From assembly GCA_022071965.1 (NCBI GenBank), contig JAJVIQ010000012.1, forward strand, positions 1-64,000: 64,000 nucleotides of DNA, written 5' to 3'. Origin of the DNA: Gammaproteobacteria bacterium (lineage in GTDB: Bacteria > Pseudomonadota > Gammaproteobacteria > JAJPIJ01). Below are positions 1 through 64,000 of this stretch, piece after piece. A program made the translations under genes and the position numbers. The stretch's first letter is position 1, and each line of letters starts with the position of its first letter. The notes below the pieces were generated by a model, which was not told the DNA's origin, ran no database searches, and saw only the letters and a list, made by a program, of their open reading frames with translations.

Positions 1-208
1 CGGTGATCGCGCCGGCCGCCCCGCCGATGGCCGCGCCTATCGCCGCCCCGGTGCCCGGGGCGCCGACCATGGCGCCGCCAATCGCGCCGGCCGCCGCGCC
101 GATGCCCGCGCCACTGACGCCGCGGTCGAGCGGCGTCGTTCCGCACCCCGACAGCACCGCTGTCACGCACAGGGCGGCGGCTGCCGCCATTCCGGATTTG
201 CCATACAT
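1..208 (-). CDS. Glycine-zipper lipoprotein (3' end beyond window)
   Basis: The reading frame starts at ATG 208-206 and runs off the left edge of the window, so only about 69 residues are visible. The N-terminus is a short lipoprotein signal with lipobox LSGC (Cys21 by my count), followed by a stretch made almost entirely of Gly, Ala and Ile in GxxxG-like spacing (GAGIGAAAGAIGGA and on), the pattern of glycine-zipper outer-membrane or envelope lipoproteins. An AAAGGTGA ribosome binding site lies just upstream of the ATG. The function of such proteins is usually envelope integrity or unknown; nothing here narrows it further. The opposite strand is also open over this stretch but is Pro/Ala-rich low complexity and has no ribosome binding site, so I take it as a shadow. 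Confidence 0.7.
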   Translation of the reverse strand, partial: MYGKSGMAAAAALCVTAVLSGCGTTPLDRGVSGAGIGAAAGAIGGAMVGAPGTGAAIGAAIGGAAGAIT

Positions 209-708
209 ATCAGTTCACCTTTCGTCGTTGCCCTTCACCACGGGTTGACAATCACCGGCCAGGACGACGCACCTGACGCCGCGCCGGCCCGCCATTCGCC
301 GCAATCGCCGCCGCCCCCTCGCTCGCGCGCGAGGCCGCGGCGAGCGAAGGGCGTCGATCGATGGCGGGCATTCTGAGCGGCCAGGCGATGAACATCGCCT
401 TAACCCACGATTGCCCATGTCCTTGTCCGTGAAGCCGGCGGCAGAACCGCATGCCGCTGGCGGACCATCGCGGAAGGCCCGACCCCGGGTACGGGCGCGG
501 ATGATCTCCGGGCGCGTGTCGCAACGCAGCATGTCCCAATGTGCAACAAGGGCTGCACGGACCCTTCAGCCACGCGATGGGCGGGACTATAGTTCACTCA
601 TGCATATGCGCGCCGGTGCAGAAGTGCCTGAGCGCAACTGCGCCAGGATCGAGAGCGGCAAGGCGGCGGGAGTGGCCGCCGCCACGCACGTGGAGGAGAG
701 AGAAGACC
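209..708. other. Intergenic region between lipoprotein and aor operon
   Basis: About 500 bases hold no reading frame that looks coding. The region must carry the promoter of the leftward lipoprotein and of the rightward aldehyde oxidoreductase operon. A TATAGT hexamer at 588-593 with TTCAGC 17 bases upstream (565-570) is the best sigma70-like candidate for the aor operon, but the -35 match is poor. Frames across 400-700 lack codon bias and ribosome binding sites. Confidence 0.4.
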
Positions 709-1179
709 ATGCTACGAGCCCTGAAGCTTGAGCCGGAGAGGTGCACCGGATGCCTGCAGTGCGAGATGGCCTGTTCGTTCGAGAACGAGCAGCTCTTCAA
801 CCCATCGAAGTCGCGCATCAAGGTATTCAATTTTCACGACGACGGCCGGTTTGCGCCCTACACCTGCACGCAATGTGCCGAGGCCTGGTGCCTGCACTCC
901 TGCCCCGTGGAGGCCATCGTCATCAACGCCCGGACCGGCGCGAAAGAGGTGCTCGAGGACATCTGCGTGGGCTGCAAGGTGTGCACCATCGCCTGCCCGT
1001 TTGGCACCGTGAACTACAACCACGACACCGGCAAGGTGCAGAAGTGCGATCTCTGCGGCGGTCAGCCGGCCTGCGCCGAGGCCTGTCCCACCGGCGCGAT
1101 CACCTATGTCGATATCGATCAGACCGGGCTCGATCGCATGCGCGCGCACGCGCAGAGGTCGCTCGGAGCCTCCGCCTAA
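709..1179 (+). CDS. aorA: Polyferredoxin subunit of aldehyde oxidoreductase (AorA-like)
   Basis: This 156-residue iron-sulfur protein carries four cysteine groups: CTGCLQCEMAC near residue 13, CTQCAEAWCLHSC, CVGCKVCTIAC and CDLCGGQPACAEAC. The sixteen cysteines suit four [4Fe-4S] clusters, as in HycB/DmsB-like electron-transfer subunits. It is the first gene of an operon with a tungsten aldehyde oxidoreductase and an FAD subunit, the AorABC arrangement described for Aromatoleum aromaticum, in which the ferredoxin subunit wires the tungsten enzyme to the flavin subunit. The start at ATG 709 is chosen because GGAGGAGAG lies at 692-700 and the protein then begins like its family; the frame is open upstream to 541 but that extension looks non-coding. 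It is presumably cytoplasmic. The gene name is assigned from context and architecture. Confidence 0.85.
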   Translation: MLRALKLEPERCTGCLQCEMACSFENEQLFNPSKSRIKVFNFHDDGRFAPYTCTQCAEAWCLHSCPVEAIVINARTGAKEVLEDICVGCKVCTIACPFGTVNYNHDTGKVQKCDLCGGQPACAEACPTGAITYVDIDQTGLDRMRAHAQRSLGASA

Positions 1180-1203
1180 CCGTCACGGACAGGAGAGAAA
1201 GCC

Positions 1204-3054
1204 ATGGGTTGGACTCGTAACGTCATGCGTGTGAACCTGACTGCGGGCACGATCAAGCGCGAACCGCTGAACATGGACTGGGCCAGCCAGTATCTCGGTC
1301 AGCGTGGCCTAGCCAGCAAGTACCTGGTCGAGGAGATCGATCCCAAGGTCGACCCGCTCTCACCGGAAAACAAGCTCATTTTCACCACCGGCCCGCTGAC
1401 CGGCACGATGGCCTCCACCGGCGGTCGCTACTCCGTGGTGACCAAGGGCCCGCTCACCGGAGCCATCGCCTGCTCGAATTCCGGCGGCTTCATGGGGGCC
1501 GAGCTCAAGAACGCGGGCTGGGACATGATCATCTGCGAGGGCAAGTCGCCCAAGCCCGTTTATCTCTACGTCGAGAACGATCACGCCGAGCTGATGGATG
1601 CCTCCGGGATCTGGGGCAAATCCATCTGGGACGCCGACCACATCCTGCATGCCAGGCACCAGGACCCGCTCATCCGCATCGCCGCGGTCGGCCGTGCCGC
1701 CGAACAGGGCTGCCTGTTCTCGGCGATCGTCAACGATCTGCACCGCGCCGCCGGCCGGTCCGGCGTCGGCACGGTGATGGCGTCCAAGAACGTCAAGGCG
1801 CTGGTCGTCCGCGGCACCAAGGGCGTCGGCAACATCAAGGATCCGAAGGCCTTCATGCAGGCGGTCAATGCCGGCAAGAAGGTGCTCGCCGACAATGCCG
1901 TGACCGGCCAGGGCCTGCCCAAGTACGGCACGCAGGTGCTGATGAACGTGATCAACGAGATCGGCGCCATGCCGACGCGCAACATGCGCGAGGTGCAGTT
2001 CGAGGGCGCGAGCAAGATCTCCGGAGAGGCCATGCACGAGGTGCGCGCGAGCGACGGGCGCGCCAACCTGGTCACCAATGCCGCGTGCTTCGGCTGCACG
2101 ATCGCCTGCGGACGCATCTCGGTGATCGACAAGAACCACTACACGATCGTCAACAAGCCGCAGTACTGGGGCGCCTCCGGCGGCCTGGAGTACGAGGCGG
2201 CCTGGGCGCTCGGCTCCGATACCGGCGTCTCGGACCTGGAGGCGCTGACCTATGCCAACTTCCTCTGCAACGAGGATGGCCTCGATCCGATCACGCTGGG
2301 CTCGACGATCGCCGCGGCCATGGAATTGTACGAGACAGGCCTCATCACCAGGGAGCACACCGGCGGACTCGAGCTGAAGTTCGGTTCCGCCGAGGCGCTC
2401 ACCAAGCTGACCGAGCTGACCTGCCGTGGCGAGGGCTTCGGCCGGGACATAGGCCTCGGGTCCAAGCGGCTGTGCGAAAAGTATGGGCGTCCGGAGCTGT
2501 CCATGAGCGTGAAGGGCCTGGAGTTCCCGGCCTACGACCCGCGCGGCATCCAGGGCATGGGACTGGCCTATGCCACCTCCAATCGCGGCGCCTGCCATCT
2601 GCGTGGCTACACCGTCGCCTCCGAGGTGCTGGGGATCCCGGTGAAGACCGATCCGCTGGTGACCGACGGCAAGGCGGAGCTCGTGAAGGCCTTCCAGGAT
2701 GCGACCTCGGTCGTCGACTCCACGGGTCTGTGCGTGTTCACCACCTTTGCATGGACGTTGAACGACATTCAGCCGCAGATCGCGGCCGCCTGCGAAGGCG
2801 ACTGGTCGCTGGAGAAACTGCTGGAGATGGGTGAGCGCATCTGGAACATGGAGCGCATGTTCAACAACGCCGCCGGCTTCACCGCCAAGGACGACACCCT
2901 GCCCGGGCGCCTGCTCTCCGAGGCCGCCCAGACCGGCCCGGCGAAGGGCAAGGCCAACGACCTGCACAAGATGCTGCCGGAATACTACAGGGTCCGCGGC
3001 TGGACGCCGGAAGGCGAACCGCTGCAGGCCACCAGGACGCGGCTGGGACTTTGA
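1204..3054 (+). CDS. aorB: Tungsten-containing aldehyde:ferredoxin oxidoreductase, catalytic subunit (AorB-like)
   Basis: At 616 residues this is full length for the AOR family, which oxidises aldehydes to carboxylic acids with a tungsten bis-pterin cofactor and one [4Fe-4S] cluster. The cluster ligands are visible as CFGCTIAC (Cys295, Cys298, Cys302) and the distant fourth Cys510 in DSTGLC. The N-terminal GGR(Y/F)S-type segment (STGGRYSVV) is the usual start of the pterin-binding beta-sandwich domain. GGAGAGAAA at 1190-1200 precedes ATG 1204. Gene order with a polyferredoxin upstream and an FAD/NAD subunit downstream points to the heteromeric, NAD-coupled AOR type rather than the monomeric archaeal type. 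The aldehyde substrate cannot be read from sequence; these enzymes are generally broad. Given the methylotrophy genes in the same window, formaldehyde or other toxic aldehydes are plausible but unproven substrates. Confidence 0.93.
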   Translation: MGWTRNVMRVNLTAGTIKREPLNMDWASQYLGQRGLASKYLVEEIDPKVDPLSPENKLIFTTGPLTGTMASTGGRYSVVTKGPLTGAIACSNSGGFMGAELKNAGWDMIICEGKSPKPVYLYVENDHAELMDASGIWGKSIWDADHILHARHQDPLIRIAAVGRAAEQGCLFSAIVNDLHRAAGRSGVGTVMASKNVKALVVRGTKGVGNIKDPKAFMQAVNAGKKVLADNAVTGQGLPKYGTQVLMNVINEIGAMPTRNMREVQFEGASKISGEAMHEVRASDGRANLVTNAACFGCTIACGRISVIDKNHYTIVNKPQYWGASGGLEYEAAWALGSDTGVSDLEALTYANFLCNEDGLDPITLGSTIAAAMELYETGLITREHTGGLELKFGSAEALTKLTELTCRGEGFGRDIGLGSKRLCEKYGRPELSMSVKGLEFPAYDPRGIQGMGLAYATSNRGACHLRGYTVASEVLGIPVKTDPLVTDGKAELVKAFQDATSVVDSTGLCVFTTFAWTLNDIQPQIAAACEGDWSLEKLLEMGERIWNMERMFNNAAGFTAKDDTLPGRLLSEAAQTGPAKGKANDLHKMLPEYYRVRGWTPEGEPLQATRTRLGL

Positions 3055-3055
3055 G

Positions 3056-4327
3056 ATGAAACACCTCATCATCGGTGCGGGACCGTCGGGGGTCATCGCG
3101 GCCGAGACGCTGCGCAAGCTGCAACCCGAGGCGAGCGTGACCATCGTCGGCGACGAACCCGAACCGCCCTACTCGCGCATGGCCCTGCCCTACCTGCTGA
3201 TCGGCAAGATTGGCGAGGAGGGCACATATCTGCGCAAGGATGCGGGGCATTTCGATGGTCTGCGCATCGATGTCAGGCGCGATCGCGTGACGGGTGTCGA
3301 TACCGCGGCCAGGAAGGTGCAGCTCGCCGGCGGCGGCGCGCTGCCCTACGACCGGCTGCTCATCGCCACCGGCTCGCGCCCGGTCTCGCCACCCATCCCG
3401 GGCATGGACCTGTCGGGCATCTACCCGTGCTGGACGCTGGCGGACGCCCGGCATATCGCCAGGGGCGCCGTGCCGGGCGCGAAGGTCGTGCTGATGGGCG
3501 CGGGCTTCATCGGCTGCATCATCCTCGAGGCCCTGGCGAAACGCGGCGTCGATCTCACGGTCGTGGAGATGGCCGACCGCATGGTGCCGCGCATGATGGA
3601 CAACATCGCCGGCAACCTCATCAAGAAGTGGTGCGAGGCGAAGGGCGTGCACGTGCATACCTCCGCCAAGGTGGTGGCCATCGAACCGGGGACCGGCGGA
3701 CGCCAGTTCGCCGTCCGCCTGGACAGCGGCACGGTGCTGGCCGCCGACCTCATCATCTCCGCCACCGGCGTGCGGTCGAACGTGGAGTTCCTCCAGGGCA
3801 GCGACATCAGGATCGATCACGGCATACTGATTGATCGCCAGATGCGGACCAGCAATCCGGATGTATATGCGGCGGGTGACGTGGCGCAGGGGCTGGACTT
3901 CTCCACCGGCGAGTACTCGGTGCAGGCGATACAGCCCACGGCGGCAGACCATGGCCAGCTCGCCGCCCGCAACATGGCCGGACGGCGGGAAGCCATCCAC
4001 CGCGGCAGCGTCAACATGAACGTGCTCGACACGCTCGGCCTCATCTCGAGCTCCTTCGGGCTGTGGATGGGCGCGAAGGACGGTGATAGCGCGGAGCTCT
4101 GCGACCCCGGCCGCTACCGTTACCTCAACCTGCAGTTCGAGGACGACGTGCTGGTGGGCGCCACCAGCCTCGGGCTCACCGAGCACGTCGGCGTGCTGCG
4201 CGGTCTGATCCAGACCAGGACCCGCCTGCGCGGGTGGAAGGAAAGACTGCAAGAGGACCCGACCCGCGTCATGGAGGCATACCTGGGCAGCACCCAGGCG
4301 GTGGGATTCAACGCCGGTCTCATCTGA
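3056..4327 (+). CDS. aorC: FAD-dependent NAD(P)H oxidoreductase subunit of AOR (AorC-like)
   Basis: A 423-residue pyridine nucleotide-disulfide oxidoreductase-type flavoprotein. The FAD dinucleotide-binding motif GAGPSGVIAAE is at residues 7-17, a second Rossmann motif GAGFIGC near residue 150 should bind NAD(P), and the family motif with YAAGDVAQ lies near residue 280. There is no redox-active CxxxxC pair typical of disulfide reductases, fitting a nitrite-reductase-like or ferredoxin-reductase-like electron carrier. ATG 3056 lies two bases after the aorB stop, so the genes are almost certainly co-translated. By analogy with AorC of Aromatoleum it passes electrons from the AorA clusters to NAD+. 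The frame continues upstream into aorB, but the ATG at 3056 gives the expected N-terminus MKHLIIGAGPSG. Confidence 0.9.
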   Translation: MKHLIIGAGPSGVIAAETLRKLQPEASVTIVGDEPEPPYSRMALPYLLIGKIGEEGTYLRKDAGHFDGLRIDVRRDRVTGVDTAARKVQLAGGGALPYDRLLIATGSRPVSPPIPGMDLSGIYPCWTLADARHIARGAVPGAKVVLMGAGFIGCIILEALAKRGVDLTVVEMADRMVPRMMDNIAGNLIKKWCEAKGVHVHTSAKVVAIEPGTGGRQFAVRLDSGTVLAADLIISATGVRSNVEFLQGSDIRIDHGILIDRQMRTSNPDVYAAGDVAQGLDFSTGEYSVQAIQPTAADHGQLAARNMAGRREAIHRGSVNMNVLDTLGLISSSFGLWMGAKDGDSAELCDPGRYRYLNLQFEDDVLVGATSLGLTEHVGVLRGLIQTRTRLRGWKERLQEDPTRVMEAYLGSTQAVGFNAGLI

Positions 4328-4385
4328 CGGCCTCCGCGAGCGGATCCCGCCCGTGCTGGCCGGATCCGCTGCCCCCACTGAAGCG

Positions 4386-4646
4386 ATGCCGCGCATGAAA
4401 GTGACGTTCAAACTCTACGCGACGCTGAGCGGTTACCTGCCGGGCGGCGCGCGCGATCACCAGATCGAGGCCGAGGTCGCAGCGGGCACGACGCCGAACG
4501 AGGTCATCGACAGCCACGGCGTGCCGCGCAGACTCGCGCATCTCGTGGTGCTCAACGGCGTCTACGTGCCTCCGTCCGAACGGGATCGCGCGATACTGCG
4601 GGACGGCGACACGCTGGCGGTATGGCCGCCGGTGGCAGGCGGTTGA
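4386..4646 (+). CDS. MoaD/ThiS-family sulfur carrier in AOR operon
   Basis: A small beta-grasp protein of 86 residues (83 if ATG 4395 is used) ending in Val-Ala-Gly-Gly. The C-terminal Gly-Gly is the site adenylated and thiocarboxylated in MoaD, which donates sulfur to molybdopterin. The body (MKVTFKLYATLSGYLP, then LNGVYVPP and LRDGDTLAVWPPVAGG) follows the MoaD pattern. A dedicated MoaD-like gene in AOR operons is known from Aromatoleum relatives and probably serves tungstopterin synthesis for the catalytic subunit. It follows aorC by 58 bases in the same direction. No strong ribosome binding site decides between the two ATGs. A general MoaD role for all molybdo/tungsto-enzymes is the alternative. 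Confidence 0.85.
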   Translation: MPRMKVTFKLYATLSGYLPGGARDHQIEAEVAAGTTPNEVIDSHGVPRRLAHLVVLNGVYVPPSERDRAILRDGDTLAVWPPVAGG

Positions 4647-4726
4647 AGGATCGGAGGCCGGCCGCCGATGACGGTCGCGGGCATTCCACATCGAATGCCG
4701 GGGCGATAACCCGCGTCGAATTTCTG

Positions 4727-4990
4727 ATGAGCCTGGACGAGCCGGAGTTTCTCCGGCTCCTGCCGTTCGCCCTGGCAGGCCGCGCCTACCGGCTGGCGCC
4801 GGGGTCGGTGGCGACGGGCACGGGCCGCGAACATATCACGATCCGCTACGCGTATGCCCCGCCGCTGCGGATCGCCTCGCTGCGGCTACCCAGAATGCGG
4901 GTGACCTTCGAGTTCCACGATCGCGGTCGCGCGCACGCCGCGCAATTTCTCCAGGAGTTCCTCAAGCACTACCGGCGCGGCGGCGGCTGA
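4727..4990 (+). CDS. Small protein of unknown function at end of aor operon
   Basis: An 87-residue protein from ATG 4727, beginning MSLDEPEFLRLLPFALAG and ending in a basic tail (KHYRRGGG). I do not recognise a named family. The sequence reads as an alpha/beta protein with a central hydrophobic strand region (IASLRLPRMRVTFEFH) and an amphipathic C-terminal helix; there are no cysteines, signal peptide or membrane segments. The frame is open upstream to 4622, overlapping the MoaD-like gene, but the upstream part is Arg/Gly-rich and unlikely to be translated. Its position directly after the MoaD-like gene and only eight bases before a convergent gene suggests it is the last cistron of the AOR operon, perhaps a maturation factor. 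This is inference from context only. Confidence 0.6.
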   Translation: MSLDEPEFLRLLPFALAGRAYRLAPGSVATGTGREHITIRYAYAPPLRIASLRLPRMRVTFEFHDRGRAHAAQFLQEFLKHYRRGGG

Positions 4991-4998
4991 GTTCCGGC

Positions 4999-6510
4999 TC
5001 AGTAGCGGTCCGCGCTCAGGCGCTCGCCCTGGCGTGGCAACCTCTCCAGCCGCACCAGTTCCGCCGCCTGGCGCGCCCAGTTCTCCCGATAGACGCGCCT
5101 GCCGAAATTCGGCAGATGTCGAGCGACCCAGGCCAGCTCTTGCGGCGTCCATTGCGCGATCTGGGTATAGGAGTAGATGCCGTTGCGATGCAGCCAGCGT
5201 TCGTTCACCGGCCCGATCCCGCCAATGGCCTTGAGATCGTCCGGCTGCTGACCGTCCGCCAGTTCGCGACCCGCAGGCTTGCGGCCCTCGCCTGCGGCAA
5301 GCACCAGGCGTTCGAGCTCCTCGCCAACGAGTCCCGCAGCCGGGGACAAGGCGTCGGCACCCTCCGTTTCCGCGGCTTCGTACCTGCGCGCCTCGTCGGG
5401 CGCGGCGACCGGCAGTCGATGCACGTGCGCAGCCGGCGGGGGCGGCTGATCCGTGCTCACGGGGGTCGCCGCGCGCGCCTCCGCCGGCCGCTGCCGGACC
5501 CGGTCCAGCTCCAGCCCGATCGCCGCCTCGCGTTTCGCCGCCGCATCGCCCAGCCGGCGTGATTCCGCGAGCTCCTCACGCAGCCTCCGCTCGTCCTCGG
5601 CCATCGCCGCGAGCCGCCCACGGGCCTCCGTGAGCTGCGCCCGCAGTTCCGCCGTCACGGCCTGCTGCTCCTCGTCGCGCCCGTGCCCGACCTGATCGCT
5701 GCCGTTGGCCTCCGGTACCGCCCGTGCCGCCTGCTCGTTCTGCATGGACGAGATCAGTCTCGCCTCCATCTCCCTGCATGCGATGCTCAGGCGGGCGTTG
5801 TCCTCCAGCAGTTCCTGTGCCTGCTTCCGCGCCGAGTTTTCCGCGGCGAGGGACTGCTCCAGCTCTCCGCGCAGGGACTGCTCCACGGCGTGGGTCGCGG
5901 CGAGCCTGTCCGCCGCGTCCTGCAGCTCCCGCCGGGCCTCCTCCAGCTCCTCGCTCAGCCGGCCCTCGCGCGCGCGTATCGCCGCACTGGCCGCCTGCAG
6001 CTCGGCATAGGCCTCGGCCAGCTCCGCGGCGACCGCCTCCTCGCGCTGGCGCGCCTCCTGCTCAGCGGCCTTCATGGCCGCGCGCGCCTCGATGATCTCG
6101 GCGAACAGCGTGTCGACCTCCTCCCGGCTGATCGCCGGCTCGCTGCTGAACGCCACGCGCGCGGGCCGGGTCCCGTGCTCCGTATCGGTCATCCGTGCGA
6201 TCCGTTCGTCGCGATCGCGCAATTGCGCCTCGAGCTCGCCGATGCGGCGGCTGAAGTCCGCCTGCAGCCGATCGTGCTCCTGACGTAGCTCGACCAGCGC
6301 GATCCCGGTGTGCTCGGCGCGCTGCATTTCCTGCTCATGCCCGGCCCCGTTGCCCGCAGGCGTCTGGTGCGGCGCATCCGCTTCTTCGGCCGCCACCGAG
6401 TCAGACCCGGTCTCGGCGCGAGCGCCCGTGCGGCGCATCCAGTATCCTGACACGGCACCCACCACGACGGCCGCAAGCAGATACGGCCACCACTGTGAAA
6501 TCACGTCCAT
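4999..6510 (-). CDS. Membrane-anchored coiled-coil protein with C-terminal helix-hairpin-helix-like domain
   Basis: A 503-residue protein. Residues about 8-24 (PYLLAAVVVGAVSGYW) form one N-terminal membrane segment. Residues about 60-380 are very rich in Glu, Ala, Arg and Gln in heptad-like order, a long coiled coil. The C-terminus contains LKAIGGIGPVNERWLHRNGI followed by a Trp- and Arg-rich stretch, the helix-hairpin-helix-like module found in DUF4332-type proteins and near some ribosomal L21-type proteins. Start ATG 6510 has GAGGAAG seven bases upstream and places the membrane segment at the N-terminus; the frame is open further upstream to 6639 without support. Function is unknown; it may tether a nucleic acid or protein partner to the inner membrane. 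It is transcribed toward the aor operon, with eight bases between the two ends. Confidence 0.75.
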   Translation of the reverse strand: MDVISQWWPYLLAAVVVGAVSGYWMRRTGARAETGSDSVAAEEADAPHQTPAGNGAGHEQEMQRAEHTGIALVELRQEHDRLQADFSRRIGELEAQLRDRDERIARMTDTEHGTRPARVAFSSEPAISREEVDTLFAEIIEARAAMKAAEQEARQREEAVAAELAEAYAELQAASAAIRAREGRLSEELEEARRELQDAADRLAATHAVEQSLRGELEQSLAAENSARKQAQELLEDNARLSIACREMEARLISSMQNEQAARAVPEANGSDQVGHGRDEEQQAVTAELRAQLTEARGRLAAMAEDERRLREELAESRRLGDAAAKREAAIGLELDRVRQRPAEARAATPVSTDQPPPPAAHVHRLPVAAPDEARRYEAAETEGADALSPAAGLVGEELERLVLAAGEGRKPAGRELADGQQPDDLKAIGGIGPVNERWLHRNGIYSYTQIAQWTPQELAWVARHLPNFGRRVYRENWARQAAELVRLERLPRQGERLSADRY

Positions 6511-6982
6511 GAATTCTTCCTCATACGGTTTGATCTCCCGAAAGCGACCTTTCGCATTGGCCCGGTCTCCCTCGCAGAACCCGTGCCACTTGCGGGGCGG
6601 AATCCGGGCCGTCCCGAGGCGGACACCCCTTGCACGCACGACAATAGCCGGGCGGCGCGGGCAATATCTGCGGAGATGGTCAGGAAACTCCGCATCGTCG
6701 ATGCCGACGCCGCGCGCTAGGCGGGCGCAAGGGGTGGCGGGGCCGGATGCCGACGGGACGCGACACCACCGGTCCTGGGCGAGACACAGGGGCGACGCCT
6801 GGCGTTATCCATGACGCAGTTCCCGCGGCGGGTCCGGTCGTCGCTGCAATCTCCCGGATACGAGCATTGAATCACGCGCATGCGTGACGCGGGAAGTCCC
6901 CTGTCCCCGGCGGACCCCGGCCCGCGGAGGCCCGCCGGCAGGATGCGATCGCGCCGCCGGGGCGGCGCCTTGGCGAACACCT
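6511..6982. other. Intergenic region upstream of coiled-coil protein gene
   Basis: About 470 bases between the coiled-coil gene and the hemN stop codon. Several short frames cross it, all Arg/Pro-rich with no ribosome binding site, and I see no gene. It should contain the promoter of the leftward coiled-coil gene and the end of the hemN transcript. No clear terminator stem with a T-run was found. Confidence 0.4.
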
Positions 6983-8377
6983 TCAGACCACGCGCGAATA
7001 GCGCGGCCGGTCGTCGCCATGGTCGGTCAGGTAACGATCGAAGACCATGCAGATGTTGCGGATGAGCAGGCGCCCTCGCGGCAGGACTTCGATGCGCGTC
7101 GCGTCGAGCCTCAACAGCCCGTCGACCTGCATGCGTTCCAGCACCCGCAGCTCCTCGGCAAAATACCGGTTGAAGCGGATCCCGAAGCGCTCTTCCACGG
7201 CGGCGAGATCGAGCGTGAAGTTGCAGATGAGCTGCATGATCACGGCGCGACGAAGCTCATCGTCCTTGCTGAGCTCCACTCCCCGAAACACCGCCAGGCC
7301 GCCTTCATCGATGCGCGCCTGGTAACGCGCGAGATCGCGCTCGTTCTGGCAGTACACGTTGCCGATGCGGCCGATGGAGGAGACGCCCAGGCCGACGATG
7401 TCGCAGTTGTCGTGCGTCGAGTACCCCTGGAAGTTCCGCGACAGCCGCCCCTCGCGCTGCTCGACGGCGAGCTCATCGTGCGGCAGCGCGAAATGGTCCA
7501 TGCCGATGTAAACGTAGCCCGCGGCCGTCAGCCTCTCGACCGTGTGCGCGAGCATTTGCAGCTTCTGCGCCGGCTCGGGCAATTGCGACTCGTCGATCTG
7601 GCGTTGCACCTTGAACATATGAGGCAGGTGCGCGTAGTTGAACACCGATATGCGGTCGGGGGCGGCCTCGATCACTATTTCCAGCGTCCGATCGAAGCTC
7701 TCCACGGTCTGCAGCGGCAGTCCGTAGATGAGATCGATGCTGATCGATCGGAACGCCGCGGTGCGGGCGGCGGCGATCACCGCCATGGTCTGCTCCACCG
7801 GCTGCCTGCGGTTGACGGCGGCCTGCACCCGGCTGTCGAAATCCTGCACTCCGAGGCTGACGCGGTTGAAGCCGAGCGCGCGCAGGAATGCGACGTCCTC
7901 GCCGCTCACGGTTCGCGGATCGATCTCGATCGAGAACTCCGGGTTGCCGCCCTCCGCGATGCTGAAATTCTCGCGCGTGGCCTGCGTGAGCCGCTGCATC
8001 TGCTCGCGGGAGAGGTAGGTCGGCGTGCCGCCGCCCCAGTGCAGCTGCTCGACCTTGCGCGACCGATCGAACAGCGCGCCCTGGCGAGCGACCTCCTTGA
8101 GCAGGCGCAGCAGATACTGCTCCGCGCGGGCTCGGTTGGCCGTCACCACCTTGTTGCACGCGCAGTAGTAGCAGACGGTCGCGCAGAACGGGATGTGGAA
8201 GTACAGCGATAGCGGCGCCGGGATGAGATCGCCGTTGGTCACGGCCACGGCATCCCGGTATCCGTCCTCGCCGAAGCTCTCGCGGAACTGCACCGCGGTG
8301 GGATAGGAGGTGTAGCGCGGGCCCTGGCGATCGTAGCGCTGGATGAGCTCGCTATCGAATACGGCCGTCGTCTGCAT
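6983..8377 (-). CDS. hemN: Oxygen-independent coproporphyrinogen III oxidase
   Basis: A 464-residue radical SAM enzyme that decarboxylates coproporphyrinogen III to protoporphyrinogen IX without oxygen, in the cytoplasm. The HemN signature HIPFCATVCYYCAC gives cluster and accessory cysteines Cys65, Cys69, Cys72 and Cys74; the first three bind [4Fe-4S]. GGGTPT (SAM binding) follows at about residue 115. RYTSYPTA near residue 21 is the characteristic HemN N-terminus, distinguishing it from the shorter HemW. GGAGGAGG lies nine bases before ATG 8377. An Anr/FNR-type box about 78 bases upstream suggests induction under low oxygen. The gene stands alone between an unrelated coiled-coil gene and a helicase gene on the same strand. 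Confidence 0.95.
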   Translation of the reverse strand: MQTTAVFDSELIQRYDRQGPRYTSYPTAVQFRESFGEDGYRDAVAVTNGDLIPAPLSLYFHIPFCATVCYYCACNKVVTANRARAEQYLLRLLKEVARQGALFDRSRKVEQLHWGGGTPTYLSREQMQRLTQATRENFSIAEGGNPEFSIEIDPRTVSGEDVAFLRALGFNRVSLGVQDFDSRVQAAVNRRQPVEQTMAVIAAARTAAFRSISIDLIYGLPLQTVESFDRTLEIVIEAAPDRISVFNYAHLPHMFKVQRQIDESQLPEPAQKLQMLAHTVERLTAAGYVYIGMDHFALPHDELAVEQREGRLSRNFQGYSTHDNCDIVGLGVSSIGRIGNVYCQNERDLARYQARIDEGGLAVFRGVELSKDDELRRAVIMQLICNFTLDLAAVEERFGIRFNRYFAEELRVLERMQVDGLLRLDATRIEVLPRGRLLIRNICMVFDRYLTDHGDDRPRYSRVV

Positions 8378-8454
8378 GGGATCTTCGCCTCCTCCGGTGC
8401 GCCCGCTCCCGGGCGCCTGGAGCGGGTATTTACGCATTAACCGATGGCGGCGCT

Positions 8455-8468
8455 TTGACACAGATCAA
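8455..8468 (-). promoter_or_regulatory. Anr/FNR binding box upstream of hemN
   Basis: Read on the hemN strand the sequence is TTGATCTGTGTCAA, an exact fit to the Anr consensus TTGAT-N4-GTCAA and a 9 of 10 fit to the FNR consensus TTGAT-N4-ATCAA. It lies about 78 bases upstream of the hemN start codon, a usual place for an activator site. hemN is a classic member of FNR/Anr regulons. Confidence 0.7.
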
Positions 8469-8539
8469 CCCGTCCCGGCCGTATAACCCGTTGATGCAAC
8501 TCCCGTTACACGAAGTCTGGATGCAAGCGCCCGGTCGCG

Positions 8540-10450
8540 CTATGAGCTCCGGAAGAAATCGCGCACGTCCTCGATCCGTTGCGTGCGCCGCATGGGCGGC
8601 AGTGCCGTCAGGAACACCTTGCCGTAGGACCTGCTGCGCAGTCGCGGATCGCACAGGCAGAGCACGCCGCGATCGTGCACGTCGCGGATGAGCCGGCCCA
8701 CGCCCTGCTTCAGGGCGATGACCGCCTCGGGGAGCTGATAGTCGCGGAAGGCGTTCACGCCGCGGCGCGTGAGCGCGCGGATGCGTGCCTGGGTCATCGG
8801 GTCGTCGGGCGCGGCGAACGGCAGCTTGTCGATGACGACGCAGGAAAGCGCCTCGCCGCGTACGTCCACGCCCTCCCAGAAGCTCGCCGTGCCGAGCAGC
8901 ACCGAGTTCGCCGTGGCGCGGAAGCGCGCCAGCAGCTCCCCGCGCGGCATCTCGCCCTGCGCGAACAGCGGAAAGTCCACCTGCGCGTGCAGCAGCTCGT
9001 GGGCCTCGCGCAGCGCACGATGGCTGGTGAAGAGCAGAAACGCACGGCCGCGGCTCGCCTCCAGCACCGGCAGCGCCGCCTCGATCACCGCGGCGGTGTA
9101 GCCATGCTGGCGTGGATCGAGCGCGAGCGCGGGCAGGTACAACAGTGCCTGGCGCGCGTAATCGAACGGGCTCTCGACACATCGTGTATCCGCGTCCTGC
9201 AGCCCGAGCTGGCGGGAGAAATAGCCGAAATCCCCGCGCACGGCGAGCGTGGCGGAGGTGTAGACCTGCGCGCACGGCTGCGCCCCCACCCGCTGCTGAA
9301 ACAGGGGGGCGATGTCCAGGGGCGTGGCATAGAGCGTGAACCCGCGCGCGCTGGTCTCGAACCAGCGCACGGTGTCTTCGCCGCCCTCCCCGTCGAACTG
9401 CCGGAGCTGCGTCCCGAGTTGCGCGCAGCGCTTCAGCGCATTGGCCAGCAGCGGGCCGCGCTCGGCCATGGCCTCGACGTGATCCTGGAGACCGCGCAGA
9501 GCGGCGGCGAGCGCGAACATGGCCTCCCCCACGGCCTGCCGCTCGCGCACCGCCGACCATTCCGCGCGCGCCTCGCCGTGGCCAAGGGCGAGCCGCAGGT
9601 CGCGCGCGCCCTTCTCGACCCGGTAGGCCGCCTCGCGGATCGCCGTCATGTCGCCCGCCTCGGCGAGCTGCGCCTGCACCGCATCGCGTGCCAGATCGAT
9701 GAGCTGCCGGCTGCTGAAGGCGCTGCCGAAGAACCGTGCCGCGGTCTCCGGCAGCTGATGCGCCTCGTCGAAGATGACCGCGTCCGCGCCCGGCAGCACG
9801 TCGCCGAAGCCGGCCTCCTTCAACGCGGCATCGGCGAGAAACAGGTGATGATTCACCACCACGACCTCGGCGGCCTGCGCCTCGCGCCGTGCCCTGACCA
9901 CCCAGCAGTCCTGGAAGTGGCGGCACTCCCCACCGAGGCAGTTCTCGGCCGTGGAGGTCACCAGCGGCCACACCGGCGCGTCCTCCGCCACCTCGTCGAC
10001 CTCGGCCACGTCGCCGCTGCGGGTGCGCGCGGCCCACGCCTGCACCCTCAGGAGCGCCGCCTGCGTGGTCCGGCCGAAGCTGCCCCCGGTCAGTGCCTGC
10101 TGCAGCCGGTGCATGCACAGATAGTTGGTGCGCCCCTTCAGCAGTGCGACGGTGACCGGCACCTGCAACGCCTTGCGCACGACGGGGATATCGCGGTGGA
10201 AGAGCTGGTCCTGCAGCGTCCTGGTGCCGGTCGAGACGATGACCCGTTGCCCGGCGAGCAGGGCCGGCACCAGGTAGGCGAAGGTCTTGCCGACCCCGGT
10301 GCCGGCCTCGCAGACCAGGATCGAGCGCCGGGCGATCGCCTCGGCGACGCTCTCGGCCATCGCCTGCTGGCCGGTGCGCACGGAAAAGCCGGGGATCGCC
10401 GCCGCCAGCGGACCACGCTCGCCGAGCAGTTCGGCACAGGTCGCGGTCAT
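8540..10450 (-). CDS. yoaA: ATP-dependent DNA helicase, DinG family (YoaA-like)
   Basis: A 636-residue superfamily 2 helicase of the XPD/DinG type, the same length as E. coli YoaA. Walker A is EAGTGVGKT (about residues 48-56), the DEAH box is FDEAHQLPE, and four cysteines between them (NYLCMHR, then CLGGECRHFQDC) fit the [4Fe-4S] cluster of XPD-type helicases. The C-terminal QGVGRLIRD motif is motif VI. YoaA functions in DNA repair and damage tolerance together with the HolC subunit of polymerase III in E. coli; that partner is not in this window. Start ATG 10450 gives the family's usual N-terminus. The upstream gene on the same strand ends 87 bases away, so an operon is possible but not shown. 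Confidence 0.9.
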   Translation of the reverse strand: MTATCAELLGERGPLAAAIPGFSVRTGQQAMAESVAEAIARRSILVCEAGTGVGKTFAYLVPALLAGQRVIVSTGTRTLQDQLFHRDIPVVRKALQVPVTVALLKGRTNYLCMHRLQQALTGGSFGRTTQAALLRVQAWAARTRSGDVAEVDEVAEDAPVWPLVTSTAENCLGGECRHFQDCWVVRARREAQAAEVVVVNHHLFLADAALKEAGFGDVLPGADAVIFDEAHQLPETAARFFGSAFSSRQLIDLARDAVQAQLAEAGDMTAIREAAYRVEKGARDLRLALGHGEARAEWSAVRERQAVGEAMFALAAALRGLQDHVEAMAERGPLLANALKRCAQLGTQLRQFDGEGGEDTVRWFETSARGFTLYATPLDIAPLFQQRVGAQPCAQVYTSATLAVRGDFGYFSRQLGLQDADTRCVESPFDYARQALLYLPALALDPRQHGYTAAVIEAALPVLEASRGRAFLLFTSHRALREAHELLHAQVDFPLFAQGEMPRGELLARFRATANSVLLGTASFWEGVDVRGEALSCVVIDKLPFAAPDDPMTQARIRALTRRGVNAFRDYQLPEAVIALKQGVGRLIRDVHDRGVLCLCDPRLRSRSYGKVFLTALPPMRRTQRIEDVRDFFRSS

Positions 10451-10537
10451 CCGGGCGGTTGCCTCAGGCGTCGGGTTGCGCCGTCGAGGGCCGTTCGAAC
10501 GCCGCCGCGCATCTCGCGCCGGGCCGCGGTCCGGGGG

Positions 10538-11047
10538 TCATCGCGCGCGGGTGTTGTCCCAAATTCCATCGGCCTCCAGGCCATGCTCGCGCGTCCACAG
10601 CAGGCGGCCGATGATCTTGAAGCGGGCGACGGAGATCATGCCGCGGGCCGTGCGCTTGCTGGCCGACGGGTCGTTGAGGGTCTCCACGAGGACCTCGCGA
10701 TCGGCCTCGTGGATCTCCACCGGCTCGTAGTTCTCGTCCATGAGCACCAGGATGACGTAATCCCACGGCTGTTCGAGCTTCAATTGCCCGAGACGATGGC
10801 CGGTCTTGCTGTCATCGAAGATGGCCCGGCCCTTGACCTGTATGCGCTCGATCCTCCCCTCGCGCTCGCGGGTGGCGTCGCAGCCGGCGGCGCTGTGCTC
10901 CGCCGGCTTCAGGCCCAGAATCCGGATGGCGTCCTGCATCGCGATCTCGGCGGTCACGGGCAGCGTCTTGCCGGTCGCGCGGCGATAATCCGCGGCCAGC
11001 CGCCGTGCCTCACCCACCAGCCGATCGATGGAATAGACCGTCGTCAC
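10538..11047 (-). CDS. DUF6998-like hypothetical protein
   Basis: A protein of 169 residues from GTG 11047, or 190 if ATG 11110 is used. The N-terminus (YSIDRLVGEARRLAADYRR, then GKTLPVTAEIAMQDAIRILGL) and the middle segment IERIQVKGR with IFDD and later YVILVLMDENYEP recall DUF6998-type proteins, which look like PD-(D/E)xK nuclease-fold proteins: the E-IQVKGR element would correspond to a nuclease-like ExK. I cannot confirm catalytic competence. The shorter start is preferred because the longer N-terminus is Arg/Gly-rich and unlike the family. No ribosome binding site clearly decides. It may be co-transcribed with the helicase gene downstream. Confidence 0.6.
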   Translation of the reverse strand: MTTVYSIDRLVGEARRLAADYRRATGKTLPVTAEIAMQDAIRILGLKPAEHSAAGCDATREREGRIERIQVKGRAIFDDSKTGHRLGQLKLEQPWDYVILVLMDENYEPVEIHEADREVLVETLNDPSASKRTARGMISVARFKIIGRLLWTREHGLEADGIWDNTRAR

Positions 11048-11199
11048 CCTGCGCCCCCGATACGCCGACCCTCTCGCGCGGGGCCCGCAGCGCGGCGCCA
11101 CGCATTGCATTCAATCATACCGGATTTGCGCGTAGGCTATTGAGTTTCTTCGTATGCGCCGCATGGACCTCAAGTACTTCCCCAGCCTCGCCGACGGCC

Positions 11200-12504
11200 T
11201 CACGGGTAATAGATGCGCACCCCGGCGGTGACCACGAGGTAATCCGGGGAGAGCGTCGCCGGCACGCCCGCCACCGCCACATCGGTCTCGAACAGCGTCG
11301 TGTACCTGGCCTCGACACCGATCGAGAGATTGTCCTCGATGAAGTAGTCGAACCCGGCGCCGAACGCCGCGACGGGCGAGGAGTCCTGCCCGCCGCTGAA
11401 GCGCGTGGCCGTGAATGGCTGGTCGCGATCGCCGATCTCGCCGAGACCGACGCCCCCGCCGGCGACCACGTAGGGGACCAGCGTATCGCCCGGCATCGGG
11501 TAGCGGTACCGCCCGAGCAGCAGGAAAGTGAACACCGGGTAGCCCGTGATGTCGCCGAGTGCCGGAGAGGTCAATTGTGCGCGGGTGTAGTTGACGTCGA
11601 ACTCCGCTCCCCAGTGCCGGTTGAAATTCACGCCGAGTCCCCCCTCCCCGTAGGGCCCTGACAGGGTCTCGATCTCCACGCCCGGCACCGTCCCGGTGTC
11701 CGTGAATATCGCCCGTCCGCCCTTCAGCGTGAGGTAGCCACGCCGCCGGTCGCCGTCGCGCGCCGGCGGCAAGGCCGCGCCCGCGGGGCGGCTCCAGTGA
11801 TCGGCGTACACCCTCAGGCCGGCGCTGAGTTCAACCGCATCGCCGGTCAGTTCCCGATCGACGCCGGTGTCGTTCACCTCCGGGTCGAATCCGAAGACGT
11901 ACTTGGCCTGCGCCGTCAGCGCGATGTTGTCGACCACGAAGTAGTCGAGACCGGCGCCGGCCACCGCGATGAGATCGAGATCGTTGCCGCCGCCCTCGAA
12001 GGTGAAATCCTCGCGGCCGCTGAACTCCCCGAAGCCGGCGCCGATGCCGGCCAGGGCGTAGGGGACGAGTCGGTCGCCGTACATCGGATACTTCAACCGC
12101 ATCTCGGCCGTGGCGCGGGCGAGCGTGTAATCGCCCAGTTTCGCGCCGCCGGGCCGCTCCAGCGCGGTCTTGTGGTAGTCGAGCGCCGCCTCGACACCGA
12201 GGTAGCGCCCGAGCTCCGCGCCGAGACTGAGGCCTGCCGCCGGATTGCCGGAGTCGGACTCCAGCTCGAGATTCGGCGCGGCATCGGGCGCGGTCAGCAG
12301 ATCCACGCCGATGCGGACGTTCAGGTACGGTCGGACCTCGCTCAGTAGCTGCTCGCGCACGTCCGCGGATACGCCGGCCGAGCGGACAGCCAGCAGAATC
12401 ACCAATGTATACAGCCACCTGACTCGGCGCACGGCGCGCGAGGCAGCCCCGTAACATCCCCGGATCCGCGTCGAACATGGGCAAAATATCCCCATAGTAA
12501 ACAT
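11200..12504 (-). CDS. Outer-membrane protein with two tandem OmpA-like beta-barrel repeats
   Basis: A 434-residue exported protein. A positively charged N-terminus and hydrophobic core WLYTLVILLAVRS ending near AGVSA form a signal peptide. The mature part consists of two similar units, about residues 50-245 and 258-434. Matching elements include YPMYGDRLVPYALAGIGAGFG in the first against YPMPGDTLVPYVVAGGGVGLG in the second, and GAGLDYFVVDNIAL against GAGFDYFIEDNLSI. Each unit resembles the eight-stranded OmpA/OprF-type barrel domain, and the protein ends in Tyr-Tyr-Pro, close to the aromatic end of outer-membrane barrels. Start ATG 12504 is tentative: a GGAGG lies too far upstream and is followed first by ATG-AAT-TAA. 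Function is unknown. Confidence 0.75.
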   Translation of the reverse strand: MFTMGIFCPCSTRIRGCYGAASRAVRRVRWLYTLVILLAVRSAGVSADVREQLLSEVRPYLNVRIGVDLLTAPDAAPNLELESDSGNPAAGLSLGAELGRYLGVEAALDYHKTALERPGGAKLGDYTLARATAEMRLKYPMYGDRLVPYALAGIGAGFGEFSGREDFTFEGGGNDLDLIAVAGAGLDYFVVDNIALTAQAKYVFGFDPEVNDTGVDRELTGDAVELSAGLRVYADHWSRPAGAALPPARDGDRRRGYLTLKGGRAIFTDTGTVPGVEIETLSGPYGEGGLGVNFNRHWGAEFDVNYTRAQLTSPALGDITGYPVFTFLLLGRYRYPMPGDTLVPYVVAGGGVGLGEIGDRDQPFTATRFSGGQDSSPVAAFGAGFDYFIEDNLSIGVEARYTTLFETDVAVAGVPATLSPDYLVVTAGVRIYYP

Positions 12505-12622
12505 GAGGTTAATTCATATGCCTCCAAATAACAAGACATATGAAATCTTGGAAAAATGGCTAACTGCGCGAAATCCTGGTGCGGCATCGATCCCGACTCA
12601 GAGATCGGTCGGAAACGCCGGC

Positions 12623-13594
12623 TCAGGCCAGATCGGCCGGGAAGGCCATGGCATCGCGCAGGCTGGGCAGGCCCAGGGTAATCATGACCAGGCGGTCGAA
12701 GCCCAGAGCGACCCCGGAGCACTCGGGCAGCCCGGCCTCCAGGGCGGCGAGCAGGCGCTCGTCGATCGGCATCTCCGGGAGGCCGGCCATGGTGCGACGT
12801 CGGTTGTCCTCCTCGAAGCGCTGCCGCTGCTCCCCGGCATCGGTCAGTTCCTGGAAGCCGTTGGCGACCTCGATGCCTTCGATGAACAACTCGAATCGCG
12901 CCGCGACTGCCGGGTCGGCCGGCAGGATGCGGGCCAGTGCCGCCTGCGACGCCGGGAACCCGGTGAGAAAGGTCGGCCGGTCAGCACTGAGTTGCGGCGC
13001 AACCACGTGGCTCAGCAGCAGGTCCAGCCAGTCGTCGCGCTGCAGTCGCCCCGGGTCGCTGACGCCGATGCCCGCCGCGGCCGCGCGCTCGACGATCGCC
13101 GGCAGCGGGGCACGCAGGGGATCGATGCCGGCATGGCGACGGAAGGCCTCTGCATAGCTCAGCCGCACCTCCGGCGCCCTTCGCCCGGTGACCTCCGCCA
13201 CCAGTGCCGCCGTCTCCGCCATGATCCCGGCATAATCCAGCCCCGGCCGGTACCACTCGACCAGCGTGAACTCCGGGTTGTGGTAACGGCCTGTCTCGCC
13301 GCCACGGAAGGCCTTGCCGACCTGGTAGATGGCCCCAGACCCGGCGGCGAGCAGGCGCTTCATGGCGTATTCCGGCGAGGTCTGCAGGTAGAGCCGGCGC
13401 GGGTCGCGGTCGCCCGGCAGCAGGCAGGTCGTGACGGGATTGATGAGATGCGGGTCGGTTACCCCGGCGTTGCAGAGCACCGGGGTCTCGACCTCCAGGA
13501 CCTCACGCCCGGCGAAGAAGGCGCGGAGCCGCGCCAGCATCCGCGCCCGCGCCCGCAGCACCGCCAGCTCGGCGGACGGACGCCAGTCGGGCAT
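12623..13594 (-). CDS. epmA: EF-P (R)-beta-lysine ligase EpmA (PoxA/GenX)
   Basis: A 323-residue class II lysyl-tRNA synthetase paralogue lacking the anticodon-binding domain, close to the 325 residues of E. coli EpmA. It attaches (R)-beta-lysine to Lys34 of elongation factor P. Class II motifs are visible: QTSPEYAMKRLL (motif 2 region), GRYHNPEFTLVEWY and the C-terminal GVALGFDRLVM (motif 3). Start ATG 13594 (MPDWRPSAEL) has GAGGA six bases upstream and is preferred over ATG 13609. The efp gene lies immediately upstream on the same strand and epmB is divergent beyond it, so substrate and both modifying enzymes are together. Confidence 0.95.
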   Translation of the reverse strand: MPDWRPSAELAVLRARARMLARLRAFFAGREVLEVETPVLCNAGVTDPHLINPVTTCLLPGDRDPRRLYLQTSPEYAMKRLLAAGSGAIYQVGKAFRGGETGRYHNPEFTLVEWYRPGLDYAGIMAETAALVAEVTGRRAPEVRLSYAEAFRRHAGIDPLRAPLPAIVERAAAAGIGVSDPGRLQRDDWLDLLLSHVVAPQLSADRPTFLTGFPASQAALARILPADPAVAARFELFIEGIEVANGFQELTDAGEQRQRFEEDNRRRTMAGLPEMPIDERLLAALEAGLPECSGVALGFDRLVMITLGLPSLRDAMAFPADLA

Positions 13595-13629
13595 CGGATC
13601 CTCGCGCATCGGTCCGCGACGGTGGCGCG

Positions 13630-14199
13630 CTACTCCTTCACGCGCGACATGTACTCCCCGGTGCGCGTGTCGATCTTGATGATCTCGCCCTGGTTGACGA
13701 ACAGCGGCACCTTCACGGTCGCGCCGGTCTCGACCTTCGCGGGCTTGGTGGCGCCGGTGACGGTGTCGCCGCGCACCCCGGGCTCGCAGTCCGTGATCTG
13801 CAGGGTGACGAAGATGGGCGGCTGTACCGTCATCGGCACGCCGTTCCAGAGGGTCACGATGCAGGTCTCCTCGCCCTTCAGCCACTGCGCGGCATCGGCC
13901 ATCGCGGTGCCGCCGGCGGCGATCTGCTCGAAGGACTCCGGGTTCATGAAATGCCAGAACTCCCCGTCGTTGTAGAGGTATTGCAGTTCGGTGTCGACGA
14001 CATCGGCGCCCTCGCAGGTATCGCCGGACTTGAAGGTGCGTTCCAGAACGCGGCCGGTCTTCAGGTTGCGCAGCCGCACGCGATTGAACGCCTGGCCCTT
14101 GCCGGGCTTGACATACTCGTTCTCGAGGATGTTGTAGGGGTCGCCGTCGATCAGGAGTTTGAGTCCGGCCTTGAATTCGTTTGTACTGTACGTCGCCAT
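13630..14199 (-). CDS. efp: Elongation factor P
   Basis: A 189-residue EF-P that relieves ribosome stalling at polyproline. Residues 29-37 read YVKPGKGQA, with Lys34 at the tip of the KOW-like domain, the lysine modified by EpmB/EpmA in gammaproteobacteria. The C-terminal OB domains are complete ([16 protein letters not shown] at the end). ATG 14199 gives [12 protein letters not shown], the usual start. It is followed on the same strand by epmA 35 bases away. Only 34 bases separate its start codon from the divergent epmB start. Confidence 0.97.
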
Positions 14200-14233
14200 G
14201 ATTGTATCCCGGGAGGTCCGCCCAAAGGGCGCC

Positions 14234-15280
14234 ATGATAACGCAGGCGCAGGTCCGAGTTCAGCCCGCCGGCTGGCAGCAGGAGCTGGCCCAGGGGATCG
14301 CCGATCCGCTCGAACTGCTGCGCCTGCTCGACCTCGCGCCGCGGATGCTCGCCGAGCATGTGCTGATCGATACACCGTTCGCCACGAAGGTGCCGCGCGC
14401 CTTTGCGGCACGGATGCGACGTGGCGACCCGGGGGATCCCCTGCTGCGACAGGTGTTGCCAATCGCCGCGGAGACGCGTGCGGCGCCCGGCTACGTCGCC
14501 GATCCGGTCGGCGATCTCGCCGCGGAGGCGGTCCCGGGGGTGCTGCACAAGTACGAGGCCCGCGCGCTGCTGATAGCGACCGGGGCGTGCGCCGTGCATT
14601 GTCGCTATTGCTTCCGTCGGCAATTCCCCTACGCCGGGTCGCATGCGGCGCGCGACCGCTGGGCCGCCGCGCTCGACTACCTGCGCGGCGATGGCTCGAT
14701 CCGCGAGGTGATCCTGAGCGGCGGGGACCCGCTCACGCTCGGCGACGCCAGGCTCGCGGAGCTCGTCCAGGCGCTCGAGGACATACGGCATCTGCAGAGG
14801 CTGCGCCTGCACACGCGCCTGCCGATCGTGCTGCCGACCCGCGTGGACGACCGCCTGCTCGGCTGGCTGGCGCGATCGCGGCTGCAGAAGGTCGTGGTCG
14901 TCCATGCCAACCATCCCAACGAGATCGACGATCGGGTGGTGGAGGCCGTCCGCCGACTGGCGGGCGTCGGCGTCACCCTGCTCAATCAGGCGGTGCTGCT
15001 CGCCGGGGTCAACGACGAGGTCGGCGCATTGTGCGGCCTGAGCGAGGCACTGTTCGCCGCCGGCGTCCTGCCCTACTACCTGCACCTGCTCGACCCGGTC
15101 ATCGGCGCGTCGCATTTCGACGTCCCTCGATCGCGGGCGCTGCAGATCATGGGCGAGCTGCGCGCTTCCCTGCCCGGCTACCTGGTACCGCGGATGGTGC
15201 GCGAACTGGCGGGTTCCCGCGCCAAGGTGCCGGCCGAACTCTTGTCCGGCCCGGACGTCCATGGTGGTTTCGGGTCCTGA
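14234..15280 (+). CDS. epmB: EF-P beta-lysylation protein EpmB (lysine 2,3-aminomutase-like)
   Basis: A 348-residue radical SAM, PLP-dependent aminomutase that converts (S)-alpha-lysine to (R)-beta-lysine for EF-P modification. The radical SAM cysteines are Cys119, Cys123 and Cys126 in CAVHCRYC. The C-terminal part retains the PLP-lysine region. It is shorter than clostridial lysine 2,3-aminomutase, as expected for EpmB, which lacks the C-terminal oligomerisation part. Start ATG 14234 ([11 protein letters not shown]) is chosen because the frame upstream overlaps efp. It is transcribed divergently from efp-epmA. Confidence 0.95.
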
Positions 15281-15466
15281 CCACCGGACGGGGGTGATGC
15301 CGCCCTCGATTCGCCATGGGGAGTCGGTCCATGTGGCTGCTGCAAGACGGGGAAGTGACGGCACCGCCGATGGCCGGGAACGACACCTGTGCCCGCGCCC
15401 GCGGAGCCCGGCGGCAGGGGTTGCGGAGGCCACGCGGGTCGTGACCCGCGCCGGGGACGGGCCACG

Positions 15467-16624
15467 ATGAATCCGCCGCGCGGGGCCGTGACCGGCATCG
15501 CACTGCTAGCTCTCGCGATCGCGGGTATGGGTTGGCTGCAGCGTCCACCGCCGGCCGCGCAGACCGCGAGCGCGCCGGCGCCGATCACGGTCACCGTCAC
15601 CCGGGTCGAGCAGCGCGACGTTCCGCACCTGGCGCGCGGCATCGGCAACGTGCGATCACTGCACAGCGTCACGCTGCGATCGCGGGTCGACGGCATACTG
15701 ACGGAGACGCCGTTCGAGGAGGGGCAACGCGTGGAGCAGGGCGCGCTGCTGGCGAAGATCGACGACCGCGCCATCCTCGCCACGCTCGCGCAGGCGCGCG
15801 CCGACAAGGCGCGCAACGTCGCGCAGCGCAATGCGGCGCAACTCGACCTCACGCGCTACAGGGAACTCTACAGCAAGGACAAGGCGATACCCAGGCAGAC
15901 GGTGGACCAGGCCGTTGCGTTGGTCCAGGAGCTGGAAGCCGCGATCGCCGCGAACGAGGCGACCATCGCCGCCGCCGAGGTGCAGCTCTCGTACACGCGT
16001 ATCGTCTCGCCGGTGAGCGGTCGGGTCGGCCTGCGCCGCGTGGACCCGGGCAACCTCGTTCGGGCGACGGATACGGAAGGCCTGGTGACCGTCACCCAGC
16101 TCGATCCAATCGCCGTCGTGTTCTCGCTGCCCCAGGACATGCTCCCGCGGATCCAGACGCTGCTGCACGGGGCCGCGCCCGTCGCCGTGACCGCCATGGA
16201 TCGCGATGGCGGCCAGGTGCTCGCCACGGGCCGGCTCGCATTCATCGACAACCAGATCGACGCCACCACCGGAACCATCCGCCTGAAGGCCGAGTTCCCG
16301 AACGCCGAGGAGCGGCTGTGGCCGGGACAGTTCGTCACGGTCGAGCTGCCCGTCGGCAGCAGTCCGGCGGCGATGGTGTTGACGTTGAAGGCCGTGCAGC
16401 TCGGCATCGACGGCCCGTTCGTCTACCGCGTCGTCGGCGACAAGGTCGAGGCGGTGCCGGTGTCGATCGGGTACCAGGACGACGACATCGCCGTGATTGA
16501 AAGCGGACTGGCGATCGGCGACACGGTGGTGCTCGACGGTCAGTCGCGGCTGAAGCCGGGCGCCACCGTGCGGATCGCCAGTGAAACCCCGGGCGATCGC
16601 CTGGTCGACCGCAAGACGCCATGA
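15467..16624 (+). CDS. RND efflux periplasmic adaptor subunit (membrane fusion protein)
   Basis: A 385-residue adaptor of the AcrA/MdtA type. An N-terminal hydrophobic segment (GIALLALAIAGMGWL) anchors or exports it. Then come a biotinyl-lipoyl-like half motif (RSRVDGILTETPFEEGQRVEQGALLAKID), an alpha-helical hairpin around residues 100-165 and the beta-barrel and membrane-proximal domains. It links an inner-membrane RND pump to an outer-membrane channel. Its stop codon overlaps the ATG of the pump gene (ATGA at 16621-16624), so the two are translationally coupled. No outer-membrane TolC-type gene is in the window. Substrate is unknown; the MdtABC type exports bile salts and drugs in E. coli. 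Confidence 0.92.
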   Translation: MNPPRGAVTGIALLALAIAGMGWLQRPPPAAQTASAPAPITVTVTRVEQRDVPHLARGIGNVRSLHSVTLRSRVDGILTETPFEEGQRVEQGALLAKIDDRAILATLAQARADKARNVAQRNAAQLDLTRYRELYSKDKAIPRQTVDQAVALVQELEAAIAANEATIAAAEVQLSYTRIVSPVSGRVGLRRVDPGNLVRATDTEGLVTVTQLDPIAVVFSLPQDMLPRIQTLLHGAAPVAVTAMDRDGGQVLATGRLAFIDNQIDATTGTIRLKAEFPNAEERLWPGQFVTVELPVGSSPAAMVLTLKAVQLGIDGPFVYRVVGDKVEAVPVSIGYQDDDIAVIESGLAIGDTVVLDGQSRLKPGATVRIASETPGDRLVDRKTP

Positions 16625-19600
16625 CGATCGGGCCCGGCATCTCGAAGTGGTTCATCCAGCGTCCCGTGGCGACGGCCCTGCTTACCGCGGCGGTGGCGTT
16701 GCTGGGCGTGTCCGCCTTCCCCCTGCTGCCGATCGCGCCGTTGCCCGAGGCCGACTTTCCCACCATACAGATCAGCGCCCGTCTGCCTGGCGCCAGTCCC
16801 GAGACCATGGCCTCCTCCGTGGCGACACCGCTGGAGGTGGAGTTGAGCTCGATCCCCGGCGTCACGCAGATGAGCTCGACCAACGCGCTGGGCAGCACCT
16901 CCATCACCCTGCAGTTCGTGCTCACCAAGGACATCGACGCGGCGGCGCAGGAGGTGCAGGCCGCCATCAACACGGCGACCGCGCGCCTGCCGGCGGATCT
17001 CCCGAACCTGCCGACCTGGCGCAAGGTGAATCCGGCCGACAGTCCGATCCTGGTGCTCAGCGTGCAGTCCAGGCAGATGTCGATCACGGCGCTGAGCGAC
17101 GTCACCGAGACGCTGCTGGCGCGACAGATCAGCCAGCTCGATGGCGTCGCGGAGATCGGCATCACCGGCCAGCGCAAGCCGGCGCTGCGCGTGCAGGCCT
17201 CTCCGGAGCGGCTCGCCGCCTATGGCCTGACCCTGGGCGACATACGCAGTGCCGTGCAGAAGGCGAGCGTGAACCTGGCCAAGGGAGCGCTGTTCGGCGC
17301 GCAGCGCACCTCCACCATCGCCGCCAACGACCAGATCTTCTCTCCCGAGGAATACGACCGGCTGGTGATCGCCTGGAGGGCCGGCGCGCCGGTGCTGCTC
17401 AAGGACGTCGCCAAGGTGTCCTTCGGGTCCGAGAACGACTACCAGCAGGCCTGGCCCAACGGCGAGCCGGGCCTGAACCTCATCATTCGCCGCCAGCCCG
17501 GCGCCAACATCGTGGCGACCACCGATCGCATTCTCGAGGAGTTGCCGAGATTGCGCGAGATGCTGCCGGCTACGGTGAAGGTCGAGGTGCTCAACGACCG
17601 CACGCGCACCATCCGCGCCTCGCTGCACGAGGTGGAGGTCACGCTCGCCATCACCGTGATGCTGGTGGTGCTGGTGATGAGCCTGTTCCTGCGGCAGCTC
17701 TCGGCCACCCTCATCGTCACCGCGGTGCTCGCCGTGTCCGTGGTCGCGACCTTCGCGGCGATGTACGCCCTCGGATTCAGCCTGAACAACCTGACGCTGG
17801 TGGCGCTGGTCATCGCCGTCGGCTTCGTCGTCGACGACGCCATCGTCGTCATCGAGAACATCCACCGGCACCTCGAGGCCGGCGAGTCCATGTACGACGC
17901 GGCGCTGAAGGGGGCCTCGGAGATCGGGTTCACCGTGATCGCCATCAGCCTGTCGCTGGTCGCAGCCTTCATCCCGCTGCTGTTCATGGGTGGCGTGGTC
18001 GGGCGGCTCTTTCACGAGTTCGCGATCACCGTCACGGCGGCGATCCTCATCTCGGTGCTGGCCTGCCTGACCCTGGCGCCCGCGCTCGCCTCGCGCTTCA
18101 TGAAGGCGTTGCCGCATCGCGACGGCCGGCGGCGCGGCCTGGCCGGTGCGATGCTGAACGCCTACGACCGCACGTTGCGCTGGGGACTGCGCCACCGGAC
18201 ATTCACGCTGCTGGCGTTCGCGCTCACGGTCGTCATCGCGGTGGCCGGCTACGTCAGGATACCGAAGGGCTTCTTCCCCCTGCAGGACACCGCCTTCATA
18301 CTGTGCACCACGCAGGCGGCGCAGGACGTGTCCTACGAGGACATGGTCTCCAAGCACGAGGCGCTGGCGGAGATCATCGCGAAGGAACCGGGACTGGAGT
18401 CGTTCTCGCACTCGGTCGGCACCACCGGCGGCAGTCAGACGATCTCGAACGGCCGTTTCTGGCTGATCCTCAAGGACCGATCGGATCGCGACGTCTCGGT
18501 GTTCGAGTTCATCGAGCGGCTGCGTCCGAAGCTCGAACGGGTTCCAGGCATCGCGCTGTACTTCCGCGCCGGGCAGGACATCAACGTCGGCATCGGCTCC
18601 GGGCCGACCCGCACGCAGTACCAGTACAACCTGCGCGGCAGCGACAGCGCCCTGCTCGCCGAGTGGGCCGAACCGATCACGGACCGGCTGGCGCAGCTGC
18701 CGCAGCTGCGCGACGTCTCCAACGATCAGCAGCTCGGCGCCAGCGTGATGCGCCTGACCATCGATCGCACGGCGGCGGCCCGCTTCGGGCTGTCGGCGGC
18801 GGACATCGATCAGACGCTCTACGATGCATTCGGCCAGCGTCAGGTGAGCGAATACCAGACCGAGACCAACCAGTACAAGGTGATTCTCGAGATCGACGCG
18901 CGCCAGCGCGGCCGCGCCGAGAGCCTGCAGTATTTCCACCTGCGCTCGCCGCTCACCGGCGAGATGGTCCCGCTCACGGCCGTTGCGCGCATCGAGCCGC
19001 CCGGCAACGGCCCCCTGTCGATCAGCCACAACGGCATGTTCCCCTCGGTGACCATCTCCTTCAACCTCGCCCCGGGCGTGGCCCTGGGTGATGCCGTCAC
19101 GCTCATCGAGACGGAGCAGGCCGCGCTCGGCGTGCCGGCCGGCATCATCGGCGCCTTCCAGGGCACGGCGCAGGCCTTCCGGGAGTCGCTCGCCACGCAG
19201 CCGCTGCTCATACTCGCCGCGCTGCTCGCCGTCTACATCATCCTCGGCGTGCTCTACGAGAGCTTCGTGCACCCGCTGACCATCCTCTCGACGCTGCCGT
19301 CGGCCGGGATCGGCGCGCTGCTGTTCATCTGGCTGTGGGGGCTGGACTTCTCCATCATGGCGCTGATCGGCGTGGTGCTGCTGATCGGCATCGTCAAGAA
19401 GAACGGCATCCTGATGGTGGATTTCGCCATCGACGCGGAGCGGCGGCTGGGCCTGGCCCCCGAGGAGGCGATCCACCGCGCCTGCCTCACCCGCTTCCGG
19501 CCCATCATGATGACGACCATCGCGGCCATGCTCGGCGCGGTTCCCTTGATGATCGGCTTCGGCACCGGCTCGGAGTTGCGCCAGCCGCTGGGCATCGCGG

Positions 19601-19737
19601 TGTTCGGTGGCCTGCTGGTGAGCCAGGTGCTGACGCTTTATTCCACGCCGGTCATCTATCTCGCGCTCGCGAGATTATTCGGCCGCACGCGGGTGTCCGC
19701 GGGCGCTCCCGCCGCCGGCGCCGCGCACGCCCCCTGA
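16621..19737 (+). CDS. RND multidrug efflux permease (MdtB/MdtC/HAE1 type)
   Basis: A 1038-residue inner-membrane proton-driven pump, full length for the HAE1 family. TM1 follows SKWFIQRPVATALLTAAVALLG; the DD motif of TM4 is visible as GFVVDDAIVVIENI and the second repeat has GIVKKNGILMVDFAIDAE. The two large periplasmic porter loops lie at about residues 40-340 and 560-870. Very long frames on the opposite strand across this gene are GC-rich shadows. The ATGA overlap with the adaptor gene shows a two-gene operon. Its end is only 20 bases from the convergent ABC permease gene. Export substrate cannot be inferred from sequence. Confidence 0.93.
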   Translation: MTIGPGISKWFIQRPVATALLTAAVALLGVSAFPLLPIAPLPEADFPTIQISARLPGASPETMASSVATPLEVELSSIPGVTQMSSTNALGSTSITLQFVLTKDIDAAAQEVQAAINTATARLPADLPNLPTWRKVNPADSPILVLSVQSRQMSITALSDVTETLLARQISQLDGVAEIGITGQRKPALRVQASPERLAAYGLTLGDIRSAVQKASVNLAKGALFGAQRTSTIAANDQIFSPEEYDRLVIAWRAGAPVLLKDVAKVSFGSENDYQQAWPNGEPGLNLIIRRQPGANIVATTDRILEELPRLREMLPATVKVEVLNDRTRTIRASLHEVEVTLAITVMLVVLVMSLFLRQLSATLIVTAVLAVSVVATFAAMYALGFSLNNLTLVALVIAVGFVVDDAIVVIENIHRHLEAGESMYDAALKGASEIGFTVIAISLSLVAAFIPLLFMGGVVGRLFHEFAITVTAAILISVLACLTLAPALASRFMKALPHRDGRRRGLAGAMLNAYDRTLRWGLRHRTFTLLAFALTVVIAVAGYVRIPKGFFPLQDTAFILCTTQAAQDVSYEDMVSKHEALAEIIAKEPGLESFSHSVGTTGGSQTISNGRFWLILKDRSDRDVSVFEFIERLRPKLERVPGIALYFRAGQDINVGIGSGPTRTQYQYNLRGSDSALLAEWAEPITDRLAQLPQLRDVSNDQQLGASVMRLTIDRTAAARFGLSAADIDQTLYDAFGQRQVSEYQTETNQYKVILEIDARQRGRAESLQYFHLRSPLTGEMVPLTAVARIEPPGNGPLSISHNGMFPSVTISFNLAPGVALGDAVTLIETEQAALGVPAGIIGAFQGTAQAFRESLATQPLLILAALLAVYIILGVLYESFVHPLTILSTLPSAGIGALLFIWLWGLDFSIMALIGVVLLIGIVKKNGILMVDFAIDAERRLGLAPEEAIHRACLTRFRPIMMTTIAAMLGAVPLMIGFGTGSELRQPLGIAVFGGLLVSQVLTLYSTPVIYLALARLFGRTRVSAGAPAAGAAHAP

Positions 19738-19757
19738 CCCGCGCGCCGCGGCGCCGG

Positions 19758-20876
19758 CTAGCCCTGCGCCACGGTCACGGTCCTGCGGAAGCGCAACAAG
19801 GCTCCGGCGAAGAACACCGCGCCGAGACCGGCCGTGACCGCGAACTGCGGCCACACGATGGACAGATCCGCGCCGCGGTAAAGGATGGCCTGAGACAGGC
19901 TCACGAAATGTGTGGACGGCGATAACTGCATGACCGCCCGCACCGCCGGAGGCATGCTCTCGAACGGCGTGGTGCTGCCGGAAAGCAGGTTCATGATGAT
20001 GAATACCGGGAAGGCGAGCAGCGCGAACTGGGGCATCGATCGCACGAGCGTCGCCAGGAAGATGCCGAGCGAGGTGACGGCGAAGAGGTAGATCACGACG
20101 CCGGCCGCGAACAGCGCGACGGAGCCGGCGATCGGCACATCGAGCACGCCCTCGATGACCAGGCGCAGACACAGCAGCGCCGCGACGACAATGACGAGGC
20201 CGTTGGCCCAGATCTTCGCCAGCATGATCTCGATGGGCCGCAGCGGCATCACGAGCAGATGCTCGATGGTGCCGTGCTCGCGCTCGCGGATGAGCGCGGC
20301 TCCGGTCAGGAAAATGGCGAGCAGCGTGATATTGTTGTTGAGCTGCATCACCGCCATGAACCAGCTGGACTCGAGATTGGGGTTGAACTTGGCGCGCACG
20401 ACCAGATTCACCGGCGTCGTGGCAGCCGGCCCGGAGCGCTGGGCGAACGCGGCCAGTTCGCGCGCTATCACGCTGCTGATATAGGTCGCGCCGCTGCCGG
20501 CCTGGCTCATCGCGGTCGCATCGACGTTCACCTGCACGGACGGCCGCCGCTCCCGCATTATGTCGGCCTCGAAGCGTGGAGGAATATCGATCACGAACGT
20601 ATAGCGCGCGGCATCCATGGCGGCGTCCACGTCCTGGACGCGAAGCGAGGCGGGCGGGAAGAAGAACGGTTCCAGCAGGGCGTCGTGGATGCGGCGCGAC
20701 AGCGGCGATTCATCCTCGTCGACGACGGCGACCGAGGCGTTGGCCAGCTCCATCCGCGCGCCGCGCGACGGCGCGTACACGGCATAGGTGAACGAATAGA
20801 AGATCAGGAACACGAGCACGAAGTCGTAGCGCAGGCTCACGAGCTCCTTCAGGCCGAGCCGGAAGACGTTGTGCAC
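19758..20876 (-). CDS. ABC-2 type transporter permease (YhhJ-like)
   Basis: A 372-residue permease with an N-terminal transmembrane helix (FVLVFLIFYSFTYAV), a large periplasmic region (about residues 45-170), and five further helices in the C-terminal half, the ABC2_membrane_3 plan. GTG 20876 is the start and lies three bases after the stop of the upstream ABC protein, so it is the last gene of a three-gene operon equivalent to E. coli yhiI-rbbA-yhhJ. E. coli YhhJ is of nearly the same length. With the preceding fused ATPase-permease and HlyD-type adaptor it should form an export complex; the substrate is not known. Confidence 0.88.
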   Translation of the reverse strand: MHNVFRLGLKELVSLRYDFVLVFLIFYSFTYAVYAPSRGARMELANASVAVVDEDESPLSRRIHDALLEPFFFPPASLRVQDVDAAMDAARYTFVIDIPPRFEADIMRERRPSVQVNVDATAMSQAGSGATYISSVIARELAAFAQRSGPAATTPVNLVVRAKFNPNLESSWFMAVMQLNNNITLLAIFLTGAALIREREHGTIEHLLVMPLRPIEIMLAKIWANGLVIVVAALLCLRLVIEGVLDVPIAGSVALFAAGVVIYLFAVTSLGIFLATLVRSMPQFALLAFPVFIIMNLLSGSTTPFESMPPAVRAVMQLSPSTHFVSLSQAILYRGADLSIVWPQFAVTAGLGAVFFAGALLRFRRTVTVAQG

Positions 20877-20879
20877 GGT

Positions 20880-23615
20880 TCAGCTCTCCTGTGTGCGCAA
20901 CAGCATGCGTCCGAGCAGCAGATAGACGACCGCGAACAGCGCCAGCGCGAGGAAGTTGTGCATCAGATCGTGTATTCCGAGCGCCTTCGTGAAGGCGCCA
21001 AGACTGATCTTCTGAAAGTAGGTGCTGGGGAACAGGTAGCCCATCACCCTCGCACCGCCGGACAGCGAAGATACCGGGTTGAAGAAACCCGAGAACTGCA
21101 CGACGGGCAGCATCGTCAGGATGCCAGCGGCGAAGATGCCTGCGACCTGCGTCTGCACGAAAGACGAGACGAGCAGTCCGAAACCCGTGCTGGCGAATAC
21201 GTAGAGCGCCGCACCGATGGAAAGCGCCGCGAGGCTGCCCTTGACCGGAACCTCGAACACGAGCACCGCCAGCAGGACCAGGGTGACGTAGTTCAGGAAC
21301 GCGATCCCTGCGTAGGGCAGCTGCTTGCCCAGCAGGAACTCCGTGCCGGTCACCGGCGTCGCGTAGAGATTGGTGATGGACCCCATCTCCTTTTCCCGCG
21401 CCACACCCACTGCGGTCATCATCGCCGGTATGAAGATGAGCAGCAGCATGGTCACGCCCGGCACCATGGCGTACACGCTCTTGAACGCCTGGTTGTAGCG
21501 GTAGCGGACCTCGATGTCCGCGACCGGCGGGGAGTGGCCCCGCGGACTCAGGCGGCGCAGCCCGTCGAGATACCGCAGATGGACGCCCTCGACATAGCCA
21601 CGGCTCGTCTCGGCGCGCAGCGGCGACGCGCCGTCGATCCACACGCCGACCTCCGTCGGGCGGCCCCGTTTGAGGTCGCGTCCGAATCGAGGCGGGATCT
21701 CGATCGCGAGCTTCAGCTTTCCGCTGCGGAGTCGCCTCTCCAGCTCCGCGTGATCGGACAGCGGCGGGCGCTCGCTGAAATAGCGCGACCCGGAGAAATT
21801 TTCGAGATAGGCGCGGCTCTGCGGGCTGCGATCCCGATCCAGCACCGCATACGTCAGATTCTCGACGTCGAAGGATATCCCGTAGCCGAACGTGAGCATC
21901 AGGATGATCGGGCCAAGCAGCGCGAACGCGAGTCGAACCGGGTCCCGCCGGATCTCCACGGCCTCGCGGCGCGCGTAGGCCCACAACCGGCCCGGGCTGA
22001 ATGCCGGCCGTCGAGTCGCGGGCGCGGCGGCTGCTCGCGCATCGTCGATCCCCGGCGCCGGCCGGGATGCCTGCGCGTCCACACCCTCGGTGACGCCTTC
22101 GAGGTAGCCGATGAACGCTTCCTCCAGCGAACCTGCGTCGCGTGCGCGGACGAGCTCCGCCGGGGTACCTTGCGCCAGGACCCGGCCGGCATGCATCAGC
22201 GAGATGCGGTCGCAGCGCTCTGCCTCGTTCATGAAATGCGTGGAGATGAAGATGGTGACGCCGTCGTTGCGCGCCAGGTCGATCAGCAACTGCCAGAAAG
22301 CGTCGCGCGCGACCGGATCGACCCCGGAGGTGGGCTCGTCCAGGATCAGCATCTCCGGACCGTGTATGACCGCCACGGCCAGGGAAAGGCGCTGCCGGAT
22401 GCCGAGTGGCAGGCTCTCGGCGCGCTGGTCGACGAATTCGGGCAGACCGAAGCGCTCCACCATCTCGGCGACGCGTCCTGCAATCCGCGACGGCGGCAGG
22501 TGAAACAGGCGCGCGTGCAGATCGAGATTCTGGCGCACGGTCAGCTCGGTATAGAGCGAGAAGGACTGCGACATGTAGCCCACCCGCCGCCGGGTGCCCA
22601 TATCGCGTGTGTCGACGGCATGCCCGAACAGCAGCGCCTCCCCGTCCGTGGCGGGCAACAGGCCGGTGAGCATCTTCATCGTGGTGGTCTTTCCGCAACC
22701 GTTGGAGCCGAGGAAACCGAAGATCTCCCCGCGCTCGATGCGGAAACTGACGTTGCTGACGGCGGTAAAATCGCCGAAGCGCCGCGTCAGCCCGCGAGCC
22801 TCTATCGCCACCTCGTGGTCCTGCCCGGCACGCGGCGAGATCCGCAGCCCGCGATGTCCACGCCGCCTGTTCTCCGGGAGCAGCGCCACGAACGCCGCCT
22901 CGAGATTGCCCGTACCGGTCCGGGACTTCAGCGCCTCGGGGCTGCCGGTGGCGAGCACGCGGCCGTCATCCATCGCCACCAGCCAGTCAAAATCCGCAGC
23001 CTCTTCCATGTATGCCGTCGCGACGAGCACGCTCATCTGCGGACGGTCCGCGCGGATCCGGCGCAGCAATTCCCAGAACTGGCGCCTCGACAGGGGATCC
23101 ACACCCGTGGTCGGCTCGTCCAGTATCAGCAGATCCGGGTCGTGCACCAGCGCGCAGCACAGGCCGAGCTTCTGTTTCATTCCCCCGGACAGCTTCATGG
23201 CGGCGCGGTCCGCGAACGGCGCCAGTCCGGTCGCGGCGAGCAGCCCGGCCATGCGCCGCGCGCGCTCGGCGGCGGCGTGGCCGAACAGCCGGCCGAAAAA
23301 ATCGACATTCTCGAAGACGGACAGGGTCGGATAGAGATTCCTGCCCAGGCCCTGCGGCATGTAGGCGACGCGCGGACAGACCGACTCCCGCTGGCGGACC
23401 TGGGAGATGTCGGCGCCCAGCACCACGATTCGACCCTGCTGGATGCGGCGCGCACCGGCGATCAGCGCGAGCACGCTGGACTTGCCGACTCCATCCGGAC
23501 CGATGAATCCGACCATTGCCCCGGCCGGGATATCCAGGTCCATGTCCTCCACCGCCACCACGCGCTGGTAGCGGTGCGTGATGCCGCGCAACTGCGCCAC
23601 GGGCGTTGCGGTCAT
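20880..23615 (-). CDS. rbbA: Fused ABC transporter, two ATPase domains plus ABC-2 permease (RbbA/YhiH-like)
   Basis: A 911-residue protein, the exact length of E. coli RbbA. Two ABC ATPase domains come first: Walker [10 protein letters not shown] near residue 40 with signature LSGGMKQK, and Walker [10 protein letters not shown] near residue 300 with the degenerate signature [11 protein letters not shown]. The C-terminal third is an ABC-2 permease with six helices and a periplasmic loop. In E. coli RbbA was described as a ribosome-associated ATPase, but its genomic setting with an HlyD protein and YhhJ also supports an exporter. Start ATG 23615 overlaps the stop of the upstream adaptor gene in an ATGA arrangement; the frame is open to 23666 but that start would overlap the adaptor further. 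Confidence 0.88.
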
Positions 23616-24616
23616 TGCGGCGGCGGCGCCTGCGGTGGGAGCCGCACTTGCAGGTTCGCCGGCCATGCGCGTTCCGCGGCGAGTCTCACGTACGCGACAC
23701 CGGGAAGACCCGTCTTCACGATCGGCTCGTACTGTCGAAGCAATTCCGGGGCTATCCGCACGCGCACCTGGAACGCGAGCTTCTGCCGCTCCGTGGCGGT
23801 CTCCACCGCCTTCGGCGTGAATTGCGCCTCCGCATCCACGAAATAGACCACCGCCGGGATCACGAGATTCGGGGCGGCATCGAATACGATACGCGCCTCG
23901 CCCCCGATCGCCACCCTTCCCGCCTCGGCCTCCGGGAGGAAGAGCGTCATGTAGACGTCGGTGAGATCCAGCATGGTCAGCACGCGCCCTCCCGCCTCGA
24001 GCACCTCGCCCGGCTCCGCGAGCCGATACTGCACGCGGCCACGTCGCGGCGCCTTCAGGATGCTGTCATCGATCTCCACCTGCAGGCGCTCGGTCTCGGC
24101 GATGGCCGCGTCGATGGCCGCCTGCGCCTCGACCGCCGCCGACCGCGCCGCGACGAGGACGGCCTCGCTCGTCTGCACCCGGGTGCGGGCGATGTCGAGC
24201 TGCTGATCGCTGATGACCTTCCTGGCGGCGAGGTCCTGCGCGCGTTTGTACTCGATCTTCGCGAATGCCAGCTCGCTCTGCCTCTGCACCACCACGGCGG
24301 CGGCGCTGCCCTTCGCGTCGCGGGCCTGCTGGACCTTCGCCTGCGCCTGCCGCGACTGCGCCTCGAGCGTCCGTGTATCCATGCGCGCGACGACCTGCCC
24401 CGCCTCCACCGTGTCGCCCTCCCTGACCAGCACGTCCTGGAGTCGGCCGGCCAGCTTGGTCGCGATGTCGATGTCGGTCGCCTCCAGGCGTCCGTTGCCG
24501 GCGGTGAAGCCGTCCGGCAGCGGCGGCGGCTGCGTGCGCTGCCACGCCCGGAAGCCGAAGTAGCTCGCAGCGCCCAGCACGCCGAGAATCACGGTCCATC
24601 GAATTACTCGCAGCAT
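23612..24616 (-). CDS. HlyD-family secretion/adaptor protein (YhiI-like)
   Basis: A 334-residue periplasmic adaptor anchored by one N-terminal helix ([16 protein letters not shown]). The split lipoyl motif ([28 protein letters not shown]) is at about residues 48-75, followed by a coiled-coil hairpin rich in Gln, Ala and Arg and a second lipoyl half near residue 195. It is the first gene of the yhiI-rbbA-yhhJ type operon, with stop and next start overlapping at 23612-23615. It should connect the ABC exporter to an outer-membrane factor encoded elsewhere. Confidence 0.9.
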
Positions 24617-24771
24617 GCCCGCTCCCGAGCTGTCGGATCAGGAATCATCTGGCCAATATCGCCTGGTAGGCAGGCAGACTATTACGAAGATCCGCACCCC
24701 GCCATGACACCCGTCAACCGTCGCGGGCGGCGGGCGGCCGTGCAACCATGCGTGCGAACGCCGGCGTGGCG

Positions 24772-25854
24772 TCAGAGGTTCGCCAGGAGGGCCTCGCCGG
24801 CGACGGCGCGACGCCACCCCGCGAGGGCCGGCACGCCGGCCGCATCGCCCTCGCGCGCGATCGCCTCGAGATCCGCGCGCGGCGCGATCAGTGTCATGGG
24901 CAGACCGACGGCGGCGGCGCAGTCGCGCAGCACCGCCTGCAGGCGCTGCAGCCGCGCCTTGACCTCCGGCAGCTCGCGCAAGTCCCTCACCAGGGCCGGG
25001 GCGTCCGCCGCCAGATCCTCCTGCACGCAGGCGAGCAGCGCAGCGGCATCGCGGGCCAGCTGTTCCGGCGAAAGCACCTCGAGCGCAGCGAGATCCGCCT
25101 TCGTCCGCGGGCCGCGAGTCGCCAGAGCGTACACGGCCTCGTCCGAGAGCACCCACTTGCGCGGACGGTCGCGCCTCGCGGCCTCGGTCTCGCGCCACGC
25201 CGCCAGGCGCGCGGCAATGTGCTGTGCCCGCGCCTCCAGCCGCGCCAGCGACTTCAGGCGCCGCCACTCCCCTTCCGGATGCGGACGATAGCGCGCGGGT
25301 TCGACCATCCGCGCGCAGTCCTCCTGCAGCCAGGCGAGGCGGCCGCTCTCGCGCAGGCGACCCTCCAGCACCGGGTACATCCGCGCCAGGTGCTCCACGT
25401 CCGCCTGCGCGTACGCGAGCTCCGCCGCGCGCAGGGGACGGCGCAGCCAGGGCGTGCGGGTCAGGCTCTTGTCGACCGTCACGCCCAGCAACGCCGCCGC
25501 CAGCGCGGCGTAGGAGGGCTGATCGGCGATGCCGAGCAGCGTCGCCGCCAGCTGCGTATCGAACAGCGGCTTCGGACAGATGCCCCACCGATGCGCGATG
25601 ATCTCGAGATCCTGGTCGGGCGAATGCAGCACCTTGAGTACGTGAGGCGCGTCGAATACCTCGCGCAGCGGCTCCAGGCCGGTCACGGCGAGCGGATCGA
25701 TGCAGTCCGCGGTTCTCCCATCGCAGATCTGCATCAGCGCGAGCTTCGCGTAATAGGTGTCCTCGCGGACGAACTCGGTGTCCAGTGCCAGCCACGGGCA
25801 TCCCCGCCAGCCCGCGGCCCGACGCCGCAGCGCGTCATCGGTGGTGATCAGCAT
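24772..25854 (-). CDS. rnd: Ribonuclease D
   Basis: A 360-residue 3'-5' exoribonuclease that trims tRNA precursors. The DEDDy catalytic residues are visible: LALDTEFVRE (Exo I, Asp and Glu), the Exo II region around HSPDQDLEI, and Exo III in YAQADVEHL (Tyr and Asp). The C-terminal HRDC domains follow, the second ending near residue 345. Start ATG 25854 gives MLITTDDALRR, a typical N-terminus. It lies alone, 155 bases upstream of the adaptor gene on the same strand; operon membership is not evident. Confidence 0.95.
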   Translation of the reverse strand: MLITTDDALRRRAAGWRGCPWLALDTEFVREDTYYAKLALMQICDGRTADCIDPLAVTGLEPLREVFDAPHVLKVLHSPDQDLEIIAHRWGICPKPLFDTQLAATLLGIADQPSYAALAAALLGVTVDKSLTRTPWLRRPLRAAELAYAQADVEHLARMYPVLEGRLRESGRLAWLQEDCARMVEPARYRPHPEGEWRRLKSLARLEARAQHIAARLAAWRETEAARRDRPRKWVLSDEAVYALATRGPRTKADLAALEVLSPEQLARDAAALLACVQEDLAADAPALVRDLRELPEVKARLQRLQAVLRDCAAAVGLPMTLIAPRADLEAIAREGDAAGVPALAGWRRAVAGEALLANL

Positions 25855-26003
25855 GAGTCGGGTTCAGAGGTCGATGATCCCGGAGCCCGGGACCGGCCGG
25901 AGGCCCCTCGGCGACGCCGCCGAAGGTCGCGTCTCACGGTAATTCTATCAGGTCGGATCGGCATGCCCGAACCCGACCTCTGCCGCCGCGGCCGCAGACG
26001 CGT

Positions 26004-26843
26004 TCAGGCCGAGGCCGCCAACAGCCAGCCGCCCCAGGCGATGAATCCCGCGCCGCTCAGCCTGCCAAGGACGTGACCCGCCGGCATGAGCTTCTCGAGC
26101 AGCACCAGCAGGGAGAGTCCGACGATCCAGTACACGTTCATCACGCCGCCATAGAAAAGCACGCACATCGCCATCCAGCAGCAACCGACGCAATACGCGC
26201 CATGCGTGAGGCCCATGCGCAATGCGCCGCCGTATCCCGGGCGCCAGTGGCGCGCGACGAAATCGAGGGGACCGCGGCAGTGCCGCAGGCAGGCGTGCTT
26301 CCACGGCGTCATCTGATAGAGACCGGCGGCCAGGAGCAAGGCCCCGCCCAGCCACGGATACGCGGCGGCCATCCCCATGGTGAGCCACCCCGTCTTCTGC
26401 AGCCACCAATGCAGCAGTGCTGCCGCGAGGCTGTACCCGCCCCAGGTCAGCAGGTAGCCCACGGCGAATACGGCGGTCGGCACGTACGAGGCGCCCCGCT
26501 CGCGACTGCGGCGGTTCACGAGCGCGAACAGCAGGATGATCGGCGCCGCCCCCGGCAACATCATGGCCGTCATCATGATCCACCACATCACGAAGACGAC
26601 GAGGGCGTAGCCGGGCGTCCACGCCGTCGGCATGACCATGTCGATGTCCATGCCCTGCATGTCCATCTCCATGCCGGGGCCGCCGAGCAGGGAGGCCCAG
26701 GCGAGCCCGGTGACCAGGGCGATGGCCGCGACGACCGCGGCCCGGTCGCGCCGCGCCGTCGCCTCGACGAATGCGCTGACCGGGCCCGGCGCCGGACTCG
26801 CGCTGCCGCCGCCGTCCGCCGCGCCGTTAGTCCACCGGCCCAT
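26004..26843 (-). CDS. DUF2182 integral membrane protein
   Basis: A 279-residue membrane protein with about six hydrophobic segments. Features include a Met/Asp-rich periplasmic stretch (MEMDMQGMDIDMVMP, about residues 58-72), the motif VMWWIMMTAMMLPGAAP, the CLRHCR loop and the HGAYCVGCCWMAMC motif, all typical of DUF2182. These Met, His and Cys clusters suggest metal handling, probably copper or another soft metal, but this is inference. Its ATG overlaps the end of the upstream DUF1326 gene by 17 bases, so the two are translated together; the same pairing occurs in other bacteria. Confidence 0.85.
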   Translation of the reverse strand: MGRWTNGAADGGGSASPAPGPVSAFVEATARRDRAAVVAAIALVTGLAWASLLGGPGMEMDMQGMDIDMVMPTAWTPGYALVVFVMWWIMMTAMMLPGAAPIILLFALVNRRSRERGASYVPTAVFAVGYLLTWGGYSLAAALLHWWLQKTGWLTMGMAAAYPWLGGALLLAAGLYQMTPWKHACLRHCRGPLDFVARHWRPGYGGALRMGLTHGAYCVGCCWMAMCVLFYGGVMNVYWIVGLSLLVLLEKLMPAGHVLGRLSGAGFIAWGGWLLAASA

Positions 26844-27462
26844 CGGGCGTCATGTGTATCGTGCAGATGTGACCGTGCCCCTCCACCCAGTCCAGCGGTA
26901 TCGCCCCCCAACCCTTGGTACGGCTGCTGACGAACTCCGCCTCGCGGTATTCGAAACCCGCCGGCAGCACCACCCGCGCGCGGTGCGATTCTCCGGTCAC
27001 GGGGTTGGTGATCGGCGCGGCGTGGGCGTCGATGTAGCCGGGAACGGAGAAGTGCCCGGTCCAGTTGTCATAGTCCACCTCGAAGCCGATCGGGGCGGAG
27101 ACCGGGTCGTAGAGCTTCGTGAGCGTCGCGGCGAGAACGCCGAATACGGTAGCCCCCGGTCTCGAGGTCTCTCCGGAGAGTATCCGGAGGATCGCCCGCC
27201 GTTGCGCCTCGTCGGCACGCTCGTCGATGACGAGCAGCGCCTCGCCGTTGCCCTCGTGTATGGCCCTGGGCCAGGCGAACATGCCGGCCCAGCGTACGCC
27301 GTCGAGACGTATGCCCTCGAAATGACCCTCGTCGATGCGCATGGCCACGCCCGCGCGGCAATCTCCGTGCGAGGGCGGGGCGTTGAACTGACAGGGGCAG
27401 CCCCAGTTGCAGTTGCACGTGGAGATCTCGGGTCCACGGATGCGCCATTCGTTGTCAGTCAT
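26827..27462 (-). CDS. DUF1326 domain protein
   Basis: A 211-residue soluble protein. The N-terminal cysteine-rich motif CNCNWGCPCQ (about residues 16-25) defines DUF1326 and could bind a metal ion or cluster. The rest is an alpha/beta domain with no signal peptide or membrane segment. GGAGGAGG stands a few bases before ATG 27462. It is the first gene of an overlapping pair with the DUF2182 membrane protein. The family's biochemical role is not settled; partnership with DUF2182 suggests delivery of a metal or small ligand to or from that membrane protein. Confidence 0.85.
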   Translation of the reverse strand: MTDNEWRIRGPEISTCNCNWGCPCQFNAPPSHGDCRAGVAMRIDEGHFEGIRLDGVRWAGMFAWPRAIHEGNGEALLVIDERADEAQRRAILRILSGETSRPGATVFGVLAATLTKLYDPVSAPIGFEVDYDNWTGHFSVPGYIDAHAAPITNPVTGESHRARVVLPAGFEYREAEFVSSRTKGWGAIPLDWVEGHGHICTIHMTPDGPVD

Positions 27463-27651
27463 GGAGCCTCCTCCTGGGTTTGTCCTGGTCTCAGTCTAGA
27501 CCAGGGTCGGCGACGGCGCCGCGGAGACCCTCGCGCCCGTCCCTGGCGGTCGCGCGGCCTTCCCGGCCGGTCGGCACGACGGCCGGAGCCGTAAAGAGCG
27601 TCGCCGGCGGTGTGCGGGAACCCGGATGGCCTGTCGATGGTCCTCATCCAC

Positions 27652-30426
27652 ATGGCTGATGCCAAACCGGCAATCGCGCCCATGACCCCCGTCGAAAACG
27701 AGAAGGAACTGCAGAGGCGCGTGCTCGGGCGCACCGCCGAGATCCTGCGTATCAACGAGTCGCTGACCCGGGAGCTGGCCGCCCACAAGGGCGTCGAGGT
27801 GGAGCTCGAGCAGACCCGCGCACGTCTGCAGCACGTGCTCGCGGTCAGCCCGGCGATCACCTACTCCACCGAGGCTGCGGGCGGTTTCGCCTGCACCTTC
27901 GTCAGCGAAAGCTGCAAGGAGATCATGGGGTATACGCCCCGGGAGGTGCTCGACGACCCGGACTTCTGGACCACGCGCCTGCATCCACAGGACGGTCCGC
28001 GCGTGCTGGCGGAGTTCGCCCAGCTCATCGAACACGGGGGCGGCTCCCTCGAGTATCGCTTCCGCCACCGCGATGGCCATTATCGCTGGTTCCAGGACAC
28101 CTTCAGGGTCATCAGGAACAACGACGGTCGCCCGTACGAGATCGTCGGCTCCTGGGTCGACATCACCGCGCGCAGGATGGCGGAGTCCTTCCGCGTGCTG
28201 TACCAGGCGAGCCTGCAGCAGCCACAGGGGATCAAGAAATGGTTCGAGGGCATCCTGCAGACCGGACGCGCGGTGCTGCACCTGGAAACGATGAACCTTC
28301 TGCATCCGGATGCCGAGGGGCTGTGGCTGCGGGCGGTCGCCAGCACCGAGACCGAGGAACCACTCGAGGCCATACGCGTCCCCATCGGTCCCGATGGCGG
28401 CGCGCTGGCGAGGGCCTATCTCACCTCCGAGCCCGTCATCTGGGACGGCCAGTCGCCGCTCGCGGGGGAGCTGCGGCTCAAGGCGCCCTACGATCAGCTC
28501 GCGGCGTTCCGCTCGCGCGCCCTGGCGGTCATTCCGCTGCTCGCCGAGGGACACACGATCGGCGTGCTCGCGGCCGGCTGGAATCACGCCCGCCGCAGCT
28601 TCGAGCCCGCCATGCTGGAATCCCTGCAGCTGCTGGCGTCGCAGGCGGCCCGCGCGCTGGATTACGCGCGCCTGTACGCGGTCGTCCAGCCGGTGCTGAG
28701 ACGCTCGCTGCAGCTCAAGGAGGCCTACCCGGCGTTCGCCGAGGCAGTGAAGGCCCTGGTCAACTACGACCGCATCGGCGTCGTGGTACCCGAGGGCGGC
28801 AAGCTGCTGATGGCGCTGTCGGTCGCGGAGCCGCCGCTCGCCTCCTACGAGGGCGAGTCCTGGGAGCAGACGGAGGGCACGGCGGTGGACTGGGTGCTGA
28901 ACCACAAGCAGCCGCGGCTGGTGTACGACCTCGCCAACGGGCACACCCTGGCCGATGAGGCGTTCATCGCCAAGGCTGGCGTGCGCGCGAGCCTGCTGCT
29001 GCCGCTGGTGTCCGGGGGCGAGGCGGTCGGCGCCTTCTTCCTCGACAGCCTGACGCCAGGCGCCTACACGGAGCGGGACATCGAGCTGCTGGAACCCCTG
29101 GCGCAGCCGCTGGCGCTGGCCATCGAGAACACACGCCTGTTCGAGGAACAGCAGGAGCGGGCGCAGGAGCTGGCGCGGACCATGGAGGAGATGAAGGTCC
29201 TGCAGCAGATCAGCCAGGCCGTGAACTCCACGCTCGACCTGCAGACCGTGCTGACCACGATTGTCTCGCACGCCGTGCAGCTCTCGGGTACCGATGCGGG
29301 CACGATCGACGAGTACGACGGGCAGAACGCCCAGTTCGTCCTGCGCGCGACGCACGGCATGGATGAGCCGCTCATGGCCGCACTGCGGGCAAGCCCCGTC
29401 AGGCTCGGGGAAGGGGCCGTGGGCAGGGCTGCAGTCGCCCGTGAGCCGGTGCAGTTCGCGGACATCGACGTCGAGGCCTACGGGCCGCGTCTGCGCAGCC
29501 TGTTGGCGCGGTCCGGCTTCCGGGCGATCCTCGTCGTCCCGCTGCTGCGCGAGGACCGCATCGTCGGCGGTCTCGCCGTATGCCGGAGGCGACCGGGCGA
29601 GTTCCCGCAGAAGACCGTCGATCTGCTGAAGACCTTCGCGGACCAGTCGGTGCTGGCCATCGAGAACGCCAGGCTGTTCCGCGAGATCGAGGACAAGGGC
29701 CGGCAACTCGAGATCGCCAGCCGGCACAAGTCGCAGTTCCTCGCCAACATGAGCCATGAGCTGCGCACGCCCCTGAACGCCATCCTCGGCTACACCGAGC
29801 TCATCCTCGACGACATATACGGCGCCGTGCCCGCGAGGATCCGCGAGGTCCTGGCGCGCGTGGACAAGAACGGACGTCATCTCCTGGCGTTGATCAACGA
29901 CGTCCTCCATCTGTCCAAGATCGAGGCCGGCTCGTACACGCTCGACCTCGGCGACTACAGCATGAAGGAGGTCGTGCAGGCGGCCGTGACCGGGGTCGAG
30001 GCGTTGGCAACGGAAAAAGGCTTGGCACTCAAGGTCGACGTGCCCGCCGACCTGCCGGCCGGCAGGGGTGACGCACGGCGGATCACCGAGGTGCTGCTCA
30101 ATCTCATCGGCAATGCGATCAAGTTCACCGAGAACGGCGAGGTGCGCATCGGTGCCGCCCTCCCCGACGGCGCGTTCCAGGTATCTGTGGCCGACACCGG
30201 TCCGGGGATCGCGCTGGCCGATCAGCAGAGGATCTTCGAGGCGTTCCAGCAGGCCGACGATCCCGGCAGCCACGGCAAGGGCGGGACCGGTCTCGGCCTC
30301 TCGATCGCGAAGAAGATCATCGCGCAGCACGGCGGTCGCATGTGGGTCGAGTCGACGCCCGGCCACGGCGCCACCTTCCGTTTCACCCTGCCGGTACGCG
30401 TCGAGCGCAAGACGAACACACCATGA
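27652..30426 (+). CDS. PAS-GAF sensor histidine kinase
   Basis: About 924 residues from ATG 27652 (ATG 27637 and 27610 are alternatives; none has a clear ribosome binding site). A short coiled coil comes first, then a PAS domain with PAC motif (YSTEAAGG to YRWFQDTFRVI, about residues 55-165), three GAF domains (about 170-340, 350-500, 515-670), a HisKA dimerisation helix with H-box NMSHELRTPLN and a HATPase_c domain with the N, G1 and G2 boxes (NLIGNAIKFTENG, DTGPGIA, GKGGTGLGLSIAKK). No membrane segment is seen, so it is a cytoplasmic sensor. The stop overlaps the next ATG (ATGA at 30423-30426), coupling it to a single-domain response regulator. Confidence 0.9.
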   Translation: MADAKPAIAPMTPVENEKELQRRVLGRTAEILRINESLTRELAAHKGVEVELEQTRARLQHVLAVSPAITYSTEAAGGFACTFVSESCKEIMGYTPREVLDDPDFWTTRLHPQDGPRVLAEFAQLIEHGGGSLEYRFRHRDGHYRWFQDTFRVIRNNDGRPYEIVGSWVDITARRMAESFRVLYQASLQQPQGIKKWFEGILQTGRAVLHLETMNLLHPDAEGLWLRAVASTETEEPLEAIRVPIGPDGGALARAYLTSEPVIWDGQSPLAGELRLKAPYDQLAAFRSRALAVIPLLAEGHTIGVLAAGWNHARRSFEPAMLESLQLLASQAARALDYARLYAVVQPVLRRSLQLKEAYPAFAEAVKALVNYDRIGVVVPEGGKLLMALSVAEPPLASYEGESWEQTEGTAVDWVLNHKQPRLVYDLANGHTLADEAFIAKAGVRASLLLPLVSGGEAVGAFFLDSLTPGAYTERDIELLEPLAQPLALAIENTRLFEEQQERAQELARTMEEMKVLQQISQAVNSTLDLQTVLTTIVSHAVQLSGTDAGTIDEYDGQNAQFVLRATHGMDEPLMAALRASPVRLGEGAVGRAAVAREPVQFADIDVEAYGPRLRSLLARSGFRAILVVPLLREDRIVGGLAVCRRRPGEFPQKTVDLLKTFADQSVLAIENARLFREIEDKGRQLEIASRHKSQFLANMSHELRTPLNAILGYTELILDDIYGAVPARIREVLARVDKNGRHLLALINDVLHLSKIEAGSYTLDLGDYSMKEVVQAAVTGVEALATEKGLALKVDVPADLPAGRGDARRITEVLLNLIGNAIKFTENGEVRIGAALPDGAFQVSVADTGPGIALADQQRIFEAFQQADDPGSHGKGGTGLGLSIAKKIIAQHGGRMWVESTPGHGATFRFTLPVRVERKTNTP

Positions 30427-30791
30427 GCGGCCGCATCCTGGTAGTGGAGGACCAGGAGGACAACCGGCGGATCCTGCGCGATCTCTTCGCCAGCGCGAGC
30501 TACGAAACGATCGAGGCACTCACCGGAGACGACGGGGTGCGGATGGCCGAGACGCATCGTCCGGATCTGATCCTGATGGACATACAGCTGCCCGGCATCG
30601 ACGGCTACGAGGCCACACGGCGGATCAAGGCCCACCCCGGCCTCTGCCACATCCCGATCATCGCCGTGACCTCGTATGCCCTGGGCGGCGACGCGGGCAA
30701 GGCGCGCGATGCCGGCTGCACGGAATACATCACGAAGCCATACAGCCCGCGGCAGCTGCTCGCCACGGTGCGCAGGTACCTGGAGGGTTAG
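30423..30791 (+). CDS. Single-domain response regulator (DivK/CheY-like)
   Basis: A 122-residue receiver domain with no output domain. The acidic pocket (VVEDQED), phosphoacceptor Asp in LILMDIQLPG, the switch Ser/Thr (VTSYA) and the conserved Lys (ITKPYS) are all present. Translationally coupled to the upstream kinase, it is the most likely direct phosphoryl acceptor and may relay to the following receiver-cyclase. Confidence 0.93.
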   Translation: MSGRILVVEDQEDNRRILRDLFASASYETIEALTGDDGVRMAETHRPDLILMDIQLPGIDGYEATRRIKAHPGLCHIPIIAVTSYALGGDAGKARDAGCTEYITKPYSPRQLLATVRRYLEG

Positions 30792-30802
30792 TCGCCACGG
30801 CC

Positions 30803-31957
30803 ATGGCCTCTCCCGCGCGCATCCTGGTTGTCGACGACGTGGCGGACAATGTCGAGATTGTCCGCGCGCGTCTGGAAAGCGAGGGTTACGAGGTGTTGAC
30901 GGCGGCCGACGGAGAGGCGGCGCTGGAGACGGCACGCTCGGCGCTGCCGGATCTCCTCCTGCTCGACATCATGATGCCCGGGCTCGACGGTATCGAGGTG
31001 ACGAGGCGGCTGAAGGCCGACCCGTCACTGCCCTTCATGCCGATCATCCTGGTGACTGCGAAGGCCGCGGCGAGCGACGTCGTGGCGGGCCTGGACAGCG
31101 GCGGTGACGATTACCTGACCAAACCGATCGATCACGCCGCGCTCATGGCCAGGGTGCGATCGATGCTCCGCATCAAGGCGCTGCACGACGCCGTACAGGC
31201 GCAGGCCAGGCAACTGGACGCGCAGGCCACGGAACTCGCGGCCTGGAACCGCGAGCTCGAACGACGCGTCGCGGCGCAGGTCGCGGAGATCGGGCGCGTC
31301 GGGCGCCTGCGGCGCTTCCTGCCGCCGCAGGTTGCCGACCTGATCGTCGCGGCAGGCGACGAACGCCTGCTCGAGAGCCACCGCCGCGACATCGCCGCCA
31401 TGTTCTGCGACCTGCGCGGATTCACCGCCTTTGCCGAGACCTCGGAACCCGAGGAGGTCATGGCGGTGCTGCACGAGTACCATGAGACCCTCGGGCCGCT
31501 CATCCACCACCACGAAGGCACGCTCGAGCGTTACGTGGGCGACGGTCTGCTGGTGTTCTTCAATGACCCGCTTCCCTGCCCCGACCCGGGCACGCGCGCC
31601 GTGCGCCTGGCGGTAGCCATGCGCGAGGCGGTGGCGGAACGCGCGCAGGCCTGGGTCAGGCAGGGTTATCGTCTCGGCTTCGGTGTGGGCATCGCGCAGG
31701 GCTACGCCACGCTCGGACCGATCGGCTTCGGGGATCGCTACGACTACGGGGCCATCGGCACGGTCACGAATCTCGCCGCCCGCCTCTCCGCCGAGGCCGG
31801 GGACGGGCAGATCCTGGTGAGCCAGCGCGTGGCCACCGCCGTCGCCGGCGTCGCCCGGCTCGAGCCCCTGGGCGAGCTCGCGCTCAAGGGACTCAGCAGG
31901 CCGCTGCCGGTGCACAACATCACCGGCCTGCTGAGCCACGCCACGGCCGGAAATTGA
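30803..31957 (+). CDS. Receiver domain fused to class III nucleotidyl cyclase
   Basis: A 384-residue protein. Residues 1-125 are a receiver domain (VVDDVADN, phosphoacceptor in LLLLDIMMPG, Lys in LTKPID). A coiled-coil linker (about 130-175) leads to a class III adenylate/guanylate cyclase homology domain. Metal-binding aspartates appear in AMFCDLRGFT and YVGDGLLVFF; YDYGAIGTVTNLAARL carries the conserved Asn and Arg of the transition-state motif. At the position where adenylate cyclases usually have the adenine-selecting Lys, this protein has Arg243, so substrate preference is uncertain. It starts eleven bases after the upstream response regulator. The likely output is a cyclic nucleotide made on phosphorylation. 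Confidence 0.88.
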   Translation: MASPARILVVDDVADNVEIVRARLESEGYEVLTAADGEAALETARSALPDLLLLDIMMPGLDGIEVTRRLKADPSLPFMPIILVTAKAAASDVVAGLDSGGDDYLTKPIDHAALMARVRSMLRIKALHDAVQAQARQLDAQATELAAWNRELERRVAAQVAEIGRVGRLRRFLPPQVADLIVAAGDERLLESHRRDIAAMFCDLRGFTAFAETSEPEEVMAVLHEYHETLGPLIHHHEGTLERYVGDGLLVFFNDPLPCPDPGTRAVRLAVAMREAVAERAQAWVRQGYRLGFGVGIAQGYATLGPIGFGDRYDYGAIGTVTNLAARLSAEAGDGQILVSQRVATAVAGVARLEPLGELALKGLSRPLPVHNITGLLSHATAGN

Positions 31958-31999
31958 CGGAGCGGCGGATGGATCCGCGTGTAAGCATGGCCCTCGACC

Positions 32000-33034
32000 G
32001 TGACGCGGCAGCACCCGAAACCTGAGCGCAGGACGATCAACCTCGCCCTGCAGGGGGGCGGGTCGCACGGCGCCTTCGCCTGGGGCGCACTGGACCGGCT
32101 CTTCGAGGACGCGCGAATTGCCGTGGAGGGCATAGTCGGAACCAGCGCCGGCGCCATGAATGCCGCCGTTGCCGCCTACGGATTGACGGTCGGCGGCAAC
32201 CAGGGCGCCCGGGCGGCCCTGCGCCGATTCTGGCATGCCGTCATGGACCGAGGCGCCTGGTCCTTCATGCAACCCTCGTGGGTCGATCGGCTGCGGAGCC
32301 GCGGCAACATGGACTACTCGCCGGGCTGGATCATGCTGGACAACCTGACCCGCATGTTCTCCCCCTACCAGCTCAACCCCGTCAATCATCACCCGCTGCG
32401 CGACATCCTGCTGGCGCAGGTCGACTTCGCGCGCATCCGCCGATCAGAGGAGGTGAAACTCTTCGTCTGCGCCTGCAACGTCATGACCAACCGGATGCGC
32501 GTGTTCGAGCGGGGCGACATGTGCGTGGATGCCGTCCTCGCCTCCGCCTGCCTGCCCTCCCTGTTTCAGGCCGTGGAGATCGACGGCCAGTACTATTGGG
32601 ATGGCGGCTACATGGGCAATCCGCCCATCTTCCCGATCATCTACAACTGCGCGTCCGCGGACGTGGTGCTCATCATGAACAATCCGATAGTGATCGAACA
32701 GCCGCCCCGCAGCGCGCAGGCGATCCTCGATCGCATCCACACGCTGAGCTTCAATTCCAGTCTCATGCGCGAGATGCGTGCCATCGCCTTCGTCAACCGG
32801 CTGGTCGCCGCCGGTTTCGACGACGGCGGCAGGCTCAAGGGGATGCGCATACACTGCATCGATGCCGAGGCGGAGATGCGCGGCCTGGGGGCCTCGAGCA
32901 AGTGCAACACCGGGCCTGGGTTCCTCGAGTGGCTGTTCGAACTGGGCCGCCAGCGGAGTGACGCATTTCTCGGGCAGCACTTCGAGAAGATCGGGCTCGA
33001 GTCCTCGACGTCCATCGAACAGCGCTTTCTCTAG
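32000..33034 (+). CDS. Patatin-like phospholipase
   Basis: A 344-residue patatin-family serine hydrolase. The oxyanion motif QGGGSHG is at about residues 18-24, the nucleophile elbow GTSAG follows near residue 49, and the catalytic Asp is in WDGGYMGNPP. No signal peptide or membrane segment is seen, so it acts in the cytoplasm or at the inner leaflet, probably hydrolysing lipid acyl esters. The start is GTG 32000; an ATG at 31987 is out of frame. It follows the signalling genes by 42 bases on the same strand and may be co-transcribed, suggesting control by that pathway. The family also contains poly-hydroxyalkanoate-associated members, so the substrate remains open. Confidence 0.87.
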   Translation: MTRQHPKPERRTINLALQGGGSHGAFAWGALDRLFEDARIAVEGIVGTSAGAMNAAVAAYGLTVGGNQGARAALRRFWHAVMDRGAWSFMQPSWVDRLRSRGNMDYSPGWIMLDNLTRMFSPYQLNPVNHHPLRDILLAQVDFARIRRSEEVKLFVCACNVMTNRMRVFERGDMCVDAVLASACLPSLFQAVEIDGQYYWDGGYMGNPPIFPIIYNCASADVVLIMNNPIVIEQPPRSAQAILDRIHTLSFNSSLMREMRAIAFVNRLVAAGFDDGGRLKGMRIHCIDAEAEMRGLGASSKCNTGPGFLEWLFELGRQRSDAFLGQHFEKIGLESSTSIEQRFL

Positions 33035-33063
33035 CAGTCACCTCATCGCAGGAGGGATCACCC

Positions 33064-33657
33064 ATGAGCATCGCAACACACAGACTCTACGACGAGATGC
33101 GGGCCATCCGAGGCAAGGACAGATATCCCGACGAACGGCTCGAGGCCTGCCTCGTGGAGAAGACGTACCCCAGGACCACGGAGGAGCTGACCTTGCGGCT
33201 GTCCAACGTGGTGGCGGCGTTCTACGGCTTCACCCTCGAGCACGTGGGCGAGCGGTTCGGCTGGCAGGCAATGGACGACATCTCCCGCACCCTGTTCCGC
33301 GAACTGGGAAGGCTGAAGACCCGGGAGGCCCTGGAACGGGAGGTCGAAGTCCCCAGGGATTCCAGGGCGCCCGGCCTGGTGTTCGTCACCGCCGTGTTCA
33401 CTGCCTCGCCCGAGTACAACTTCGAGTTCGTCAAATATGCGCCCGCGGAGACGGTGTTGCGGGTGTGCGGTGTCTCCAGGTATGACCGCATCGCCAAGCG
33501 ACTGGACATAGAGCAATACCTGACCTGGCCCGTCCTGACCCCCTTCTTCGAAGGGGTTGCCGATGAACTGGGCATCGAGTGCCGGATCGGCGTCGATCGC
33601 CGCAGCCTCGGCCCGGAAGGCCAGATCGACTGCCACTACACCTTCAGCACTGCCTGA
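33064..33657 (+). CDS. Hypothetical protein downstream of patatin gene
   Basis: A 197-residue soluble protein I cannot assign with confidence. It has a helical N-terminal half (LEACLVEKTYPRTTEELTLR, then FTLEHVGERFGWQAMDDISR) and a mixed C-terminal half with VLRVCGVSRYDRI. The layout of a helical region followed by a small alpha/beta region with a conserved-looking Cys recalls proteins annotated as amino-thiazoline-carboxylate hydrolase-like or V4R-like, but I see no decisive motif. AGGAGGG lies ten bases before ATG 33064. It starts 29 bases after the patatin gene and probably belongs to its operon. Confidence 0.7.
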   Translation: MSIATHRLYDEMRAIRGKDRYPDERLEACLVEKTYPRTTEELTLRLSNVVAAFYGFTLEHVGERFGWQAMDDISRTLFRELGRLKTREALEREVEVPRDSRAPGLVFVTAVFTASPEYNFEFVKYAPAETVLRVCGVSRYDRIAKRLDIEQYLTWPVLTPFFEGVADELGIECRIGVDRRSLGPEGQIDCHYTFSTA

Positions 33658-33957
33658 GGCGCGGCCTGACGCGCGCGGGAGGCGGACCCGGGCAAGCGGC
33701 CGGTACCGGGCCGTCGTCCGAGGCACGCGTTCGGCTGGCGCCAGGCAGGGGGGCACCGCGACGAGCCGCCGTCCGGGGCGTCCCGGGCCCGGCCTCCGTC
33801 GTGAACCATAAGCCGTTCGCGGCCGATCCGGCCGCGCGACGGCCGCCACGTATAATGGGATCAGCCGCCCGCGGTCCCGGGCCGGCCGCGGTCGCGATCC
33901 CGCGCACGAGCGCGCCCCGGCCCTCCGAATCCACATCCGACGGCAAGGAGACTCCAC
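33658..33957. other. Intergenic region with promoter-like TATAAT
   Basis: Three hundred bases without a credible gene. A perfect TATAAT is at 33851-33856, in the right direction to serve the ABC exporter gene that begins at 33958, but no good -35 hexamer is seen 16-18 bases upstream. An AAGGAG ribosome binding site at the right edge serves the GTG start at 33958. Confidence 0.4.
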
Positions 33958-35823
33958 GTGCTACGCCGGTTCGAGCGCCTGGTCGACCCCTACCCCAACG
34001 CGCCATCCGAGACCCCGCCACGCGGCTTCCTCGCCTTCCTGTGGAGTGGCACCCGCGGCATGCGCAAGTACATCGCCGCCATGACGGCGCTGACGGTGCT
34101 GATCGGAGTGTTCGAGGCCATGCTCTTCGGCATGCTCGGCAACATCGTCGACTGGCTGGCCGAAGTCGAGCCCGCGCGCCTGTGGCAGGACGAGGGCCAC
34201 ACTCTGCTGCTGCTGGCCGCCATCATCGTCGCCAGCACGGCGCTGGTGGCGCTGCAGAGCATGTTCAAGCTGCAGACGCTGGCCGGGAATTTCCCCATGC
34301 GATTGCGCTGGAACTTCCATCGCCATCTGCTCGACCAGGGTATGGGCTTCTACCAGGACGAGTTCGCCGGCCGGATTGCGACCAAGGTGATGCAGACCGC
34401 CCTGGCGGTGCGCGACACGGTGATGATCGTCTCGGACATGCTGGTCTTTGTCGCGATCTACTTCGTCACCATCGCCTGGCTCGTGGGCGGATTCAACTAC
34501 TGGTTGCTGCTGCCGCTGCTCGGCTGGGTGACGCTGTTCCTGCTCTGCCTGTGGTTCTTCGTGCCCCGACTGAGCCGTGTCGCCAGGACGCAGGCCGACG
34601 CGCGCGCCCTGATGACCGGCCGCATCACGGATGCATACGCCAACATCACGATCGTGAAGCTGTTTTCGCACGCGCGGCGCGAGGCGGCCTACGTGCGCGC
34701 GGCGATGGCGGAGTTCATGACCAGCGTGCACCGTCAGATGCGCCTGGTCACCGGCTTCGAGATCGCGAATCACAGCCTCAGCATGGGCCTCATCCTGGCG
34801 ACCGCCGGCACTGCGCTCTGGCTTTGGAGCCGCGGCGAGGTGGGCGTCGGCGCGGTGGCGGCGGCCACCGCGATGGCGTTGCGGCTGAACGGCATGTCGC
34901 ACTGGATCATGTGGGAGGCCGCGCAATTGTTCGAGAACATCGGCACCGTGCAGGACGGCATCAACACCCTGGCGCGGGCGCACACCGTGGTCGACAGCCC
35001 CGGGGCCGCGCCGCTGAAGGTCACGCGCGGCGACATCCGCTTCGAGGCGGTGACCTTCGGGTACGACGAGGGCCGGCCGGTCGTCGAGAACTTCTCGCTG
35101 CACATCCGTCCGGGCGAGAAGATCGGGCTGGTGGGACGCTCCGGCGCCGGCAAGTCGACCGCGGTCAACCTGCTGCTGCGCTTCCATGACGTCGCACACG
35201 GACGCATCCTGATCGACGGCCAGGACATCGCCGCCGTCACGCAGGACAGCCTGCGCGCGCAGATCGGCATGGTCACGCAGGACACCTCGCTGCTCCACCG
35301 CTCCGTGCGCGAGAACATACTCTACGGCCGTCCCGGGGCCACGGACGCGGAGATGATCGCCGCGGCGCGCCGCGCGGAGGCGCACGATTTCATCACCGGC
35401 CTGAGCGACCCGCGGGGCCGCACCGGCTACGACGCGCACGTCGGCGAGCGCGGCGTAAAGCTCTCCGGCGGCCAGCGCCAGCGTATCGCCATCGCGCGGG
35501 TAATGCTCAAGGACGCACCCGTCCTGTTACTCGATGAGGCCACCAGCGCGCTCGACTCCGAGGTCGAGACGGCGATCCAGACCAATCTATATCGCCTGAT
35601 GCAGGGCAAGACGGTGGTCGCGATCGCTCACCGCCTGTCGACCATCGCGGCGCTGGACCGGCTCGTCGTGCTCGACAGGGGACGCATCGTGGAGGAAGGC
35701 GATCATCACACCCTGCTCGCCCGCGGCGGACTCTATGCGCGGCTTTGGGCCCACCAGAGCGGCGGGTTCCTGGCCGAGGACATCGAAGACGAGCTGCCCG
35801 AGACGGTCGCGGCGCCGGCCTGA
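33958..35823 (+). CDS. ABC exporter, fused permease and ATPase
   Basis: A 621-residue half-transporter of the MsbA/multidrug type. Six membrane helices occupy about residues 35-340 (type I exporter fold) and the ATPase domain is C-terminal, with Walker A GRSGAGKST, signature LSGGQRQRIAIAR, Walker B with VLLLDEATSALD and the H-loop AHRLST. The start is GTG 33958, chosen because AAGGAG lies seven bases upstream. It acts as a homodimer or with a partner in the inner membrane; the substrate is unknown. Similar proteins are annotated as lipid or multidrug exporters. It precedes a glutathione transferase gene by 170 bases. Confidence 0.9.
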   Translation: MLRRFERLVDPYPNAPSETPPRGFLAFLWSGTRGMRKYIAAMTALTVLIGVFEAMLFGMLGNIVDWLAEVEPARLWQDEGHTLLLLAAIIVASTALVALQSMFKLQTLAGNFPMRLRWNFHRHLLDQGMGFYQDEFAGRIATKVMQTALAVRDTVMIVSDMLVFVAIYFVTIAWLVGGFNYWLLLPLLGWVTLFLLCLWFFVPRLSRVARTQADARALMTGRITDAYANITIVKLFSHARREAAYVRAAMAEFMTSVHRQMRLVTGFEIANHSLSMGLILATAGTALWLWSRGEVGVGAVAAATAMALRLNGMSHWIMWEAAQLFENIGTVQDGINTLARAHTVVDSPGAAPLKVTRGDIRFEAVTFGYDEGRPVVENFSLHIRPGEKIGLVGRSGAGKSTAVNLLLRFHDVAHGRILIDGQDIAAVTQDSLRAQIGMVTQDTSLLHRSVRENILYGRPGATDAEMIAAARRAEAHDFITGLSDPRGRTGYDAHVGERGVKLSGGQRQRIAIARVMLKDAPVLLLDEATSALDSEVETAIQTNLYRLMQGKTVVAIAHRLSTIAALDRLVVLDRGRIVEEGDHHTLLARGGLYARLWAHQSGGFLAEDIEDELPETVAAPA

Positions 35824-35993
35824 GGTGCTCCCCCTCCGTCACCCGGCCGGGCTGCCGTCGCGGCCCGGCGGTCGATGGGTCACGTTCATCATCCCCGCGC
35901 CGCGGGCCTGTATAATCTCCGCGCGCCGGGCCCCGCGGCCATCCCCCTGTTCGCGATGCCGGCGACATCCCCGTCCTCCCGAGGCCTGTCTCG

Positions 35994-36596
35994 ATGCAAC
36001 TCCACGGCTCCCTCACCTCACCGTATACGCGCAAGGTGCGTGTCGTGCTCGCCGAGAAGTCCATCCCGTGCGATTTCGTCATCGCCGATGCCATGGCCGC
36101 CGACAGCCCCGTGCCGGCGTTGAATCCCCTCGGCAAGGTGCCGGTTCTCACGCGCGATGACGGCTCGACGCTGTTCGATTCGCCGGTGATCGCCGAATAC
36201 ATCGACGGCATGGCGATGCCGTCGCTGATCCCGCCGGCCGGCGATCTGCGCTGGTCGGTGCGGAGATGGGAGGCGCTGGCCGACGGCATCATGGACGCGG
36301 TCGTGGCGCGACTGCTCGAGTCGCGGCGGCCCGCGGCACAGCAGGCTCCGGAGTACGTCGCGAGACAGGAGGCCAAGGTCGCCCGTTCGCTCGCCTTTGC
36401 CGGCGCGGCGCTGGGCGACGGCAATTTCCTCGTCGCCGATCAATTCAGCCTTGCCGACATCGCGCTCGCAGTCGCGCTGGAATACATCGACTTCCGCTAC
36501 CCGCACGACTGGCGGGGCCGCCATCCGCGCCTTTCAGAGTGGCTGGCCCTGACGGTGACCCGTCCCTCGCTGGTAGCGACTCAGCCGCCGCGCTGA
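35994..36596 (+). CDS. Glutathione S-transferase family protein
   Basis: A 200-residue cytoplasmic GST. The thioredoxin-like N-terminal domain has LTSPYTRKVRVVLAEK with a Ser/Tyr catalytic environment, the cis-Pro in GKVPVL and the glutathione-binding SPVIAEYI. The helical C-terminal domain contains FSLADIALAVALEYI. GAGG lies upstream of ATG 35994. Its end overlaps the end of the convergent kinase-fold gene by 16 bases. The substrate is unknown; a YfcF/YibF-type role in peroxide or electrophile handling is likely. Confidence 0.9.
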   Translation: MQLHGSLTSPYTRKVRVVLAEKSIPCDFVIADAMAADSPVPALNPLGKVPVLTRDDGSTLFDSPVIAEYIDGMAMPSLIPPAGDLRWSVRRWEALADGIMDAVVARLLESRRPAAQQAPEYVARQEAKVARSLAFAGAALGDGNFLVADQFSLADIALAVALEYIDFRYPHDWRGRHPRLSEWLALTVTRPSLVATQPPR

Positions 36597-37237
36597 TTGA
36601 CGGCGTCGGACACGGCACCGACGAGGATTTCCGCGCCGCCCGGAACGCCGGCCAGCAGATCCGCGGCGACCTCCGGCGTGTCGGGCGCCAGCCACCAGGT
36701 GCGAAAGCGCGCCCCGGCGATCTGCCCCGGGAATGCCGCGTCGACGATGCCCCGCTCGGCCAGCGCCTGTGCGCCGTGGGGGCCGGGCGTCGGGACCGCG
36801 GATTTCACCAGCGCGAGCCCGGCCGCGCCAAGCCTGCCGGCGAGGCGGGCCGCGAGACTGTCCGAGGTCACGTTCCAGCCCGGTACGATGGATCCATCGC
36901 CGGCGAACGTGCCAACCGCCGGGCAGAGGACGGCGCGCCCCCGCTCGAGCAACGTACGCATCTGCGCCACATCCGGCGCGGGCGCCAGGCGCGGCTCGAT
37001 CGCCACCAGCATGCGCCCGTACTGGTCCATCGCCTGCAGCGCCATGAAGTGGGCGTCGGCGTCGGGGAACCCCCATCTCGCCTGCACCGCGCGCACGGCA
37101 TCGGCGAACGGTCCACCGCCGGGCACGATCACCACCCGGCCCGCGCCGTGTACGGCCAGCGTGCCGAGCCAGCCGCGCAGGTGCGGATTCGCTTGCAGGC
37201 TGCCGCCTATCTTGAAGACCCAGGTGCCGGAATCCAT
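36581..37237 (-). CDS. Amino acid kinase-fold protein of H4MPT/methanofuran cofactor synthesis (orf20/MfnE-like)
   Basis: A 218-residue protein of the aspartate/glutamate/uridylate kinase fold. The N-terminal FKIGGSL and IVPGGGPFADAVR motifs bind ATP and phosphate, and WNVTSDSLAARLA marks the second ATP region. Proteins of this type recur in bacterial H4MPT clusters (orf20 by my recall), and the archaeal relative MfnE phosphorylates the furan precursor of methanofuran. It is the last gene of a four-gene leftward run (ATP-grasp, hydantoinase-like, pabB, kinase), 27 bases after pabB. Function here is inferred from family and neighbours. Confidence 0.8.
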   Translation of the reverse strand: MDSGTWVFKIGGSLQANPHLRGWLGTLAVHGAGRVVIVPGGGPFADAVRAVQARWGFPDADAHFMALQAMDQYGRMLVAIEPRLAPAPDVAQMRTLLERGRAVLCPAVGTFAGDGSIVPGWNVTSDSLAARLAGRLGAAGLALVKSAVPTPGPHGAQALAERGIVDAAFPGQIAGARFRTWWLAPDTPEVAADLLAGVPGGAEILVGAVSDAVNQRGG

Positions 37238-37264
37238 GTCCTGGCCGACGGCGAACGGCCGCCT

Positions 37265-38662
37265 TCAGCGATGCACGACGAACTGGTCTTCGGTACGCAT
37301 GAACAGGCGCAGCATGGCCGCCGCCTTGTCGAGGCTCTCCTGGTATTCCGCCTCCATCACCGAATCCATGACGATGCCGCCGCCGGCCCAGGCGTGCATC
37401 CAGCCGTCGCAACAGAGCAGCGTGCGGATGGCGATGTTGGTGTCCATGTTGCCGTCGTGTCCGACGTAGCCGATGGCGCCGCAATAGACGCTGCGGCGGT
37501 GCGGCTCCAGCTCCTCGATGATCTGCATCGCGCGCACCTTCGGCGCGCCGGTGATCGAGCCGCCTGGGAAACAGCCGCGCAGCAGATCCACCGCGTGCCT
37601 GCCGGCGTCGAGCTCGCCGATCACCGTGCTGACCAGGTGATGCACGGTGGCAAAGCTCTCGATTGCGAACAGGCTCGGCACGGAGACCGAGCCGATGCGG
37701 CACACCTTGCCGATGTCGTTGCGCAGCAGATCCACGATCATCACGTTCTCGGCGCGGTCCTTCGGACTGGCGCGCAGTTCCTCCGCCAGCGCCGCGTCGC
37801 GCGCCGGGTCCTCAGATCTCGGCCGCGTGCCCTTGATGGGTTTCGTCTCCACGCGGCCGCCGTCGACCTTCAGAAATCGCTCCGGGGAGGAGCACAGCAC
37901 CGTGCCGTAGGGGGTGAGCATGAAGGCCGCGTGCGGCGCCGGGTTGAGCTGCCGCAGATATTTGTAGGCATCCCAGGCCACGCCCTCGGCGCGGGCCGAA
38001 AACCGTTGCGCGAGATTGACCTGGTAGCAGTCGCCGTCGCGCAGGTATTTCTTCAGGCGCGCGAAGGCCCGGTCGTATTGCTCCATGGTCATGTTGGCGG
38101 TGACCGCGGAACGCACGCTGAATGAAGGGCAAAAGGCCACCGGCATCTCCGCGTGCGCCACCTCGGTGAGCGAACGCCATTCGTCCAGCGTGCGCTCGTC
38201 CCGACCCTGCGTGACGATACAGGCGCGGCGCTCGATATGGTCGACGACGACGGCCCAGTCGTAGATGCCGACGGCCATGTCGGGCATGGGCGCATCGGCC
38301 CTGGCGATCACGGGCAGGCGCTCCAGGCGGCGGCCCAGATCGTAGGCGAAGTAGCCCAGGGCCCCGCCGCTGAACGGCAGTCCGCCGACCGCCGGCATGC
38401 GCTCGCCCAGCGTGCGCGCGAGCACCGCGAACGGATCCTCCTGGGTGACGACCGTTCCCTCGCGGGAGGTGATCTCGGTGTTCTCGCCCCACGTCGTCAG
38501 CGTGGTATGGGGCTCGGCGCTCAGGATGTCGTAACGACCCTGCGTGGAGCGCGGCCGGCCGCTATCGAGAAAGATGCTCCACGGCCGTTCGGCGAGCCGC
38601 TCGAATCGCCGCGCGCTGTCGGTCAGATATGGGATCTCGGCAACCCGGGGGTGCGCTTTCAT
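37265..38662 (-). CDS. pabB: Aminodeoxychorismate synthase component I
   Basis: A 465-residue chorismate-binding enzyme that, with a PabA glutaminase, makes 4-amino-4-deoxychorismate, the precursor of p-aminobenzoate. The PIKGT motif carries the lysine nucleophile that distinguishes PabB from anthranilate synthase TrpE, which has PIAGT. Other family motifs are LLRNDIGKV, FPGGSITGAPK and YCGAIGYV. Start ATG 38662 (MKAHPRVAEIPY) overlaps the stop of the upstream gene by an ATGA arrangement, so it is translated as part of the cofactor operon. p-Aminobenzoate is a substrate of beta-RFAP synthase in H4MPT synthesis, which explains the location. No pabA or pabC is in the window. Confidence 0.92.
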   Translation of the reverse strand: MKAHPRVAEIPYLTDSARRFERLAERPWSIFLDSGRPRSTQGRYDILSAEPHTTLTTWGENTEITSREGTVVTQEDPFAVLARTLGERMPAVGGLPFSGGALGYFAYDLGRRLERLPVIARADAPMPDMAVGIYDWAVVVDHIERRACIVTQGRDERTLDEWRSLTEVAHAEMPVAFCPSFSVRSAVTANMTMEQYDRAFARLKKYLRDGDCYQVNLAQRFSARAEGVAWDAYKYLRQLNPAPHAAFMLTPYGTVLCSSPERFLKVDGGRVETKPIKGTRPRSEDPARDAALAEELRASPKDRAENVMIVDLLRNDIGKVCRIGSVSVPSLFAIESFATVHHLVSTVIGELDAGRHAVDLLRGCFPGGSITGAPKVRAMQIIEELEPHRRSVYCGAIGYVGHDGNMDTNIAIRTLLCCDGWMHAWAGGGIVMDSVMEAEYQESLDKAAAMLRLFMRTEDQFVVHR

Positions 38663-39705
38663 CGGTCGGCAGCCAGTCTCGCCACGGCGAGCGCCGGTGC
38701 GCACACGCTCGCCATCTCACGCCACCGCACCGGGACGCGCACCAGAGTCGCCAGTTCCGCGTAGGGGCATTGTAGCCGGCGCGCAAGTTCGCGGGCGATG
38801 AAACGGCCGCAGCCGGCGCCCACGACGGTCACCGCGTCGCCGGAACGACGGCGCGACAGCACGCGTTCGAGCGCTGCGCGTATCTGTTGAAGCTGCTCGG
38901 TGGCGACGTGGCGCGCGATCTGCCGCCACTCGGCGGCACTCGCCTCGGCGGCATCGCGGCCGAGCATGCGGGCGAGCCGCCGCGCGCAGTCCGCGGGGCT
39001 CAGGCCCCTGCCGTCCGCCGTCGCCGCCTGATGGTGCCGCAGCGGCAGCTGACCGGTGAGCCTGTAGACATCACCCGCGTTCGCGAACCACTCCGCCGCC
39101 ACGCCCTGCCACTCGCCGCCGAACGGCACCTGCCGCACGACCGCCATCACGGGCGTGCGCACGACGCCCGTGTACACGAGCTCCTGGTGCCGCAGGCGAT
39201 CGCCGTCGCCGCAGCCGCGCGCGTCGACGCGACCGCGCCGTATGGGAACGATGTCGGTGGTGGTGCTGCCGATGTCCACCAGCACCGCCTCGGGGCAGCG
39301 CCGGGCGACCATCGCCGCGGTCGCGTGCCAGTTCGCGGAGGCGACGGCCTCGAGGCGGCGGCGCGCGACATCCACCGTGCACAGCCCGGCGCTCGTCGTG
39401 TAGACGAGCACATGGGCGCGCCCCGCGTGCCTCAGGAATGTCCGCAGCAGGGCGCGCACGCCGCGACGACGGTCCGGAAACAGGTCCACGAGTTCGCCCG
39501 TCATCGTCAACGCGTGACGGTACGCGGTCAGGTCGTAGCGGCGGTTCAGATCCACCAGTACCGCCTCGAGCCGATCCAGGCCTTGCCAGAGGGGGCTGGG
39601 CATTTGCGCCACCTCTCGCAGTCGTCCGTCCGCGGCGAGGCATGCGAACTTCACGTGCGCACCGCCGATGTCCCAGCCGATGACCCCCCGCGGCCTGCTA
39701 GCCAT
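38659..39705 (-). CDS. H4MPT-linked C1 pathway protein, hydantoinase/oxoprolinase-like (orf19/MfnF-like)
   Basis: A 348-residue protein with the actin-like ATPase pattern of the hydantoinase-A family: GWDIGGAHVKFA at residues 9-20, the phosphate-2 motif VDIGSTTTDIVPI, and a C-terminal VVGAGCGRFIA adenosine motif. This family is a marker of organisms using H4MPT; I recall the archaeal methanofuran-condensing enzyme MfnF as a member, but state this with caution. Start ATG 39705 (MASRPRGVIGWDIGG) is preferred over an upstream extension. It overlaps the upstream ATP-grasp gene by 8 bases and the downstream pabB by 4 bases, so the operon is tightly packed. Confidence 0.85.
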   Translation of the reverse strand: MASRPRGVIGWDIGGAHVKFACLAADGRLREVAQMPSPLWQGLDRLEAVLVDLNRRYDLTAYRHALTMTGELVDLFPDRRRGVRALLRTFLRHAGRAHVLVYTTSAGLCTVDVARRRLEAVASANWHATAAMVARRCPEAVLVDIGSTTTDIVPIRRGRVDARGCGDGDRLRHQELVYTGVVRTPVMAVVRQVPFGGEWQGVAAEWFANAGDVYRLTGQLPLRHHQAATADGRGLSPADCARRLARMLGRDAAEASAAEWRQIARHVATEQLQQIRAALERVLSRRRSGDAVTVVGAGCGRFIARELARRLQCPYAELATLVRVPVRWREMASVCAPALAVARLAADR

Positions 39706-40684
39706 GCGCGCGCACCTCCACGCTTCGTCTCCCCAGGGGGACGTCGTGCACCGAGGCATCGTTCGCGCAGGCCCGGCGCACGAGTTCAAAGGCATTCGAC
39801 CCTATCGAGGCGCTCAGGCCCGCGTAAGCGGTGGTCAGTCGCGGATTGACCTCCACCACCACTGGCCCGTATCCGCTGATGACGAGGTCGACGCCGACGT
39901 AACCGCGCAGGCCCGGCAGCGCGGCGCAGAGCCGCTCGGCGAGCGGTTGCACGGCGGCGAGATGCTCGATCGCGCCGTTGACCACGACTCCGCACTGCCG
40001 CAGGACGTCGCCCGCGCGCGCCTGCAGCTGGCGGTTGCAGCCCAGCAGGCGCACCCGCCCCGCCGCGCACAGCAGCGAGAGGCTGATCGGTTCGCCCGGC
40101 ACGAACGGCTGCACCACGGGCGCGGCGATCTCGGCGGAATTCATTCGCGCTCGCACCGCGCCTGCGTCGCGAAGGTGAAAGGTGTGCTCGCTGCCGGCGC
40201 CCTCGTCCGGTTTGACCACCCACCCGTGCTCGGTGGCAGGCAGCCGCCTGGCGTCCGATGAGGTCGGGATCACCTCGATGCCGGCCCGCTGCAGGGCAAC
40301 CGCGGTCCTGGTCTTGCTGGCGGCGACGTGCACGGCGGCAGGAGCGCAGCCCAGCAACTCCCTGCCACGCGCGACGACGAGGCCGTTGAGCCGTTCGAGC
40401 AGGCCATCGGTCTCCGGCGCGATCGGCAGCACCGCGTCGACGGCGTCGACGGCCGCCGCCCACCGCGGCCACGGTGTATCCTCGATGTCGACCACCTCGC
40501 ACCACGCGGCCGGGCGGTGCAAGCGGACGTCGCGCGCCACCAGCACGCCGACGCCAGGCGCGCCATGGAGATCACGGAGCACTGCCTGTAACATCGTCTC
40601 GCCCTCGGCGGCCAGCGACTCCGGCAGCGTGCCCCCCGCGAAACCGCCGCCCGTGACAAATTCGATAATCAGCAGCCGCAACAC
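39698..40684 (-). CDS. ATP-grasp ligase of methanofuran synthesis (orf21/MfnD-like)
   Basis: A 328-residue ATP-grasp protein starting with MLRLLIIEFVTGGGF. ATP-grasp features include AASKTRTAVALQRAGI, the Lys of WVVKPDEGAGSEHT and the C-terminal metal-binding VVVEVNPRLTTAYAG. Archaeal MfnD, which attaches glutamate to tyramine in methanofuran synthesis, begins in the same way and belongs to this family, so a tyramine-glutamate or related ligase role is likely. The start is GTG 40684 with GGAGG four bases upstream. The divergent HisA-like gene starts only 8 bases beyond. Confidence 0.83.
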   Translation of the reverse strand: MLRLLIIEFVTGGGFAGGTLPESLAAEGETMLQAVLRDLHGAPGVGVLVARDVRLHRPAAWCEVVDIEDTPWPRWAAAVDAVDAVLPIAPETDGLLERLNGLVVARGRELLGCAPAAVHVAASKTRTAVALQRAGIEVIPTSSDARRLPATEHGWVVKPDEGAGSEHTFHLRDAGAVRARMNSAEIAAPVVQPFVPGEPISLSLLCAAGRVRLLGCNRQLQARAGDVLRQCGVVVNGAIEHLAAVQPLAERLCAALPGLRGYVGVDLVISGYGPVVVEVNPRLTTAYAGLSASIGSNAFELVRRACANDASVHDVPLGRRSVEVRAHG

Positions 40685-40692
40685 CCGCCTCC

Positions 40693-41403
40693 GTGGAAAT
40701 CATACCCGTCATCGATCTGAAAGGCGGCCGCGTGGTGCACGCCCGGCGCGGCGATCGCCGGCGCTATGCGCCTCTCGCCTCGCGCCTGTGCCCTTCGAAT
40801 GAGCCGCTGGCGGTGGCGCGCGCGCTGGTGACGCTGTGCGCGGTCCGGACCTTGTACGTCGCCGATGTCGACGCCATCACGGGCGCCGGCGAACACCGTG
40901 CCGTCGTGCACGCCCTGCTCGCGGACATGCCGCAGATCGACATCTGGCTGGATGGCGGATTCACCACCCCGGAACGGATCGAACGCATGGCGTCGGCGCG
41001 CATCACGCCGGTGCTCGGCAGCGAATCGATCAGGGACGTGACGCATTATCGCCGGCTGCGCGCGAGCGCGCCGAACGCGGTTCTCTCGCTGGATCGTCGC
41101 GGCGAGGAGGTGCTCGGACCTGCGGAGCTGGCCGCGCAACCGGCGCTGTGGCCGCGGCGGGTCATCCACCTCGATCTCGCCCGTGTCGGGTCGGCCGAGG
41201 GGCCGGATCACGCCGCGATTGGCCGCATGCATGCGCTCTCGCCCGCCACCGCGCTGTACGCCGGCGGCGGCGTGCGCGGCGTGGATGACCTGCGCGCTCT
41301 CAGCCAGGCGGGGGCGCGTGGCGCCCTGGTCGCGACGGCCCTGCATGATGGCAGCCTCGACGCGCAGGATCTGCGACTCCGCGGCGACTGCACCGGCCCA
41401 TAA
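40693..41403 (+). CDS. HisA/HisF-related TIM-barrel protein of H4MPT cluster (orf22-like)
   Basis: A 236-residue HisA-like half-barrel protein beginning MEIIPVIDLKGGRVVHA, with the phosphate-binding elements WLDGGF and YAGGGVRGVDDL. True HisA isomerases are slightly longer and carry both catalytic aspartates; here only the first Asp (VIDLKGG) and a second in LDRRG-type context are seen. Such HisA/HisF-related proteins of unknown reaction are common in H4MPT gene clusters. The start is GTG 40693, without a recognisable ribosome binding site and 8 bases from the divergent GTG at 40684, so its message may be leaderless or begin inside the neighbouring gene. Its stop codon lies within the T-tract of the fae terminator. 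Confidence 0.85.
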   Translation: MEIIPVIDLKGGRVVHARRGDRRRYAPLASRLCPSNEPLAVARALVTLCAVRTLYVADVDAITGAGEHRAVVHALLADMPQIDIWLDGGFTTPERIERMASARITPVLGSESIRDVTHYRRLRASAPNAVLSLDRRGEEVLGPAELAAQPALWPRRVIHLDLARVGSAEGPDHAAIGRMHALSPATALYAGGGVRGVDDLRALSQAGARGALVATALHDGSLDAQDLRLRGDCTGP

Positions 41404-41431
41404 AAAACTGCCCCGGCGCAAGGCCGGGGCA
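41401..41431 (-). terminator. Rho-independent terminator of fae
   Basis: On the minus strand a perfect 9-bp stem (TGCCCCGGC at 41409-41417 pairing with GCCGGGGCA at 41423-41431) with a five-base loop is followed by GTTTTTTA. It lies 55 bases past the fae stop codon. The T-tract occupies the stop codon of the convergent HisA-like gene. Confidence 0.85.
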
Positions 41432-41485
41432 TCGTTGCTTCGGGCCCGTCGCCGAGCCCCGGACTTGTTGTTGTCGAAGCGGAAC

Positions 41486-41995
41486 TCAGACCTTCGCCGC
41501 GAAGGGATGCGCGGTGGACTTCTTGGCGATGACCTCGGAGGCCTTCGGCTCGCGCTTGACGGCACGCTTGATGGACTCCTTTACCGCACGGTAGTTGAAG
41601 TCCTGGATCTTGGCGTCGTCGTCGGCCAGCCAATGAATGAACACGCCGACGCAGACGAACACGTCATCGGCCTCGTTGGCGGGAATCGTGCCGTCCTCGA
41701 CGCACTCGGTGACGGCCATCGCCACGCCGCGCTGCGCAGGCCCGAACATCTGCACGGCCTGCTTGGCGCCCTTGATGGTCACCTTGTTGAACATCACGGT
41801 GCTCGGCTTGCACGCGAGGTTCGGCGCAACCACGGCCAGCAGGGAGGTGAAGCCATCCTTGTTGTTGACCAGCGCATTGGCGAAGGCAACTTCGGCAGCG
41901 CTGCCGCGGGGTCCGATGATGAGGTCGATGTGGGCAACCTCGTTGCCGTCGCCGACCAGAGATTCGCCGACCAAAGTTCTGTCAATCACTGCCAT
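41486..41995 (-). CDS. fae: Formaldehyde-activating enzyme
   Basis: A 169-residue cytoplasmic enzyme that condenses formaldehyde with H4MPT to methylene-H4MPT, the entry step of the pathway. The catalytic His is His22 in [14 protein letters not shown], matching His17 of the Methylobacterium enzyme. Start ATG 41995 is fixed by AAAGGAGG upstream and the canonical N-terminus [12 protein letters not shown]; the upstream frame to 42064 is untranslated leader. It ends at a strong terminator and stands 162 bases after the CitG-like gene on the same strand, so it probably has its own promoter and is highly expressed, as the strong ribosome binding site suggests. Confidence 0.97.
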
Positions 41996-42156
41996 GGTTT
42001 TTCCTCCTTTGGAAATACTAGCGTTTGTTGATGGTTCTCCGACAAGAGCCTTGAAGATGGACATAGCTCGTCACCCCGTTGCTAATCAGGACGGACCGGC
42101 TGGCCCGGCCACATCGGCTGGCCACTTATGGGATTGGCACGCTGAAGTCGCGGACT

Positions 42157-43020
42157 TTAATTCGTCTTCTTGAGAAGGGCATCGAAGCGACAGGCGGCTA
42201 ACGAAGTGACAGTCAAATCCGCGCTGGTCCCCGGGTTGACCCCCTCCTCTTTTAGATTATTGTCCAGCCTCAGCAGTATGGGCACCGCTGTAGCGGGATT
42301 GTCGCACGCTTTGATATGGGTTTCCACTGCCCGGAAGCGAGCGCGAACCGCCTCGGCCCTCTCCGGGCCGTGTTTGCGCACGACGTGCGTATCGGGGAAT
42401 TCCGATGCGAATCGCAGGTAGCACGCCACCGCGGTCCATTCCGCTCCCCATCCGCATGCGGCCGCCGAGGCGATGGCAGGCACACCCACCGAGAATATGT
42501 CTACGTAGTCGCTGGCGTATTGTGAGGCGATACGGTCGCGTTGCGCCGCAGCGCGCATGGCGTCGAGCAGCGTGACCGTCGGGGCATCGGCGACGTCCTG
42601 TGTCGCGCTGCTGCCCAGCCCCGCCGGATTGGCCAGGCGTATGGCCCGGTACGCCGACACCGCGTCGGCGACCGTCAGTTCACGCAGCACGAGGCCCAGA
42701 CGATCGCGCAACCCGAGGCCCCGATCGCCTTCCAGCACCGCGTGCGCCAGCGGCGCCAGCAGCAGCACGATGCCGAGATTGGTGTTGCAGCCGACCTCCG
42801 CGATCGTCGCCTCGACGCTGCGGAGGATCCGCTCGCCCACCGTCAGCCCTGGAAGGGCGATCACCGGTGCGATCGCCTCGGCGCTGCGAAAGAAATCATG
42901 GGCGTGCATCCGATGTCCCGCCGCGTGGACGCTGACGTTTCCCGGCTTGAGCGCCTGCACCTCCAGGCGACAGGCCTCGCGGACGGTGGCCGCGACCGTC
43001 TCGGGCGACAGAACGGCCAT
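42157..43020 (-). CDS. Triphosphoribosyl-dephospho-CoA synthase family protein of H4MPT cluster (orf7-like)
   Basis: A 287-residue protein of the CitG/MdcB family. Motifs are ACRLEVQALKPGNVS, the acidic HAHDFFRSAEAI, the NTNLGIVLLLAPL segment and ADLTVTSLAACRF near the C-terminus. There is no citrate lyase or malonate decarboxylase gene here, so a role in H4MPT or methanofuran cofactor synthesis, as proposed for similarly placed genes (orf7 by my recall), is more likely. Start ATG 43020 lies 3 bases after the stop of the RimK-like gene. The true reaction is unknown. Confidence 0.82.
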   Translation of the reverse strand: MAVLSPETVAATVREACRLEVQALKPGNVSVHAAGHRMHAHDFFRSAEAIAPVIALPGLTVGERILRSVEATIAEVGCNTNLGIVLLLAPLAHAVLEGDRGLGLRDRLGLVLRELTVADAVSAYRAIRLANPAGLGSSATQDVADAPTVTLLDAMRAAAQRDRIASQYASDYVDIFSVGVPAIASAAACGWGAEWTAVACYLRFASEFPDTHVVRKHGPERAEAVRARFRAVETHIKACDNPATAVPILLRLDNNLKEEGVNPGTSADLTVTSLAACRFDALLKKTN

Positions 43021-43022
43021 GA

Positions 43023-43964
43023 TCAGGGCAATGCCTGCAGCGGCGCGTCCGCTGCGATGCGCGCGAAGAAATGGTCCGCCAGCCGCGCGGCGAGATCCAC
43101 GGGCGTGACCGCCTGCAGTCCCTGCCAGGCCGGGATGCTGTTGACCTCGGTCACGGTGTAGCCGCCGCCGGGCACCGCGATGAGGTCCACGCCGGCGTAG
43201 TCGATGTCGACAGCGCGCGTCGCGGCCTCCGCCAGGCCGCTCAGCTCGCCGTCCAGCGGGAGCGCCGCGCAATCTCCGCCCTGCGCGCGGTTGGTCAGCC
43301 AATGCCTGGCGTTGCGGCGATACATGCCCGCCACGGCCTGGCCGCCGATGACGAACACGCGCACGTCACACCATTCGCCGCCGATCTTCTCGACGAACGC
43401 CTGCAGGTAGTACACCCCGTTGAGGCCCTCCTCGTTGGCCAGATCGGCCGGCGATTCGATCAACCGCACGCCGATGCCCTGCGAGCCGAACAGCGGCTTG
43501 GCGAGCAGCTTGCGGCCGCGGCCGATCTGCGCGATGGCGATGGCGCGCGCCTGTGTCGGCGACTCGCATATCCAGGTCTCGGGCGTCGGCAGCCCCGCGC
43601 GCTTGAGCAGGAAGCTGGTCATCGCCTTGTCGACCGTGCGCTCGATCGCGCGTGCATCGTTGTAGACCCGCACACCCATCCCGCGCAGCGCATGAAGTAT
43701 GTCCAGGCGCAGGATCACCTGCTCGAGCGTGCCCCCGGGCACGCCGCGCACGAATACACCGCCCGGCAGCTGATCGAAGGCCGGGATGACGATGCGCGGC
43801 GACGCCCCGGAGAGATCGAGGTGACAGGCGAGCGAGGAGACGTACTCGCCGGGATGGCCGCGCGCGGCGAAGACGCGCCTCAGCTCGCGACCGTGCCACC
43901 CCGGTTCGTCGGTGATGATGACGACGCGCGGATCCCGCGCCGCGATGTCCGGCGGCACGCCCAT
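43023..43964 (-). CDS. RimK-family ATP-grasp ligase of H4MPT cluster (orf5/MptN-like)
   Basis: A 313-residue ATP-grasp protein from ATG 43964; a TTG at 44021 overlapping the mch stop is an alternative start. Core motifs: NDARAIERTVDKAMTSFLL, the ATP-binding Lys in LLAKPLFGSQGIGV, QAFVEKIGGEWCDVRVFVIGG and the metal-binding VTEVNSIPAWQGLQ. The RimK family adds amino acids such as glutamate; the archaeal member MptN adds alpha-glutamate to tetrahydrosarcinapterin, and bacterial H4MPT clusters carry a relative (orf5 by my recall). It may therefore tailor the side chain of H4MPT. It sits between mch and the CitG-like gene with little or no gap. Confidence 0.82.
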   Translation of the reverse strand: MGVPPDIAARDPRVVIITDEPGWHGRELRRVFAARGHPGEYVSSLACHLDLSGASPRIVIPAFDQLPGGVFVRGVPGGTLEQVILRLDILHALRGMGVRVYNDARAIERTVDKAMTSFLLKRAGLPTPETWICESPTQARAIAIAQIGRGRKLLAKPLFGSQGIGVRLIESPADLANEEGLNGVYYLQAFVEKIGGEWCDVRVFVIGGQAVAGMYRRNARHWLTNRAQGGDCAALPLDGELSGLAEAATRAVDIDYAGVDLIAVPGGGYTVTEVNSIPAWQGLQAVTPVDLAARLADHFFARIAADAPLQALP

Positions 43965-44013
43965 GCCCTTGTCGCCGTCGCGAACCACCCCGCCGTGCCC
44001 CCGTGGTGCCCGA

Positions 44014-45102
44014 TCAGGCAACGCCGAAGGAACGGTCGAGCAGTTCCTCGTGCAGTGCGCCGGCCTGGAACGTCCGGCCCGTCTTCACCGAGGTCACCGT
44101 GGCGCGCGCCGGACTGAACAGCATCGGGTCGATCTTGTAGAAGTCGTAATCGTAGTCCTTGAAGATCTGCGCGAAGGGCTTGCCGAAGTCGCGCGAACCG
44201 TCGCTCGGGAGCCTGTCCGCCAGGTCGCGCGCGGCGTCATCGCCGCTCGCGACGAACAGGTGCACGTGTCCGCCGAAGATGATCGCATCGTTGGTGCGGC
44301 CCATGGCATTGAGAAAGTCGGGGGCCGGCGGGCACAGTGGCGCACTGGCCGCGCCGTCGACGATCTCCTCGAGCGGGAAGCCGATCGCGTGCACCTTGTG
44401 CATCGCGACCTCCAGCACCCGGCCGATCACCTGGACCGAACCGGCGAGGCTCGAGGTCGGCGTGAGGATCAGCGTCAGCCGGCGCGGATTCACCTTGCAC
44501 ATCTCGGCGATCTTCTGCGTCAGCTCGAGTGGTGGCAGCTTGTCGACCTCGATCACCATGATGGCGTCGCCGGCGACGTCGCGATAGGCGAGTTCATGGA
44601 AGAGCTCCTCGCGGCTGCCGAGCGCGCGCGCCGGCCCCGAACCCAACGCATTGAAGCCCTCCCTGCCGGAGCCATGGCTGAGGCTCCAGCCGGCATACTG
44701 GCTCGCCAGGCACGCGAGCACGGGGTTGGTCGAATGCACGTCGATGTGCCACTTCCAGCTGCCGAACACGTTGGCGGAGCGGATGAGCGCGCGACCCATG
44801 CCGCCCATGCAGATCTCGGTGACCATGCGCCCGACCTCCAGGCCGCCGGCCACTTCGATGCCCGCGTCGACGATGCGCACCCCGTTGTGCAGCCGGTGCA
44901 CCTTCACGCGCAACGCCTGCCGATTTCTGATCAGATCCTCCGCAATCGGTGCCGCCAGGGTATTCACGCTGGGCGGGGCGGTGACGGCGCCAGGCCGACC
45001 AGGGGCCCGTCTGGCCGTCCGCCCGCGGGCGATCGTCTTCTTCTTTGCCGGGGTCCTGACGGCGGACTTCTTGGCACGCACCTTCTTCTTCCTGGCTGCC
45101 AT
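44014..45102 (-). CDS. mch: Methenyl-H4MPT cyclohydrolase with basic N-terminal tail
   Basis: A 362-residue enzyme that interconverts methenyl- and formyl-H4MPT. The catalytic core begins near residue 45 (VNTLAAPIAEDLI) and contains EICMGGMGRA, HSTNPVLACLASQYAGW and IFGGHVHLFV, typical of Mch. The first 38 residues are unusual: MAARKKKVRAKKSAVRTPAKK and on, almost entirely Lys, Arg and Ala, like histone H1 or AlgP tails. This extension is in frame and preceded by AGAGGA a few bases before ATG 45102, so it is probably translated. Ordinary Mch proteins of about 320 residues lack it. Downstream the RimK-like gene follows at once; upstream is an ATP-grasp gene 97 bases away. Confidence 0.95.
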   Translation of the reverse strand: MAARKKKVRAKKSAVRTPAKKKTIARGRTARRAPGRPGAVTAPPSVNTLAAPIAEDLIRNRQALRVKVHRLHNGVRIVDAGIEVAGGLEVGRMVTEICMGGMGRALIRSANVFGSWKWHIDVHSTNPVLACLASQYAGWSLSHGSGREGFNALGSGPARALGSREELFHELAYRDVAGDAIMVIEVDKLPPLELTQKIAEMCKVNPRRLTLILTPTSSLAGSVQVIGRVLEVAMHKVHAIGFPLEEIVDGAASAPLCPPAPDFLNAMGRTNDAIIFGGHVHLFVASGDDAARDLADRLPSDGSRDFGKPFAQIFKDYDYDFYKIDPMLFSPARATVTSVKTGRTFQAGALHEELLDRSFGVA

Positions 45103-45199
45103 GGTTCGTCCTCTTCGATCTCCTGGCCGATGCCCCGGCCTCCGCAGTGGTGAAGGGCCCGCGCCGTGCGGCCCCGCTCGAAATTCAGCGGCCGCTATC

Positions 45200-46330
45200 C
45201 TAATCGCTTTCCGCGGCCGTTGTCTCTCGCAGCAATGCCGCAAGGTCCTGGCATCGGCGACGCACGACCTCGATGGCCTGCTCGGGATCGGCGCCTGCGC
45301 CGCGGACGGTGCACAGAGGGCTCCCGGCAGCGATGCGTGCGCCCGGCAGGGGGATGTCCGCGACCCATTCGGGCCATGCGAGGGAGGCCGCGATCGCCAG
45401 GGCCTGCGGTGCGAAGTAGACGGCCTGCGCGCGCGAACCGGCCACCGGCGCGGGCCGCCGCAGTCTGCCCTGGCAGGCCTCCACGTGGAGCGAGAACAGC
45501 GACGCCGGGTGAGGCTCCAGCAGCTCGAAGGAGGCCGGCGGGCGCGGATTGACATCGACGAGGAGCGGAACGCCGGACGGGGTGAGAAGGAAGTCGAATC
45601 CGCACAGGCCGCGCAGGCCGAATTCGCCGGTCAAACGCGCGCACCATTGCGAGAGCAGGCGCCTGAGGCCTCTGTCGACGGGCGCGAGCACCATGCCGCT
45701 GCGCTGGTACGGCGTCACCAAGGAGGGCTGCGCACACCAGTGGCGGCACGTCCCGAGCAGCTCCGCATCCTGACGGCCGTCGGCGAGCAACAGCGCCGAC
45801 ATGGACACACCGTCCACCCGGCGCTGGGCGTAGTGATGGTCCGTGAGCGAACGGCCGCCGCGCGCAGGTCGCACGTGCGCGCCGCCACAGCCGCCGATCC
45901 GCTTCTCCAGCCAGTCGTCGCCGGGGATCGGCCCGTCGGTCACGGTGGGGGGAAAGTCTATCCGCTGCCGGAGCAGCGCCGGAAACAACATCGCCGGCTG
46001 CGTGACCGTGCGCACCGTCCGCGCGCCGTTGCCGCGGAGGGGCACGAGCCGATCCAGGTCCTCGAGCAACTCCGGCGCGGATTCGAAGCCGCTTCCGCAG
46101 ACGAGGAAGTCCGGCCGATGGGCCGTGAGGACTTCCCCGGCGGCCGCCAGTATCGCACCCCCGCCGAACCCCTCGCCGGCCGCTGGCACCACCCGCGCGC
46201 TGAGGCTCGCGGCGCGTGTGTCCGAGTCGCCGTACAGATCGATCGCATGAACGGCGTAGCCGCACCGGCCCGCCGCCTGCGCGAGCGCGCGCGCGGAGAG
46301 GGCGATGACGAGAACGCAGGATATGGACAA
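45200..46330 (-). CDS. ATP-grasp domain protein of H4MPT cluster (orf17-like)
   Basis: A 376-residue protein with an N-terminal preATP-grasp Rossmann domain (VLVIALSARALAQAAG), a middle segment EKRIGGCGGAHVRPA with the nucleotide-binding Lys, and LLVDVNPRPPASFELL as the acidic metal-binding motif. It belongs to the group of ATP-grasp proteins next to mtdB and mch in H4MPT clusters (orf17 by my recall); the substrate is unknown. The only reasonable start is TTG 46330, adjacent to the mtdB stop at 46331-46333, so translation is probably coupled to mtdB. Confidence 0.8.
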   Translation of the reverse strand: MSISCVLVIALSARALAQAAGRCGYAVHAIDLYGDSDTRAASLSARVVPAAGEGFGGGAILAAAGEVLTAHRPDFLVCGSGFESAPELLEDLDRLVPLRGNGARTVRTVTQPAMLFPALLRQRIDFPPTVTDGPIPGDDWLEKRIGGCGGAHVRPARGGRSLTDHHYAQRRVDGVSMSALLLADGRQDAELLGTCRHWCAQPSLVTPYQRSGMVLAPVDRGLRRLLSQWCARLTGEFGLRGLCGFDFLLTPSGVPLLVDVNPRPPASFELLEPHPASLFSLHVEACQGRLRRPAPVAGSRAQAVYFAPQALAIAASLAWPEWVADIPLPGARIAAGSPLCTVRGAGADPEQAIEVVRRRCQDLAALLRETTAAESD

Positions 46331-47287
46331 CTACAGCTGCGCCGCGATCTCGCGCGCCACCGCGAAGGCCTCGGGGAAGCTCAGGTACAAGGGCCTCTCG
46401 GCATCGATCATGAGCTGGAACAGGCGGGTGTGGACCTTGTACTTTACGTCGCCCACGGCGAGCGCGCCGATGCCCACGGCCTGCCTGGGGGTATCGGCGA
46501 GCACCTTGCCCATGTCCTGCACGCCGATCCCCTCGATGCCGAGCGGCGGCACCGCATTGACGTCCGCTGCCACGATCATGCGCGGCGCATTGCGCAGCAT
46601 GCCGGCGCTCAGCACCTGCACGCCGGCGCGGGCGGCAGCAAGCACGATGTCGGCGTCCTGCATCAGCGCGACGATCCCCTCTGGCGAGCTGCCCTCCCCG
46701 CCCTGCATGCGCGTTCCGAACCGCTTGTTGTACTTCGCCGCCAGGTCATCGGCGATGGCCTGGCGCTGGTGACTGACAAGGACGGCCTCGGCGCCTTCGC
46801 GTGAGGCCAGCATGCCGGCGCAGATCGCCACCGGGCCGGTGCCACCGAAGATGTAGACGCGCTTGCCCTTCAGGCCGCCGCCGCCGTGCTTCACGCTCCA
46901 GCGTTCCACGCAGGCCATGAGCGCAGCGGCGGTGGTGATCGCGCCGCTCGGATCGAGGAACACCGAGACCTCAAACGGCGGGACCATCGCCCCCTTGGCC
47001 GCATCGAGCATGTCCAGCGAAAGGCCCAGATCGCGCCCGCCGATGAAGATGCCGGTCCGCTTCACGCCTTTCGGTCCGCGCGAGAAGATCGTGTCCTGGG
47101 TCAGGGCGGGGATGTCCTCGAGGGCGACGTTGCTGTAAGGAACGACCGCATCGTAGTTCGCCTCGTAGGCCATGTTGATATCGAACGGGCTGACGTTCTT
47201 GGTGGGGTTGAACATGTGCAGGACGTACTGGCTGTTCCTGGCCCGGCGGTCCTTGCAATTCCGGCGATCGGCTGTCGTTTCGTTCAT
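46331..47287 (-). CDS. mtdB: NAD(P)-dependent methylene-H4MPT dehydrogenase
   Basis: A 318-residue enzyme oxidising methylene-H4MPT to methenyl-H4MPT with NAD or NADP. The nucleotide-binding motif is FGGTGPVAICAGMLA, followed by VSHQR; the C-terminal VPPLGIEGIGVQD and GDVKYKVHTRLF segments are typical of MtdB. An N-terminal extension (MNETTADRRNCKDRRARNS) of about 25 residues precedes the core; ATG 47287 is taken as the start, though HMFNPTKN could mark a shorter one. It follows beta-RFAP synthase on the same strand by 100 bases and is followed without a gap by the ATP-grasp gene. MtdA or MtdC type cannot be excluded but the setting favours MtdB. Confidence 0.93.
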   Translation of the reverse strand: MNETTADRRNCKDRRARNSQYVLHMFNPTKNVSPFDINMAYEANYDAVVPYSNVALEDIPALTQDTIFSRGPKGVKRTGIFIGGRDLGLSLDMLDAAKGAMVPPFEVSVFLDPSGAITTAAALMACVERWSVKHGGGGLKGKRVYIFGGTGPVAICAGMLASREGAEAVLVSHQRQAIADDLAAKYNKRFGTRMQGGEGSSPEGIVALMQDADIVLAAARAGVQVLSAGMLRNAPRMIVAADVNAVPPLGIEGIGVQDMGKVLADTPRQAVGIGALAVGDVKYKVHTRLFQLMIDAERPLYLSFPEAFAVAREIAAQL

Positions 47288-47387
47288 GATGCCCGCTCTT
47301 GACTGCATGAATGGTTGATCTCGAAAACGGCGCCGGATGCGGTGCGCGGCGTGGACCTCACCGCGCGCGAACCCGGCCACCCGTCTG

Positions 47388-48401
47388 TCAGCTGCTGAGC
47401 GCCTGGGCGCGGGCACCCTTTCGCGTGTGCATCTCCTGGACGGCCAGGCCGCGATTGAGGCCACGCACCACCACGAACTCCAGCGGCGTGTTCCGCCAGC
47501 GCGCGCGGGCGTCGGCCTGCGCCGCCAGCGCGGCCGAGTCATCCGGGAACAGTGCGAAACCGGTCGGTCCCCAGGAGGTCTGCCCTACACCCCTCACCCC
47601 CTGCCCCAGCAACCACTGCAGCACCATCGCCACCCGTTGGCTGCTGTAACGGCCGCCCTGCGCCGCCGCGAACATGTCGCTCATCGCATCCTGCACGACT
47701 CTTACCGATTCGGCGAACACCTCGAACTGCCTCTCCGCCAGTGCAGGCAGCACCTGCACCAGCACGCGGCGGCTGAGCTCCGCTGCCGTCGCCGCACTCA
47801 TCGTCGGCAGCTGCGCGAATGCCTCTGCCTCGCCGGCGCCGTGCACGCCCTGCCGATTGTGATCGAATATCAGCAGCACCCGCCACTGCTCCGGGAACGG
47901 CAGCCGGGCGATGACCGGGGGCACGACCGTGTCCTGCCCGCGGCCGCCGTCGAGGATGAATCCGCCCTGCTCGGAGGCGGCGATGCCGATGCCGGAACGC
48001 AGTCCGCGCCCCAGGAGGCTCGCCAGTTCCGCCGAGCTGAGCGCCAGGCCGGCAAGGCGGCTGGCTGCCGTGCCAACGGTGAGCGCCAACTGGGTGCCGG
48101 AACCGAGGCCAACGTGCTCCGGGATGGCCTGCAGCAGCCGCAGACTGATGCCTGTCGTGAGGCCGAGCCGCTCGCGGATGGTCTGCAGATAACGTCTGGC
48201 GCGATCGGCGCCCGGCCCCTCCACCGTCACGGCATCGGACCTGGCGGCGGTCAGGCGCGTGGCGACACCGGTGATCGGGAACCCGAGGCTGACGAAGCGG
48301 CGGCCGTAGCCGCCCTCCATGTCGAGGAAACCGAGGTGCAGGCGCGCGGGCGCATCAACCAACACGATGTGCGGGGAGTCGTGCGCACGCTCGGATGCCA
48401 T
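47388..48401 (-). CDS. mptG: Beta-ribofuranosylaminobenzene 5'-phosphate synthase
   Basis: A 337-residue GHMP-kinase-like enzyme that joins phosphoribosyl pyrophosphate and p-aminobenzoate with loss of CO2, the first committed step of H4MPT synthesis. Markers are DAPARLHLGFLDMEGGYGR at the N-terminus, the GHMP glycine/serine loop VGLGSGTQLALTVG, and GVGQTSWGPTGFALF near the C-terminus. Start ATG 48401 gives the family's expected N-terminus; the frame is open far upstream only as a shadow of the fhc genes. It is the first gene of the leftward run toward fae and is divergent from fhcB across a 288-base region. Confidence 0.95.
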   Translation of the reverse strand: MASERAHDSPHIVLVDAPARLHLGFLDMEGGYGRRFVSLGFPITGVATRLTAARSDAVTVEGPGADRARRYLQTIRERLGLTTGISLRLLQAIPEHVGLGSGTQLALTVGTAASRLAGLALSSAELASLLGRGLRSGIGIAASEQGGFILDGGRGQDTVVPPVIARLPFPEQWRVLLIFDHNRQGVHGAGEAEAFAQLPTMSAATAAELSRRVLVQVLPALAERQFEVFAESVRVVQDAMSDMFAAAQGGRYSSQRVAMVLQWLLGQGVRGVGQTSWGPTGFALFPDDSAALAAQADARARWRNTPLEFVVVRGLNRGLAVQEMHTRKGARAQALSS

Positions 48402-48689
48402 GGATGTGAGGGTCCCCGGAGTTCGGATGCAGCGAATGTCTGGTCCAGCAGGCGGCAGTATACCGAACGCGTACCGGCATCGCAGCCGGGTGTATCGGGG
48501 CCGCGCAGGCGCGGATGCGCGCCGCACCGGCGGCCAGCTGCCCTGATCCGCGCGCGACGGTGGCCGGGATCGGCATAGTGTGTTAATTTCATCTGCTGTC
48601 TGCGCAGGGGCCGCGGTGCCCGCGCCCGTGGTCGAAGAATCAACGAGAACCCGCTGCCGGATCAGCGGGGGAACAACCATCAGAGCGCC
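48402..48689. other. Divergent control region between mptG and fhcB
   Basis: 288 bases with no gene separate two head-to-head transcription units, leftward mptG-mtdB-mch and rightward fhcBADC-fdh. Both must be promoted from here. An AT-richer patch around 48578-48592 (CATAGTGTGTTAATTTCATC) is the likeliest promoter core but I cannot assign clear -35 and -10 hexamers. Confidence 0.45.
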
Positions 48690-49988
48690 ATGAATCCAGC
48701 CACCGCAGCGCCGCCGACGGCGAGGTCGGATACCCGCACGCAAACCTCTGTCACCTGTCCCTTCTGCAGCCTGCTCTGTGATGACCTCGAGGTCACCAAT
48801 CGCGGCGGCAGCCTTGGTGTCAGCGCGGGCGACTGCGCTCGCGCCCGGGCGGGATTCGAGCGAGAGTACACCGTCCAGCCGCCGCAGATAGGCGGCCGGA
48901 GCGTCAGTCTCGAGGAGGCCGTGGCCGCGGCGGTCAGACTTTTGCGCGGCGCGCGGCATCCGCTCTATGGCGGCCTCGGCACCGACGTGGCCGGCATGCG
49001 CGGGCTGCTGGCGCTGGCCGACAAGACCGGCGGCATCGTCGATCACATGCTCGGTGACAGCATGTACCGCAACATCCTCGCCATGCAGGATCGCGGCTGG
49101 ATCCTGACGACCATGACCGAGGTGAGAAACCGTGCCGATGTCGTCGTGTTCGCCAACCTCGACGCGGTCAGCGATCATCCCCGCTTCTTCGAGCGCAACA
49201 TCTGGAATGCGGACTCCATGTTCGGGCTGCCGACGAAATCGCGGCAGGTCGTCTACCTGGGCGAAGGCCTGAACACCAGGCCCGGGATCAGCCCCGACGG
49301 CCGCAAGCCGCTGCACCTGAAAAACGAGCCGGAACGGCTGGGCGAGCTGATCGGCGCACTGCGCGCTCTGCTTGCCGGGCAGAGCCTGCAGGCAGAGGCG
49401 GTGGCCGGTGTACGGGTCTCCGCGCTGATGAAGTTGCTCGGGATCATGAAGGGCGCGAAGTACGGCGTCATCATCTGGTCGCCGCCGCGCCTGCCGTTCG
49501 CCTCCGCGGATCTCATCGTCGAGGCCATCTGCGACCTCGTGAAGGAGCTCAATGCGCAGACCCGCTTTTCCGGCTTCGCCCTCGGCGGCAACGAAGGCAT
49601 CCTCACGGCCGGCGCGGTCTGCGCCTGGCAGAGCGGCTACCAGCTGCGCACCGATTTCGGCGCCGGGTTCCCGGAGTTCGATCCGACACGCAACGCCACC
49701 GCGAGGCTGCTGGAGAACGACGACGTCGACCTGCTGATGTGGACCGCCACGTTCCTGGCCGGCCACACGCCACCCGCGACGCGGGCGCCGACCATCCTGC
49801 TGGCGCCGCCGCTGCCCAGCGTGGACAGTCGCTGTGCCGTCTACATTCCCGTCGGCACGCCTGGAGTCGATCATCGCGGCCAGATGTGCCGCGTCGACAA
49901 CGTCGTGTCGCTGCCCCTGCACCAGGTGCGCGAATCGGCGCTGCCGAGCGTGGCCGGCGTCTGCGACCTGCTCCTGCAGTCCCTGTAA
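48690..49988 (+). CDS. fhcB: Formyltransferase/hydrolase complex subunit B
   Basis: A 432-residue homologue of the catalytic subunit of formylmethanofuran dehydrogenase. In bacteria FhcB is part of the FhcABCD complex, which hydrolyses formyl-methanofuran to formate rather than doing redox chemistry, and is regarded as catalytically degenerate. A cysteine motif CPFCSLLCDD is near residue 23. Other features are DHMLGDSMYRNI and WSPPRLPFA. ATG 48690 gives MNPATAAPPTARSD, with a Thr/Ala-rich leader before the conserved region. It begins the rightward operon fhcB-fhcA-fhcD-fhcC; fhcA starts 10 bases after its stop. Confidence 0.93.
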   Translation: MNPATAAPPTARSDTRTQTSVTCPFCSLLCDDLEVTNRGGSLGVSAGDCARARAGFEREYTVQPPQIGGRSVSLEEAVAAAVRLLRGARHPLYGGLGTDVAGMRGLLALADKTGGIVDHMLGDSMYRNILAMQDRGWILTTMTEVRNRADVVVFANLDAVSDHPRFFERNIWNADSMFGLPTKSRQVVYLGEGLNTRPGISPDGRKPLHLKNEPERLGELIGALRALLAGQSLQAEAVAGVRVSALMKLLGIMKGAKYGVIIWSPPRLPFASADLIVEAICDLVKELNAQTRFSGFALGGNEGILTAGAVCAWQSGYQLRTDFGAGFPEFDPTRNATARLLENDDVDLLMWTATFLAGHTPPATRAPTILLAPPLPSVDSRCAVYIPVGTPGVDHRGQMCRVDNVVSLPLHQVRESALPSVAGVCDLLLQSL

Positions 49989-49998
49989 CGGGCTCCCC

Positions 49999-51669
49999 AT
50001 GCTGACCAGGCTCAAAGGCGGTACGGTCTACGACCCCATGCACGGGGTGAACGGTGAGGTGCGCGACATCCACGTCCGCGACGGCCGAGTCGTGTCCAGC
50101 CCACCGGCCGGCCAGCGCATCGACGAGGAATACGACCTGCATGGGAAGGTGGTGATGGCCGGCGCCATCGACCCGCACTCCCACATCGGCGGCGGCAAGG
50201 TGAACATCGCCCGCACGCTGCTCCCGGAGGATCACCGCCCATACCCGGTACCGCGCACGGCCTTGACGCGATCCGGCACCGGCCGTGCGGCGCCCTCGAC
50301 CATGACCACCGGCTATCGTTATGCCGAGATGGGCTACACGGCGGTGTTCGAACCGGCGATGCTGCCCGCCAACTCGCGTCAGGCGCACATGGAGATGGCC
50401 GACATCCCGATCATCGACAAGGGCGCCTACGTGATGCTGGGCTCCGATGACTACCTGCTGCGCATGATGGCGGCAGGCAAGACGCAGGAGGAGATCAACG
50501 ACTACATCGCCTACACGATCGTCGCCGCGCAGGCGCTGGCGGTGAAGGTGGTGAATCCCGGCGGCATCAGCGCCTTCAAGTTCAACCAGCGGAACCTGGA
50601 CCTGGACGAGAAGAACAGCTACTACGGCGTCACCCCGCGCCAGATCCTGCAGACCCTGGCGCGCGGCGTAAAGGAACTGGGCATTCCCCACCCGCTGCAT
50701 GTCCACGGCTGCAACCTGGGCGTGCCGGGCAACATGCAGACCACCCTCGACACCATGAGCGGCGTGGAGGGCCTGCCGGTCCATCTGACCCACATCCAGT
50801 TCCACAGTTACGGCACCGAGGGCGACAGGAGATTCTCCTCCGGGGCCGCGCAGATCGCCGAGGCGATCAACCGGCACGGGCACGTGTCCGCCGATGTCGG
50901 CCAGATCATGTTCGGCCAGACGGTCACCGCCTCCGGCGACAACATGGCGCAGTTCCGCAATCGCGGCATTGCCACGCCCAACAAGTGGGTGTGCATGGAC
51001 ATCGAATGCGACGCCGGCTGCGGTGTGGTGCCGTTCCGCTACCGCGACCAGAATTTCGTCAATGCGCTGCAATGGGCAATCGGCCTGGAGATCTTCCTGC
51101 TGGTACAGGACCCCTGGCGCGTGTTTCTCACCACTGATCACCCCAACGGCGCGCCGTTCACGGCCTACCCGCATCTCATCAGGCTGCTCATGGACAAGGG
51201 CTTCCGCGATGCGAGCCTCGAGCGCCTGCACCCGGAGGCGCAGGCGATGAGTACGCTGAAATCCATCCAGCGCGAGTACTCCCTGTACGAGATCGCCATC
51301 ATGACCCGCGCGGCGCCGAGCCGCAGCCTGGGTCTGAGCGACCTCGGTCACCTGGGCGAAGGCGCGGCCGCCGACATCACCGTCTATACGCCCCAGGATG
51401 ACAAGGAACGCATGTTCGAAAGGCCCGATTACGTCTTCAAGGGCGGCACCCTGGTGGCGAGGAACGGCCGGATCGTCAAGGTGACCGACGGCGCCACGCA
51501 TACGCTGCGCCCGGGCTTCGACAAGGCGGCAGTGAAGCCGCTGCGCGAGTATTTCGATCGGTACCACACCATGCGACTGGAGAACTTCCGCGTCAGCGAC
51601 GAGGAGATCGTCAACGAGGGCCGCGGGCATGTCGTTGTCAATCAGCTCCGTGACGGCTCCCGGGGATAG
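49999..51669 (+). CDS. fhcA: Formyltransferase/hydrolase complex subunit A (formyl-methanofuran hydrolase)
   Basis: A 556-residue amidohydrolase-fold protein that carries the hydrolytic site releasing formate from formyl-methanofuran. Metal-binding motifs include AIDPHSHIGGG near residue 60, HPLHVHGCNLG with two histidines, HLTHIQFHSYG and the catalytic Asp in FLTTDHPNGAPF. Start ATG 49999 (MLTRLKGGTVYDP) is fixed by the family N-terminus. It is followed by fhcD after three bases. The polyglutamylated methanofuran of methylotrophs is bound by this complex; the cofactor genes in the same locus fit. Confidence 0.96.
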   Translation: MLTRLKGGTVYDPMHGVNGEVRDIHVRDGRVVSSPPAGQRIDEEYDLHGKVVMAGAIDPHSHIGGGKVNIARTLLPEDHRPYPVPRTALTRSGTGRAAPSTMTTGYRYAEMGYTAVFEPAMLPANSRQAHMEMADIPIIDKGAYVMLGSDDYLLRMMAAGKTQEEINDYIAYTIVAAQALAVKVVNPGGISAFKFNQRNLDLDEKNSYYGVTPRQILQTLARGVKELGIPHPLHVHGCNLGVPGNMQTTLDTMSGVEGLPVHLTHIQFHSYGTEGDRRFSSGAAQIAEAINRHGHVSADVGQIMFGQTVTASGDNMAQFRNRGIATPNKWVCMDIECDAGCGVVPFRYRDQNFVNALQWAIGLEIFLLVQDPWRVFLTTDHPNGAPFTAYPHLIRLLMDKGFRDASLERLHPEAQAMSTLKSIQREYSLYEIAIMTRAAPSRSLGLSDLGHLGEGAAADITVYTPQDDKERMFERPDYVFKGGTLVARNGRIVKVTDGATHTLRPGFDKAAVKPLREYFDRYHTMRLENFRVSDEEIVNEGRGHVVVNQLRDGSRG

Positions 51670-51672
51670 GCA

Positions 51673-52575
51673 ATGAAGATCAACGGCGTCGAAATCGAAG
51701 ACACCTACGCGGAGGCGTTCCCGATGCGGGCGACCCGCATCATCGTCACCGCCGTCAACCGCCGCTGGGCGCTCAATGCCGCCCGTGCCGCCACCGGCTT
51801 CGCCACCTCGGTGATCGCCTGCGGCTGCGAGGCGGGAATCGAGCGCGAGCTCAAGCCGATCGGGACGCCGGACGGGCGGCCGGGCGTGTCGATGCTGCTG
51901 TTCACGATGTCGAGCAAGGAGATGGCCAGGCAGGTCCAGAACCGGATTGGCCAGTGTGTCCTGACTTCCCCCACGAGCGCCTGCTTCGCGGGCATGGACC
52001 CCGGGGAGGGCGAAAGGCTCGCGCTGGGCAAGAACCTGCGTTTTTTCGGCGACGGCTATCAGATCTCCAAGAAGATCGACGGCGCGCGCTACTGGCGCGT
52101 ACCGGTGATGGACGGAGAATTCCTCTGCCAGGAGAACACCCGCATGGTCAGGGCCATCGGCGGCGGGAACTTCCTGGTCCTCGCGGAGACTCAAAAACAG
52201 GCACTGGCCGCCTGCGAGAAGGCGATCGCCGCGATGAAGAAGATACCCAACGTCATCATGCCCTTCCCCGGCGGGGTGGTGCGCTCCGGTTCCAAGGTGG
52301 GCTCGAAATACAAGGCCCTGCCGGCATCCACCAACGACGCCTACTGCCCAACCCTGAAGGGGCAGGTGAAATCCGCCCTGCCGCCCGAGGTCGGCTCCGT
52401 GATGGAGATCGTCATCGACGGGCTCGACGAGGCAGCCATACGGGCGGCCACCCGTGCGGGGATCCGCGCCGCCTGCTCGCTGGGGCGCAGGCGCGGCATC
52501 GTTCGGATCTCGGCCGGCAACTACGGTGGCAAGCTCGGCCCCCACCTCTTCCATCTGCGAAAGATCCTGAAATGA
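51673..52575 (+). CDS. fhcD: Formylmethanofuran:H4MPT formyltransferase (complex subunit D)
   Basis: A 300-residue Ftr-type enzyme transferring the formyl group from formyl-H4MPT to methanofuran. The N-terminus MKINGVEIEDTYAEAFPM is nearly invariant in the family, and GDGYQISKKIDGARYWRVPV and PNVIMPFPGGVVRSGSK are also typical. Its stop overlaps the start of fhcC (ATGA at 52572-52575). Cytoplasmic; part of the FhcABCD complex. Confidence 0.97.
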   Translation: MKINGVEIEDTYAEAFPMRATRIIVTAVNRRWALNAARAATGFATSVIACGCEAGIERELKPIGTPDGRPGVSMLLFTMSSKEMARQVQNRIGQCVLTSPTSACFAGMDPGEGERLALGKNLRFFGDGYQISKKIDGARYWRVPVMDGEFLCQENTRMVRAIGGGNFLVLAETQKQALAACEKAIAAMKKIPNVIMPFPGGVVRSGSKVGSKYKALPASTNDAYCPTLKGQVKSALPPEVGSVMEIVIDGLDEAAIRAATRAGIRAACSLGRRRGIVRISAGNYGGKLGPHLFHLRKILK

Positions 52576-53387
52576 AGGCCCTGACGCTCACCGTGAAGGC
52601 CGCGCCCGCGCAGCGCGTCGACCTCGCGCCGATCACGCCGGGGAACCTGCGCGGCAGGAAGGCGGCGGAGATCGGCAGGATCAGGCTGCAAAGCGGCAAC
52701 CGTACCGTCGCTGTCGCCGAGCTGTTCACGGTGGCCGCCGGGGACAGCGAGGAGATCGTCATCCGCAAATGCACCAACAAGTTCGACAACGTCGGGGCCG
52801 GCATGGCCTCCGGCTCGATCACCGTGCACGGCGACACCGGCCACCGCACCGGGGCACAGATGGCGGGCGGTACGCTGACCGTACGCGGCGGCACGCTCGA
52901 CTGGGCCGGCACCGGAATGGCCGGCGGCACGCTGGTCATACGCGGCGACACTGGCCGCTGCCTCGGCGCCGCATGGCCCGGCGACGTTCATGGCATGCGC
53001 AACGGCACGATTATTGTTTGTGGCAATGCCGGAGAGCGCGTCGGCGACAAGATGCGCCGCGGTGCCATCGTCATCGAGGGCAACGCCGGCGATTACTGCG
53101 GCGCTCGAATGATCTCGGGGTCGATACTCGTATGCGGCAAGGCAGGGGATTTCATCGGCTACTCCATGAAGCGCGGCAGCATCTTGCTGACCCGTGCTCC
53201 GAGGCTGCCCGCCACCTTCAACGACTGTGGTACCTTCGAATTCGGATTCCTGCCGCTGCTGCTGCGCAGCCTGGGCAGGCTGAGCCGCCGCGCCGCCGCC
53301 CTGAGTAAGCGCGCCGGCACGCACGCCCGGCGCTATGCGGGCGACCTGGCGAACGTCGGCAAGGGCGAACTGCTCGTCCTGCGCTGA
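52572..53387 (+). CDS. fhcC: Formyltransferase/hydrolase complex subunit C
   Basis: A 271-residue protein made mainly of a right-handed beta-helix of Gly-rich repeats (GAGMASGSITVHGDTG, GAQMAGGTLTVRGG, and so on, about residues 75-195), as in the C subunit of formylmethanofuran dehydrogenase and the C-terminal domain of glutamate synthase. It has a structural role in the FhcABCD complex. The C-terminus adds about 70 residues with a basic segment (RRAAALSKRAGTHARR). ATG 52572 overlaps the fhcD stop. Confidence 0.95.
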   Translation: MKALTLTVKAAPAQRVDLAPITPGNLRGRKAAEIGRIRLQSGNRTVAVAELFTVAAGDSEEIVIRKCTNKFDNVGAGMASGSITVHGDTGHRTGAQMAGGTLTVRGGTLDWAGTGMAGGTLVIRGDTGRCLGAAWPGDVHGMRNGTIIVCGNAGERVGDKMRRGAIVIEGNAGDYCGARMISGSILVCGKAGDFIGYSMKRGSILLTRAPRLPATFNDCGTFEFGFLPLLLRSLGRLSRRAAALSKRAGTHARRYAGDLANVGKGELLVLR

Positions 53388-53431
53388 CCCCACCATCTCA
53401 ATATCCATTCCAACACAGGAAGGATCTAATC

Positions 53432-55114
53432 GTGAGCACGGCATCCGTCACCAAGAGCAAGAAACCGCGCGGCACCCCACGCGGCCGCCAGGTCGACCCG
53501 AAGGCCCTCTCGGAGGTACGCGCCCTGCTGGGTGATGCGCCCCGGCGACGCGACCTGCTCATCGAGCACCTGCACCGGATCCAGGACCACTACAAGCAGA
53601 TCTCCGCGGCGCACGTGGTCGCCCTGGCCGAGGAGATGAACCTGCCGACCACGGAGGTCTACGAGGTCGCCACCTTCTACCACCATTTCGACGTGGTGAT
53701 GGAGAACGACGCCGCGGTGCCGGCTCTCACCGTGCGGGTTTGCGACTCGATCACCTGCGAGATGTTCGGCGCCAGGGCGCTGCTCGCGGACCTGCAGGCG
53801 CGGCTCGGCCCGGATGTGCGGGTGCAGGCCGCCCCATGCGTTGGTCGCTGCCACGCTGCCCCGGTCGCGGTCGTCGGCACCAATCCCGTCGACAATGCCA
53901 GCGCCTCCAGCGTGGAGGCGGCCGTCAAGGGTGCGCGGCACACAGCGGCGGTCCCGGAGGTCACCGGCTATGAAGAGTACCGGGCCGGCGGCGGATACGC
54001 CACGCTGCTGAAGTGCGTGGGCGGTGAGCTGAGCGCTGAAGCCGTGGTCAAGGCGCTGGAGGACTCCAACCTTCGCGGCCTCGGAGGCGCGGGATTTCCG
54101 GCCGGACGGAAGTGGCGCATCCTGCGTGATCAGCCCAGGCCGCGCATGATCGCCGTCAACATCGACGAAGGCGAGCCGGGCACCTTCAAGGATCGCTATT
54201 ATCTGGAGCGCGACCCACATCGCTTCCTGGAGGGCATGCTGATCGCCGCCTGGGCGATCGAGTGCGACGACATCTACATCTACCTCCGCGACGAGTACGC
54301 GGGCGTGCGGGCGGCGCTCACCGCGGAGCTGGAGGCCCTGCTGCGCAACCCACCCTGCCCGCTGCCGAAGAACATCCAGCTGCGGCGTGGGGCCGGCGCC
54401 TACATCTGCGGCGAGGAGTCCGCCATGATCGAGTCGATCGAGGGCAAGCGTGGCATGCCGCGTCTGCGTCCGCCCTATGTCGCGCAGGTGGGCCTGTTCA
54501 ACCGTCCGACGCTCGAACACAACATGGAGACGCTGTACTGGGTTCGCGACATCCTCGAGAAGGGCGCGGCCTGGTTCACCTCCCACGGGCGCCACGGGCG
54601 CAAGGGACTGCGTTCGTTCTCGGTGAGCGGACGCGTGCAGAAGCCGGGCGTGCACCTCGCCCCGGCCGGCATCACCATGCAGGAGCTGATCGAGGAGTAC
54701 TGCGGCGGCATGCTGCCCGGGCACAGCTTCTATGGATACTTCCCCGGCGGCGCCTCCGGCGGCATCCTGCCGGCGTCCATGGGCAATATCCCCCTGGACT
54801 TCGACACCCTGAATCAACACGGCTGCTTCATCGGCTCGGCGGCGATCATCGTGCTCTCCGACAGGGACAGCGCCCGCGGCGCAGCCCTGAACGCGATGCG
54901 GTTTTTCGAGGACGAGTCCTGCGGGCAGTGCACGCCCTGCCGCGTGGGCACCGCCAAGGCCGTGATACTCATGGAAAAGAAGGAATGGGACGGCGAGCTG
55001 CTCGAGGAACTGGCCAGCGCCATGGCTGATGCCTCGATCTGCGGCCTCGGACAGGCAGCGCCCAATCCGCTACGTTGCGCGATGAAGTACTTCCCGCAAG
55101 AATTCAACCAGTGA
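53432..55114 (+). CDS. fdhB: NAD-dependent formate dehydrogenase, diaphorase subunit (NuoE-NuoF fusion)
   Basis: A 560-residue protein joining a NuoE-like [2Fe-2S] domain (CDSITCEMFG and CVGRCHAAP, about residues 105-150) to a NuoF-like domain with the NADH/FMN motifs GLGGAGFPAGRKW and GAGAYICGEESAMIESI and a [4Fe-4S] motif ESCGQCTPCRVG. This fusion is the beta subunit of the soluble formate dehydrogenase Fdh1 type of Methylobacterium. It passes electrons from the formate site to NAD. The start is GTG 53432 with AGGAAGG upstream at 53417-53423. It lies 44 bases after fhcC, so formate made by Fhc is oxidised by products of what is probably the same operon. Confidence 0.94.
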   Translation: MSTASVTKSKKPRGTPRGRQVDPKALSEVRALLGDAPRRRDLLIEHLHRIQDHYKQISAAHVVALAEEMNLPTTEVYEVATFYHHFDVVMENDAAVPALTVRVCDSITCEMFGARALLADLQARLGPDVRVQAAPCVGRCHAAPVAVVGTNPVDNASASSVEAAVKGARHTAAVPEVTGYEEYRAGGGYATLLKCVGGELSAEAVVKALEDSNLRGLGGAGFPAGRKWRILRDQPRPRMIAVNIDEGEPGTFKDRYYLERDPHRFLEGMLIAAWAIECDDIYIYLRDEYAGVRAALTAELEALLRNPPCPLPKNIQLRRGAGAYICGEESAMIESIEGKRGMPRLRPPYVAQVGLFNRPTLEHNMETLYWVRDILEKGAAWFTSHGRHGRKGLRSFSVSGRVQKPGVHLAPAGITMQELIEEYCGGMLPGHSFYGYFPGGASGGILPASMGNIPLDFDTLNQHGCFIGSAAIIVLSDRDSARGAALNAMRFFEDESCGQCTPCRVGTAKAVILMEKKEWDGELLEELASAMADASICGLGQAAPNPLRCAMKYFPQEFNQ

Positions 55115-55135
55115 TCCAGCCCCGAGCAGAATGCC

Positions 55136-57898
55136 ATGGCCGCCAATCCCGCTGACATCCCGTTGCCCGAGACCACCACCTTCACGCTCGACGGCCGCAG
55201 CATCCAGGCGCTGCCGGACGAGACGATCCTGCAGGCCGCCAAGCGCAACGGCATCGACATCCCGCACCTGTGCTACATGGACGGCTATCGGTCCGACGGC
55301 AACTGCCGGGCCTGCATGGTCGAGATCAAGGGCGAGCGCGTGCTCGCACCCTCGTGCTGCCGCGCCCCGACCGCCGGCATGGAGGTCGCCGCCAGGAGCG
55401 AGCGCGCGGTGAGGTCGCAGAAGATGGTGGTCGAGCTGCTGCTCGCGGACATCCCCGGGCAGGGCAAGTCTCCGTACTCGCCGCGCTCGGAGCTGGACCG
55501 GTGGGCAGCCCACCTCGGGCTGGGTGTGCCACGCTTCGAGGGCCGCCACCAGCCCGCCTGCGACCTCAGCAATCCGGCAATCGCGGTGAATCTGGATGCC
55601 TGCATCCAGTGCACGCGCTGCGTGCGCGCCTGCCGGGAGGAGCAGGTCAACGACGTCATCGGCTACGCCTTCCGCGGGCATCATTCGAAGATCGTTTTCG
55701 ACCTCGACGACCCGATGGGCGAAAGCACCTGCGTGAGCTGCGGAGAGTGCGTGCAGGCCTGCCCCACGGGTGCCCTGATGCCGGCGAACAACGTCGGCCA
55801 GGCCAGGATCGACCGGCAGGTGCACTCCGCCTGCCCGTATTGCGGCGTGGGGTGCCTGCTCACCTTCAACGTGAGCAACGAGCGGATCATGTATGTCGAC
55901 GGCCGCGACGGACCTGCGAACCAGAGCCGCCTGTGCGTGAAGGGCCGCTACGGTTTCGACTACGTCCACAATCCGCTGCGACTGACCAAACCGCTCATCC
56001 GGCGCGCCGACGCGCCGAAATCGACCGCGCTCATCCCGTCCAGCGAGATGGGCAGGTATTTCCGCGAGGCGAGCTGGGAGGAGGCGCTTGATTTCGCCGC
56101 CGCGGGACTGCGCAAGATCCGCGACGGACGCGGTCCCAACGCGCTTGCCGGATTCGGCAGCGCCAAGGGCAGCAACGAGGAGGCCTACCTCTTCCAGAAA
56201 CTGGTGCGCACCGGATTCAGGACCAACAACGTCGATCACTGCACGCGCCTGTGCCATGCCTCCTCGGTGGCGGCGCTGCTCGAGGGCATCGGTTCCGGCG
56301 CGGTCTCCAATCAGGTCGCGGACGGCACGGCGGAGTCCGAGGTGATCGTCGTCATCGGCGCGCGACCGACAGTGAACCACCCGGTCGCCGCCACGTTCAT
56401 GAAGAACGCGGCAAAAAGGGGCACGAAGCTGATCGTCATCAGCCCACAGGTGATAGAGCTGGAGCGCTACGCGACGCACTACCTGAAGATCCGCCCGGCC
56501 TCCGATGTCGCGCTGCTCAACGCCATGATGCACGTCATCGTCAGCGAGGGGCTGCAGAACGACGCCTACATCGCCGAGCACACCGAGGGATTCGAGGCGC
56601 TGCGCAAGAAAGTTCTGCAGTACACGCCCGAGAAGATGTCCGCGATCTGCGGGATCGATCCGGAGACGATCCGCGAGGTGGCGCGCCTGTATGCCACCTC
56701 CAAGGGCTCGATCATCTTCTGGGGGATGGGCATGTCCCAGCACATCCACGGCACGGACAACTCCCGCTGCCTCATCGCGCTCGCGCTGATGACCGGCCAG
56801 ATCGGGCGCCCGGGCACGGGCCTGCACCCGCTGCGGGGCCAGAACAACGTCCAGGGGGCCTCCGACGTCGGGCTCATTCCGATGGTCTTCCCGGACTACC
56901 AGCGGGTCGACAATCCCGAGGCCAACGCCTACTTCGAGAAGTTGTGGGGCACGAAACTCGACCCCAAGCCGGGACTGACGGTCGTGGAGATCATGCACGC
57001 CGTGCATGACGGCAAGGTGCACGGCATGTACATCATGGGCGAGAACCCGGCCATGTCGGACCCGAATCTCAACCACGCCCGCCAGGCACTCTCCGAGCTC
57101 GAGCATCTCGTGGTGCAGGACATCTTCTTCACCGAGACGGCGAGCTATGCCGACGTCGTGCTGCCGGCCTCCGCGTTCCCGGAAAAGACGGGAACCTTCA
57201 CCAATACCGACCGGCGCGTACAGCTCGGCAGGCAGGCCATAAAGCCGCCTGGCGAGGCCAGGCAGGACCTCTGGCTCATCCAGGAGGTCGCCCGACGGAT
57301 CGGACTGGACTGGAATTACGACGGTCCCGGGGACGTCTGGAACGAGATCCGGAAGGCCGCGCCGAGCATGGCCGGCATCACCTGGGAGCGGCTCGAATCG
57401 GAAGGCTCGGTCACCTACCCCTGCGAGCGGGAAGGCGACCCCGGGGAGCCCGTGATCTTCACCGACCGGTTCCCGACCAAGTCCGGGCGGGCGCGGTTCG
57501 TCCCGGCGGATTACTCCTCGGCGGCGGAGCTGCCGGACCAGGACTACCCGTACGTCTTCATCACCGGACGCCTGCTCGAGCACTGGCACACGGGCAGCAT
57601 CACCCGCATGGCGACCGTCCTGGACGCCATCGAACCCGGCCCGACAATCGTCGTGCATCCCGCGGATGCCGCGCGGGTCGGCGTCGATCCCGGGGCGCTC
57701 GCGACCGTGGAGTCGCGCCGCGGACGGGTGACCGCGCACGTACGGGTCAGCCGTGAGGTCCAGATCGGCAGCGTCTTCATGGCCTTCGCCTTCAACGAGG
57801 CGGCCGCCAACCTCATCACCAACGACGCCCTGGATCCGTACGGGAAGATCCCGGAGTTCAAGTTCTGCGCGGTCCGACTGACCCGCGCCGCGGCCTGA
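55136..57898 (+). CDS. fdhA: NAD-dependent formate dehydrogenase, catalytic alpha subunit
   Basis: A 920-residue molybdo/tungsto-pterin enzyme oxidising formate to CO2. From the N-terminus: a NuoG-like [2Fe-2S] domain (CYMDGYRSDGNCRACMVEI), two [4Fe-4S] ferredoxin motifs (CIQCTRCVRAC and CVSCGECVQACPTG), the proximal cluster motif CPYCGVGC, and the pterin domains with the active-site Cys-His pair in CTRLCHAS near residue 377. The Cys replaces the selenocysteine of some formate dehydrogenases. Metal (Mo or W) cannot be told from sequence; the Methylobacterium Fdh1 relative uses W. ATG 55136 follows fdhB by 21 bases. Confidence 0.95.
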   Translation: MAANPADIPLPETTTFTLDGRSIQALPDETILQAAKRNGIDIPHLCYMDGYRSDGNCRACMVEIKGERVLAPSCCRAPTAGMEVAARSERAVRSQKMVVELLLADIPGQGKSPYSPRSELDRWAAHLGLGVPRFEGRHQPACDLSNPAIAVNLDACIQCTRCVRACREEQVNDVIGYAFRGHHSKIVFDLDDPMGESTCVSCGECVQACPTGALMPANNVGQARIDRQVHSACPYCGVGCLLTFNVSNERIMYVDGRDGPANQSRLCVKGRYGFDYVHNPLRLTKPLIRRADAPKSTALIPSSEMGRYFREASWEEALDFAAAGLRKIRDGRGPNALAGFGSAKGSNEEAYLFQKLVRTGFRTNNVDHCTRLCHASSVAALLEGIGSGAVSNQVADGTAESEVIVVIGARPTVNHPVAATFMKNAAKRGTKLIVISPQVIELERYATHYLKIRPASDVALLNAMMHVIVSEGLQNDAYIAEHTEGFEALRKKVLQYTPEKMSAICGIDPETIREVARLYATSKGSIIFWGMGMSQHIHGTDNSRCLIALALMTGQIGRPGTGLHPLRGQNNVQGASDVGLIPMVFPDYQRVDNPEANAYFEKLWGTKLDPKPGLTVVEIMHAVHDGKVHGMYIMGENPAMSDPNLNHARQALSELEHLVVQDIFFTETASYADVVLPASAFPEKTGTFTNTDRRVQLGRQAIKPPGEARQDLWLIQEVARRIGLDWNYDGPGDVWNEIRKAAPSMAGITWERLESEGSVTYPCEREGDPGEPVIFTDRFPTKSGRARFVPADYSSAAELPDQDYPYVFITGRLLEHWHTGSITRMATVLDAIEPGPTIVVHPADAARVGVDPGALATVESRRGRVTAHVRVSREVQIGSVFMAFAFNEAAANLITNDALDPYGKIPEFKFCAVRLTRAAA

Positions 57899-58158
57899 TC
57901 AGCCGGCAGACTCCCGACCTCCATGTGCCCGGGTGGCGGGATGGAGGACCCCGTCCCGTCGCCGCGCTCGCGCGCGGGGTCGTCAGGGTCGTCCCATATC
58001 CGGGAATTGCGCACTGCAGCAGCGCCCGGACATCCCTCACACCAGACCCGTCGTCGCTCTGGCTCACGCCGCGAATTTATGGAAAATGACAGGCATGGGT
58101 GCGGGGCGGTCGGCCGACCGCCGGCCGCGACGAAGATGCTGAGGAGGAGCCTGCAGAC

Positions 58159-58401
58159 ATGACGCGATACAAAGACGTCTTTGAATTGAGCGTGCAAGAC
58201 ATCGAGCTCATCGAGAGAGCGCTGAGAAATGAGATTGGCGAGCTCAGTGGCCGGCTCCACGTCAGCCCGATGGAAGCCGCCCACGAGCACCGCGAGGACG
58301 AGGCACATATACGGCGGCTGCACGAGGTGCTGGGCAAGCTGCACAACCAGAAGATCTTCTACGGGCAGGCCAACCAGACCGGGATACCGATCTCCGGCTG
58401 A
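58159..58401 (+). CDS. Small conserved-looking protein after formate dehydrogenase genes
   Basis: An 80-residue, highly charged, helical protein (FELSVQDIELIERALRNEIG at residues 8-27, then HREDEAHIRRLHEVLGKLHN) ending in FYGQANQTGIPISG. GAGGAGGAG lies nine bases upstream of ATG 58159, a strong ribosome binding site, so it is very likely translated. It has no signal peptide, cysteines or known motif. It stands 260 bases after fdhA on the same strand. It does not resemble the short FdsD subunit of other formate dehydrogenases as I recall it, but a formate-dehydrogenase or methanol-related accessory role is possible. Confidence 0.75.
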   Translation: MTRYKDVFELSVQDIELIERALRNEIGELSGRLHVSPMEAAHEHREDEAHIRRLHEVLGKLHNQKIFYGQANQTGIPISG

Positions 58402-58463
58402 GGGTGATGCGCGCCGCCGCGGTGCGTCGGACTCCGCGGCACCGCCGGATGCGAGACCGGCGC

Positions 58464-59291
58464 CTACCGCGTGGCCGCGGAGGTCAGTTCCAAAGGTCCC
58501 ACCGACGTAAGGCGCAGGTATTCCTCGAGCACGGGGACGGATCCGGGCGCGCTGTCTGCCGGTGCCGGCACCAGCGTGTGGATTTCGTAGAGGTACCCCG
58601 GTATCTGCTCCGAGACCGTGAAGGTGTACGCCTTGTCCTTCAGCCTGCGAAACTTCTCATTGATCTCCGCCTTCGGATCATCCACATAGGGCGTGATCGT
58701 GACCTGCTTCGCGGGCAGCTTCCTGCCCTCGAACTCGATCTCCGTGTCGGCAATCGTGGCCTTGGTCGCCAGGGCGAACTTGATGCGCTGCTGGAAGTAG
58801 CGCGTGCCGCCCTCCGTCAGGCGTTTCATCTCGAGGATGTCTCCCTGCAGGAAAATGGCGAGCAGAACGTTGCCGTTGATGGCCTCGTACGGCGGGATAG
58901 ATAGGTGGCGCTGGCCGGTGAAGAAATCCACGGTTGCCTTCTTCATGCCCTCGGGCAGAAGCTCGGTGACATGCAGATGCACCCTGTCCGTAAACCCTTC
59001 TTCCAGCGACCCCGCTTTCCTGAATTCGTACTTGAGCGTCGCCGGCCGGGCGACGCCCTTCAACTGGTCGCCGAGCCACAGCAGCGTCTCCGCCGCCGAT
59101 ATGGGCGGCAGCGACTGTCCTTCCCCGGCCGCCGCAGGCTCGCCGGCCGCGGGCACGCCGTCACCTTCCGCTGTGCCCGCCTCCGTCGCCGGTGCCGCCC
59201 CCGGGGCGGTAGCGTCATCCTGCTGCGCCCGCGCAGCCGGGGCCATCGACATGGCGGTCAGTAAAATCCCCAGGATGATGCCAGGACTCAT
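58464..59291 (-). CDS. Exported protein of unknown function downstream of xoxJ
   Basis: A 275-residue protein with a signal peptide (MSPGIILGILLTAMSMAPAA, cleavage near ARA-QQ), then a Glu/Ala/Pro-rich flexible stretch to about residue 62 and a folded domain (residues 70-265) with many beta strands, for example LKYEFRKAGSL, RVHLHVTELLP and YTFTVSEQIPGYLYEI. There are no cysteines in the mature part and no motif I can name. It follows xoxJ by 26 bases on the same strand, so it is probably the last gene of the pseudoazurin-xoxJ unit and acts in the periplasm near methanol dehydrogenase. Confidence 0.75.
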   Translation of the reverse strand: MSPGIILGILLTAMSMAPAARAQQDDATAPGAAPATEAGTAEGDGVPAAGEPAAAGEGQSLPPISAAETLLWLGDQLKGVARPATLKYEFRKAGSLEEGFTDRVHLHVTELLPEGMKKATVDFFTGQRHLSIPPYEAINGNVLLAIFLQGDILEMKRLTEGGTRYFQQRIKFALATKATIADTEIEFEGRKLPAKQVTITPYVDDPKAEINEKFRRLKDKAYTFTVSEQIPGYLYEIHTLVPAPADSAPGSVPVLEEYLRLTSVGPLELTSAATR

Positions 59292-59317
59292 CGCTATCGC
59301 CCTCGATCGGCAAACGC

Positions 59318-60283
59318 CTACTGCGCGGCCGCGCCGGCCTCCCCGGCTCCCGCCTGACCGTTGTCATCAGCCGGTGCCGGGCCATCGTCGTCATCTGCGC
59401 CGTCGTCGTCACCCGACGCCGCCTGTTTGCCGATGTCCACTTCCAGCAACGGCACGCCGTACTCCGCAAATATCCGGCTGATGTCCTCGCGGTGCTTCTC
59501 GATGAGCTCGTTGACCTGCTGCTTCCACTCCTTCTCCCCGTAACGCACCGCCATGGAGAAGGTGAAATCGAACTTTATACCGGGCTCGGACTTCATCGGG
59601 ATCACCACGAGCTCCACGTCCTTGATCTTCTTCGACATATAGCCCGCGATGGGGCCCCATTCGAACGTGAGGTCGATCTTGCCCTGTACCAGGTCCTGAT
59701 CGATGATTCGCCCCGGGTAATCCGACAGGTCCGCCGTCTGGTGCTGATAGGGTACCATGTTGTCGAACAATCCGTGTTTGAAGGCCCAGTCGGTCGCAGG
59801 TCCCCGATCGTAGAGTCCGATGCGCAGCTTCTTCTTGCGCTCCTCCGGCAGATTGACGAGGTCCTCGGGGGTATGGATGTCATCGAGTCCGCGGCCTTTC
59901 ACGTAGACCATCGCCCACGTCGAGCGGTAATAGGGCTCGGTGGTGGCGGCCATGTCGAATCGCTCCGGCACGCTCATCACGAGATCGCATTTGTACGAGC
60001 CGTCCGGGTTCTCTTTCTTCAGCGAATTTCGAAGGAACTTGAATCGCTGCGGGAACCAGTAGAACTCCAGCGGCAGACCGAGACTGTCGGCGAACACCTT
60101 GGCAATCTTGTTCTCGAAGCCTTCCTGCTTCTCGTTGGACGCCGGCAGAGCATTGGGATCCGCGCAGACCTTCAGCGCGGTGCGGGGAGGTGCGCCCTCC
60201 GGCTGTGCGATGGCGGCGAAGCTTGCGGCAGCGAAAACGACGGCAATGACGACACTACGACCGACAGCGTACATGCGTTTCAT
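59318..60283 (-). CDS. xoxJ: XoxJ-type periplasmic solute-binding-like protein
   Basis: A 321-residue protein with signal peptide (cleaved near AIA-QP) and an extracellular solute-binding fold, family 3 type. LKVCADPNALPASNEKQEGFENKIA is the characteristic start of MxaJ/XoxJ proteins, followed by YWFPQRFKFLRNSL and DLVMSVPERFDMAATTEPYYRSTW. XoxJ is thought to help activate XoxF or bind its lanthanide-PQQ site. The C-terminus carries an unusual acidic tail of about 35 residues (GDDDGADDDDG). GGAG lies six bases before ATG 60283, preferred over ATG 60289. It follows the pseudoazurin gene by 206 bases on the same strand. Confidence 0.92.
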   Translation of the reverse strand: MKRMYAVGRSVVIAVVFAAASFAAIAQPEGAPPRTALKVCADPNALPASNEKQEGFENKIAKVFADSLGLPLEFYWFPQRFKFLRNSLKKENPDGSYKCDLVMSVPERFDMAATTEPYYRSTWAMVYVKGRGLDDIHTPEDLVNLPEERKKKLRIGLYDRGPATDWAFKHGLFDNMVPYQHQTADLSDYPGRIIDQDLVQGKIDLTFEWGPIAGYMSKKIKDVELVVIPMKSEPGIKFDFTFSMAVRYGEKEWKQQVNELIEKHREDISRIFAEYGVPLLEVDIGKQAASGDDDGADDDDGPAPADDNGQAGAGEAGAAAQ

Positions 60284-60489
60284 GGACATCCTCCAGCGCG
60301 GCCTTCTGCGCTTTTCAGGGCTAGCTGCAACACACTCGCCTGACCGACCGTCGGCGTCCGGACGCCGGCTGCCGGCACAGCCGAAAAGACTGGGGCGGTC
60401 CGCCTGTCGTTTTCTTTCCAGGCAGACCGCCTCGCCTGACAAGTGTGAATTCAGGACTCGCTACGCTGCCCTTTCACGAGTATCCCCGT

Positions 60490-60918
60490 TTACGGGAACA
60501 ACTTCGCGAGCTTCTTGCCCATGCGCTTGACCAGCGGATTGGAGCTCGCATTGATCGCATCCAGATTGGCAGGCTTGCCATCGCCCACGAGGATCACGCC
60601 AACCATGCCCATGGAGGCGTGGGGCACGCATTCGTATACGTAGGCGCCCGGCACGTCCAGCTTGACGTGGAAATCTTCGTTCAACTTGCCTTCCCACTGC
60701 TGAGCGCCCTGCGGCACCTCGATGGACTTGGTGTTGTGGGTGCTCATGTTCTTCCAGGCAATCGTGTCGCCGGGCTGCGCCTTGACGAGGCTGATGTTCA
60801 AATCGGGATCGATGGGATCGAAATTGCGGGGGCCCGCGATGATTGTCACCTCGCCAGCAGACGCAGCCATCGAGGCCGCCAGCGCGAGGGAAAAGATCCC
60901 AAACTTAATCATTTTCAT
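60490..60918 (-). CDS. Pseudoazurin (type 1 blue copper protein)
   Basis: A 142-residue periplasmic copper protein with signal peptide cleaved near ASA-GE (residue 21). The copper ligands are His61 (in STHNTKS), Cys97, His100 and Met105 (CVPHASMGM), with the Cys+3 His and Cys+8 Met spacing of pseudoazurins; MGMVGVILVGDG continues the family pattern. Pseudoazurins carry single electrons to nitrite reductase, cytochromes or dehydrogenase partners. It lies between xoxF and xoxJ, the place usually held by the cytochrome c XoxG, so it may be the electron acceptor of XoxF here. ATG 60918 has GGAGAG eight bases upstream. A 600-base gap with a terminator separates it from xoxF, so it is a separate transcription unit. 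Confidence 0.93.
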   Translation of the reverse strand: MKMIKFGIFSLALAASMAASAGEVTIIAGPRNFDPIDPDLNISLVKAQPGDTIAWKNMSTHNTKSIEVPQGAQQWEGKLNEDFHVKLDVPGAYVYECVPHASMGMVGVILVGDGKPANLDAINASSNPLVKRMGKKLAKLFP

Positions 60919-61519
60919 GCTTCATCTCTCCAGAGTGATTGTTGGTGAACTGCCTGTTGATGTTCGCCCACTGTCATCCGTGGCGCGCCTTCGGTGTTTT
61001 TCTTCCATGCGGACGCGAAATCCGCTGAATTAGAAGCCCCCGCGTGATGAAAGTTCATCGAACCGGCAGTCGTCTCGTTGGCGGCCCGTCACGCGCGAGA
61101 CACCATTCAGCGGCGATTCAGGACGCTCGATTCCAACCCAAACGAGGAGATCGCGTAGCTCGAAAAATGCGGCGGAAAACCGTGCAAATTCGCGGATGCT
61201 TTATACGATAGCCGGGCGAAAACTACAATGTCCATTCTTCCCGTCCTGGACTCGGACCTCGCCCCTGCGGGGTCGATCCCGATGGCAGACGACGCCGTGT
61301 CATTGGTTGCCGGGCATATCTCCATAGGCCGACGGGCGAGTGCGCGGGTGGATGTTCGGGCCGAACCGGCTCCGCCAGCCCTCGCGGTCGGGAACAATCC
61401 GGAAAGGAAAAGCCCGGTACCTCGCGAGAAGTACCGGGCTCAGGTCAACTACGGCATTTGATGTTGTTATGAAACGAATCGCTGCACTTCTGAACTAGGT
61501 AATGACCGATGTCGGCACC
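60919..61519. other. Intergenic region between xoxF and pseudoazurin gene
   Basis: Six hundred bases with no credible gene. The left part must hold the promoter of the pseudoazurin gene (minus strand), and the right part holds the xoxF terminator at 61401-61440. Short frames on both strands (61228-61461 plus, 61107-61397 minus) have no ribosome binding site, and the first runs straight through the terminator stem. AT-richer patches occur at 61160-61230. Confidence 0.5.
61401..61440 (-). terminator. Rho-independent terminator of xoxF
   Basis: A perfect 10-bp inverted repeat, AGCCCGGTAC at 61411-61420 with GTACCGGGCT at 61431-61440 and a ten-base loop, is followed on the minus strand by TTTCCTTTCC. 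It lies 80 bases past the xoxF stop codon. Confidence 0.85.
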
Positions 61520-63376
61520 TTACGGCAGCGCATAGACCATCAGCACGCCGCCGTTCTTCGAGACGCTCTTCAGAGCGCGATAGCCGCCGGCCGCACCGAG
61601 CGCCCACTCATCCGGAGCGGTCTGCTCTTTTCGGAACGCGACCACCGCACCGGCCCAGCCACCGATACCGGACAGCACGCCGATGTACTGCTTGCCGCCG
61701 TGCACCCAGGTGTGGGTGTTGCCGATGATGCCCGAGGGCGCCTTGTGCTTCCACAGCAGCTTGCCGCTCTTCTGGTCCACCGCCTTCTCCCAGCCTTCCA
61801 GCGTGCCGTAGAACGCGATGCCGCCGGCGGTCGTCAGAACGCCCGACCACACCGACCACCGCTCCGGGATCGACCAGACGATCTTGCCTGCGTCGGCATC
61901 CCACGCGATGAAGTTGCCCATGTTGTCGTTGGTCTCGCTGTTGCCGAACTCCGGACCCGGAGACACCTTGCCGGCCGGGAACATCGTCAGGTTCGCAAAC
62001 ACGTACGGCTTGCCGGCCTCGTACAGCGGGCTGGAGACAGGCTCATACGTCATGCAAACGTGATTGGTCGGCACATAGAACAGACCCGTCAGCGGGCTGT
62101 AGGCAGCCGGCTGCTGATCCTTGGTGCCCAACGCCGCCGGGCAGATGTCCTTGGAGACGGTATCCTCGCCGCCGGAGTGCGTCGACTTCGACTCCACCAC
62201 CAGCGGACGGCCGGTCTTCATGTCCACGTGCGTGGCCCAGTTCACCGCCGGGTCGAACTTCTCCGCCACCAGCAGCTCGCCGGTGACACGGTCCAGCGTG
62301 TAGCCGAAGCCGTTGCGGTCGAAGTGCACCAGGACCTTGCGGTCCTTGCCCTTGACCTTCATGTCCACGAGGATCATCTCGTTGATGCCGTCGTAGTCCC
62401 ACTCATCGTGCGGGGTCATCTGGTAGGCCCAGCGGGCCATGCCGGTGTCGACGTCACGCGCGATGATGGACATGGACCACTTGTTGTCGCCCGGACGAAC
62501 CGTCGGGTTCCAGGTCGAGGGGTTGCCCGTGCCGTAGTACAGCAGGTTCTCCTCCTTGTCGTACGGCCACCAGCCCCAGGTCGAGCCGCCGCCGATCTTC
62601 CACTGATCGCCCTTCCAGGTCTTCAGCGAAGAGTCCTTGCCCACCGGCTTGAGCATCGAGGTGGTCTTCTCCGGATCCATCAGGATGTCGCCGTCCGGGC
62701 CCATCGAGTAGGCGCGCCAGACCAGCGAGCCGTCCTTGATGTTGTAGGCGTTCAGCCAGCAACGCACCCCGAACTCCGCGCCCGACATGCCGGTGATCAC
62801 CTTGTCCTTCATCACGTGCGGGGCGTTGGTGTTGGTCTGACCCAGCTTCGGATCCCCGTTCTTGATCTCCCACACCTTCTCGCCCGTGCCCGCCTTCAGC
62901 GCCACCAGCGTGGTGTCGTTCTGCTGCAGGAAGATCATCCCGTCGCCGTAGCCCAGACCACGGTTGACGTTGTCGCAGCACAGCACGCCCTGCACGCTCT
63001 CCTCCTGGATCGGATCGTATTCCCACACGATCTCCAGGGTATCCAGATCGATGGCGAACACGTCGTTCGGGAACGCGGAGTGGATGTACAGCGTGTCGTT
63101 GCTACGGCCCGTGGCCTCTGCCGGCAGCACCAGCGGGCCGCCCTCGTGACCCTGCAGACGGCCCGTGGAGAACGTCCACGCCACCTGCAGCTTGTCCACG
63201 TTCGAGGTGTTGATCTGGTCCAGCGAGGAGTAGCGCCAGTTCCAGTAGTTCAACCCCGGGAAGGCCCAGTAGTTCGGGTTCTTCATGAGCTTCTCGACGC
63301 TTTCGTTCGCGAATACCACACTCGGTACCGCCAACGAGAGGGCCGCGAATACCCACTTTTTGTTTAGTTTTCGCAT
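61520..63376 (-). CDS. xoxF: Lanthanide-dependent PQQ methanol dehydrogenase XoxF
   Basis: A 618-residue periplasmic quinoprotein with an N-terminal signal peptide (cleaved near VFA-NE). It oxidises methanol using PQQ and a lanthanide ion. The lanthanide mark is Asp329 two residues after catalytic Asp327 in EWDYDGINE; calcium-type MxaF has Ala there. The vicinal disulfide Cys133-Cys134 (GVLCCDN) and tryptophan-docking motifs of the eight-bladed propeller (for example [12 protein letters not shown]) are present. ATG 63376 has AAGGAGGAGG upstream and gives [13 protein letters not shown] 63394 is less likely. It is monocistronic, ending in a terminator. No MxaF, MxaI or XoxG gene lies in the window. 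Confidence 0.97.
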
Positions 63377-63396
63377 GACCTCCTCCTTACGCACTA

Positions 63397-63411
63397 GTTA
63401 ACTGTTAACAG
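63397..63411. promoter_or_regulatory. Tandem GTTAAC palindromes upstream of xoxF
   Basis: GTTAAC occurs twice, at 63397-63402 and 63404-63409, and the right copy lies in a perfect ten-base palindrome CTGTTAACAG (63402-63411). The site is about 20 bases upstream of the xoxF start codon, overlapping the 5' leader. It could be an operator, but there is no known regulator to assign. Confidence 0.3.
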
Positions 63412-64000
63412 GTTTCCAGGCTTGATCTCAAAACTCCGGTACTGACCCCCAGCTCCCCGAGACCAAGGTAGAGAGCTAGCGGAAACTGGATTCTCGCCGT
63501 GTGCTCCGGCAAACCACACCGCCGAAATCAACGCGCTCGGACGGCGCCGACAGATTCAAGGAAATTGATGCGCCGCAGAAAACCGCCATTGAGTGCGGGC
63601 ATGGACGGGGAACAATGGTCGTTACAGCAGGGCGATTCGTTTTAATTATCATCAGTAGACGAACGTTGTGACCTGCAACGCCTGACGGGCTGGCCTGGTG
63701 CTCGCCAACCACCCTTCCTTTATAGACACCCCCCTGCCGTTTGTCCAGAAAAAAGCCCGGTTTGAAGGGGAACTTTTCTCGTTGCAGGAGGGGGATTTCC
63801 CTAGAGTGGGCGGATTATACGCACACCGTCCGGGACACAGCAATACTGAACACTACATGTCGGCCGGAGATTGTTCACGGCGGGCCACAGCCAGCCCCTG
63901 CGGACCTCGAATTTCCGCTGCAAACGTTGCGCGGCTGGGGGTGCGGCCCGGTACCCCGGTGGCCACCGCATCCCATCCAGTACCAAGATCCGGCAACTAG
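63412..64000. other. Region upstream of xoxF to window end
   Basis: About 590 bases with no gene I can support. It should contain the xoxF promoter. Base composition is more AT-rich than the genes around it (for example 63640-63660 and 63715-63800). A plus-strand frame running off the right end from 63698 has no ribosome binding site or recognisable protein character. No PQQ gene, XoxG or regulator is visible before the window stops. Confidence 0.4.

Follow-up and report, generated by a model that had tools for sequence, protein, structure and literature searches.

A putative periplasmic accessory protein of lanthanide-dependent methanol dehydrogenase encoded behind xoxJ and taken as the counterpart of Orf7 of Methylorubrum extorquens

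The orf6 and orf7 genes of Methylorubrum extorquens AM1 and the window locus

In Methylorubrum extorquens AM1 the genes xoxF1 (META1p1740), xoxG (1741) and xoxJ (1742) are followed by three genes and then by orf6 (1746), orf7 (1747), pqqE (1748), pqqCD (1749) and pqqB (1750), as given by PMC7391723. According to the same source, orf6 and orf7 emerged from a transposon screen, and orf7 was deleted in 2020, its function being left unassigned there. On methanol plus La the orf7 deletion strain showed a lag of 9 h and grew at 0.08 per h, as compared to 0.16 per h for the wild type, and the rates of the orf6 and xoxJ deletion strains were 0.03 and 0.04 per h, respectively; the authors report a need for orf6 and orf7 only when La was supplied (PMC7391723). 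For XoxJ and MxaJ, an action on apo-dehydrogenase that is still partly folded has been proposed, and a SoxYZ-like carrier, zinc metallohydrolase 2 and a CXXCW rhodanese are treated in the same article (PMC12997753). It should be noted that in the PMC search only PMC7391723 was found to mention orf6 and orf7 with xoxF, or META1p1746/1747; subscription papers mostly lie outside this search, and an earlier naming of the family is possible.

The window, i.e., the whole 64,000-nucleotide stretch of gammaproteobacterial DNA that was analysed, carries on its minus strand, in this order, xoxF, a pseudoazurin-like gene, xoxJ and the gene under study (Table 1). The protein encoded by this gene is together with its homologues referred to as FAM, and all FAM counts refer to that family. 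The neighbours named in the original prediction (xoxJ, pseudoazurin and XoxF) agree with the scores of curated models: XoxF reaches 680 bits with TIGR03075 (PQQ methanol/ethanol dehydrogenase; cut-off 480) and has 6dam, a XoxF, as closest solved structure, and the pseudoazurin-like protein reaches 38 bits with Pfam Copper-bind (cut-off 21), although with 81 bits it stays below the cut-off of TIGR02375 (110).

Table 1. Features of the xox locus and of the FAM protein (coordinates refer to the window unless another contig is named)
Feature	Position	Strand	Basis or remark
fdhB + fdhA	53432..57898	+	converging on the xox genes; listed as neighbours, with no claim that they belong to the system
80-aa ORF between fdhA and FAM	58159-58401	+	no Pfam or NCBIfam match
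FAM (orf7-like) CDS	58464..59291, stop included	-	275 aa, ATG start; homologues known
LolA/RseB-like domain (likely fold class), residues 63-268	58488..59105	-	predicted model and fold comparison
Ala/Pro/acidic linker, residues 23-62	59106..59225	-	homologue alignment; pLDDT mostly <50
Likely Sec signal peptide, residues 1-22	59226..59291	-	by eye, ARA/QQ
xoxJ-like ORF	59318..60442, probable ATG near 60289	-	TIGR03871 262 bits, cut-off 212
Acidic tail of XoxJ	59318-59431	-	3' end of xoxJ
Pseudoazurin-like cupredoxin, CxxHxxxxM copper motif	60490..60918	-	Pfam and NCBIfam
Terminator-like hairpin, 14 pairs	61410-61441		between xoxF and the pseudoazurin-like gene
xoxF ORF, lanthanide type	61520..63394	-	DEWDYD in translation
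H2, small exported four-cysteine protein	contig C12 64062-64505 (= L122 2063-2506), just past the window end	-	

Several observations on the locus itself are added here. The pseudoazurin-like gene stands where the cytochrome XoxG is usually encoded, and its CxxHxxxxM motif is kept in 50 of 50 distinct pseudoazurin-like sequences; in the PMC literature searched, only two papers mention xoxF and pseudoazurin together. Because of the hairpin behind xoxF, this gene may be expressed above those downstream of it. A promoter scan of 57850-61600 returned 2 sigma-70-like sites, where 1.0 was expected, and is given no weight. The acidic tail of XoxJ has parallels: at least 3 consecutive Asp within the last 30 residues were found in 22 of 64 distinct XoxJ sequences from FAM loci. 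In the window's own genome the search found PqqE twice, one PQQ-ABC beta-propeller and one SoxYZ-like carrier, all over cut-off, so that, judged by these matches, PQQ supply and quinoprotein accessories are present.

The connection to AM1 is made by a Methylobacterium-like locus (L116) with the order xoxF, cytochrome c, xoxJ, folK, folB, folP, H2, FAM, pqqE, pqqCD and pqqB, in which xoxF, xoxJ, folK, pqqE, pqqCD and pqqB were called by NCBIfam and the cytochrome c by phmmer, while profiles identified H2 and FAM, and folB and folP were read by eye. This eleven-gene order is that of META1p1740-1750, and the XoxJ of the locus matches the solved XoxJ of M. extorquens AM1 (6onp) with 477 bits. A second locus (L117; XoxJ 435 bits) repeats this order, apart from an additional ORF on the plus strand that follows xoxJ. 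Since FAM lies there in the slot of orf7, beside pqqE and paired with H2 near xoxFGJ, it is taken by gene order as the counterpart of orf7 (META1p1747), and H2 as that of orf6. The window differs from AM1 in that its FAM gene stands directly behind xoxJ, H2 lies upstream of xoxF and the acceptor gene is pseudoazurin-like. The original prediction had spoken of a possible unrecognised part of the XoxF system; the link to the system holds up, whereas "unrecognised" stands only in part, the gene matching orf7 by its order. That FAM is a putative soluble periplasmic accessory of the lanthanide-dependent methanol dehydrogenase, counterpart of Orf7 of M. extorquens and with the maturation role proposed below, is given by us a chance close to even.

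The neighbourhood of pqqE in these two loci could also be read as a sign that FAM carries PQQ or aids its insertion, and a half-barrel of the kind described below could hold a small ligand. Among the part of the loci looked through for pqq, such genes were, however, noticed beside FAM in L116 and L117 only, the need for orf7 is La-specific (PMC7391723), while a defect in PQQ would be expected to affect the Ca enzyme as well, and FAM was found in 0 of the 55 Pseudomonadota genomes with a PQQ alcohol dehydrogenase but without XoxJ. A role in PQQ handling is for these reasons considered improbable.

The protein and its predicted fold

The FAM open reading frame is a genuine gene and not a chance one, because a search of 143 related genomes found homologues in 17 of them (including that of the window; best other E-value 1e-148) and at 49 loci of titled genomes. 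It follows the xoxJ-like ORF at the predicted distance of 26 bases (59292-59317), and its ATG is preceded by GAGG, 9 bases before. The expected layout of the protein, which was an export signal, a flexible acidic/Ala-Pro linker and a beta-rich domain, is recovered. Residues 1-22 look by eye like a signal peptide; residues 23-62 consist of Ala, Pro, Gly and acidic residues, have mostly low confidence in the model, where they appear disordered, and vary in length between relatives in the alignment; and residues ~63-268 are predicted to form a single domain of nine strands and two long helices, in which most ten-residue blocks have a pLDDT of at least 90. The helical pair, which is conserved, comes in addition to what had been predicted. 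The window protein has no Cys and therefore no lipobox. In the alignment of 22 homologues, from which the FAM profile was also built and from which one partial sequence (L039) was excluded, D102, D151 and D205 are nearly invariant.

In comparisons of the model with known structures, Foldseek gave as best matches LolA-superfamily proteins, LprG and LppX, with E-values of 2e-5 to 1e-3 and TM-scores by query of at most 0.30. The top rows of VIA-align were MucB, a YmcC-like protein, an uncharacterised Thermus protein, RseB, a putative lipoprotein, LppX, a sponge ependymin-like protein and LolA, with Z-scores from 9.4 to 8.1 over 134-152 residues at 4.0-5.6 A; MucB was best (Z 9.4 at 4.0 A) and LolA entries lay at Z ~6 to 8, which should be read against best Z-scores of typically 7-8 for models without a clear match. 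Entries for LolA, LppX, LprF/LprG, RseB, MucB or NE2245 made up 31 of the 50 VIA-align rows. On these modest matches, a LolA/RseB-like half-barrel is a likely fold class of the modelled domain. The predicted strands and the helical pair align with LolA/LolB, LppX/LprG and RseB/MucB, from which FAM differs by having no Pfam match, no lipobox, a single domain and another gene context. Members of this fold class hold lipids or peptides, and it is from this that FAM is proposed to hold a client or a ligand.

The family libraries returned nothing that would name the protein. Window FAM had no match at E 10 to Pfam or to NCBIfam, and thus to neither TIGR03871 nor TIGR03870, and none in PHROGs. Five homologues searched against Pfam at E 1 matched no LolA-type family; one weak row, TRAM_2 (E 0.047), was under its cut-off. 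Against PDB sequences neither the single sequence nor the profile found a credible match, the sole row, 4che_A (E 0.42), being taken as chance. In the viral structure library nothing lay below E 0.001, and among IMG/VR viral contigs 14 matches to the FAM patterns included 0 relatives.

Two readings are touched directly by these data. The three nearly invariant acids would suit a periplasmic lanthanide carrier passing Ln3+ to XoxF or XoxJ, as would the strict tie of FAM to XoxJ genomes and lanthanide-type XoxF and the need for orf7 reported with La only (PMC7391723). The acids lie, however, in separate secondary-structure elements, no EF-hand was seen, LanM and LutD are already described as lanthanide binders of M. 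extorquens in that same paper, and many XoxJ genomes had no FAM match (see below). We consider a lanthanide carrier unlikely. The other reading makes FAM an RseB/MucB-like periplasmic sensor arm, by which the XoxF or lanthanide status would be passed to a membrane kinase and so to xox expression. MucB and RseB are indeed among the best fold matches, on Paroceanicella and Salipiger plasmids genes of the sensor and response-regulator type precede FAM and H2, and the FAM gene of S. meliloti has a response regulator and a FIST gene upstream. But RseB-type proteins have a second domain, where the FAM model shows one domain and the sequence no Pfam match, and in the window no sensor or regulator genes adjoin FAM. 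This reading is held to be distinctly unlikely.

Distribution of the family and its gene neighbourhoods

When 398 Pseudomonadota genomes were searched with the profile of 22 homologues, 17 genomes from ten families proved to carry FAM. XoxJ was counted in 40 of the 398 (TIGR03871 matched at E<=0.001 in 105 genomes, of which only the 40 above the curated cut-off were taken as XoxJ) and a PQQ alcohol dehydrogenase (TIGR03075, E<=1e-100) in 95. The three sets are nested: 17 of 17 FAM genomes lie within the 40 XoxJ genomes, and 40 of 40 XoxJ genomes within the 95, so that homologues do not occur mostly in genomes without xoxF, and every FAM genome has both XoxJ and a PQQ alcohol dehydrogenase. For the co-occurrence of FAM and XoxJ, P is 3e-19 in the 398 genomes, 3e-18 when the window's genome is left out, 2e-13 by genus (12 of 12 within 24 of 213) and 3e-8 inside the 95 PQQ alcohol dehydrogenase genomes, where all P values are guides only since genomes share ancestry and are not independent. 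The sequence comparisons thus support that the family is tied to XoxF systems. In 23 of the 40 genomes with XoxJ the profile search found no FAM, which means that maturation of XoxF is possible in its absence. LolA-like folds often have general envelope functions, and FAM might for this reason be thought of as a hitchhiker in the operon with an envelope role unrelated to XoxF. Yet no FAM was found outside XoxJ genomes among the 398, and the association with the XoxF system persists though the gene order varies between loci. Hitchhiking is by this co-occurrence largely refuted, and its probability is judged to be minimal.

The companion H2 occurs in most XoxJ genomes. It was found in 37 of the 398 genomes, with 36 strong matches that all lie within the 40 XoxJ genomes and a single weak one outside (G243, E 2.5e-4), and is present in 17 of 17 FAM genomes; the XoxJ genomes without H2 are G358, G417, G494 and G531. 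Its four cysteines are invariant in 29 aligned sequences and its model is helical (mean pLDDT 83). The H2 encoded past the window end has no Pfam or NCBIfam match, and its fold found nothing better than E 1.7 against the PDB. Common ancestry of FAM and H2 is unsupported (hhalign probability 3.5 percent over 5 columns). HMMER --max detected no diverged FAM next to H2 in 20 regions (best E 1.8), namely those of the 19 genomes that have XoxJ and H2 without a FAM match, plus G384. In 10 of these 19 genomes (L138, L141, L142, L145-L148 and L150-L152) a CXXCW rhodanese-like gene stands beside xoxJ; its product is possibly an alternative accessory where FAM was not found.

Titled genomes were scanned with two conserved peptide patterns, which biases the 49 loci obtained to closer relatives. 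Their records are gammaproteobacterial or proteobacterial apart from two titled Klebsiella pneumoniae (L049, L050), which are metagenome-assembled and carry this xoxF operon, and whose titles look wrong. At 49 of 49 loci xoxJ is directly upstream of FAM on the same strand, and the distance between the stop of xoxJ and the point where the FAM open frame begins is at most 58 bases in 47 of them and 157 and 261 in the other two. Within the DNA examined, a number of contigs ending early, xoxF was seen at 34 loci, fdhA plus fdhB at 30 and H2 at 24. Among the class-level loci, the window's own aside, xoxJ stands beside FAM in 14 of 16; of the remaining two, L038 has a cytochrome c gene directly upstream of FAM, xoxJ not being found beside it, and L039 has a partial FAM at the contig end, without any reference match in 9 kb. 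At the phylum level, the window's locus again excluded, XoxJ lies inside the stretch examined in 10 of 16 loci and elsewhere in the genome in the other 6, three times on the same contig ~13-22 kb off. FAM matches were present in 95 plasmid records (73 from Sinorhizobium). Eight of the 95 records, hand-picked for spread, were inspected; a dehydrogenase gene was in the stretch in 6 of 8, and the Thiodictyon and Paroceanicella stretches held other quinoprotein accessories only. Commonly, FAM is encoded beside xoxJ, H2 or, in Methylobacterium-like genomes, pqqE. The motif DEWD[YF]D, which we take to be the lanthanide signature of XoxF, was present in 46 of 46 distinct XoxF sequences that FAM loci yielded. 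Contig duplicates across sets were removed, by sequence, only for the XoxF-motif/mirror-tree and the P-value/XoxJ-tail/pseudoazurin-motif counts. It may be added that in L022, L133 and L134 (Rhodobacterales and Sinorhizobium plasmids) FAM-H2 pairs lie near response-regulator, FIST or sensor-type genes.

These neighbourhoods bear on a further option of the original prediction, namely that FAM couples XoxF or XoxJ to pseudoazurin. A pseudoazurin match was found at 46 of the 49 gammaproteobacterial loci; in two of the three others (L048, L051) the contig ends inside xoxJ, and Methylohalomonas lacus (L086) has none at its FAM locus. But at the phylum level a cytochrome c and XoxJ are both present at 10 of 16 loci and a pseudoazurin match at 0 of 16, and FAM occurs also in cytochrome c-type systems such as those on the Azoarcus and Roseomonas plasmids. 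Because cytochrome c is the acceptor gene at these 10 loci, the coupling proposal is considered very improbable.

A proposed step in XoxF maturation

For the role of FAM, assembly, i.e., maturation of XoxF beside XoxJ, is tentatively favoured over lanthanide delivery. FAM would leave the cytoplasm by Sec export and be soluble in the periplasm, where its LolA/RseB-like half-barrel may transiently hold a segment, non-polar or unfolded, that belongs to apo-XoxF or to a partner. Together with XoxJ and the cysteine protein H2/Orf6 it would help the dehydrogenase to become active, loaded with PQQ and lanthanide. From the modelled fold class and the gene context alone we infer this chaperone step.

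Some comparisons with other accessories are of help here. Like XoxJ and MxaJ, FAM is a putative exported accessory of the same dehydrogenase and is encoded next door, but XoxJ is a solute-binding protein and FAM has no match to its model or to that of MxaJ. SoxYZ-like carriers, zinc metallohydrolase 2 and CXXCW rhodaneses are likewise accessories encoded at loci of this kind; they are separate families, however, which are also found at XoxJ loci where FAM was not. With MxaE and MxaH of the calcium system FAM shares that they are exported accessories of a methanol dehydrogenase. Homology to these two, which was considered because of a MxaD-like gene near FAM in the Thiodictyon locus, was rejected: in ten mxa-like regions, picked as TIGR03871 matches below cut-off and carrying mxa names that are presumed by us from position, a FAM or H2 match (E<=10) was found in 0 of 10. 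Among the genes placed behind the MxaD-like one, a beta-propeller match was found in 8 of the 10 regions and, by eye in the mxa-like region L131, a helical lipoprotein.

Which protein is the client was approached by mirror-tree comparison. The distances of FAM track those of XoxF with fdhA held fixed (partial r 0.61, 0 of 2000 permutations), while FAM and XoxJ gave a partial r of 0.31 given fdhA (17 of 2000) and of 0.10 given XoxF (466 of 2000), and FAM and fdhA one of 0.45 given XoxJ (3 of 2000); with n=17, proteins of unequal length and shared ancestry not fully removed, these results are mixed and weak. As FAM follows XoxF more than XoxJ, they lean to XoxF rather than XoxJ as client.

The question behind these proposals is how XoxF receives its lanthanide and PQQ. 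More specific than the maturation role itself, and on balance rather doubtful, is the idea that FAM and H2 (Orf7 and Orf6) work in the periplasm as a module of two proteins dedicated to sensing or loading apo-XoxF, in which a half-barrel that holds the client acts with a four-cysteine helical protein. This would be a maturation pathway for lanthanide enzymes that the calcium Mxa clusters examined lack, and a neighbouring two-component system may be connected to it in some alphaproteobacteria. What the comparison brings is, first, that a gammaproteobacterial gene is linked to orf7 of a genetically tractable methylotroph, and that its family is given a likely fold and shown to have a strict phyletic pattern; second, that H2/orf6 emerges as a near-constant companion of XoxJ. 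Two orphan hits from a screen in one strain would thereby become a defined, testable module in ten families of Pseudomonadota.
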